Below are positions 1-64,000 of a stretch of 64,000 nt of DNA, piece by piece. Both the position numbers and the translations under genes were made by a program. Within the stretch, counting starts at the first letter, position 1. Each line of letters opens with the position of its first letter. The stretch spans positions 32,460,476 through 32,524,475 of the forward strand of contig NC_019865.2 of assembly GCF_002234675.1 (NCBI RefSeq), given 5' to 3'. This DNA is from Oryzias latipes (lineage: Eukaryota > Chordata > Actinopteri > Beloniformes > Adrianichthyidae). Below the pieces are notes generated by a model, which saw nothing but the letters and a program-made list of their open reading frames with translations, was not told the DNA's origin and searched no databases.

Positions 1-483
1 CTCTCTTACCTGAAAGACGGGAAACGCCTAAATCCCCGGCAAGCCAGAGGGTCTTTGTTTCTCTACCGCTTCCCTTTCCCTGTTTCCTTCAGAACTGGAA
101 CCAAGAACCAGAAATCTGATGCCGTCTCTGGACAATATTCCATGGACTCTGACTTCCTTTGAACCCATCCAGCCTCTCTCCTGTGTCATTGCTGCATCAC
201 CTGGAACACAGAATCAGTGGTGAGAAAGTCAAAAACCACTGAACCCAAAGACCAACGCTGACTTCCAGAAGCTACACGCTCCCTGATGTTGAAGTTATTT
301 TTTATGTCTTCCTGGATTTTTATAATGATGGTGTAATTGTTTGTACTAAAGACCAATTTTCCATAATCTTTATAAAAAATAAAGCAATTATTGGACTTTA
401 TTTTGTAAAAAGCTACTTCAATAAAGTGTCTGAGAACATATAACTGCAGAAAAACTATCCTAGATATCTGCCCAGCTCTGATT
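1..483. other. Unassigned non-coding stretch
   Basis: No exon, RNA gene or recognisable transposon end is visible here. The short open frames on the minus strand lack any domain and have no splice context. It borders a LINE-derived segment and may itself be repeat, but I cannot assign it. Confidence 0.4.
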
Positions 484-925
484 GTGGAGTTAAAGACATC
501 TAAGCAGACGGGATGTGGGCCATGTGCTGCTGGTTTCATCGTAGAAGAGGAAGTTCATCGCTGTCTGCAGCTCCTCAAGCTCCAGGTTACTCAGGAAACT
601 CCTCTGAAGCTCCGCCTCCTCTCCTTTTCCCATTGTAGCCCTTCAGGAGAACCACAGCAGACTGGCATAGTAATCAATCGGCCAGCTTTGTCATGAATCT
701 ATGGTGATGTAGTCTGTCATGTTCTCGATGCCTCTCAACATACTCTGGGGATTATTGGATGTAAAATGTTTCTGGATCCTCTGAGCACATGCAGCTTCCA
801 CCCTCTTCACTCCAGTGTGCAGCTCCCTTCTTGCTGCTCTAAATGCCACCTCCTCAAGAGACCGGAATGCAGCATTCCTGGCTTTCAGGAGAGAGCGCAC
901 CTCTGCATTCAGCCAGGGTTTCTGG
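484..925 (-). pseudogene. Non-LTR retrotransposon ORF2 fragment (region between endonuclease and RT)
   Basis: Read on the minus strand, 691-925 encodes the linker seen between endonuclease and reverse transcriptase in fish LINEs: an NAEVRSLLKARNAAFRS stretch, then basic helices (RAARRELHTGVKR) and an SMLRGIENMTDY motif. An in-frame stop follows at about 691 and the frame decays towards 484. No catalytic endonuclease or RT motif remains. The segment ends where a piggyBac-like MITE begins, so it was interrupted or truncated there. The clade (L2/CR1-like) is inferred from the linker style only. Confidence 0.5.
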
Positions 926-929
926 TTAA

Positions 930-1134
930 CCCTTGTACTATCCTAGGCACTTTAACGTTGGGAGTTGGGTCATCTAGACCCACTAGACAGTGCCCTGAAC
1001 CTTTTTTCTTCAATGATTTGTGATCTTCACTGGTGTCCATGGATTACATGAAATCTTTCCACCTTTATCCACCTTTGTCGTGGTAGGAAGAACACGTCAA
1101 TGGAAGGGGGGGCTCATCTAAGATAGAACAAGGG
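930..1134. mobile_element. piggyBac-like MITE, copy 1
   Basis: A 205-bp non-coding element bounded by TTAA on both sides (926-929 and 1135-1138), the target duplication typical of piggyBac transposons. The ends are inverted: CCCTTGTACTATCCTA on the left and the complementary form TAAGATAGAACAAGGG on the right. Two related copies lie at 19650-19708 (fragment) and 63407-63601. There is no coding capacity, so it must have been mobilised by a transposase encoded elsewhere. Confidence 0.75.
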
Positions 1135-1138
1135 TTAA

Positions 1139-2097
1139 ACAGGAAATACTGAAATACAAGGATTGAGGTCTGAATTTTCTGAATATTTGGAGGAGAAAAC
1201 AATCGATTTGGAAACAAGATCACAGATGAATAATCTCCGATTTGTTAATCTACCCAAAGGTGCAGAAGGCTCCAACGCATGTATGTTTTTGGAAAGCTGG
1301 CTGCCTGAAGCACTGGATATCACTCAACTTCTGCAGCCCCTAACCATAGAAAGAGCACATTGGATGGGACCGAAAAGGAGTTCAGACGCGCCAACAAGAA
1401 CACTGATCATGAGGTTTCATAACGTCAGTCAAAAGGATTTTGTGTCCATAGCAGCAAGATCCAAAAAGGTAATTCTATAAAAGAACCAGCGAGTGAGATT
1501 CGTAAACAGTTCGATACCGCATGCCAGCATCTGCGCCAACTTGGACTGGATATGTCCATATTTATGTTATGTTTAATTTTATGACCCACTCTTAACAAAA
1601 GTGTAAAGGAAACAGCAGGTTACAGTGATAATAAATACAGTTTGGTCTTAAATACTAGAGTGTGAATTAGGGTCTGAGGTTTATGTTCAGTACAGTGAAA
1701 AATATTACTACACAGGCTGTCATTTTATGTTAAACAATTTTTAACACTATTTTAAACACATTTAAGAGTTGTATCTACTTACTTTTTGTTACTATTAACA
1801 TTGAAAATGGATACATTTACTTTATTTATATTTCATTTTTTACTTTTATTTTATTTTTTATTTATACCTCACACAAAACGGTAAACATAGCATCTGATTG
1901 CATTTCTAAAGGATAGAACGAGACTATCAAACTGGTGAATGTCTATGGGCCTAACATAGATGATGACAAATTTTTTACAAACCTTTTTTAACAATTTCTT
2001 CATTCCCAAGAAATAGTATCATAGGAGGAGAGTGGAATTGTGACTTGGATCCCTCTTTGGATAGATCACCTGGATCTGACCAAACTCACCACAGAAG
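1139..2097 (+). mobile_element. L1-type LINE fragment (ORF1 C-terminal part and endonuclease remnant)
   Basis: The frame at 1163-1480 encodes an L1 ORF1-like segment: a short helix ending in SQMNNLRF, then an RRM-like stretch (NLRFVNLPKGAEGSN, IERAHWMGPKR, RTLIMRFHN). About 430 bp of AT-rich sequence follows. Near 1920-2090 there are endonuclease remnants (KLVNVYGPN and IIGGEWN motifs) with frame breaks. No RT remains. It is a degenerate, internally deleted LINE copy cut off on the right by a hAT end at 2098. Confidence 0.65.
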
Positions 2098-2320
2098 CAG
2101 TGGCGCCTCCAGAAATTGTTCATGGGGGTGGCCGGTAGGGGGCCACATTAAATCTTGGGGTGGCAAACAAAAACCCTGACCCATATTTTTAAAATTCATT
2201 GTACTAAACGTAGTAAAACAACCTTTAGAAAACCAACAGAAAGTTAAATGCCGACTGATACTTTGTAGAACATTAACTTTTAGTAGATACTACTATAGAT
2301 TCTAGTAGATATCATCAGAT

Positions 2321-3106
2321 CAGTGTTTTTCAACCTTTTTGAGCCACTGCACACTTTAACCTTGACAAAAATCCTGTGTGTATGATCTGCAGCCCCTCCA
2401 CAATCTCACATGCATTTTTGTGATAATTGTGGTAGAAAAAGATGGAAGTTGCAGCTGTTTTTCTAAAAGATGGAATAAAAGTTAAGTTAGAAGATTTAAA
2501 AAACGTTTGATGTGTGTTTGTTGTTTTTTCAAGACGTTACGAGGAGAGACTCATTGTGCGCCGAGATGCTGTCTCTTTAACCCAATGCATCATGGGAGAT
2601 GTAGTGATGGCAGACAGACTAGCGCCTCTGAGCTTCTTTGTTTTATTCACTTGTTCCACGGTCTGACACCGGATTCTGTGGAAAGCTACACCGCTAAAGA
2701 CGAGCTTTGGCTGGTATTTTTGTTAGAACTGAGAGACTTTATGAGCTTAATCGAATCAAGGGTGTGAAAACTTTAACCACTTCTGATTGGTCAGACTGAG
2801 GACATGTGATTAAGCCTCCAAGAATGATTGGTGGAGACAGTAAAAGGGGCGGGACTTTTCAGAAAACAGTTAATGCTGGAGTTAAATCGTGGTACCGTCA
2901 TTCTTATCAAAATGTCTTTAATAGAATCAAAAAAACACTAAGAAAAAAGTATTTTACGATCTCTCATATTCCTAACTTCTCAGTGTTTTATCAGGGTTTG
3001 TTTGGATGAACACAGAGCTGAAATCCTGGAGATGGGAAATGTTTTTAGATCAGTTAATGAGGGCATCTCCCACGGCACACCTGACCACACTGGTTGAAAA
3101 ACACTG
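2321..3106. mobile_element. Non-autonomous hAT element, family A copy 1 (oldest-looking)
   Basis: Bounded by CAGTGTTTTTCAACC at 2321 and its exact inverse GGTTGAAAAACACTG at 3092-3106. Flanking octamers CATCAGAT and CATTAGTA match at 5 of 8 positions, as for a decayed 8-bp hAT target duplication. The interior resembles the copies at 30873-31732 and 60109-60993, including a segment with CACATGTGATTAAG and a GGGGCGGGACTTTTC stretch. The interior has diverged: the terminal tandem GTGTGCCG motifs are largely lost. No transposase is encoded. Confidence 0.8.
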
Positions 3107-3319
3107 CATTAGTAGATACTACTATACTGATATATTTTTATTTGTTTTGTTTCTATTTCATGCTTAGGTCTGTCTGCTTGGGGTGTTCGACTTTTGACAA
3201 TTGAAATCAGTTGTTCTGAAATAAAAATAACAATACCCTTCCATGGTAATTATTAATTATTTCTGTAGACATTTCTTTTCAGGCTAATAAACATAAAGCA
3301 GTTTTATTAATAGGGCAAC

Positions 3320-3603
3320 ATAATTCTAACTTCACCAGTTGGTCCAGGAACAGGTGGAGCCCCTTTAGCTGAGTTCTGCCTTGCTTCTCTGACCAATGAT
3401 GCTGACTGTCCCTCATCTGATGCCGTCTCATCTTTGTCTTCCTCATTGTCTTCTGTCATTCATGCTAGCTGAGGATCATGCTGCTCTGTCTCATCTTCTT
3501 CCTCCTCACTACTCCTCTGTTGTTCCCCTACAATCTCTTTCCTTCCTTCTGATGTACTTTTCTTCTTAAAATAAGAATACATGTTGAATTTCTCTTCATT
3601 CTC
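3320..3603 (-). pseudogene. hAT transposase N-terminal exon remnant (ZMYM1-like type)
   Basis: Minus-strand translation gives a methionine followed by YSYFKKKSTSEGRKEI and a long acidic run rich in Glu and Asp. This is the N-terminal pattern of fish hAT transposases often labelled zinc finger MYM-type 1-like. One in-frame stop breaks it, and the zinc-finger, DDE and dimerisation regions are missing. It lies inside the deleted hAT at 2098-3782 in the orientation expected for that element's gene. Confidence 0.5.
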
Positions 3604-3980
3604 TGAAAATTGACTTACACAAGCATCAACTAATGTCTATATGTAACTATGTGGAAACAGGACAAAAACACATCAAAATGTTGCTGTAACACAACAACCA
3701 ATAGTGCCATGAAATGAGAGGCGCATGTGACAGGGACATCCTCTTTTACGTATTTTTAAAAAGTAATGGCACTTCCACCACTGTTAATGATGTGGCGTAT
3801 TTGCACCAAGTATTTGCACACAATAAAGATCAGGTGATCTAAAGAACAGTAAACAGATTGTTAAAAGACCCCACAAAAAATAGGTAACAGGCATGAAAAG
3901 AAATGTAGTGTTTTGGGATGTGTGATTGTGTGCCTGTATGCGTGCGTGCGCGCGCAAGTGTGCTTGCATTTGTGCTCAAA

Positions 3981-4632
3981 CCGGTGTGGGTACCGGATGT
4001 TCTCGGGTTGCCGTATGTTCTCGGGGTCCTTCGGGGTCCTTCGACCAATGATGACGTCACACTATTTGATTGGCTGTAAGTTGCCACGACCAATGAGTTA
4101 ACGTCGCTAAGTTTAAAAAAAAACTTTATTGACAATTGCGGTATCATACATTAACAATGACATTAACGTTAACAACGAACAATAACAATGTAATCAATAT
4201 TGCCTAGAAGATCAGTCACCATTGCCAAACATAAAATATTAACATAGAAAATAAAGAATAGAGGGGGAAAAAAGAAACAATGAACATAACACACAAATAA
4301 ATAAAAACATAAGTAAAATAAAATAAAGGAACATAGAAAAAATCGAAATAGTCTAATACTAGTTAAGTTAGGGGTACTCGTGAAGTTTGTACTTCTGAAC
4401 AAAACTAAGCAATTTCAAGCCATTCTTCTTTTTCATATAATGAACTGATTGAAAGTAAAAACAGAGCTCTTTATTAAATGTTATAAAAAGTGGTTTGGTC
4501 TTCAAAACTTGACCTCACCAAGATGGCGGTGCTCTCCTCGTGATGTCTCCTCTAGTGATATAAGTCATTGGAAGGACCCCCGAAGGACCCGAGAACATCC
4601 GGCAACCCGAGAACATCCGGTACCCACACCGG
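3981..4632. repeat. Foldback repeat with arms at 3981-4042 and 4571-4632
   Basis: The left arm (CCGGTGTGGGTACCGGATG...) is the near-perfect inverse of the right arm (...CATCCGGTACCCACACCGG). Each arm carries an internal tandem of a GATGTTCTCGGGTTGCC-type unit. The interior next to the right arm (4508-4560) contains TTGACCTCACCAAGATGGCG, which recurs at 27231-27250 and inverted at about 26195-26214, so the two loci share a repeat family. An L1 3' end (4114-4507) has been inserted between the arms. Confidence 0.7.
4114..4507 (-). mobile_element. L1/Tx1-like LINE 3' end, 5'-truncated
   Basis: On the minus strand this reads as the last part of an ORF2 (a hydrophobic SVHYMKKKNGLKLL-type tail ending in a stop) followed by an AT-rich 3' UTR and a short terminal A run, seen as AAAAAAAAACTTTATTG near 4114 on the plus strand. 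It resembles the C-terminal ends of the L1/Tx1-like copies at 4671, 13686 and 22388. No duplication could be defined confidently. Confidence 0.5.
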
Positions 4633-4950
4633 TGCTCACGCGATGCAGGCAGGAAGAGTGGGGAGAGCGCTTTTTTTTTTTTTTTTTTTTTTTTTTTATT
4701 TATAGAACACAATACAAAACAATACCAGAACATTTACATAAAAATTACAAAATATGGCGAATACTAAAGAGAATACTATAATTGGAAAGGAAGCAAAAAG
4801 AAGAAAAATTCTTATCAGTATGCAAACATAAACCTATTTATATTCATAATCATAGAGAAATCAGGGAAAAGAATAACATAAGAGAACAACAATTTCAGAG
4901 TTAGATAGTGTTGCAAAAAGCAGGGGGATACAAAATATAAATAAACTGTC

Positions 4951-7900
4951 TTAGACATCAGGAATATCACTCAGGGTGTCATAAATTGTTATGGCTTTAG
5001 GTGAGTCGATTAACTTTATGGATTTTAAGTATAAATTGACCTCATTATTAAAGAAGTTAAAGCTGGGGTGGCATTTCTGTAACCTATTTTTGTGTATAAA
5101 AAACTTGGCTAAACATAACACAGTATTGATACATACATTATTTACATTGTTGTGTAGTGACAGGCCAAAGATTATGACTTCTTTGGAAAAGAAGTCCATG
5201 ATGAATGGAAATTTATGTCTTAACCATTTGTAAACATCCAACCAAAACACTTGTACAACATCACACAGGAAAAATATGTGGTCGATGTCTTCAACAGCAG
5301 TTTGGCAGAAGGAACAGCTGTTGTCATCAATGTTGAAACGTAATCTAAGTAATTCTTTGGAAGGATAGATATCATTCATAATTTTGAAGTGTGTTTCTTT
5401 AACTTTTGGGGGAATAGGAAGTTTCATGAAATCGGTTCTTAATTTAATAACAACATTTTGTTCAAATTTCTGCAGTATATTATTTTTGTTTTGTCGACCA
5501 GGAAAAAACCTTTCAATGAACCAATTTCTGATAAATGAGTTATTACATTTTCTGTCCATTAGAGGGCATCCTTCAATTGACAATGTGGCTAACTGTGGTT
5601 TTATCCTTAAATGTGTCATTGTGTTCCTTGTTAGATATACAAATTCTCGAGGAAGAGAATTGCGTACTTTTAAAAATTCTGAAATAGGAGGATTAAAGTT
5701 ATGTCTTAAACAAAATTGCTCATAATCTAATAAATTTCCCTCCGTATCCATCAGATCAGACACCGACCAGACACCTCTGTCAAACCATTCAGCACAAAAC
5801 ATAGATTTGTTTCTGTGGAGGATGTATCTGTTGTTCCAAATGATATTTGAGTGTGGTGAGAAATTATGCACATACAAGATTTTCCAGTATAGCAGAATTT
5901 GTTTGTGGAACTCTGATAATGCTATAGGGAGCTTATTAATGTCAAAATCACTAATAAGCACCAACTTTAACCCGCCTAATTTGTTAAATAAATAATTTGG
6001 GATACAAAACCAGAAGGATTGGTTGTGTTTGATCCACGATTTCAACCAGTTTATTTTCAGGGTTCCGTTAAGACAGTCAAAGTCAATAACTTTGAGACCC
6101 CCATCCTTAAATTCTTTGACCATATAGTTTTTTTTCATGTAATGAGGCTTGTTTCTCCAAATAAAGTTAAACGTCATTTGGTTGATGGATTTTATCATTT
6201 TGTTTGGGATGGCATTAGAGTAAGATGGATAAATACATCTAGACAAACCCTCCATCTTTGTCAGACAGATGCAGCAGCCATGTGTCTCTTTGGAGCCACA
6301 TATTCAACCTCGTCTTACATTCATCAAGTTTTTCACCCACATTCCTTGATTGGCTTATTTTTTGGTCTTTGTTGATATAGATGCCCAAGTATTTAATTTC
6401 TGATTTAATGGGAATCTGATTGATTTCTTTTAAGGGTGTGTCATGAATAGCCAACAGTTCACATTTCTTTAAGTTTAAGTTTAACCCTGATGCTTTGGAA
6501 AAGTGTTTGACTTTTTCAATAGCTGCTTTAATTTGATGCTCATCTTTTAAAAACAGTGTTGTGTCGTCTGCTAACTGGCTAATAATGATCTCTGTGCCCA
6601 AGACATTTAACTTTTTGATTTCACTACAATTCTTAATATAAATAGCCAACATTTCAGTAGCTAATAAGAACAGATATGGAGAGATGGGACAACCTTGAGG
6701 GATTCCTACATCAACTTTGAAACTTGGGGTGGTGCCATTAGAAAGGATAATACAGCTATTGATATTCTGATATAGACCATAGATCAGGTTTCTAAATTTA
6801 GTACCAAAACCAAAATTTTCCAGTGCTGTCATTATAAACGGATGCTCCACTGAATCAAAGGCCTTGTAAAAATCCAGAAAGAGAATAAATCCATTATCTT
6901 TTATAAGGTGTCGGTATTCAATGATGTCCATAACCAGTCTTATATTATTATGAATTGAACGGCCCTTCAGAAAACCAGATTGTGTTTCCGCAATAAGTTC
7001 TGAAAGTCCCGTCTGGAGACGAGAAGCGAAAATGTACGTTAATAATTTGTAGTCTGAATTTCTTAAGGTGATAGGTCTTCTGTTGTCTATAAGTCTAGGA
7101 TCCTTGTCAGGTTTTGGGATAGAAACTATAACCCCATGTTTCATTGTGGTTGGAAGTGTGCACGTTTCAAAGATTTCCAAAAAGACTTGATGCAGTAAAT
7201 TTCTGATATCTTCCCAAAAGTGTCTATAAAAGTCGCCTGTGAGCCCATCTGAACCAGGAGATTTATTGAGAGAGAGTCGACTAATGACAGCATCAAGCTC
7301 ACAGATTAAAAGTTGTTTATCGCATGTTTGTTTAAAATTGTCGTCTATTTTGGGGATGTGTTGCGTAATCTCTTTTATAAAGTTGTCACAGTCTGTCCTT
7401 GAAAATTTAGAGCTGTAAAGGTGGCTATAAAATCTGTAAATTTCTGAGGATATAGCCTTTTCATCAGTAATTTCTATATCATTCACTAGAAGTGACTTTA
7501 GGCTGTTCCTTTTTTGCCTTCTTTTCTCCAGGCTGCAAAAATATGCTGAATTTTTTTCGCCTTCTTCTATCCATCTTGCTCTGGATCTGATGTATGCTCC
7601 TCGGGCTCTCTGAGTATAAAGCTCATCTAATTTAGATTGTAGGTTTAATATCTGTTGTCTATCATCCTCAGACGGGTTAGGTTTACAACAAAGATCATTC
7701 AGCTGTTTTATTATGTCCAGCTCTTTTTTATCCAGATTTGATTTTAACTTTTTACTAAATGAAATTGAGAGTTTACGAATTCTGTATTTAAGGTATTCCC
7801 ATTTTCTGACCGGGGAATCAAGTTCTTCAGATGTCTCTATTTCTGAAATCAGTGATTTAATTTCTTGGCAATAATCAATATTTTTAATAAGGCTGGAGTT

Positions 7901-8678
7901 GAATTTCCAGTACTTATTCAAGTACTTTATACTGTTTTTGGGTTTAATGTACAATATTACGCTACAATGGTCTGTTAGCGGTGCTGCTGATATGTTACAT
8001 TTAACTTCATGACATAACAAGTGATTTGAAATTAACCAATGATCAATTCTTGATTTTAACTTATAATTGGAATTGAACCATGTGAACTGAATTATACCTG
8101 GATTAAGGTGTCTCCATGTGTCAGTTAAGCCTTGACCGTCGCAGAAATTGTTAAATGTTCCATTAGGGTGACTAGAATCAAAATTAGAGGGAAATCTGTC
8201 CATCCAGTCATCTTGCACTAGATTCAAGTCCCCTCCCACAATGATATTATTAAATGAATATGCTAATCTGAGTTGGTCCAACTGTAATGAAATTTGCTCC
8301 AATAAATTTTTATTCTCTTTGATGTTATTGTAGCCATATATGTTAACCAGGATGAATTTTAAATTATCAATATCTATTATGATGATCAGCCAGTGACCGT
8401 GTGCATCTGCTATATGGGAAACAATTTTGCCTTGGAAGTTTTTGAGAAGTATAGCGACTCCTGCCGATCTGGAATTGCCATGGCTGAAAAAAACCTTGTC
8501 CCCCCATTGCTGAGACCAAAATGATTTATCTTCATTTGTAGAGTGCGTTTCTTGTAAAAAAAAAAAAATCAACATTTTTCCCTTTACAAAACAAAAAAAA
8601 ACTTTTTCTCTTTGTTAGATCTCTTAGACCTCTGGCATTTAAAGAAAGTAAAGAAATACCTGTTTTAAGGTGCAACAT
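4951..8678 (-). pseudogene. LINE ORF2 (endonuclease and reverse transcriptase), frameshifted
   Basis: The likely start is the ATG at 8678-8676, leading into SLLSLNARGLRDL, an AP endonuclease N-terminus. A run of 13 T (about 8557-8569) shifts the frame before LQETHS. From there to 6239 the frame is open: endonuclease motifs NIYGYN, GGDLNLVQD, SRIDHWLIS and LTDH, then RT motifs SPGSDGLTGDFY, FLDFYKAFDSVEHP, GIPQGCPISPYLF and SQLADDTTLF. A second shift near 6255-6300, after LQRD, moves the frame to TKMEGLSR and on to 4951. The C-terminal part has a CSFCQ...DHIFFLC zinc-knuckle-like motif. Catalytic residues appear retained; only the reading frame is broken. Confidence 0.85.
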
Positions 8679-8806
8679 GTAACAAAAAGGTAAACTTAAC
8701 AGACCTAAATAAGGCTGAAAGTATTACTGAACAAAAACTTTTAAGCAACAAAACCTTGAATTTACAATAACCATCTTAACTAAATAAATCACAAGACTAA
8801 CTGAAG

Positions 8807-9712
8807 TCATGGTGTGACTCTCTGACCATTAATGAAAGCATAAGGACCTCGAAACATTGTCTTACAACCATTCTTTCTCGCCTGCTCAACTTTAGGCCAC
8901 ACAGCTTTCCTTGCCTCTCTGTCTTCTTTGATGAGGTCTTCTGCAAAGCGGATGTTGAGGTCTCGACAGACTGGATGGTGTTTAGTCATTCGCCACAGCT
9001 CGTCTCTGTATCTCCTTCCTGTGAACTGAATGATGATTTGACGAGGGCGGTTGACGTCGGTTGGGCCCAGCCGGTGTACCGTGTCCAGAATGTTGTCCAC
9101 TTTCTCTGTCCAGGGTGGTGCGATCTTTGTGATGATATCTGCCACAATTCCTCGAGTGTCTTCCCCTTTCTCTTCTTTAACACCATTCAGTCTCAAGTTC
9201 CATCTTCTCTTGTATCTTTCTGACTCCAACGTTTTCTTTTCCATCTCTGATGTTCTCTGCTCCAACTCCACATTTTTCTCTTTCAGATGTTTCACTTCTT
9301 CTTCCAACTTTTTATTTTTGTCTTTACATTCTTTGATTTCAGCAGAGTTAAACTCCACGGCTTTGGCGATAGCGGATATAGTCAGAGTGTTTTGCTGCAG
9401 CTCCGACTTAAAGTCCGTCATCATGCTTTTGAGGCTTTCAATTGCAGCCAAGATTGCGGCGTTTGAGGCTTCTCCTGGTCTGAGAGAGCAGGTTTCATCT
9501 GGTTTTGGCTTCTTTTGTGGCGCTGCTGGTTTCAAAGGTGATGCCACGCTGTTTTTTGTCCCCTTTGCATTTGTTTCCATGTCCTCAGGCGTGCAGTAAT
9601 CATGTGGAAAAAGCATTTTAGCTCTAGCAGCATTAGCTGTAGCTTTAGCATTGGGTTTACTAGCCATGCTTGTATAGTTGTTGGGCGTTTTAAGGATCTT
9701 CAGTTGGCTCAA
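8807..9712 (-). CDS. LINE ORF1 protein (coiled coil, RRM-like, C-terminal domain)
   Basis: A 301-residue open frame for an L1-type ORF1p, the RNA-binding chaperone that coats LINE RNA in the cytoplasmic particle. The first ~90 residues are low-complexity and basic. Residues about 115-165 form a heptad-rich coiled coil (CKDKNKKLEEEVKHLKEKN, ELEQRTSEMEKK) expected to trimerise. An RRM-like segment follows (RRWNLRLNGV, DTVHRLGP, RQIIIQF), then the C-terminal region (DLNIRFAEDLI, KTMFRGPYAFINGQRV). It is intact and lies 5' of ORF2 on the same strand, separated by about 130 bp. The first ATG of the open frame was chosen; a nearby downstream Met is also possible. Plausibly translatable if transcribed. 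Confidence 0.88.
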   Translation of the reverse strand: MSQLKILKTPNNYTSMASKPNAKATANAARAKMLFPHDYCTPEDMETNAKGTKNSVASPLKPAAPQKKPKPDETCSLRPGEASNAAILAAIESLKSMMTDFKSELQQNTLTISAIAKAVEFNSAEIKECKDKNKKLEEEVKHLKEKNVELEQRTSEMEKKTLESERYKRRWNLRLNGVKEEKGEDTRGIVADIITKIAPPWTEKVDNILDTVHRLGPTDVNRPRQIIIQFTGRRYRDELWRMTKHHPVCRDLNIRFAEDLIKEDREARKAVWPKVEQARKNGCKTMFRGPYAFINGQRVTP

Positions 9713-9861
9713 AGCTTGCTTTATTTTATCTTGACATCCAGTGGAGAGTCGGTTTTAAAAGTATTCCGTCTTAAAGTAACGTTTTCGAGGTTTTGTTGCG
9801 CAGGACGCTTACCGGACGTTTGCTCCCATCGCCATCTTGCCGGGACCAGTGGGGAGAGCGC

Positions 9862-10254
9862 GTGTGAGTGTTTGGAGCGCATACACGCGCACTTCAGTCG
9901 CCGTTTTGGACTTAAAGAAAAAGTAATAAAGAAAGTTCATCTTTAGCAACTGATACTGGCTCCTGTGTCTAACCGGCTCGGTGGTTCTGAGGGTTCGAAC
10001 GCGGAAGTGAACCCCGCGTTGTATTGGTGTTCTGCGTCTAGCGGCACGTCTTTAGATGTATGCCCACTCAAAGACAACAGGGAGGGGAGGGGATGTAGGC
10101 CGATTTAGATGATCAGAGCGACTTGCCCGCTTGCTGGCTGTGCATTTGGGATGAAACGCACAACTGATGCTACCACAGCTTATCAGCTTATAGTGACCGT
10201 GGGGTGGCCACTGAGGTGGCGCCACTGCACAGAAGTAGGAACGCTGCACAGAAA
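9862..10254. other. Unassigned intergenic stretch between LINEs
   Basis: About 390 bp with no exon or domain. It continues the sequence into which the LINE at 4671-9847 inserted. It contains AATAAAG near 9927 and a short GC-rich segment. It could be the end of an LTR or another repeat, but no diagnostic ends were found. Confidence 0.35.
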
Positions 10255-13200
10255 TTCATGAAGGAATTAAATGGTAGATATCTAGCGCCACACAAGACCC
10301 AAATATATTGAGTATTCTTGTTATTCTAATACCTATGGCTCATACTCTCGCATAATGTAGATTGCTTTTTAATTTTAGCAGAGTTAATATTCAAGTTAAA
10401 ACAATGTTTTTGAACAGTATAACAATCTCGGACCATGCCCCCATGTAGCATTTTGTACTCGAATATTAATCTTAAAATGGATCCACCCAGGTGGCGTCTG
10501 CATCTAAAATGACTAAGAAATGAAAATTTTGTTGAATTTGTAGGGAATAAAATAGATGAATATTTTAATATAAACACTACTCAAACTTCAGCCAGAGTAA
10601 GATGGGAGGCATTTAAAGCTGTTTTAAGAGGGCATAATTTCCTATACTTCATCAAAATCAAGAGAATTGCGCAAAAAAAGAATACAATTAGAAGATAGAA
10701 TAAGAACAACCAATGAGAAAGTGTATGAAAATGAAAATCAGCAAACTGAAAAAGAACTAGAAATTTTGAGAGCTGAGTATGATAAGGAATCAATAGGTTG
10801 TGTTGAGGTTAAATCAAACTTTCTATGAACACAGAGACAAACCTGGAAAGGCCTTAGCCTGGCAAATTACCGTAAACAATTGGAGGCCCAAAAAACATAA
10901 CTTCAATAATTAACGAAAATGGCATGACTTTAGTGGAACCAAAGGAAATAAATACTCAATTTCAAAACTTCTACTGCAATCTTTATGACTTTTTTGACCA
11001 TGTAAATAATGAAGCTCATTTCTTGACAGACTGTCTATACCCAGAGGATTTCAAACTGAAGTTAGAGGATGATTTAACTGCAGAGGAAATGAAAAAGGCC
11101 ATAGAAAATACAAGTTCTGGAAAGAGGGCTGGACGGGTTTCCAATAGACTTTTATACAAAATTAATGTTAGACATGCTTCAAGAATCATTTCATGGTTGT
11201 GCCCTTCCTAATTCAATGACGGGTGCCCTAATCATTCTACTGCCTAGGCCTGGAAAGCCAAGTGACAAATGTGAAAACATGAGACCTATAAGTTTACTAA
11301 ACTCTGACCTAAAAATAGTCTGCAAAATTTTGGCTTTGCATCTGCAGAATACTCTCCCTCGTGTCGTTCATAGGGATCAGAATGGTTTTGTTTTAGGTCG
11401 TCAGGGCTTGCACTATGTTCGCAGAGTGTTAAATATCATCCATGCTGGAAGACACTGCAGATCAGGTCCTGCTTTCTATGGATGCAGAGAAGGCCTTTGA
11501 TAAGGTCGAATGGCCTTTTCTTTTCAGCATTTTAGCAAGCTTTGCTTTGGGGAAACATTTCCCAAATGGGTTCAGTTACTTTACACAAATCCAACTGCTG
11601 AAATTTTAACAAATAAAAATGTTTCTGCTCCTATTGAAATTAAAAGTGGGTGTCGGCAGGGATGCCCTTTGTCACCTCTGCTGTTCACTCTAGCAATAGA
11701 GCCACTTGCCATGGCGGTACATGCTCATCCAACCATCTCTGGGATTACGATTAGACTCGTGGAACATAGATTGTCATTGTACGCAGATGATATTATTTTA
11801 TATCTTTCCAACTTAGACTCATCATTGCTCTTCTGCAATTAATTGAAGAGTGTGGTCACATATCCGGCTATGCCATAATTAAATCTAAATCGTCCATATT
11901 ACTGCTGAACGAGAATCAAAGAGAAACCAGCAGTAATAATGCATTTCAACTCAGTCCAATCGTTTACATATTTAGGTATAAAAAAATTCCAAAAATAGCT
12001 CTAACCGTTCAAAATTATGATTCTATAACAAAAGAAATAAATGACAGTATTAATAGATGGATGCATCACTGATCGGTCCAATTAATGTCTACAAAATAAG
12101 TTTTTTACCAAAACTACTGTATGTTTTCCAAAATATCCCCCTCCCACCTGACGGTTGGTTCAAAACTATAAAACAAATGATTCTGGATTTATATGTAAAA
12201 ATAAAAAATCTAGGATACAGCGATCGTTCCTCCATCTGCCTTACAGTGAAGGAGGACTAAAATGTCCTGATATAATGTGGTATTACTGGGCTGCACAGCT
12301 TGGGTCAATAAGATACTATTTTACAAAAAAAGATGCCCCACAATGGGCAGAAATGGAAAATAAAACTTTAATCCCATCTTTACATATTTTCCGACTTGGA
12401 AGCTAACTTGAACAAGAACACTAATAATCCAATGTTTAAAAACATGATCAATGTTTGGTATAGTGTAAAAGAAAATAATGAAAGAACAAAATAAGCTATT
12501 ACAGCTAAGCCCCATTTGGGCAAACCAGCATTTTAAAGCAGGCAAAGCAGATGCAGTGTTCAAACAATGGGCAATGAAGGGTTTGGAAAAAAATCAAGAT
12601 CTGTATCCAGTAGGAGCCTTAGACATGATGTCATTCGAAAAACTACAATCAAAATATAATATTAATAGAAAACACTTTTACAAATACCTACAATTAAGAA
12701 ACTATAGTAGAGCAGAACAAAAATCTCTTTTAAAACCACAAAAGTCTAAACTAGAAGAACTGGTTGCCAAAGACAGTAGGAGAGGAGCTATCTCAGAATT
12801 TTATTATTTGTTCCTTACAAGAAAAAGAAAATGCAAATAAAGTTGATGCATGGAGAAAAGACCTAGGAACAGACATATCAGTGGAATAATGGTCAGAAGC
12901 CTGCACAAAGGCACAAAACCAAACAATAAACTCAAGATCGAGGCTTTTACAGTCTAAGTGGTTGATGCGAGTTAACATTATGCCTGTTTCAACATTCCAG
13001 ATACTTGCTCAAAATGCAATGAAGAAAAAGGAACACTTTTTCACTGTATGGGACTGTAGAATAATAAGACAGTTCTGGTCTGTAATCAGAGAAACTATCA
13101 AACAAATTAACTCAAAAGAAATAACCCTGGAACCAGTCTTTTTTATTTTGAGAATCTATCCCAAAAACTATAGATATACTAAATCAGAGCAATCTCTTAT

Positions 13201-13640
13201 AGACATGTGTTTATTGCAGGCTAAAAGGTCAATAGCAATTAACTGGAAAAACTGCACAGGACCAACACTGAAACAATGGACTAAGCTGATGTTAACTGTA
13301 CTGCCGATGGAATGTAGAAAATTTTTGTTTAAAGGGAAAACTAACGTGTTTGAAGCTGTTTGGAGATCATTTCTAGCATTCGTTGAAGGCATGGATCTGT
13401 CCGACAGTGATGATGTTGGAAACTTCAGCCTGAACTGAACTGTATTCTGTATCTCTACCCATTTATCAAAGAAAAAAAAAGTCTCTGCAGAAAGCATTCA
13501 AACTCATATTGAGTATTTTATAAGACCAGCAACTTATGGTGTCTGAGAAAAAATCAATATTTATATGTTTTTACATTTTTAAGTTCTTGCTTGTTTGTGA
13601 AAGTGTGTTGTAATGCAAAATAAATAAATAAATAAACATA
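10255..13640 (+). mobile_element. 5'-truncated, degenerate L1-type LINE
   Basis: Plus-strand remnants in several frames line up as one ORF2. The endonuclease C-terminus lies near 10290-10435 (EYSCYS, then ITISDHAP). The linker is at 10440-10900. RT motifs are at 11030-11842: [37 protein letters not shown] and [11 protein letters not shown] long C-terminal region follows to 13438. It ends in AAATAAATAAATAAATAAAC (13617-13640), a LINE tail. Multiple stops and frameshifts make it inactive. The YADD box and the motif spacing differ from the neighbouring L1/Tx1-like copies with QLADD, so it is a different family. Confidence 0.8.
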
Positions 13641-13703
13641 TTGTTTGTTTGATGTTATTTGTTTTCTTGGGGGAAACACAGACACTTTTTTTTTTAAACT
13701 TTA

Positions 13704-15208
13704 TTAATCAACACAAATAGAACAAATATGTATGACAGGAACAATAGTCATAACAACAACAACAATGTCAGGGGATGGTACATGTATTACAAAAAGATTA
13801 CATATGCTATGCATTGAAAATATTAAGAGACAGAGAGTTTTCATAAATATGTATAGCTTTTTTTTTAAACTATTAGAAATAGTATGTAAATAAGATTCTA
13901 ATTCTTTAATTATTAAAGGGAAAAAAAGTTGTGATGAAGAAAATTTTGATTTGTGAATATGAAATTTACCAAATATTATAATTAGATTAATTGCCAATTT
14001 TACGTTTGATCTTATATTCTTTTCGTGTAGGCCAAATATGATATGTTCAAATTTTATCTGATATTGTGAGTCTAATTTATAATTTATAAAACGTGCACAA
14101 TCTTTCCAAAGTTTTTTAGTAGTATTACAGTTCCAAAATAGGTGACTGATTGTTTCTGGGTGTTCTTTACAAAAGGTACAGTTGGGGTCAATTGTCTTCT
14201 TATATCTGAGCATGTATTGATTAGTGGGATAGATTCTATGTAGGAGTTTGAAGGACACGTCTCTCATCATGTTATTAATTAATAATTTCTGATGCAGGGT
14301 CCAAACATTTTTCCAGGGCAAGTCAGGAATAAATTTTCTCCAATAAAAAACAGCAGAGGAACAGAAATAACATTTTGCTGAAACACGTATGATCTTGTTA
14401 TTTTTTCTGGCACAGTTGAAACAGGATTTTCCAATAGTGGTGTCACTTAGAGATATGAAGGGAATATTTGCATCAAGTACAGTATTTATAAAGAGTTCAC
14501 AGATTTCATTAGTGACAGCATCAAAAACAATGGCATACTCTTTAGGAGGAACAGCAAGGTTGTATTTAAGGTTAAATTCTTCATATCTGAGTAATTGACC
14601 ATTGTGGTTAAAGAGCTGACCCACCAGTAGGATATTATTGTCAAACCAATTATTGTAAAATAAAGAATTGTTCTTGTAAAGGATATATCTATTATTCCAA
14701 ATAAAAAACTTATGAGGGGAAAAATTGTGTTTATAGATAAGTGCCCATGAACGAAGAGTTTGTCTGTGAAAAGCAGAAAGTTTCACTGGGATTTTGTCGA
14801 TATTATAATGACAAAGCAGAAGAAAATGGAAACCACCTACTTTAGCAAACATGTGATGAGGGAAAATATTCCAAATGGAGAGTGGATTTTTTAAATATGA
14901 CTTAATCCAGTTTATTTTAAAAGTATTATTTAAAGTAGTAAAATCAAGAAAATTTAGGCCTCCTTTTTCATAGGAGTTCATTAATACAGATTTTTTTAAA
15001 TAATGAAAACGGTTTTTCCAGATGAAGTTTAGCAGCATTTGATCAATAGATTTAAGAGTCTGATTGTCCAGGTGCAGAGAAAGAGCAGAGTAAGTTAGTC
15101 TAGAAATCCCTTCTGCTTTGGAGAGTAAAATCCTTCCTCTCAGACTCAGGTCTCTCTGAAGCCATTGGTTAAAACATTTCTTGGCTTTATCAATGAGGGG
15201 AGTGAAAT
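13704..15208 (-). pseudogene. LINE ORF2 C-terminal fragment (downstream of the RTE)
   Basis: About 500 codons in one open minus-strand frame from the RTE junction to 13704. It starts FTPLIDKAKKCFNQWLQRDL, the segment just after the RT domain in this family, and continues through the C-terminal region with a zinc-knuckle-like CTFCKEHPETISHLFWNC motif. It parallels the C-terminal part of the LINE at 4671-9847 but is clearly diverged from it. It lacks RT and endonuclease in cis and is only a remnant. Confidence 0.8.
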
Positions 15209-18200
15209 CTAGCCACAGGGGTTGCAAGCCAGTTGCCTCTGTGCCGGTCCCAAGCCCGGATAAATAGAGAGGGTTGCGTCAGGAAGGGCATCCGGCGTAA
15301 AAATTGCCAAAATAACCATGCGAATCATCCACAACACTTTAGACATACCGGATCGGTCGAGGCCCGGGTTAACAACGACCGCCACCGATGCTGTTAACCT
15401 ACAGGGTGTCGGTGGAAATTTGACTACTGTTGGTCGAAGAAAGAGGGGAGGCAGAAGGGTCCGTTGCCAGAGAGAGAAGGGAAAAGGCAGGAACATAGGT
15501 TTGAGAATAGGGACTCTTAACGTTGGCACAATGACAGGGAAAGGCAGAGAGCTGGCAGACATGATGGAGAGAAGGAAGGTAGATGTACTGTGTGTGCAGG
15601 AGACAAGGTGGAAGGGCAGCAAGGCACGTAGTATTGGAGGAGGATACAAACTGTTCTATCATGGTGTTGATAGGAAGAGAAATGGGGTAGGTGTGATTCT
15701 GAAGGGGGAGTTTGTAAACAGTGTTCTAGAGGTGAAAAGAGTCTCAGACAGGATGATGAGCTTAAAGTTAGAAATTGAAGGGGTGATGGTGAATGTAGTC
15801 AGTGGGTATGCGCCACAGGTTGGCTGTGAGTTAGAAGTGAAGGAGAGATTCTGGAGTGAGTTGGATGAGGTCATAGAGAGTTTCCCCAGAGGAGAGAGAG
15901 TTGTTATTGGAGCAGACTTTAATGGGCATGTTGGTGAGGGCAATAGAGGTGATGAGGAGGTGATGGGCAGGTTTGGTGTGAAGGAAAGGAATCTGGAGGG
16001 ACAGATGGTGGTGGACTTTGCGAAGAGGATGGAAATGGCTGTAGTCAACACTTACTTCCAGAAGAGAGAGGAACATAGAGTGACATACAGAAGTGGAGGT
16101 AGGAGTACCCAGGTGGACTACATCCTATGTAGACGAGGTCATTTGAGAGAGGTTATTGACTGCAAAGTGGTGGTAGGAGAGAGTGTAGCCAGACAGCACC
16201 GCATGGTGGTGTGTAAGATGACTCTGGAGGCCAGGAAGAAGAAGAGAGGGAAAACAGAAAAGAAGACCAAGTGGTGGAAGCTACAGAATGAAGAAACTTG
16301 TGAGGAATTTAGGCAGAAGTTGAGACAGGTTCTGGGTGGTCAGGATGAGCTTCCAGAGGACTGGGAAACTACAGCAGAGATTATCAGGGAAACAGGTAGG
16401 AAGGTGCTAGGTGTGTCATCTGGAAAGAGGAAAGACGGTAAAGAGACTTGGTGGTGGAATGAGGAAGTACAGGAATGCGTCCAGAGGAAGAGGTTGGCTA
16501 AAAGGAAGTGGGATGTAGAAAGGACTGAGGAAGGTAGACAGGAGTACAAGGAAGCGCAGCGTAAAGTGAAGAGAGAGGTGGCAAAGGCCAAACAGAAAGC
16601 TTACGATGAGCTATATGACAGGTTAGACACAAAGGAAGGAGAGAAGGACTTGTACAGGCTAGCCAGACAGAGAGACAGAGATGGGAAGGACGTGCAACAG
16701 ATAAGGGTGATTAAGGACAGAGATGGAAAGGTGCTAACAACCCAGGAGAGTGTACAGAAAAGATGGAAGGAGTATTTTGAGGAGCTGATGAACGTGGAAA
16801 ATGACAGGGAAAGAAGGGAGGAAGATGTGGTTGTTGTGGAGCAGGAAGTAGCAGAGATTGGAAAGGAGGAGGTTAGGAAGGCTCTGAAAAGGATGAAGAG
16901 CGGAAAGGCCGTTGGTCCTGATGACGTACCTGTGGAGGTATGGAAGTGCCTAGGAGAGACAGCAGTGGAATTTCTAACAAGGTTGTTCAATAGGATTTTA
17001 GAGAGTGAGAAGATGCCTGAGGAATGGAGGAGAAGCGTTCTGGTTCCGATCTTTAAGAACAAGGGTGACACGCAGAACTGCAGCAACTATAGAGGAATAA
17101 AGTTGATGAGCCACACAATGAAGCTGTGGGAAAGAGTAGTGGAAGCCAGGCTTAGGAAGAAGGTGGAGATCTGTGAGCAGCAGTATGGTTTCATGCCCCG
17201 TAAGAGCACCACTGATGCCATTTTTGCTTTGAGAATGTTGATGGAAAAGTACAGAGAAGGTCAGAAGGAGCTGCATTGTGTGTTCGTAGATTTAGAGAAG
17301 GCGTATGACAGGGTGCCGAGGGAGGAGCTGTGGTACTGTATGAGGTCGTCTGGAGTGGCAGAGAAGTATGTCAGAGTAGTTCAGGACATGTATGAGAGAA
17401 GTATGACGGTGGTGAGATGTGCTGTAGGTCAGACAGAGGAGTTCAAGGTGGAGGTGGGACTACACCAAGGATCAGCTTTGAGTCCTTTTTTGTTTGCTAT
17501 GCTGATGGACAGGCTGACAGACGAGGTAAGACAGGAATCTCCCTGGACAATGATGTTTGCGGATGACATTGTAATTTGCAGTGAGAGTAGAGAGCAGGTG
17601 GAGGAACAGCTAGAGAGGTGGAGGTTTGCTCTGGAAAGAAGAGGCATGAAGGTCAGTCGTAGTAAGACAGAATACATGTGTCTGAACGAGAGGGATCAAG
17701 GTAGAAGCGCTAGGTTACAGGGGGCTGAGGTGAAGAAGGTGCAGGAGTTTAAGTACTTGGGGTCAACAGTTCAGTGTGATGGGGAGTGTGGAAAAGAGGT
17801 GAAGAGGCGAGTGCAGGCAGGTTGGAGCGGGTGGAGGAAAGTGTCAGGAGTGTTGTGTGACAGAAGAGTGCCAGCAAGACTCAAAGGAAAGGTGTACAAG
17901 ACAGTGGTGAGACCAGCTCTGCTCTATGGGTTAGAGACGGTAGCAGTGAGACAGAGACAAGAGGCTGAGATGGAGGTAGCGGAGATGAAGATGTTGAGGT
18001 TCTCCTTAGGAGTGACCAGGTTAGACAGGATAAGGAACGAGTACATCAGAGGGACGGCTCAGGTTGCCTGTGTTAGCGACAAAGTCAGAGAAGCCAGACT
18101 GAGATGGTTTGGACATGTTCAGAGGAGGGATAGTGGATATATTGGTAGAAGGATGTTGGAGATGGAGCTGCCTGGCAGGAGGGCAAGAGGACGGCCAAAG

Positions 18201-18333
18201 AGGAGATACATGGATGTCTTAACAGAGGACATGAAGTTGGCTAATGTTAGGGTAGAAGATGTCCATGATAGAGTGAGGTGGAAAAGGATGATTCGCTGTG
18301 GCGACCCCTGATGGGAAAAGCCGAAAGAGAAAG
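15209..18333 (+). mobile_element. Complete-looking RTE-clade LINE with 20-bp TSD
   Basis: A 20-bp direct repeat (ATCAATGAGGGGAGTGAAAT) at 15189-15208 and 18334-18353 is identical on both sides and brackets 3,125 bp. The element begins CTAGCCACAGGGGTTGCAAG, has a roughly 110-bp 5' leader, one 997-codon ORF, and a very short 3' end finishing GGGAAAAGCCGAAAGAGAAAG, without a poly(A) tail, as usual for RTE elements. The exact duplication and open ORF indicate a young insertion. It interrupts an older LINE ORF2. Leader and tail segments recur in the relic at 25110-25885 and in the SINE at 45425-45716. Confidence 0.93.
15318..18311 (+). CDS. RTE LINE polyprotein: AP endonuclease and reverse transcriptase
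   Basis: A single 997-residue open frame with no internal stop. Residues about 60-300 are an AP-type endonuclease: IGTLNVGTMTGKG, VDVLCVQETRW, VIGADFNGHVG, TYRSGGRSTQVDYIL and QHRMVV. Residues about 510-760 are the RT: MKSGKAVGPDDVPVEVW, CSNYRGIKLM, FVDLEKAYDRVPREELW, GLHQGSALSPFLFAML and MMFADDIVIC, which holds the catalytic FADD box. The C-terminus has RWFGHVQRRDSGYIGRRML and a basic RRARGRPKRRYMDVL. These activities nick target DNA and copy the RNA at the nick. The length fits one-ORF RTE elements. Such ORFs are often misnamed craniofacial development protein 2. The start is the first ATG of the frame; an upstream non-ATG start is possible. Confidence 0.92.
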   Translation: MRIIHNTLDIPDRSRPGLTTTATDAVNLQGVGGNLTTVGRRKRGGRRVRCQREKGKGRNIGLRIGTLNVGTMTGKGRELADMMERRKVDVLCVQETRWKGSKARSIGGGYKLFYHGVDRKRNGVGVILKGEFVNSVLEVKRVSDRMMSLKLEIEGVMVNVVSGYAPQVGCELEVKERFWSELDEVIESFPRGERVVIGADFNGHVGEGNRGDEEVMGRFGVKERNLEGQMVVDFAKRMEMAVVNTYFQKREEHRVTYRSGGRSTQVDYILCRRGHLREVIDCKVVVGESVARQHRMVVCKMTLEARKKKRGKTEKKTKWWKLQNEETCEEFRQKLRQVLGGQDELPEDWETTAEIIRETGRKVLGVSSGKRKDGKETWWWNEEVQECVQRKRLAKRKWDVERTEEGRQEYKEAQRKVKREVAKAKQKAYDELYDRLDTKEGEKDLYRLARQRDRDGKDVQQIRVIKDRDGKVLTTQESVQKRWKEYFEELMNVENDRERREEDVVVVEQEVAEIGKEEVRKALKRMKSGKAVGPDDVPVEVWKCLGETAVEFLTRLFNRILESEKMPEEWRRSVLVPIFKNKGDTQNCSNYRGIKLMSHTMKLWERVVEARLRKKVEICEQQYGFMPRKSTTDAIFALRMLMEKYREGQKELHCVFVDLEKAYDRVPREELWYCMRSSGVAEKYVRVVQDMYERSMTVVRCAVGQTEEFKVEVGLHQGSALSPFLFAMLMDRLTDEVRQESPWTMMFADDIVICSESREQVEEQLERWRFALERRGMKVSRSKTEYMCLNERDQGRSARLQGAEVKKVQEFKYLGSTVQCDGECGKEVKRRVQAGWSGWRKVSGVLCDRRVPARLKGKVYKTVVRPALLYGLETVAVRQRQEAEMEVAEMKMLRFSLGVTRLDRIRNEYIRGTAQVACVSDKVREARLRWFGHVQRRDSGYIGRRMLEMELPGRRARGRPKRRYMDVLTEDMKLANVRVEDVHDRVRWKRMIRCGDP

Positions 18334-18353
18334 ATCAATGAGGGGAGTGAAAT

Positions 18354-19047
18354 TTAATGAGCATCTTTCTAAATTATTTTTGGAAATAATAATGCCTAAA
18401 TATGTTACATTTTCTTTTACAGGAATGTTGCAGATAGATTCTAAAGCACAATCTTTAACAGGAAGAAGTTCACATTTGTTTAGGTTGAGACGTAGACCTG
18501 AGACATCAGAGAAAGACTGAATAAGGCTCAGAGATCAGGAGACTTGACTGCTGTCTCTTAAGAAAAGAGTAGTGTCATCAGCTAGCTGACTTATTAAAAT
18601 TTCTTTATTAAGAACTGAGATGCCTTTTAACTTATGAATAGTAATATAATCAGCAAGAGTTTGGGTAACTAAAAGAAAAAGATACAGTGAAATAGGACAC
18701 CCCTGTCTGATTCCTCTATTAAGATTGAATCTAGGGGAGGTGCCATGTTTAAGTTTGACAGAACAATTAGCATTATTATACAGAGTTTTAACTGTATTAC
18801 AGAAGAAAGGGCCAAAACCAAATTTATGAAGACAGCTGAAGATAAAATGATGATTAACAGAGTCAAACGCTTTGTAAAAGTCTAAAAAAAGTATAAAACT
18901 ATCATCAGAGATCAGGTCTGAGTAATCTAAAATATCAAGAACAAGACGAATGTTATTGGAGATGTGTCTGTTTTGCATGAATCCTGATTGTGTCTCTGCA
19001 ATAACTGAGTTTAGAACAGATTTAAGTCTTTTTGCAAAGACACACAC
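18354..19047 (-). pseudogene. LINE ORF2 RT-core fragment (upstream of the RTE)
   Basis: The minus strand encodes SVIAETQSGFMQNRHISNN, then FLDFYKAFDSVNH, GIRQGCPISLYLF and SQLADDTTLFL, which are RT blocks 3 to 5. A stop near 18536 with a one-base frame change interrupts it; the other frame carries on with SDVSGLRLNLNKC and YLGI. That frame joins the fragment at 15208 across the RTE insertion. The 5' border coincides with the 12-bp duplication at 19048, so the copy is truncated inside the RT. Confidence 0.8.
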
Positions 19048-19059
19048 AAACACAGACAC

Positions 19060-19412
19060 GCTGTCGAGGTCGGCTCTAGGATGACATCATGAAATGGGCG
19101 ACACCCACAACGAGAGAAAGGCGGTGTCTCAGAGAACAGGTCGTCTTACTTTTTTAAGTAAGTTATTACTTTTATAAGCTGCTTTCACTGTGGGGCGAGA
19201 CGAAAGTAATTTAATCAGTGCGATGTCATGTGTATGCAGCATATTTGACAATAAAGCTGACTTTGACTTGACTTTTGGGTTGGAAACAAACTATATATTT
19301 GATTTGAAACTATACTTGATAATCATACTTTTTTGTCCAAAGGTAATATATTATCATTCATCAATTCATTCATCTTCTATCTTCTAATCTTCTAATCCAT
19401 CTGTTTCCTTTC
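19060..19412. other. Flank of LINE insertion, no gene seen
   Basis: This follows the 12-bp target duplication. It contains ATTTGACAATAAAGCTGACTTTGACTTGAC near 19247-19275, a polyadenylation-like end seen in fish interspersed repeats. No exon is visible. Confidence 0.35.
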
Positions 19413-19441
19413 GGGGGGGGGGGGGGGGGGGGGGGGGGGGG
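19413..19441 (+). repeat. Poly(G) tract, 29 nt
   Basis: An uninterrupted run of 29 G. It is followed by CTGGACAGGTTGCCAGTCTGTC and a CAATTTAGATTGACCAAT segment (to about 19560), a pattern I associate with a common teleost interspersed repeat, so the run may sit inside or at the edge of that repeat. Confidence 0.9.
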
Positions 19442-19649
19442 TCCTGGACAGGTTGCCAGTCTGTCGCAGGGCCACGATCCTCACCCATGCACACTCACAC
19501 CTAGGAGCAATTTAGATTGACCAATGAACCTATGAAGCATGTTTTTGATCCAATGTATTTCTTCCATATATGTTATCATTTACATGGATATTGTTTACTA
19601 TAACAGACTTAAGGACAGCCTGGTATAGATCTAGTCACACTAGTCACAG

Positions 19650-19708
19650 TCTAGTGGGTCTAGATGACCCAACTCCCAACGTTAAAGTGCCTAGGATAGC
19701 ACAAGGGT
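19650..19708 (-). mobile_element. piggyBac-like MITE fragment, copy 2
   Basis: In inverse orientation it matches the first ~59 bp of the MITE at 930-1134, from CCCTTGT through the TCTAGACCCACTAGAC block. The other terminus and the flanking TTAA are missing, so it is a truncated relic. Confidence 0.7.
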
Positions 19709-19814
19709 TCAAATGAGGCCCATAGTTTAACAAAAAATGCGCTATAAACTGAGTTTCTGACGGGAACCACAAGAGGGCGACAGAGGGCCACTTTAGGGTC
19801 TAGGGTTTAGGCCG

Positions 19815-22265
19815 GGGGCCTGTTTCAGAAAGGAGGTTAACCAGGGAAACCCTGGGTTTTCCGTTTCAGAATGGGAGGTTTGTTAAACCAGAGAAAGCAG
19901 AGTAAGTCAAACCCGTTTCTGAAAGAGAGGTAACTTCTACTCGGAGTCAGTGTCCATGGTTACTTATGGTGTGAACCTAACCTGGTCGGGAGCAGGTTTT
20001 ATTCTCTAAACTCAAGGTTTCTGCCGGTCCCCTCCCCTTTTTAAAGACGAAGCGGTATTTTTCGCTTTAACCTTCATTGCCCACATTTCCGTCACACAGA
20101 GACGGCCTAAGTGACAAGAATGGCTTGTTCTTTTTTGAGGACCCAATAGACGAGGAGGCTGCATTAATTCCTAGAGAATTACCACAACAAGAAAAAAAAG
20201 ATAAATAAAAAAAGAATCCCACAATGAATAAATTCAAGTCACAATGTATTTGGTCTTCCTTATTTCCTACAAATTGAAAAGCAACAGTAAGAATTCAATA
20301 TTCATCCAAAACCTTTATAGAATTCACCAATCACAATACACACCATACCTGTAGCTTGTGTTTTAGGATCTCAATTTCCAGATCTGACTTAAGGATCTGT
20401 CGATCTAAGTAGGACATCTCTTTATCAGTTTTCTCTATTTCTTTAATAAGATGACGTCTATATAACTCCTTAACTGGTAACTGAAAATACAGTAGTGTGG
20501 GGTTAAATCCTGTTCATTCAACATGAATACCATAGAATAACACTCTGGCATTTACTGTACGTCACTGAACTGTGTTCATCCGTGCAGAGGAGTTTGATGG
20601 ACCTTCCTCCTCCTCGTCCTCATCCTCATCCTGCGGCGGTTGTTCCTCCACACTCTGGAGGGTGGGGACGGGGGGGGGGACAAAAATAGGTTAGTCGACA
20701 CATTAATGTGAATGTGATTGTGAAGATTGTTTGACATGTACAAACATAAGATTACCTCTATAGGTCTGTCGGTATAAGCAGACAGTGTGTCATCCTCTAC
20801 ATCCTGAGAAGATGAGCGTTTGGTTGAGCACACTTTATAATACTACCTCTGCTAATTTCTGCTGTGTTATGTAGGCTACTTACAACTGCCTGGGGTTCAG
20901 TTGTGACAGGAGAGTCTAAAAGGAAGATGTTGCCATCAGAATCTGTTGAGACCAATGCAAAACCCAATGCAATGTTAAAATATTATATATATATTTATCC
21001 AAGTACTGGTGCTTCTGAGTGGCTTGAGGCTGGCATTTTGCACATTTGAAGTGAAAATATATATAATGTGTGTGTGGGTGGGTGGGGGGAGGCCTCTTAT
21101 ATTTTATGAAGGCACTTGTGTCCTGGGGAGTGACTGGCTCTGATGAACTCCCTGCAGGAATTCCCTCAGCCACCGGCCTTCCACTGTTCAGACTCAGGGC
21201 CATCTCCTCAGCATTTGTCAGAGGTGGGGGTGCAGGGCCTCCCCCTGTTTTGCAAGCCTCTGCCTTCTTTCTGTTGAATGAAGACAAATCAAATGACAGT
21301 GAACAATGGAAACAACATTAGATATGTATTGCTATGTAGATGTTTCATATGTCAAATATTGTCAACAAAGCCTACATCCACGACATGCTTAAATTTGACC
21401 TGATTGAATTATGCTTTTATACTTCATTTTTAGCTGCTGCCATGTTCTTTTAATTCCTGCAGGATTGTATCTACATGAAAATGAAATCAGGGACATTGAA
21501 TTAGATTAATGTAACAATTACTTTTTGGAAACACAATTTGCTAGCACTGCTTACTTTCTTAATCCCATAAAAACCTATACCACTTGATCAATACAACAGT
21601 AGACAAAAGTTCACTTTTAGAAACACAATTGCATGTATTAATATTAAACTGACCAACGTTTGCAAGAGGGGAAGGTTAACAAAAAGTCCTCTAAACATTA
21701 CCGACGTTAAATGCATTTTTCCCCAGATTGGTTCTGTACATTATGCAGCATTTCATGCATTTACACCAGGAATAACACTTCAAAAGTACTCCTAAATATC
21801 GCCATTTTTTATTTCACACCTTACGCTATTTAAAAAGTTATTACAGCCAATATTTTATAACAATGATTTAAAAGCAAACTTAGGCATTAACTTGAGCAGC
21901 TATGTTTTCTACGCTAACTGTCTCTGTTTTGCAGATGCAACGGTGTTGCTTGTCTTCTGGAATATGTGCTCATATTCACTGTAACTCTGCAGCAGCACGT
22001 CAAGTTCAGCTGGCGAAAAATACGCAGACCTCTTTTTTCCACGGTTGCCATGGTGACTCGTAATATCTGCGCTCCATTGATAATGGCTTCTTATAGTCGC
22101 GGTGCGCACGCTTACCTCCGAATCAGTCCACTCAGAGTTGATTGACCTAACTCGGATCAGCTTCTCTGAAACAGAAAACTCAGAGTTGTTAATCTCCCGA
22201 TTGACCAACTCAGAGTTCAAGTTTAACCTCAGAGTTGGTTGAACCTCCTTTCTGAAACAGGCCCC
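19815..22265. mobile_element. Internally deleted PIF-Harbinger element with Myb/SANT gene
   Basis: The ends are inverted repeats: GGGCCTGTTTCAGAAAGGAG at the left and CTCCTTTCTGAAACAGGCCC at the right. At 20120-20190 (plus strand) is a transposase N-terminal stub reading EDPIDEEAALI, as in HARBI1-type transposases. The rest of the transposase is deleted. The second Harbinger gene, a Myb/SANT-like DNA-binding protein, is recognisable on the minus strand at 20350-22085. Subterminal ACTCAGAGTT-type motifs repeat several times near the right end (about 22125-22240). It would need transposase in trans to move. Confidence 0.85.
20350..22085 (-). pseudogene. Harbinger Myb/SANT-like accessory protein gene (exons, likely decayed)
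   Basis: Minus-strand exons in order: about 22085-21909 encodes KKRSAYFSPAELDVLLQSYSE and QKTSNTVASAKQRQLAW, the start of a Myb/SANT-like trihelix domain. About 21287-21120 encodes NRKKAEACKTGGGPAPPPLTNAEEMAL and GRPVAEGIPAGSSSEP, the typical linker. About 20660-20576 is an acidic segment. About 20490-20350 encodes a C-terminal coiled coil (KELYRRHLIKEIEKTDKEMSY). In Harbinger elements this partner brings the transposase to the nucleus and the ends. Exon borders are approximate and integrity is uncertain. Confidence 0.65.
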
Positions 22266-22387
22266 TGGTCTACTTTATCATGGTAAAACAGAGCTTCGTC
22301 ACTTTCAAGGAAAAGTACGGGGTTGCTGGACAAACAGAAAAAAAAATGTCTGGGGAACATAAAAAAACAAAAGAACAACAAAAACAT

Positions 22388-22816
22388 TTTTTTTTTTATA
22401 AAAAGAGCGGTAAGTTGCTATTCTGCACATTTAAAAAATTCCAAGGTGTCAAAAGTTCTTATAGCTTTGGGGTTAGAAGAAGATTTTATTGTTTTGGTAT
22501 ATTGGTTTAACTCAATCATAAAAAGTTTGAACATGGGCTTTTTTCCCCCAGAAAAATTGCATTTATCAATATGAAATTTGGATATTATTATTAAAAGATT
22601 AATTAAGTAGTATTCCCTTATTAGTGATCTTTTTAACATTATAAAAACCAAATAAAATATCTTCTTATACCAGATTAAATTTTTACTTTTTACATTGAAC
22701 AAAAGAGGTGAAGTCATTCCAAAAAGTTGCTGTTTGGGGCATTTCCAGAATAGATGTGTGATTGTTTCAGTGTCTGATTTACAAAAGGAGCAGTTTCTAT
22801 CAATGTCAATGTGTAG
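22388..22816 (-). mobile_element. L1/Tx1-like LINE 3' end, outer copy
   Basis: An 11-nt T run at about 22389-22399 marks the tail. On the minus strand, 22717-22418 encodes a C-terminal ORF2 tail (ISKFHIDKCNFSGGKKPMF, SSNPKAIRTFDTL). Upstream, at about 22760-22800, remnants of the zinc-knuckle-like region are readable. It is severely 5'-truncated. A second LINE end inserted at its right border (22834-23230). Confidence 0.65.
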
Positions 22817-22833
22817 TGAGGAAGTGTGATGTA

Positions 22834-23230
22834 TTTTTTTTTTTTTACTTTATTGTTCAAAACAAATATGTATGACAAGAACAATAGTCATAACAACAAC
22901 AACAGTCCTAACAACGAGAATGCCAGGGGATGGTACATGTATTACAAAAGAAAAATTACAGAATCAGATTGCTATGCATTGAAAATGTTCAACAACAGAC
23001 AGTTTTCATAAATATGTATGGCCTTTTTGTTTAAGCTATTAGAAATAGTGTGCAAATAAGATTCGAAATCTTTAATTATTACAGGGGGAAAAAGTAGTGA
23101 TGAGGAAAACTTTGATTTGTGAATATGAAATTTACCAAATATTATAATTAGATTAATTGCCAATTTTAATTTTGATCTCATGTTCTTTTCGTGTAGGCCA
23201 AATATGATATGTTCAAATTTAATCTGATAT
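22834..23230 (-). mobile_element. L1/Tx1-like LINE 3' end, nested copy with 17-bp TSD
   Basis: The direct repeat TGAGGAAGTGTGATGTA occurs at 22817-22833 and 23231-23247. The 397-bp insert begins with a T run (poly(A) on the minus strand) and matches the 3' end of the LINE at 13686-19047, including AATATGTATGACA and the KFHIHKSKFSSS codons. It is an extreme 5' truncation. It lies about 20 bp upstream of the TGACGTCA palindrome in the mfn2 5' flank. Confidence 0.88.
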
Positions 23231-23268
23231 TGAGGAAGTGTGATGTAATGCTGGTTTTCATCGATACG

Positions 23269-23276
23269 TGACGTCA
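23269..23276. promoter_or_regulatory. CRE-like palindrome upstream of mfn2
   Basis: A perfect TGACGTCA octamer within ACGTGACGTCATCACGT, the consensus for CREB/ATF factors. It lies about 1.1 kb upstream of the mfn2 start codon and some 470 bp before the proposed exon 1 donor. Function is inferred from the motif and position only. Confidence 0.45.
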
Positions 23277-23449
23277 TCACGTCAGGGTTTCGCGACCGAA
23301 ACGGTGGCCGTTAGCCGGAAACATTTATTCAACTGTTTTGTTTTAAAATAATAATAGGGTTACATTTGTGTAGCAACATCTCCTGTGGCTATACAACAAT
23401 TTGGATTACATTTCACAGAAAAAAAAGAAGAAAAAAACTAATCAGCTGG

Positions 23450-24396
23450 ACTCATGTACTTCCGGGTCATCTGACGCGCAACCGGATCCGGTTCTTTTCG
23501 GGACAATTCCGTGTTTGGACCCCTCGGTGACAGAACCGATTCGGTCTGGAGCTGACTGCTAACCTCTGCGCTTCCGCCACAGACGGAGCTCCAACAGCCG
23601 GCTGGCTTTGGTGTAGCGGACCGAACGAGGACTTCCGGGCGTGCTTGACATCACCTTGACTGTGCGGAGGCCCGGCACGACCTCCGACACACGCGCGCCA
23701 GAATGCAGTTCGAGCCCCGGCCCTGGAAGACGCTCCAAACTTAAGGTAACTGTCGGTTCAGACCGCCAGAGAAGTCCGAACCGGGTCCAAGGCAGACAGC
23801 CCGCTGAGTCAGGGGCGGCTGAAGCTGAGAGTGCCCGGCCCGTGTGCATCATCATGTCGGCCCGGCCGGTACCACCCGCAGGTGCTGCCGGTGACCTCCA
23901 ACTGCAGTCGGTTTGTAGCGTCCGATACCGGAAAACCGGGAAGCGGGTGTTGCTTCGGTCTTCAGAGTCACCCGGACCTCTGAGTCCAGGCTCCCCAGCG
24001 AACCCGGACAGTCGCTGCCAGGCAGAACCAAAGCACAGGGCTTCCTGTCTGATCCGGGTCCATCAGGACAGACCTGTCTGTCCCGGGTTTGCTGTGAGGC
24101 TGAGACAGAAGCAGAGGAAGACCCGGTCCAGAGCAGAGACGGTCTCCTCCACATCCGCTTTACAGCCTGACTGACTGACATGTTTTAGCTCTGCTGGTGC
24201 TGGTGCTGGTTCTGGTTCTGCTCAGCTTCAGCACCAGCACCCAGGGGAGCTGTCATTAAGAGGGCGTGGCTTCATGCTCCAGGTAAACGTAAACCCTGTC
24301 ACCACAAGGTCACACGTTGGTTGATGCGTTCGCGGTCACCGCTGCTGTCCGTGGCGTGCTCAGCGCTGTCCGCTGTGCTTTTCCCTGAACAGTGCC
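23450..24396 (+). promoter_or_regulatory. mfn2: CpG-rich mfn2 promoter and 5' UTR region
   Basis: The sequence changes from AT-rich repeats to GC- and CpG-rich DNA from about 23450. A possible non-coding first exon ends at 23745 with AG|GTAACT. The coding exon is preceded by TTCCCTGAACAG, so its acceptor is at 24392 and the start codon at 24397. Long open frames here on both strands reflect GC content, not genes. The transcription start cannot be placed from sequence alone. Confidence 0.5.
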
Positions 24397-39206
<14,810 letters not shown>

Positions 39207-39310
39207 TGCACCTGACCCGCCTGTGGAGGGGGGCAGAGCTTATTCTGCCCCATCCAGCTTCTGACTTTTGCTCTAATGTAATGCCTCTGATTGGTCGTCT
39301 CGATTTCAAA

Positions 39311-39316
39311 AATAAA
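39311..39316 (+). terminator. mfn2: mfn2 polyadenylation signal
   Basis: AATAAA lies 105 nt after the stop codon, giving a short 3' UTR. A GT-rich stretch (GGTGTATCTGTGCTGGTGTT) follows at about 39331-39350, as expected for a cleavage site. Confidence 0.7.
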
Positions 39317-40408
39317 GAACCACGATGGGAAAGGTGTATCTGTGCTGGTGTTCCGCCTCACACAAACCATCCTCCTCTGCCGCTGATGTCCTCTAAGGCT
39401 CTCAGGTAAAGCCTTAGTCACATGCTAAGGCGTGTGAGAGTGGACCCGTACGGGAGCTGTGGGTTTTTGGGGTGTCTGGGCCTGTGGGGGGGTCATAGAG
39501 AGGGGCAGCTGCACCTTAAGGGGAGCGCAGGTGTGTCTTGCAGTTCTCTTCAGGCTCGTACGGCCACCTAGGGACGACATGAAAACGGAACGTACCATTG
39601 TTGTGTGTTAAGTGTATTGTGAGGTGTTTGTAAGAATAGTGTGCCTCTATGCCACACTAGTCGTTAGCAAGCTCAATTAGCACCCGCACAGGGTGTGCAC
39701 GTCATACACAAGTGTATAGGATGCCCACGCTAACTGTACTCTAAGTTGTTTTCTCAGCAATCAAGTAGGAGACCACGCTAATCACATGAAAGCAATCACT
39801 TGCATGGTGAGCAAATAGGATCATAAAGCACCAGAAAATTACTGTAAACAATGTAATAAAAGTTGTAGATTTATGAGCATCTTTTGTTCTTCAGAGACTG
39901 ACAAAGAGCTTTACCTACTAGAACTTGAGCAATATGCTGTGTTCTATCTTATGAATTGCATGTCATAAATGGCATTCTTGCGTGTTCTTCAATGCTGTTC
40001 TGTTGCATTAATGTATGAAAATCAACATTTTGTTTGAATTAAAAAGTGAAACCCATGAGTTCTCCTTTGCATAGTCTGTTGGCCTTAAACATAAAACTGA
40101 CCTCGAGATACTCTTTACAGCTCCACTCTATCATCTTTTGATCCATTGAAAAGCATTCCCATTGGTTTTTGATTTTGCCGTTTTTGGCATTTTATTTAAG
40201 CTTTATTTAATAGGGACAGTGCTCATTAATGAACATCTACCAAACAATGATAGGCGTAAACATGCTGGATTATAGCAATGATGCTAATTTGCATCCATAG
40301 TCCCTAGGCAGGAAACATAAAACAGGATAAAACAAAAGAGAGTCACAGATACAATAAGAACACAAGAAAGTGGTACATTATGAGAGTTAAGTCAGTGGCT
40401 ACAGGACT
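39317..40408. other. mfn2 downstream region, no gene seen
   Basis: About 1.1 kb with no exon-like frame. The segment from about 40190 (AAGCTTTATTTAATAGGGACAG) looks like the 3' end of an interspersed repeat, but I cannot name it. Confidence 0.4.
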
Positions 40409-40448
40409 GGTAGGGTTGTGTATCTTTCAATTTGATTTGCATCTCATA

Positions 40449-42074
<1,626 letters not shown>

Positions 42075-42076
42075 TA

Positions 42077-42904
42077 CAAGCTCCACAAATCGATACACAA
42101 ACGATTTAACTAACTTTGTGGTGATACGATACAGTCCACTTCTACCTGAATGGAAATAATCTACCGTACATATTAATCAATCATTTGGCATTTGAAACTA
42201 TAAATAATAATTCATACCTTTCATAAGTTTTATTTACTGGCACTTTTTATTTTAATCAGCAAAACTAAAATGTCTTTGACATAACGGCTTCAAACATTAA
42301 ACATTGTCATTTTGTGCCTTTTAGACTGTTTTGTCCTTTGCGTTTAACAAAAGTGTCAAATGAATATATTTAGATATTGTTTGACGTGCTGAGAAAAAAA
42401 GGGTTAACGTTTGTTTAATGAGCACAGCATGGTGTTTTTAGGATGCTCAGCAGATGCATTTTAACACCACCAGATGGTGACCATCCCTTTCCTTTGCATT
42501 ATTGGTTTTGCCCAGTACCCTTCAGTCAGTAGTTGGATTATGAAAACTATGTAAAACTATACAATGAATTACCTAAGTAGGGATGTGTTTATATGAGCTT
42601 GCTTCTTCCCGCTCCTTTTTAAGCAACAAATTAAACTCTACTTGACTTTAGTTAATGATCGCTATATTTAAAGTGAAGTGACTTTTTTATTTTTTGTTTT
42701 TTTATCTATGCATTTCATCATTTCTGTAATGAGTTTGATAAATCTGTGTAAATTCTTTATTGCTTTGACTACAATGCTTGAAATAAATCGATCAGTCAAT
42801 CCATCCTTAGGAAGAAGAGACTTTTGCCGGCACTCCTCCCTTAAGGAGCCCAAGGAGACAAAATTCGTGACAAAGCACATACAGAGCATGAAAACAACAT
42901 GCAA
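42077..42904. other. Unassigned intergenic stretch
   Basis: The first ~60 bp may be the other half of the repeat hit by Tc1. The remainder is AT-rich, with short frames on both strands at 42668-42904 that carry no domain. No gene is supported. Confidence 0.35.
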
Positions 42905-43608
42905 AGTACTTGCTAAAATTAAATTTATTTGGGGTTTTATTTTCGAAACAAGCTGTGTTTTTCGTTTGAAGTAAAGAAGCGACTTGTAGCTGCGACTTTC
43001 CTCTCTGTGTTGGATTATGGAGACCTGTTTTACATGAATGCTTCAGCTCAATGTCTTCGAATGATTGACACAGTTTATCATTCTTCTCTGAGGTTCATTA
43101 CTAACTGTAAAACAATGACACATCACTGTGAGGTGGATTCTCAAGTGGGATGGCCTGCCCTGGCAATACGGAGGAGGATTCATTGGTACACTTTCATTTA
43201 TAAGGCACTACATCTGTTCCTTACTGTCACAGAGGAGCGCAGATTCTTATTCTCCTCGTTCACATGATCGTGTGTTGCTCTCTGTTCCATTTGCTTGCAC
43301 CGAACTGGGCAAAAAGGCTTTTGTCCACTCTGCACCTTATGCATGGAACATGTTGCAGAAGGACTGGATCTTGATAGAGTTGATTTCCTTGAATGCTTTT
43401 AAATTTAAACTGAGAGGTCTCGAGGCTGACTCCTTAACATGCACTTGTTTTTCATAATCGGTTTGTTATTTCCTGTTATTTTGATCTTTGTGATTATGTA
43501 ACAGTATTTTAGTCGCTGCTGCCAATTGGCCAGGACTCCCTTGAAAAAGAGGTTTTTAATCTCAATGGGACTTTCCTGGTTAAATAAAGGTTAAATACAA
43601 TAAAAAAA
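42905..43608 (+). mobile_element. L2-type LINE 3' end
   Basis: The plus strand encodes the C-terminal end of an L2-like RT ORF: FEVKKRLVAATFLSVLDYGD, SLRFITNCKTMTHHCEVD, GWPALAIRRRIHWYTFIYKA, with frameshifts. The 3' UTR has the characteristic GGCCAGGACTCCCTTGAAAA and GACTTTCCTGGTTAAATAAA motifs and ends in AATAAAGGTTAAATACAATA. It is 5'-truncated. Confidence 0.75.
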
Positions 43609-45191
43609 CACGTAAGCAATGAACACGTTGAGAGCGTGTTCTGTGTGGAGCAAAGCATGTGATGAGAATACATCAGGAACAGGCTCAGACCATGGAAGGC
43701 CACGCCTCTCCCGTGGCCTTTCATGGTCCCTGATTGGTTGACATGACTCATCGTCTTTGCCAAAAGTCCGATTTTTTAACTCTAGACACGCTGCAATGCC
43801 CAAATTGTGCTGCTGCCCCACTGATGTGCTGCACCTGACGCTGGAGTCACGCTTCAGGACCGCAGATCATGTCTGTACATTGACTTAACATTGAAACTGG
43901 ATGCATCTGTTGGGATGTGCAGCAGTTTGGTTTTCTACTGTTCACTGGCGCATGTTCACCACCTGCATTTGGAAAAGCTCGGTGTGAAATGTCACAGTGG
44001 TGTAAATCTGGTGAATCTTGTGCCAGACTTTTTCTTTCACAGCTCTATTCTGATAGATGAAAAACTTGGTGTCATAGAATTCCATCCAGGCACAAACTGC
44101 AGTTAGTCATTTCTCCTCCATGATCAATTTTTTTTAACCGAATGGCACTTCAGTGTTTTGAAAAACGCCCCATCCACACATCACTTCCAGATCCATGTCC
44201 CTGATTGGTCAAAGTTTCTACTGTTTGACCTACAACTATTTGAAAGTTCAGGTGGTTGAACTTTCTGGGTACGTTTACTGAAACCTGGTTTGTTAGTAGA
44301 GCCTGAGAACGGACGTAAAAACTCGCGTAGCGTCGCATGAACGGTTTTGAACGCAGAAGCCAGAACTGTGGCTTAATGGTCGTTTACATAGACTTTACAT
44401 TGAAAGTGGCTGCTTGAACGCAAGTTGACACGGCAGGTGGAAGTGTAGCTTCAGAGTTTGTGTATTTTGGAGAGTTTTCCTCTTGGAAAAATTCATTAAG
44501 GAGGTAACTAGTTCTGGTGGCTTCAGATCAGGTTCATTGTATTTAAACATTTAGCTGTTTATAGATTTAAGTTGCTGGTCCATGTTTTTCCTTTAGTTCC
44601 TGGAGTATTATGACGCTTCTGTCATTATCTATACGTCTTATATGTTTTATGTTTCATGCTCTTCCTGACACTACCCACTGATTTTACCGGGCTTGATGCC
44701 GGCACAAGCAGGACTCTGTTGAGGCTGCATTTATTTATTTATTTTATGTAATGCCTGTCTATTTGTCTGTCTGTCCATCCTTATGTTTTTGTCTTTTCTT
44801 CAATACATTTATTTTATTTTTTTGTTTAATGAGTATTATTTTTTTGTAGGGGAGGGGTGTAATTTGGGTTCCTTTGGATTGTTGTGGGCCATCACATTTG
44901 GGGGGGTAATCTCTTGGACGGGCACGGACACATCTATTAGACATCATGACTGACATCATGTGCTATGCATCTGTTGGACATCGGTTCATAGCGGTATGTT
45001 TCACATCGCCGTTTAGATCTCCAGCAGACAACTTTCCCACATCTAATCGTGTCACCATCCCATCATGCCCCGCGTGTTGTAAACAAGCCATGTTGGTAGT
45101 TCCTTCCCACCGGACACAAGATTTCTATTAGATAACTATTACACATCTATTGTAGGTGTCTACTGGACATGTCAGACATCTCTATACGGCC
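43609..45191. other. Unassigned intergenic stretch
   Basis: About 1.6 kb without a supported gene. A short palindrome, CCACGCCTCTCCCGTGG, lies at 43699-43715, and GTAAAAACTCGCGTAGCGTC near 44316 may mark a repeat. Frames on both strands are short and carry no domain. Confidence 0.35.
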
Positions 45192-45351
45192 TTTCCCAAC
45201 CCTGGTCCTCAGAAAAAACTGCCCTTCATTTTTAGAAAACAACTCAAACACACCTGCCCTTCATCGACAGATGAGCTGAATCAGGTGTGCATCGGCAGGG
45301 CAGCATGGAAAACGTCCAGGACAGTATTCCCCGAGGACCAGGGTTCGGAAA
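45192..45351. mobile_element. Short MITE with inverted ends
   Basis: About 160 bp starting TTTCCCAACCCTGGTCCTC and ending GAGGACCAGGGTTCGGAAA, an almost perfect inverted pair (one mismatch). The interior AACACACCTG...CAGGTGTG is also inverted. This pattern is common in fish genomes and fits a small non-autonomous DNA element; the superfamily is not assigned. Confidence 0.7.
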
Positions 45352-45424
45352 CACTCCTCTGTTAGATGTCTACCAATAGCGCCCTGCATACAGAGGTCTC
45401 CTACACATCTACCTGTCAACATCT

Positions 45425-45716
45425 TGTTGTTGGTCACCCTTCGGCATATCCCTTCAGGAGTCGCCACAGTGAATCAGCTTTCACTAATTTGCACTGGAGG
45501 TTTGGCAGAGATTTTTATGCCGGACGTCCTGCCTGACACTCTCCTGTATCTCATCCAGGCTGGGGACCGGTACAGGAGGACCCAGACTTGGGCCCCCTTG
45601 TGGCTACCTAGTGAGGCAGAAGCGTGAAGGGCTGAAGCTCATCGAGTCCCCTAGGAATTGAACCCTGATTTCCCATGTGCCAGTCCCTGACTGGCCAACT
45701 GAGCTATCCAGCCGCT
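45425..45716 (-). mobile_element. tRNA-derived SINE with RTE-derived body and tail
   Basis: Read on the minus strand, the head GCGGCTGGATAGCTCAGTTGG contains a perfect tRNA A box (TAGCTCAGTTGG), and about 35 nt later GGGTTCAATTCC is a B box, so it has a type 2 Pol III promoter. After the head, GGTAGCCACAAGGGGGCCCA, CCGGTCCCCAGCCTGGATGA and GACGTCCGGCATAAAAAT match the leader of the RTE at 15209. The tail GATTCACTGTGGCGACTCCT and GAAGGGATATGCCGAAGG match the RTE 3' end. It has no coding capacity. The shared 3' tail implies mobilisation by RTE enzymes. Confidence 0.85.
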
Positions 45717-45961
45717 ATAATTATTAGATGTCTATAGTGTTCTGCGTATACAGGTCTCTTGCACATTTACCTGTAGACATCTAATCTTTGGATACTTTTA
45801 GTTGTCATTTAGAGAACTTTGCGGGACTGTTGTTCCCTGTTTCTGTTGCTCCCAGAAAGAGACATTTGGGTTCCTTTCTAACTGACCAAAACCCACTGAG
45901 AGCCAGAAAGTCCCACTTCTCTGTTTAGAAAAACATATAATTTGTTTCTCTGGCCGTTATT

Positions 45962-46440
45962 CCATCCATCCATCCTCCATCCATCCATCCATCCATCCAT
46001 GCATCCATCCATGCATCCATCCATCCATCCATCCATCCATCCATGCATCCATCCATCCAACCCTCCATCCATCCATCCATCCATCCAACCCTCCATCCAT
46101 CCATCCATCCATCCATCTATCCATCCATCCATCCATCCATCCAACCCTCCATCCATCCATCCATCCATCCATGCATCCATGCATCCATCCATCCAACCCT
46201 CCATCTATCCATCCATCCATCCATCCTTCTATCCATCCATCCATCCAACCCTCCATCTATCCATCCATCCATCCATCCATCCATCCATCCATCCATCCAA
46301 CCCTCCATCCATCCATCCATCCATCCATCCATCCATCCATCCATCCATCCATCCATCCATCCATCCATCCATCCATGCATCCATGCATCCATCCATCCAA
46401 CCCTCCATCTATCCATCCATACATCCATCCATTCATCCAT
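45962..46440. repeat. CCAT tetranucleotide array
   Basis: About 480 bp of CCAT units with CCAACCCTCCAT and TGCATCCATGCATCC variants recurring at intervals, giving a higher-order pattern. All frames stay open because a 4-nt unit reads as a repeated four-residue peptide, so these frames are not genes. It adjoins a LINE C-terminus at 46441. Confidence 0.95.
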
Positions 46441-46670
46441 TTTCTATTCATCTGGGACCGGGTCACGGGGGCAGCCGTCTAAGCAGAGATGCCCAGACTT
46501 CTCTCTCCCCGGCCACTTCCTCCAGCTCCTCTGGGGGGACCCTGAGGCGTTACCAGGCCAGCAGAGAGACTTAGTCTCTCCAGGGTGTCCTGGGTCTTCC
46601 ACGGGGCCTCTACCCAGTGGGACATGCCCAGAACTCCTCCCCAGGGAGGCGTCCAGGAGGCATGATTCCA
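46441..46670 (-). mobile_element. LINE C-terminal fragment (Rex1-like or related), minus strand
   Basis: Minus-strand translation gives [45 protein letters not shown] and a stop after SQMNRKWMN-type sequence at the array. The PRGRPRTxWRD...[12 protein letters not shown] pattern is the familiar C-terminus of a fish non-LTR family. Several stops are present. The family name is uncertain. The GGAT array lies exactly at its 3' side. Confidence 0.6.
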
Positions 46671-47645
46671 TGTATTTATAAAATGTAGTTTATATATATT
46701 TACAAAACTAAAGTATTGTTTTATACTTTTTCTATAACAATTTTAACTTTTTTAGCTTATTTTAACAGCAACACATACACGTTCCTTTCAAAATAAAATA
46801 GACGCAAATAAGTGAGTCAAATAAGATGTTCCTGCTGCTGCAGATTTGCTTGAAAAAAACAGAAAAGTTCAACGTGTTTCTGTCATTGTGATTTTCATCA
46901 CAGTCTTCCTTTTTCTCCTTTAACTATCAAATATAAACATGAAAAGAGTGATGCAGAGTCCACTTTTTTCTGTAGACCTTTAGTTGTCTGATTAGGCTAT
47001 ACTCATCCTTGCCCAACAGTAGCTGGATTGGAACCAGCAAACCTGTGAATTTCAGTTTGTTGTTCCACTACTGTTTTAAAAAGTCCTCTAATAAGCATCT
47101 TAAAAATTTATAATTTGCTATTTTTCATTTTAAATTTCAAAAAGTAAAAAGAAACGTCTGGAAAAAAAAGTAATCAGCATCATTCTGATCATTTATTCTA
47201 AAAAATTAATAAAAAAAATCATCTTCTTGTGGAAGAGTGAATAAAATAGTATACTCTGTATTTTCACCAGCCTTTGACTGCTTTGCTTTCTGATTGGTTA
47301 ACTGTGTTTTTTTCTCCATTTTCAACTTTAAGCTCCAGGAAAATATTATCTCTTCTGAAACGCTGACAAGTGTAGTTCAGGGCGTGGAGAACATTTCCAC
47401 CTGCAGGGGGCAGAGCTGCGCACGTGGGTTCTGCATATGTGCATGCTTTTCTCGCAGGTGAGCTTTTGCTGCAGGTTCCCAAGTTTTTTTCTTTTCTTTG
47501 TGTGCAAAAGAACACGCATACATGTGCGTGACACATAAACCACCGATGTGTGTCCAAACAGCTCGCAGGATGACAACCACGCATGGGGGGGGGGGTAACA
47601 AATCACGCATGTGCACACACTCGAACAGATGCAATCACAGAAACA
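46671..47645. other. AT-rich intergenic stretch, no gene seen
   Basis: No exon, RNA gene or known transposon end was recognised. A G run of 11 lies at 47585-47595 near the start of the following foldback element. Confidence 0.4.
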
Positions 47646-49454
47646 CGCGCTAAAATATGGAAGCGACTCTGTAGCATAATTCAAAATAAAAGTCAAAACC
47701 AGAAATGCTTTTTCATTTTCAAAAGGAAGCTGCATCAAATGACTCAAAATTAAAATGAAAAAGCAATCCACCAAAATGCTTTTTCATTTTCTTCTTCAAC
47801 ACAGCTTATTCTGTCACTTAATTAAAATGATAAAGAAAATGGTATTTGACATTTCATTTTCAAAAAATTCTCTGGTAAATGTGTAGCAAAGTACATTTAG
47901 AAATGACTAATTTGACCATTAAAATGGATTCACAGACATGCTTTTTAATTTTCAAAATGTAACTGCATCAAATAACTCAAAATTAAAATGAAAAATCAAA
48001 ACTTCAAAATGCTTTTTCATTTTCTACTTTTAAACCACTCATTCTGTGTTATAATGAAAACGAAAATGCAAAGAGGGGATTGCATTTTCATTTTAACGTC
48101 CACCCTGCGAACATTGTTGCTTTGTTCAATTCTAATTAGCATTTCCAGCGGGGAGGCGGGGCGATGAAATCAGTGCTCTCCATGTGTCCGTCTGCTAACA
48201 GACACATGCTAGGAGCAGTGTAGCTTTGTGTTAGCGGCAGATGAGACGGCTTTGTGACGATTGTGCACTCCTGATGATTTTACACAGCTTCTCTGGACTA
48301 CGTAGCAGCATTTCCGCCTTCTGCGGTCCTCCTGACGCACAGCGGTTGGTCGAAACCCCCCCCCCCGGACAAGCTTTTTTTCTTCGGATCGGCAGCTGCC
48401 TTCGCATAGCAGAGCGCAAATTCCCGTGACCCAAAACTCCCGATCGGCGAAGGCAGAAGTGCTGCTACTATCTGAGAAACCATCATATGAATTTGTGTTT
48501 CCAGTGGTGTCCAGAACAAAATAAAGGATGATGTAATTCCCACATATTTACATCCAAGATGCTCATTGCCCGTTCAGAGTTTTAAGTACCTCCATGGCTA
48601 ATGTTTTTAGCACATATTAGCCTAATGCTAACCCGTCTTTCGGGTCCTGCTTGCAGCGAAGAAAAAGCACTGACCGCACGGATTTAAAAAAAAATGAGTG
48701 AGCAGGCCCTTAATAATAATCACAACAATAAAAGCACATTTAGAAGATAGATGGTTGGACCAACACGCACTCAGCTTCGCGCAAACGTTTAACATGGCGA
48801 AATCTGCTATAGCTATTAATGGGACTCCAGCTGTCATCGAACAGCAAAATCAGCGCGAAGCTGCAGGAGACTATCTTCTGAATGTGCTGTTATTACTGTT
48901 ATGATTATGTGGCTAACACAAATGTACAATGCTCCTAGCATGTATCTCTTAGACGGACTCACGGAGATAGCACTGACGTCATCGCCCCGCCTCCCCGCTG
49001 GAAATGCTAAGTCGAATTGAATAATGAGACAATGTTCGCAGGGTGGATGTTAAAATGAAAATGCAATCCCCTCTTTGCATTTTCGTTTTAATTATAACAC
49101 AGAATAAGCAGTTTTTAAGTAGAAATGAAAAAGCATTTTGAAAATAAAAAATCATTTCTGTGAATCCATTTTAATTGTCAAATTAGACATTTCTAAATGA
49201 ATTTTGCTACACATTTAACAGAGAACTTTTTGAAAATGAAATGTCAAATACCATTTTCATTATCATTTTAAATAAGTGAAATAATAAGCAGTGTTGAAGA
49301 AGAAAATGGAAAAAGTATTTTGCTGGATTGCTTTTTCATTTTAATTTTGAGTCAAAAAATGCAGCTTCATTTTGAAAATGAAAAAGCGTTTCTGGTTTTG
49401 ACTTTTATTTTGAATCATGCTACAGAATCGCTTCCATACTAAAACGTCAGCGCG
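47646..49454. mobile_element. 1.8-kb foldback element with very long inverted arms
   Basis: The left arm, about 47646-48235, and the right arm, about 48895-49454, are inverse copies over their whole length with scattered differences. Examples: GGAAGCGACTCTGTAGC versus GCTACAGAATCGCTTCC at the outside, and AGCATTTCCAGCGGGGAGGC versus GCCTCCCCGCTGGAAATGCT inside. Arms contain many reiterations of an AAAATGAAAAAGC-type motif. The 660-bp centre has short frames on both strands (for example 48698-48904, MAKSAIAINGTPAVIEQQNQ) with no known domain. Superfamily not assigned. Confidence 0.8.
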
Positions 49455-49649
49455 AAATAATAGTCAGTCTAAACCATTTGAAGCTTCATCCATACATCTA
49501 GTCCATCGGGGGAGGAAGCGTCATCATCTTCATCATCACTTCCAGCTGCAGCATCTGAAGGCCTTCAGCGTCTGCGTCGATGCGGCCCAGAGCAGCTTTA
49601 CCGGCGCGCATCTCTGTTTCATGGGCCTATTGAAACAGAAACGCTATAC

Positions 49650-49705
49650 AGCCCCCCCCCCACACACACACACACACACGCTCGCATACACGCACGCACA
49701 CAGAT
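49650..49705. repeat. C run followed by CA microsatellite
   Basis: A C run joined to an ACAC tract and then CGCACACG-type variants. Simple sequence, without further structure. Confidence 0.9.
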
Positions 49706-50430
49706 CTTTGAAAGATTTTTTAAAACACTCTTTAGAAATAGAAAAATACTTTTTGCACAACGTTTTTTTTTAAATAGTAACGCAGAAAAATGTGATTAAA
49801 ATGTTCAATCAGATGGAAACAAAAAGTTCAAGTTCAAAAATATGTATTTTGGACAAGTGAAAACAAGTTTAGGATAACAAAATTATATCAGACAAGAAAA
49901 GTGTATAAAACAAGACCAGACAAAATTATATAAACCACCAAAGTCCAAAGGGAGTGAGAAAAGAAGAATCTTATAAACTCTCACCCCTTTTACCTGAGCT
50001 CCTTACTTTTCAGTATACCCACCTGTTCCCTAAGTGGACATCCGGTCACAGCTGCACATGTAAGTCTTATTTCCAAAAACACACAAATGAAAAACACAAT
50101 CTTATTTTCTAAGTACGCAGATTTACAAATGCTGATATCAATGATCATATTTCTATATTTATACTTAAATTCTTTCATGTTCGGACATTGGAAACCTTTA
50201 TCATCACGCACGAAAAAAAAGGTTTACCACAGAAACAAAGAAAAACCAACACGCACCCTCCCAGGTAACATGCAGTGCAGAGTTTAAAGGACAGCAGATT
50301 TGTACTCAGGTTGTCATCATTTTACTCATTCTTAAATATTTACGCAAAAACAGAAGGAAGGAAATGTTTTATGATGACATTGAGCAGGTTTGTCTTTTTT
50401 TTTTACAGACTCGCACGTTAAAAGGTTCTT
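49706..50430. other. pax7 upstream region, no gene seen
   Basis: AT-rich with short frames and no recognised repeat. CpG content rises from about 50430, leading into the pax7 5' region. Confidence 0.4.
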
Positions 50431-50551
50431 TCTTTGGGCTCGTGTGACAGAAGGTGCACGCGCAGCACAGTTGGAAAGGACCAGGTCAATGTGACCCACA
50501 TGAAGCGCGTGCACGACTGCGTCAGGGCTCCGCGTGTTCGTGGCCCGCTCT

Positions 50552-50562
50552 CCTATTGGCTG
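50552..50562 (-). promoter_or_regulatory. pax7: Inverted CCAAT box upstream of pax7
   Basis: CCTATTGGCTG contains ATTGG, the inverse of CCAAT, about 165 nt upstream of the start codon in a CpG-rich stretch (50430-50720). NF-Y binding is inferred. No convincing TATA box was found. Confidence 0.4.
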
Positions 50563-50719
50563 CTCCAACTTTTCTCACGCGGTTTAGTGGCGCGCGCGGT
50601 GCGCTCGTGTGAGGATGAGGTCCGCAGCAGAGTGACAGCTCGTCCTGCTCCTCCTCCTCCTCCCGTGGAGCTGCTCCTCACCTTCAGTCAGCTGGAACAT
50701 CTGCAGGATTTCTGCCCTC

Positions 50720-52076
50720 ATGTCTTCTCTGCAGGGACCCGAGCCGCGGATGATGCGCGCAGCTCCCGGACACAATTACCCCCGCGCTGGATTCCCCCTG
50801 GAAGGTAGGCTTCAGGAGCCGCCGGGCCCCCGCCGGGTCCCCGCCGGGCCCTCGCGCTCACAGGGACGCATCTGTGAGAAGACTAGAAACTTTCACGGTC
50901 AGGAGGAGAGGGGGCTGCGGGTGTCTGGGTCTCCGCCCGTCTCTAATTTATTTTATGCAAATGTATTGATTTATTTCTTCATCTGTGAGATTTCAGTCTA
51001 ATTTGCGTTTATGTAGCTTCAATTTCCTGCTTTAAAGTTTATAGAAATATATATTTAAAATAATGATAAATTTTAGAGGTATTTTGTTCTTGTCTATCAT
51101 TCTTTATTTTACCCCTTTTCTGTTTGTTGGATTTATGCTTCGTGTTGCTGCGTTTGAAATGTTCAGCAGAATTCGAACATTTTAGAAAAAACGTGAATTT
51201 AAGAAGTATCTGCGGAAATATTCCAAACCATGAGGCCTTCCAAGAGGAAACATCTGCTGCGCTCACACTAGTATTTTGTTAGAAATTCCTTTTTGGATTG
51301 ATTTATTCGTAATAACCACATCTTTCCCCGGAACCCCCCAGTCTCCACTCCTCTGGGCCAGGGTCGGGTCAACCAGCTTGGCGGCGTCTTCATCAACGGC
51401 CGGCCTCTCCCCAACCACATTCGGCACAAGATCGTGGAGATGGCGCACCACGGGGTCCGGCCGTGCGTCATCTCCCGCCAGCTGCGCGTGTCCCACGGCT
51501 GCGTGTCCAAGATTCTGTGCCGCTACCAGGAGACCGGCTCCATCCGCCCGGGGGCGATCGGCGGCAGCAAGCCCAGGGTGGGTTCCCGTTAATAACACAA
51601 TGACTCATGATGAGGATGAGGATGATGATGATGGCTCGCGCCTCGCGCAGCAGGTGGCCTCTCTGGACGTGGAGAAGCGGATCGAGGAGTACAGGCGGGA
51701 CAACCCCGGCATGTTCAGCTGGGAGATCCGGGACAGGCTGCTCAAAGACGGCGTGTGTGAGAGGAGCACGGCCCCCTCAGGTGCGCTCATGCCGGCGTCT
51801 GAATGTAGATTTAGAAACAAAAAAACAAAAACAATTTTAGGTTAGACTTTTTTTAAGATAGACATCAAAATGACCGTGAAACGAATGAATAAAAAATAGT
51901 AATAATAATAATATCTGCAATACTGACAGTGAGTTCCATCAGCCGCGTGCTCCGGGCTCGGTTCGGGAGTAAATTCGAGGAGTCTGACTTTGACAAGAAG
52001 AAGCACGAGGAGGAAGAGGAGGAGGAGCAGCAGCGGAGGACGAAGCACAGCATCGACGGCATCCTGGCGGACAAAG
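50720..52076 (+). CDS. pax7: Paired-box protein Pax7, coding exons 1-4 (partial gene)
   Basis: A nuclear transcription factor of muscle progenitors, neural crest and dorsal neural tube. Exons: 50720-50804 ([17 protein letters not shown]), 51342-51577, 51651-51780 and 51930-52076, all in phase. Exons 2-3 encode the paired domain: [40 protein letters not shown] and [17 protein letters not shown]. Exon 4 gives [12 protein letters not shown], a Glu-rich linker and the octapeptide-type motif [11 protein letters not shown]. Pax7 rather than Pax3 is supported by [15 protein letters not shown] and ISRVLR. The homeodomain and C-terminal exons are absent: exon 4 ends with a good donor and no homeobox appears before the window ends. 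Introns 2 (73 bp) and 3 (152 bp) are short. Which teleost paralog (a or b) is not resolved. Confidence 0.95.
51651..51653 (+). promoter_or_regulatory. pax7: Tandem NAGNAG splice acceptor of pax7 exon 3 (Q+/Q- choice)
   Basis: The intron ends CTCGCGCAG|CAG|GTGGCC. Use of the first AG includes a Gln codon after KPR; use of the second AG removes it, and both keep the frame. Pax3 and Pax7 are known to produce isoforms with and without Gln at exactly this position, so the arrangement is conserved. Confidence 0.75.
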
Positions 52077-55000
52077 GTGAGAGCCCCGCGCAGCGCGCAG
52101 CGCGCAGCGCACAGCGCGCAGCTCCGTCAGGCCTAAACGCTGACAAATTGGGGGTAAACGGTCTGATGCGGAGGACGGTCCTTTGGGACGCGCGCGCGCC
52201 CGTGTGTGTGTGGGGGGTGTCAGCTATGTCCCTAAATGTTGGGGTGGAGTGTGCTTGCGCGACACCAAAGAGCCCGAACGCATAGGATCCAGACAGAAAA
52301 AAACAGTAGGGATGTAGACAAATAAGAGCCCCCATGAGAAACGGAATGAAGTCTAAAAACGCTCCAGTCTTTCCTAGAACAAATTCCTTCTTTTTTTGTT
52401 CAGGAAACTTTCAGCTCCACGTTGAACTGTCAGGTACGCGCGTGCTCAGGTGCGCCATTCTGCGCTCCAGCAGGTCAGGCCTGACTCCAAGGCCTCAGTT
52501 TAGATCCAGGCTTTCCTCTCACTGTGAGTGTGTGTGTGTGTGTGTGGGGGGGGGGGGGTGTCTGTGGGTATGAGCCCCCCACAGAATTCTTGCCGGAAAG
52601 CTGATCTTGCAGATGAAGCTTGGTGTCTGGCTTCTGGACTTGGCTGAAGAACCCCAGCATGTCCCGGCCTTGTGATTGTGTGAAAGTCGTACGGCTGGTA
52701 CCACTGGGAGGATTTCAGTGTTTCCTGCTGTTCCCAGGCTTCTCTGGCCATCATATCGAACGACTCACACAAACCACTTTTCTATTTTAATTACAATAAG
52801 TAAAAAAATAATCAACTTGCAGCATATTTGGATCTCTTCTAGCTGAAGGACAGACTGCAGAGCGAAGAGATAACTTGGTTTTGATGAAGAAAACTCGTGC
52901 ATTTCTTCATTTCAAATATGGTAATAGGAGCCCGTAGAAATCCTCTTTAGGTTTTCTATTAAAGCTGCAGACCTGCAGAACAGGTGGACGCATTCTGAAC
53001 AAACACTGGAGCAGGAGACCTGCAGCTCAGCAGGCAGCAGGAACTTAGTTATTAATAATCATTGTCTCCGGGCATCATCCTCACTTTCTCTGAGTTTTTG
53101 TCAGGTTGAAATTGGGGGAAGCTCAAATGTTGGGAGCAGATAACGCAATCCTCACAGGCTTGGTCCGGGGCTGTGCACGGCTTTATTAAACCGGGATTAA
53201 CCTCCCCCCTCTTCCCCCCGGCGGGAACCAAAAATGACTACATGTAAGAAAAAATACAAAAACTAAAATGAAAACCGGCAGTGGAGGCCTCCACATCAGC
53301 GGCTAAGGCGCTCTCTGGAAACAGACAAGCAGCATCAGGACCAGCTGTTGACCGTTCAGGCTCCGTCTTCCTCATCACGCTGCAGGATTTGTTCTCAACG
53401 TGTCCACAAATGTGTGCTGATAATTTTAGCAGAGGAAATAAAAGAATATAAAAATCTATAAACTGTTTTTTTAATAAATTGCAATAGAAAAGATTGAATA
53501 AATTCAAACAACTGGTGAAAACGCAGAACATGAAAATGTGAGGTTATGGGAGCCGATCACCTAGAACGTTCCAGCGGGGCCTCTGTAGTGACAGGGATTC
53601 TTCTCACGTCTCTGTAAGAGAAATGTACGGTGGCCCTGAGGGGCAAATCTCATCAACCAATCACTCCGCGCAAAAACATTTTAAAGATCACAACGGCGAT
53701 TAAAAAAGCAAAACGAATTTAAAAAAAACAGCATTTTAGAAAGCAAAATGAAATTCCAGAAACCAAAACTTAAAAACCAAAAACGATGCAAACAGTTGAA
53801 AAAACAAAATGAAAGGTTAGAAAACCAAAACACAAAGAGAAAGCAGAAAAGGTGTGTGGGGCACATCGCTGATTGGATGATGACGTTTGTCATCATTTCA
53901 AACCAGTTATTTGACATGAAGCAATACTGGACATCATCATCCAATCAGCTTTGCTTGTTCAAGTCACTTCAGGGGGACAGGCGGTTGGGGAAATCTCAGC
54001 TGATGAACCACAAACCTGCTTCTGAGTCAGAGTTCTTTATTTAGGCAGGAAACTGCTGAAAAATGTGTCTGATGAACAGAAGATGCTTTAATGAAGGAAC
54101 GATGGTTACTTGCTGAACTGACCTGTTAGTTATTTTTTCTTCAAATGTGCTTCAATCTGGAAGTCAGTGGGCTTTAGTCTTAACCCCCACAGAGTGATGT
54201 TCTTGTCTTAGTTTTGGTGAAGCCTGTTACTTTACCAAACTCACAACAGAAAACCATGTGCAGGAAGCTCATGTGATCCTAAAAGTGGATATGGATGCCA
54301 GATGGATAGATGAAAGGAAAGATAGATGGATGGAGAAAGGAAGGAGGTTTATTGTAAATGATTTAACGTCTTCACAAATACAAATTAGAATTTAATTCTG
54401 GGACTGACATGTAAGAATTCCTCCCATATCGATGACATTTGGATCAAAGGAACAAACCTGCTGGAAGAGGTTCTTGTTTCCACTCTTGCATGAAGACAAC
54501 GAGCAGAAACGTGAAGCTGAGTGTGAATAATTGGCTATTCTTGTAAGCGCTTCCCCTCTGAATTATTGTTGTATTGCTTCTCTTGCATTTTCCGTCAAAT
54601 TTCCATAAAGCGGTTGGTGTGGCGGGATTCATCCGATGGCTCGGTCATGGTTCTCCTCATCAGGAAATCACGCTCACATTATGGCAGAAAATGACAAGAT
54701 CAGTGATGCATGCCGGCCAGCAGTGATGGAGGGGGCCGCAGCTTCTGGGAGGGGGGGTGAGTTCATCCCTTTGAACACAGGCTGCAGCCGTGAATAAAGC
54801 CTGCTCAGGAGGGGGGGTCTGCAGACGAGCTGCGGGGCTGCAGCAGTGCTTTCTGGAGGTTTGTGTTCTCCACATCTGGAAGGTTCTGGGCGTGAGCTCC
54901 TCTGAGGAACTGTGGCTCTCTGCAGATGCTCTCATAGAAAGAGTCGGGGCTTTCCCTCCCCGCCTGCAGACGAGCAGACAGGAACGGAGCTGGGGGTGTA

Positions 55001-56548
55001 CTTTCACACGTCCATCTGCAACACAAACAGCAGCAAAAAGAGCAGTGAGGAGAATGGAGACTGCACTTGTTTTGTGGTGACATTCAGCGTTCCGGGAGGT
55101 GATGAACTCCTCCAGGTTCGCTCTTAAATAAAGAAGAGGATCTGAGGTGGGGGCTCGGGGGGGTTGGACTGACAGTGTGTGAAGTGTGAGCATTGTGGGC
55201 TGAAGGCCTGTGTGTGAATAGCTGTGAATAGACTGCTTCAAAGTGACACAAATGAAGCAGACAACAGCAGAACGCCCAAAGGAAAGCCTCTCTCTGGAGC
55301 TGCAGAGTTCCTGCTCAGAATGCAAATGGACCTGGGGTGGGGGGGCTCCAGAAGCTGTGCTCCCCTCTCCCCATCAGCGCAGCAGCAAGTCCTGGTTTCT
55401 GGAGTTGTCCACTAGAAGAGGTCTGATTAGCGGCTCTTACTCGTGAGTTTATGAAACTCTGGAAACACCTGCTTCAGTCCTCCTTTGCTCCCGTCTGCTG
55501 AAGCGGAGCTGAAAGCTCTCAGCCGCCACATGTCAGCTCCTGCTCTGAATTTACTGCAGTCCATCAGCTAAGATCTCAGTATTTGTCTTACACCTGAGAT
55601 TTTAACTGGGGGGGGGGGGGGGGGGGGGGGGGGGGGGCTTTGTCGGACCCTCTGCTGGAGAACTGAGATTTGTTAAGGAAAGAACTCCTTTCTGGGACCG
55701 TCATGTTGTAAACACCAGAGGAGTGGAGGGTCAAACTGAGCATCTGGAACCAAAAGTTCCTCACCAGGGGGGGCTGGGAGAGTTTGAGACACCCTGTGGG
55801 ATGTGACCTGGGCGTCTTTAGGGTCAGAGTAAGACATGATTTGAACAGAAGTGTTTTTGAGCTGCATTAACACTGATGTCAGCGTAAACCTTAAACATAG
55901 ATCTGTGGATTGAAGGCGTTTTCCTTTTTTAAAAATTTGTATTTAATTTATTTTTTCTAACGTGTTCTGTCCGTTTTCTGGAGTGAAAATCTCTCCTGCA
56001 TATTTTTACTGCATGGACAGAATTCAGCTCCATAACTGTCAGTGATGTTGGTTTCTGCATCATCAGATGTTCCTGCTGGACCTGCTCCTCCTCTGCTCCT
56101 CCTCTGCTCCTCCTCTGGTTCTCCTCTGGTTCTCCTCTCAGACCTCCTCTGGAGGATCAAGAGCAGAAACTGAAACTGAAGCTTTCATGGAGCGCTGCGG
56201 TGCACGGGACAGCGTGTTTGGGAGGTGTTAACTGAGACGAAGGCTGAGTCACAACAATGCCGAGAGTCTGAGAAAGCGATGTGGGGGGGTTGGGGTGCTC
56301 GGCTCTCAGTTATCATTTTCCTGTATTTCCCAAGAATCTGGGCAGCTGGAAAGCAGGCGCAGATCACTTTATTTTGCCTCTGGTTTTTAATACCCCCCTC
56401 TCCCCCCACAAAGATTATAGCGACGTCTTAAAACTTTTGCAATGGCTGTTCTTAAGCCTGAAGCTGTCCACTTAGGGCTTGGCTGTGTCAACTGGAGCTT
56501 AAGAAGGCCTGTTTTTACTGTGTTTGTTCCCACTCTAATCTCTGCAGC
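52077..56548. other. Probable pax7 intron 4, first part
   Basis: No homeobox or other exon is visible. It contains a GT tract followed by 13 G (52524-52558), an imperfect inverted pair with GCTGATTGGATGATGA at about 53869 and TCATCATCCAATCAGC at about 53933, and a 30-nt G run at 55608-55637. A CTCCTCCTCTG-type tandem lies at 56085-56150. Long frames on either strand at 54660-55325 lack domains and splice context. Confidence 0.5.
55608..55637 (+). repeat. Poly(G) tract, 30 nt
   Basis: An uninterrupted run of 30 G after TTTAACT. It is one of several long G or C homopolymers in the window. Confidence 0.95.
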
Positions 56549-57078
56549 ACTCACACACTGCTCACACACTGCACACACACTGCACACACACTGCACACAC
56601 ACTGCTCACACACTGCACACACACTGCACACAAACACCCACTGCACACACACACTGTACTCACACACTGCACAAACACTGCTCACACACTTCTCACACAC
56701 TTCTCACACACTGCACACAAACACTGCACACACACTGCTCACACACTGCTCACACACACTGCACAAACACTGCACACACACTGCACACACACTGCTCACA
56801 CACTTCTCACACACTTCTCACACTCTGCTCACACACTGCACACACAAACTGCTCACACACTGCTCACACACTTCTCACACACCTCTCACACACTGCACAC
56901 AAACACTGCACACACACTGCACACACTGCACACACACTGTTCACACTCTGCTCACACACACTGTACACACACTGCTCACACACTTCTCACACGCTTCACA
57001 CACACTGCTCACACACACTGCACACACACACTGCACACACACACTGCTCACACACTTCTCACACACTGCTCACACAGT
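56549..57078 (+). repeat. CACACTG-type minisatellite
   Basis: About 530 bp of units such as CTGCACACACA, CTGCTCACACA and CTTCTCACACA, 10-12 bp each, with no perfect higher-order period. The open frame across it (repeated HTxHTLHTHC) is a by-product of the repeat. Confidence 0.9.
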
Positions 57079-60000
57079 TCCATATTTACTCTCATGACAG
57101 TGGGTGGTGTTTTCTCATCCTGTGGATAAAGTGGTGCATCTCATTGGCGGATGGAGCAGAGATAAAGGCTGCGTGTTCAGACTGATAAAGCTCTTTGTGG
57201 CTTGGTGGAGCTGCAGGGTTCAGTCTGCTGCTTCCTGCCAGAGCACGCCGTTCTGGGTGCTTCCAGCCTTTCGGTGTTTTTGTTTGGGGTCACCTCACTT
57301 ACCAGCCTTTCAGCTCCGTTTTCCACAGACTTTCTGAATCTTTAGCAAATATTGAGCTCTCAACTTAAATAGTGCCTGCACAGCACTCTTCAACTTCCTC
57401 TGTGTTTGCCGTGCCCAAATGCTCTTTTGAGGAGCTGAAAGCCACAAAGGCAGAACAATGGTGGGCTTTGTGAATGGGACAGCATGAAGCCGCAGCTCTT
57501 CCCTGCCAGAACCTGAGGCTTTACTGACACCACAGCTCCGGGTGCCAACTGGAACCTCTGTGTCTTCCTCCTGTTCTGCTCCATCAACAGTTTCAAACTC
57601 CGTAGATCGGACGTTCAGGGAGGACCCTCAGCTTCCAGCAAGTGTTTGCTGCAGTGAGGATGAGGACGAGGAAGATCCTCTGAAGAGGCCCTGCCGCAGA
57701 AACCCTCCGGCTGCTCAGGTGAAACCATGTAGCTGGAGGGAAGGTCATCCTCTGAAAACGACATCGTGTCAGAATCAGAAAGAAAGAAATGTAGAACACC
57801 ACCCAACAGCAGGATGGGGTGGGGGGGGGGGGGGGGGTAACTGCTCAGCTCCTTTATCAGATATGAAGAGGAGCAGATATTGTTCCTGTAAGTCTCAGTC
57901 CTCCTCCACCCTGAATCTTCTCTTGAGGTGGAGCAGGAAGGCAGCCTCCAGCAGGAGGCAGCAGTGAGCTCTGCTGCTCTGATTCTGGCTTGTCCTCCAG
58001 TGACTGATGTTTTGGATCTGAAGCAGCAGAACTTTCCGTCTTTCTGAGCCTTTGACTGACAGGCCTGAAAGTGACATGAAATAGTGACACGACCATCCTG
58101 AAAACATAAACCTTCAGACCCACTTGGAACCAAACACAGATTTCTAAATCGTTGTTTTTAATGTTTTCAGGAGAGAAACAGCAGATTCACGTTTTATAAA
58201 AACATTTTAAGAATAAGTTAAAAAAGTTCCATAAAACTGCAAATTTTGTAAAGAAGAAGTTAAAACAAGAGGATGGAAATAAAATGCAGATCCAAGACAG
58301 ATAAACATGACGTTTTGATCACGGACTGAAGATGACATGATGAAGGTGATTCTGCTTGCTGGAACTTCAGACTGGTGGTGCGTTTGGCGTCTTCTTCCAG
58401 AAACACAAATCAGCTGCGAAAAGACAAGCAAACGCTTGAAAAATGATCTGAAGCCTATTTTTCAATGCAGACATTTCTATAGTTTTCTTGTTTTTGCTTA
58501 GAAATCCTAACATCATGTTAATTATTTGACTGCAGTTTTATGACCTGAATGAAGCTTTTTCCAGAACAGGTGACTGACTGTTCTGCAGCTTCACAGGAGC
58601 CTCACAACAAAAGGGTCACAGTAACAGCAAGGAATGTCTTTAGTGAAGCAGCACAGATAGAAAACCATGTGCAGGAAGGATGCCTCTATTCCCATGCATC
58701 CCTGTAGTGCCCCCCTCCATCCCCCAACCCTAAATCCAGCAGTTTGTGGAAACAAATGGAGTCCATTCTTTGGCAGCAGCACCCCCAGGAATATGAGGTG
58801 CCTTTTGGAAACTGATTCCAGCTCACAGCAGCTGCCTGAAAAGTTTTCACGCTGCATTACAGAGAAATTGCTTTGCCACAATCCCTTATCCCCCTCCCTC
58901 CACCCTGCACTACAACACCCCCCCCCCCATACACTGAGCAGCAGCGTGCAGGCAAAAACCAGACCGGTGCTCCTGACGAATAGCTGCATACAAATGTGAG
59001 TTTTTCTTTAGTTTGAGCAGAAAAATTTCTTTGTGTGGAAAAAAAATACATTTAAAATTAACATGTTAACTGGAGGGGGGGGGGGGGGGGCGTTTTATTC
59101 CCATAATTCCTGGTTTCATTAGACCTAAGGGCCGGCAGTGCAGACTGACAGTTTGATGACTTCCTTCTCCCTTCTCTTCTTTAGGAGATGGTGGGGGTGT
59201 CCACAGAGCCCCCCTCTGAGGACACCCCCACTCTGAAGCCTGATATAAGAGGGTGTCTGACAGGATGAACTCATGTCATCGTGCCAATGGTGAAGCGCTG
59301 GTTCAGGACCATTTTCTTTTCTAACGTGTGCATTTAGACTGAGCGGGTTCCAAGAAAATTTTTCTGGGGGTGGACTGTGGTTCTCCTTTAATCTCCTTAA
59401 CCTCACACAACCATTTGTATCATATGTGATACATGCATTTATGAGACTCCTATCTCATTAGCATGATCTAAAATATCATTTTAAAAAAACATAGTTTTTC
59501 ACCTGGTCTACTGTATGTTCTCTGCCCTGCAGTTCATCATCATTCCACTAGAGGCAACAGAAGGGCTTTTCCTGCTCATTTCAAAATGGCTGCTTCCATG
59601 AAACCAGAAAAACACTTTTGGCAGAAAAAGGTTTAGCTAATTTTCAAATTTCTATAGTAAAAATAATTCATCTGTCGTTTTTATTTTTTTTAAACAGCTA
59701 CTTGCTGTATTGAAGAATGCAACATTAGTTTGTAATTACTTCTTTATAATACAGCAGCACCATGATAAAAATGTGTGGTTCAAATTTGTTACAGTGTAAC
59801 AAAAAATAGGTATTTTTACTGATCACTCATTTCAATGTTTTTTTAATCTTAAACTAGCATTGTTGTTAGTACAAAATTACAAAATCAGCCAACCTATCAT
59901 CATTGAAACTATCTAAGAAAATGATATTGTAAATGTTTTGCTGATTTTGTTAAAGTGTTATAAAACATCTTACTTACGAAAAAAAAGTGTTTTCCTCCAA

Positions 60001-60108
60001 TTATATGATGTAGTGGGCTTTACAGGGTTAAGACACCATTTAAAGTTTGGTGTTTTTATTCTGAAACAGTTTTTTTCATCATACATGTTTCAGAATTTCA
60101 GAATACAT
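57079..60108. other. Probable pax7 intron 4, middle part
   Basis: No exon is supported. G or C runs lie at 57821-57837 (17 G), 58918-58928 (11 C) and 59075-59090 (16 G). Frames at 57542-58133 on both strands lack domains. The remaining sequence shows no recognised transposon. Confidence 0.4.
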
Positions 60109-60993
60109 CAGTGTTTTTCAACCAGTGTGCCGCGGCACACTAGTGTGCCGTGGGAGATGGTCAAGTGTGCCGTGGAAAATTGCCCTCATTAACTGATCTA
60201 AAAACCTTTAACATCTCCAGGAAATCAGCTCTTTGTTCATTCAAACAGGCCCTGATAAAACACTGAGTAGTTAGGAATATGAAATATCATAAAATTATTT
60301 TTTCTTTGTGTTTATATGATTCTATTAAAGACACTTTGATAAGAATCACGGTACCGCGATTTAGCTGCAGCTATAACTGTGTAAGGAAAAGTCCCGCCCC
60401 TTTAACTGTCTCCACCAATCATTCTTGAAGGCTTAATCACATGGCATCAGTCTGACCAATCAGAAGTGGTTAAAGTATTCACTTCCTTGTTTCGATTTAG
60501 CGCCAAAAAGTCTCTCTGTTCTAACAAAAATACCAGCTAAAGCTCGTCTTTAGCGGTGTAGCTTTCCACAGAATCTGGTATCAGACTGTGGAACAAGTGA
60601 ACAAAACCATGAAGCTCAAAGACGCTGGTCTTTCTGCGGTCGGCGCATTATCGGCACTACATCTCCCATGATGCATTAAAGTGACTGTCTTAGCGGACAA
60701 TGAGTCTCTCCTCTTAACGTCTTAAAACAACGAACACACATCAAACAGTTTTTGAATCATTTTGACTTAATTTTTAATACATCTTTTAGAAAAAAACAGC
60801 TGCAGCTTCCAGCTTTTTTTGCAACAATTATCACAAAAATGCATGTGAGATTGCAGAGCGGCTGTAGATCAATACAGACTATGAGCTTTTGCTTTCTTTT
60901 TTTATTTATCTTTTTTTTTTGGATGCTGGTGTGCCGCGGGATTTTTGTCAAGGTTAAAGTGTGCCGTGGCTCAGAAAAGGTTGAAAAACACTG
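60109..60993. mobile_element. Non-autonomous hAT, family A copy 3
   Basis: It starts CAGTGTTTTTCAACC and ends GGTTGAAAAACACTG, 885 bp. Subterminal GTGTGCCGCGGCACAC near the left end is a perfect palindrome, repeated in part on the right. Interior blocks match the copies at 2321 and 30873. The flanking octamers GAATACAT and ACATAGAT do not match well, so the duplication has decayed or was altered by the adjacent Tc1 end at 61003. Confidence 0.85.
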
Positions 60994-61002
60994 ACATAGA
61001 TA

Positions 61003-62025
61003 CACTATATTACTAAAAGTATTGGCTCACCTGCCTTGACTCCCATATGAACTGAAGTGGCGTCATTATGTAGTCCACCTTTTGCAGCTATTACAGCTTC
61101 AACTCTTTTGGAAAGGCTGTCCTCAAGGTTGAGGAGTGTTTATAGGAATTTCTGACCATTCTTCGAAAAGGTCATTGTTGAGGTCACACACTGATGTTGG
61201 TGGAGAAGACCTTGATCTCAGTCTCTGCTCTAATTCATCCCAAAGGTGTTCTATGGGGTTCAGGTCAGGACTCTGTGCAGGCCAGTCCAGTTCATCCACA
61301 CCAGACTCTGACGCAAAGTCATGCTGGAAGAGGAAGGGGCCGCTCCCAACTGTTCCCACAAGGTTTGGAGCATGGAATTGTTTTGGTATCCTGAAGCATT
61401 CAGAGTTCCTTTGACTGGAACTTCGGGGTCAAGTCCTGAAAAACAAGCCCACACCATAATTCCTTCTCCACCAAATTTCACACTTGGCACAATGCAGTCC
61501 CAAATGTACCGTTGCCCTGGCAACCTCCAAACCCAGACTCGTCTATCAGATTTCCAGATGTAACAGTGTAATTCATCACTCCAGAGATGGCGTCTCCACT
61601 GCTCTAGAGTCCAGTGGCGGCGTGCTTTCCTCCACTGCATCCGACGCTTTGCGTTGCACTTGGTGATGTGTGGCTTGGATGCAGCTGCTCGGCCATGGAC
61701 ACCCATTCCATGACTAGGGTTGCGTACAGAAACTGTACCATACAAAACCGCAGTGGCGTTGCAATAGCGTGGACCCAGCATACACTGCTTTGTTTTGATG
61801 TGGTCTAATAAGACCATCTGTCTTTTCTCACTGCTTTTCGTGCGCCAGTGTGCAGGGGAGGGCCATAGACATATGTATTACTGGACAGAGCATCTCAGTC
61901 GTCACCCATTGACCTCTACAGTCCCCTGCTTGAAGCCTGAATTGTCCCCTCCATATTGGCTGGAGTTTACTCCGCCTGACCTGACGTTCCAAATATCGTG
62001 AAAAGAGGCCGGACTGAATACTTTT
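61003..62025 (-). mobile_element. Tc1/mariner-type element, decayed
   Basis: A TA followed by CACTATATTACTAAAAGTATTGGCTCAC forms the left end, the usual terminus of a fish Tc1 family. On the right only GACTGAATACTTTTG (about 62011-62025) resembles the inverse end, so it is degenerate or truncated there. It encodes transposase remnants on the minus strand. Confidence 0.75.
61123..61740 (-). pseudogene. Tc1 transposase remnant
   Basis: Minus-strand frames encode GRAAASKPHITKCNAKRRMQ, RRHWTLEQWRRHLWSDE (first Asp), VWVWRLPGQRYIWDCIVPS, FGGEGIMVWACFSG, and, after a frameshift near 61340, GPFLFQHDFASESGVDELDW (second Asp, with a deletion of about 15 residues after it) and [18 protein letters not shown] (Glu). 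The N-terminal HTH region is lost. Inactive. Confidence 0.85.
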
Positions 62026-63406
62026 GTTTTGTTTTTGTTTACGTCCACGGTATATGCCGATCCGTGGTCCCTCCATGCTAACACAGCTAACCGCTTCAGC
62101 CAAAGGTCTGCAGCAACGCAGCGGTGGACCAATATTTACATCATGAGTCTTTATCAGTAAGTACTTTACACTTTATATGTTAAGTGGTGCACACAACAAT
62201 AAAAACATATTTTCTGTATTATGTGTTTAGTAAGAACACCGTCCTCAGAACAAGTTTGAATATGTTATGTCTGTGGTCCTAATATATAATATCAAAGTGT
62301 TTTATTTTATTGTAGCCTTTATATTTTTCAAACAATAAATCATAACAGTAATAGATAAAGATAGATAGAATATGTAAACCTCATTTTTTCTCTCACGTTA
62401 AATATAAACGTGATATAAAATAAATTTAATAAAAGTTAAATAAAACTGTTGGCATATAATCATATATGATACGGTTTTTAAAGTAAGGAGTTTTTCTTTT
62501 TCCTCCTTAGTTGAGTTCCAAATACTGTCATTAACCTCTTTATACCGGAGCTACTATTTGAGCTATCCCTCTACACAAACAGTCACAGGGTCCCAGAATG
62601 AACTACTGTGGTAATAGAACCCAAAATGTGATGTCCATGTATGTGGACACCAGGTCTGAGGAGGTGAAACACGACTGATGCTGCTCTGCTGCTGACAGTC
62701 CAAGGAAAAATAAATACTGGGATATTCTTTCAAACTCATTCTCTCTAAAGATGTTTGCATTGGAATCTTCAGCATAAACCAGATTAAATATTTTCCTTTG
62801 TGTTTTTTGAATACATCTTTGCAAGAACAGCATGTGACCAAAATCTGTTCTGATTTCCTCACAGTTACAGTTTGGATTACCGTTGATGGTCATGTCTGTC
62901 GGGCATCAGAAAGTGAAGCTCAACAAACCGTCACAGCCACTTGGACTCGGCATCTCCTGGTTCAGCTGGGCGGACGGCAGTGAAGCGGCCTTTTCCCATT
63001 TTTATTTTCAAGCCTACGAGGAAGAGCAGCTTCTCATTATTCCCTCTGGAGGAAGTCACATGGTCCACGTCAGGAGTCTGGAACTGTCAGGATGAAAGAA
63101 AGTCCAGCGGGTGCACGTTGCTCACCCCGGCACTTAAATTCTCTCTTTTTTGTTGACATTTTTACTGGAAGTTTTTTTAGTGGGTAGAAATGTACTCTTT
63201 AGGATCAATTATTAGGTTTTTAAAATGTCAAGATTAGGCAGTGTAACCATACATGATGCTTTGTAACTATGACAATGGTCACAATAAGCTTTTCCTCTTT
63301 TATTCTTTTTACATTTTGCATAATTTTTTACTCAACATTATTGAAAAACAATTCCATCACACCTTTGCTCTGTGGGAGACAGCCAGCATGTCGGGTGATT
63401 GTTTCA
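62026..63406. other. Unassigned stretch within probable pax7 intron 4
   Basis: AT-rich to about 62560. From 62563 to 63095 there are overlapping open frames on both strands (for example 62883-63095 plus, 62603-62893 minus) without any domain I recognise and without a matching splice partner. It could be transposon-derived, but no ends were found. Confidence 0.35.
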
Positions 63407-63601
63407 CCCTTGTTCTATCCTAGGCACTTTACCATTAGGAGTTGGGTCATCTAGACCCACTAGACAGTGCTCTGAACCTTTTTTCTTCAATGATTTGTGA
63501 TCTTCACTGGTGTCCATGGATTACATTAAATCTTTCCACCTTTATCCACCTTTGTCATGGTAGGGAGAACACGTCAAAGTAAGGGGGGGGTCATCTAAGG
63601 G
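63407..63601. mobile_element. piggyBac-like MITE, copy 3
   Basis: It starts CCCTTGTTCTATCCTA and ends TCATCTAAGGG, followed by TTAA (63602-63605). The left tetramer is TTCA, one change from TTAA. It aligns with the MITE at 930-1134 over its whole length with few differences; the right terminal inverted repeat is shortened by about 10 bp. Confidence 0.75.
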
Positions 63602-63605
63602 TTAA

Positions 63606-64000
63606 AGAAGTCCCTACTTTCTATAAATGTAGGATAAAATGTGCAGCGCTGTCAGTGATTAATGCTTGTGATGTTTTAACTTATTTGATCTGTTTCAAAT
63701 AAATACATCTTGTACAGATCTGACTTCGATCCATATTTCCTTTTGTTTTTCGTCCATATTAAAACACAATGTGAATAAACAGAAGGTGACTGAAATGTGC
63801 TCAGCTTTCTTTGTATTGAATCACGCACTTCAGCAGGAGTCACCACGACAAGACACAGGCCTAGAGAGGAACATAGAAATAAGCACAAAAAAGAAAAATG
63901 ACAAGAAAGTAAAGGAGAACAATAAGCAAAAAATAAGTGTGTAAAACTTAATTAAATGTATAAATTAAACTAAATGTTCCTGTTGGAGTAGACTAAACAT
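63606..64000. other. Window end, no gene seen
   Basis: AT-rich sequence with a short minus-strand frame (63676-63888) that has no domain. Presumed pax7 intron 4. Confidence 0.35.

Follow-up and report, generated by a model that had tools for sequence, protein, structure and literature searches.

A SINE copy on the minus strand at positions 45425–45716 of the 64-kb stretch of DNA analyzed here (the window) is very probably a tRNA-headed element whose body derives from an internally deleted RTE retrotransposon, joined to the remainder of the SINE probably at the end created by twister ribozyme cleavage, and in which the twister is presumably disarmed. Of the explanations considered, this one best accounts for the sequence comparisons as a whole. 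Read along the minus strand, the copy consists of a tRNA-like head with A and B boxes (45645–45715), a middle domain of unassigned origin (45610–45644), an RTE 5′ leader segment (45485–45609), an RTE 3′ tail (45434–45484), and an (AAC)n-type 3′ end (45425–45433), the last recognized both in the copy itself and in the consensus of its family. RNA folds of the head, leader, and tail were mostly no better than those of shuffled sequences, the exception being the SINE tail, for which only 2 of 200 shuffles folded equally well.

The head carries an A box, TAGCTCAGTTGG (45706–45695), and a B box, GGTTCAATTCC (45664–45654), at a spacing typical of tRNAs. These minus-strand boxes had been pointed out in a preliminary description of this DNA, and they proved to be the only pair at such spacing in the window; with a strict B box, the pair occurred in 0 of 100 shuffles, and with a loose B box, the mean was 0.05. 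Both boxes are canonical in the consensus, where the B box reads GGTTCGATTCC. ARAGORN reported no tRNA in the window at its default threshold and, with the threshold lowered to 60, a single doubtful tRNA on the strand opposite to the SINE. The Rfam tRNA model found nothing in this copy at an E-value of 10. As neither tool reported a tRNA on the strand of the SINE, the label “tRNA head” is based on the boxes and their consensus form. Such tRNA-type boxes would be expected to drive transcription of the SINE by Pol III.

The SINE belongs to a dispersed, multicopy family, of which the best 40 of 2670 first-look candidates were scored, spread over many contigs and including the window copy. A consensus of 315 nt was derived from the best 30 copies, again with that of the window among them; these are the copies most similar to the window copy rather than a random draw, and they show 87%–93% identity to the consensus with gaps excluded (89.7% for the window copy). 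The middle domain spans about 58 nt between head and leader in this consensus (positions 73–130), and about 23 nt of it are deleted in the window copy. The family could already bear a name in Repbase or Dfam, where its body may also have a better match. In viral contigs, neither the three DNA patterns nor the head pattern searched for gave a match, and a search of prokaryote genomes with one pattern and a single plasmid search were likewise negative.

A young, full-length element on the plus strand of the same window, RTE1 (15206–18333), served as the reference for the body of the SINE. A perfect 20-bp repeat lies on either side of RTE1 (15189–15208 and 18334–18353) and consists of 17 bp plus an AAT that doubles as the start of the element; excision of RTE1 restores a 360-codon frame of the LINE that hosts it. 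Its ORF of 997 amino acids (15318–18311) is open throughout and encodes an AP-type endonuclease and a reverse transcriptase; the 22 nt that follow the stop codon form a very short 3′ UTR. We take RTE1 to be a member of the RTE clade, a name based on its architecture and its 5′ twister. When its leader was used as a query, the best 40 of 1450 first-look candidates were scored and all were 100% identical, indicating that at least part of the RTE1 family is very young. Immediately upstream of the motif CTAGCC, the bases A, A, and T were found in 28, 29, and 30 of 30 RTE1 loci, respectively (AAT as a whole in 28), while the bases beyond are unconserved; the start of RTE1, AATCTAGCC, was therefore placed at 15206. 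All 30 loci match the leader from the first queried base, and 5′-truncated copies fall outside this sample. A protein search for relatives found none in viral contigs and recovered a 64%-identical RTE, L001, from prokaryote genomes. Although assigned to a Breoghania MAG, the contig carrying L001 probably represents contamination of eukaryotic origin. Another LINE is represented in the window by two adjacent frames at 4951–8575 (minus strand), which have endonuclease, reverse transcriptase, and zf-RVT domains.

The preliminary description had traced the body of the SINE to 2 segments of RTE1, a leader segment at 15209–15310 and a 3′ end at 18290–18328, and both were recovered. In the single copy, the leader matches 15210–15311 (74% over 109 columns, E 1e-10) and the tail matches 18289–18325 (86% over 37 bp, E 6e-8 against the element). 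The 2 matches are colinear and lie on one strand, and neither score was reached by any of 500 shuffles. The leader likeness was not lost in the consensus but strengthened: consensus positions 131–255 align to RTE1 15207–15327 with 80.2% identity over 126 columns (E 1.6e-25), and positions 264–302 align to the RTE1 tail with 92.3% identity over 39 columns (E 6e-12), so that across 30 copies identity is continuous at both RTE ends, with the ORF removed. A comparison of the SINE with the decayed tail of RTE2, an older element of the window, was nonsignificant, with 15 of 500 shuffles reaching the score.

These values bear directly on the possibility that the SINE borrowed an RTE tail alone and that the likeness of its leader reflects chance or low complexity. 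Such tail-only borrowing is a common pattern among SINEs, judging from the available part of PMC3747384, and a leader identity of 74% in a single copy would be compatible with it. The E-values of the leader in the single copy and in the consensus and the result of the 500 shuffles argue against it, however, as does the fact that the likeness begins at the RTE 5′ terminus and extends to the leaders of RTE2 and L001. The consensus comparison refutes this explanation, to which we assign next to no probability.

In the best model with a single deletion, RTE1 is kept up to 15327 and resumes at 18278, with 15328–18277, and thereby the ORF, gone. What the SINE retains is nt 2–122 and the last ~55 nt of the RTE, that is, the leader with the start codon and about two further codons, followed by the last codons of the ORF and the 3′ UTR. 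A recent internally deleted RTE1 was found at another locus (L058), where nt 1–128 (100% identity) are joined to nt 2030–3128 (99.3%) between 18-bp flanking repeats, and where the 5′ breakpoint nearly coincides, to within a few bases, with the one in the SINE; of the 30 RTE1 loci, this was the one case in which an exact RTE tail occurred within 1.5 kb of the leader. The comparisons support the earlier interpretation of the body as a bipartite RTE derivative. The idea of a deleted RTE fused to a tRNA holds as far as the 2 RTE ends and the missing ORF are concerned, but leaves out the middle module that lies between body and head.

The 5′ end of RTE1 matches the type-P1 twister ribozyme model (RF03160) at 15201–15277 on the plus strand with 50.2 bits (E 1.3e-10 for the stretch; 3.4e-8 when the whole window is taken). 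For the L001 leader, the same model gives 63.9 bits (E 2e-14). Since both scores are below the Rfam gathering score of 67.2, we call these leaders twister-like by homology; a default Rfam scan of the window listed nothing. The conserved 3′ core of the model, comprising 25 upper-case positions, is matched without gaps at 24 positions in RTE1 and at all 25 in L001. The P1 5′ strand of the RTE1 twister falls in flanking DNA, and across 30 RTE1 copies only 0 to 3 of the 4 P1 pairs are possible (with the register set by hand), which fits the scores below the cutoff. When L001 and RTE1 were compared with gaps allowed, they agreed at 25 of the 25 core positions (24 ungapped) and at 69 of 82 other leader bases (p = 0.036). 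Readings of the leader as an HDV-like or hammerhead ribozyme, made by eye, were dropped, as Rfam gave twister.

Twister ribozymes cleave between the U and the first A of a conserved U-A-A. The U-A-A of the model aligns at the start of young RTE1 copies, but the base preceding the expected cut is a T in only 14 of 30 RTE1 loci and an A in the RTE1 of the window, the U being located in the flank. Liu et al. 2021 is reportedly cited for twisters located at RTE 5′ ends. A twister-like RTE 5′ end is in any case already known: the available part of PMC7761336 describes twisters at this end that are truncated but active, and proposes a role for them in 5′-end processing. A further RTE-leader-like fragment is present in the window at 44633–44735 (minus strand), with a twister-like core that appears decayed by eye.

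Of the 2 RTE families compared, the one closer to the SINE is not that of RTE1. RTE2 (25085–25880, plus strand) is an old copy of the closer family that matches up to approximately codon 239 and then continues with the 3′ tail, and is thus itself internally deleted; no convincing target site duplication (TSD) was found around it. With RTE2 as a query, the best 40 of 124 candidates were scored and 30 loci were fetched, of which 16 had a usable leader; the other 14, the RTE2 of the window included, were dropped by limits on score or start. The majority row of these 16 RTE2-type leaders starts AATGTAGCC. Over 136 columns, the leader of the SINE agrees with this row at 112, whereas with RTE1 it agrees at 97 of 132; both counts include about 12 upstream columns. 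Judged by eye, the P2 helix is UGUA:UACA in both the SINE and the RTE2-type leaders, UCUA:UAGA in RTE1, and CUCA:UGAG in L001. The higher leader identity and the agreement in P2 together place the donor nearer to the RTE2 family. The proposal that the body came from the local RTE thus stands for the presence of RTE ends, but the nearer relative is the older RTE2 family. By these alignments, the enzyme that moves the SINE is likely a sibling of that of RTE1 rather than that of RTE1 itself, which corrects the likely helper family from RTE1 to RTE2-type.

The homology of the SINE to the RTE starts at RTE nt 2 (consensus A131), only 1–2 bases from the expected twister cut. Downstream of this junction, the leader of the window copy contains a relict of the twister core (45542–45571, minus strand), in which 5 of 25 conserved bases are changed in a gapped alignment and 9 of 25 in an ungapped one. 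With gaps, 20 of 25 core positions are kept, compared with 60 of 82 positions in the rest of the leader (p = 0.60), so that conservation of the core differs in neither direction from that of its surroundings. No twister match was obtained for the window SINE at E ≤ 10. Across all 30 copies, 2 changes stand out. At core position 10, A predominates in the RTE2-type leaders (13 of 16; the other 3 have a T, a C, and a gap), whereas C predominates in the SINE copies (27 of 30; of the other 3, 2 have T and 1 has A). An exact GAGGG is present in 10 of the 16 RTE2-type leaders and at that place in none of the 30 SINE copies, 6 of which contain the motif elsewhere. As the copies share ancestry, these lesion counts do not represent independent events, and each lesion probably arose once, in the founder of the SINE. 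The twister in the SINE looks damaged, with a presumable loss of activity.

A functional twister in the SINE would trim the head off some transcripts and thereby give rise to headless copies starting at the junction. P1 and P2 pairs can indeed be formed in most of the 30 copies and in the consensus, and among 20 loci drawn from the 29 nonwindow copies, 3 gave twister rows, with 32.0 bits (E 0.0055), 24.9 bits (E 0.62), and 22.0 bits (E 4). Moreover, a headless SINE body that starts near the RTE junction was found at locus L024 (1064–1188, minus strand). This headless body is a single case, however, which may be a 5′ truncation, and 2 conserved core features are changed in nearly all 30 copies, making a functional ribozyme improbable. 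It is somewhat more conceivable, though still unlikely, that the changes were already present in the donor RTE subfamily and carry no information on the head. One RTE2-type leader (L087) bears both changes, the A-to-C substitution and GCGGG in place of GAGGG, and in 6 of the 16 leaders GAGGG is inexact, in various ways. On the other hand, the A and the exact motif are found in most of these leaders and in their majority row, and RTE1 and L001 have retained both features. We therefore favor damage to the twister within the SINE lineage.

The mode of integration was compared through target duplications. TSDs of 13–15 bp, compared with the 20-bp duplication of RTE1, were found in 4 of the 30 SINE copies with scores of 12–14; the maximum score among 240 mismatched control pairs was 10, which a fifth copy equaled. 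Three of the 4 TSDs have a T|A start, as does that of RTE1, which agrees with the “TA” that closes the signature Tn-TA (PMC13295347, in the part available). For the window copy, no clean short TSD was found. It is bracketed by a direct repeat of 59–63 bp, of which one copy abuts the 3′ end of the SINE (45362–45424, minus strand) and the other lies beside its 5′ end (45724–45782, minus strand), the 2 being 76% alike. This may be either a long target duplication or an older repeat: a divergence of 24%, about twice the 10% distance of the copy from its consensus, fits a long target duplication, and the short TSDs of its relatives, only 13–15 bp, speak against one. A tandem array was rejected, as no good third copy was present leftward or in 45190–45359. 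Positions 44900–45189 show a weak likeness to the repeat, with a best inverted score above those of all 200 shuffles. Adjoining the SINE, 45190–45359 (minus strand) is a stretch of about 165 bp with inverted-repeat ends, perhaps a MITE.

Taken together, the data suggest the following origin. An RTE RNA would have lost its middle, keeping the 2 terminal segments now seen in the SINE, and twister cleavage would have produced the 5′ end of this internally deleted RNA. An older SINE, made of the head and the middle domain, would then have been joined at the cleaved end, probably via a template jump: reverse transcriptase may have run off the cleaved RTE 5′ end and jumped onto a Pol III RNA, placing the head at the cleavage site. 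The RTE-type 3′ end would recruit the endonuclease and reverse transcriptase of an RTE. As an intact twister would cut the head from the body, a successful SINE lineage would be expected to carry lesions in the twister core.

The order of assembly may also have been different. A headless bipartite RTE family could have gained its head later, or a tRNA SINE could have swapped in an RTE body, and we consider the chances of such an order to be evenly balanced. A chimera model has been published (PMC7245038, in the part available), and 2 loci are in line with a modular origin: the headless body at L024, and L029 (288–385, minus strand), in which head and middle domain run up to the RTE junction and are followed by DNA that is LINE-like by eye. 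Each of these is a single example, however. Beyond the favored origin of this one family by joining at a twister-cut end, we tentatively propose, with the balance leaning slightly against it, that twister-cleaved 5′ ends are a birth route of RTE-type SINEs in general, whose spread would need a broken twister. If so, fixed lesions in the twister cores of SINEs would be a mark of selection, and similar lesions would be expected wherever an RTE SINE has retained the RTE 5′ terminus.

The bipartite architecture as such is already known and ordinary for RTE-type SINEs. Bov-tA of ruminants, for example, also contains 5′ BovB material. Bov-tA and Bov-A2 are both BovB-related; in the available part of Table 1 of PMC3747384, Bov-tA has a head from tRNA-Glu and a tail from Bov-B, and Bov-A2 combines the BovB 5′ end with a Bov-B tail; both differ from the present SINE in their Bov-B donor, and Bov-A2 additionally consists of 2 monomers without Pol III promoter sequences (PMC3747384 and PMC4324840, in part). 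The same table includes headless SINEs with both RTE ends, and the available fish part of it contains no pairing of a SINE with an RTE. SINEs that have both a tRNA head and both RTE ends have been described in hagfish (PMC7245038) and in birds (PMC4844689), as far as the accessible text of these sources goes. ManaSINE1 and the other AviRTE SINEs of birds differ in having a tRNA-Glu head and about 800 bp of AviRTE 5′ UTR (PMC4844689, in part); the text covered does not place their junction with respect to the RTE 5′ end.

A close likeness is seen in the hagfish elements SINE2-9_EBu, SINE2-10_EBu, and SINE2-1_EBu, which share a tRNA head, a middle domain, and an RTE 5′ UTR and 3′ end, where in SINE2-9 and SINE2-10 both ends come from one RTE (PMC7245038, in the text covered). 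That source further notes that RTE elements often give rise to derivatives with internal deletions, some of which acquire heads, mostly from tRNAs. The hagfish SINEs are thus alike in their internal deletion and chimera model, and SINE2-1 has TSDs similar to those of SINE1-1, which measure about 17 bp. They differ in their RTE family and possibly in their middle domain, which is UCON3, and a ribozyme is not mentioned in the text covered. The RTE twisters of PMC7761336, in turn, belong to RTE retrotransposons, rather than to a SINE with an inherited and altered ribozyme, according to the part available. A link between a junction at a ribozyme cut and a broken ribozyme was not found in the literature covered, of which the ribozyme-directed share was slight and leaves absence unproven. 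Relative to these known systems, what is new here is a SINE whose junction lies at the expected cut of an RTE twister, together with a ribozyme that is seemingly damaged in the SINE.
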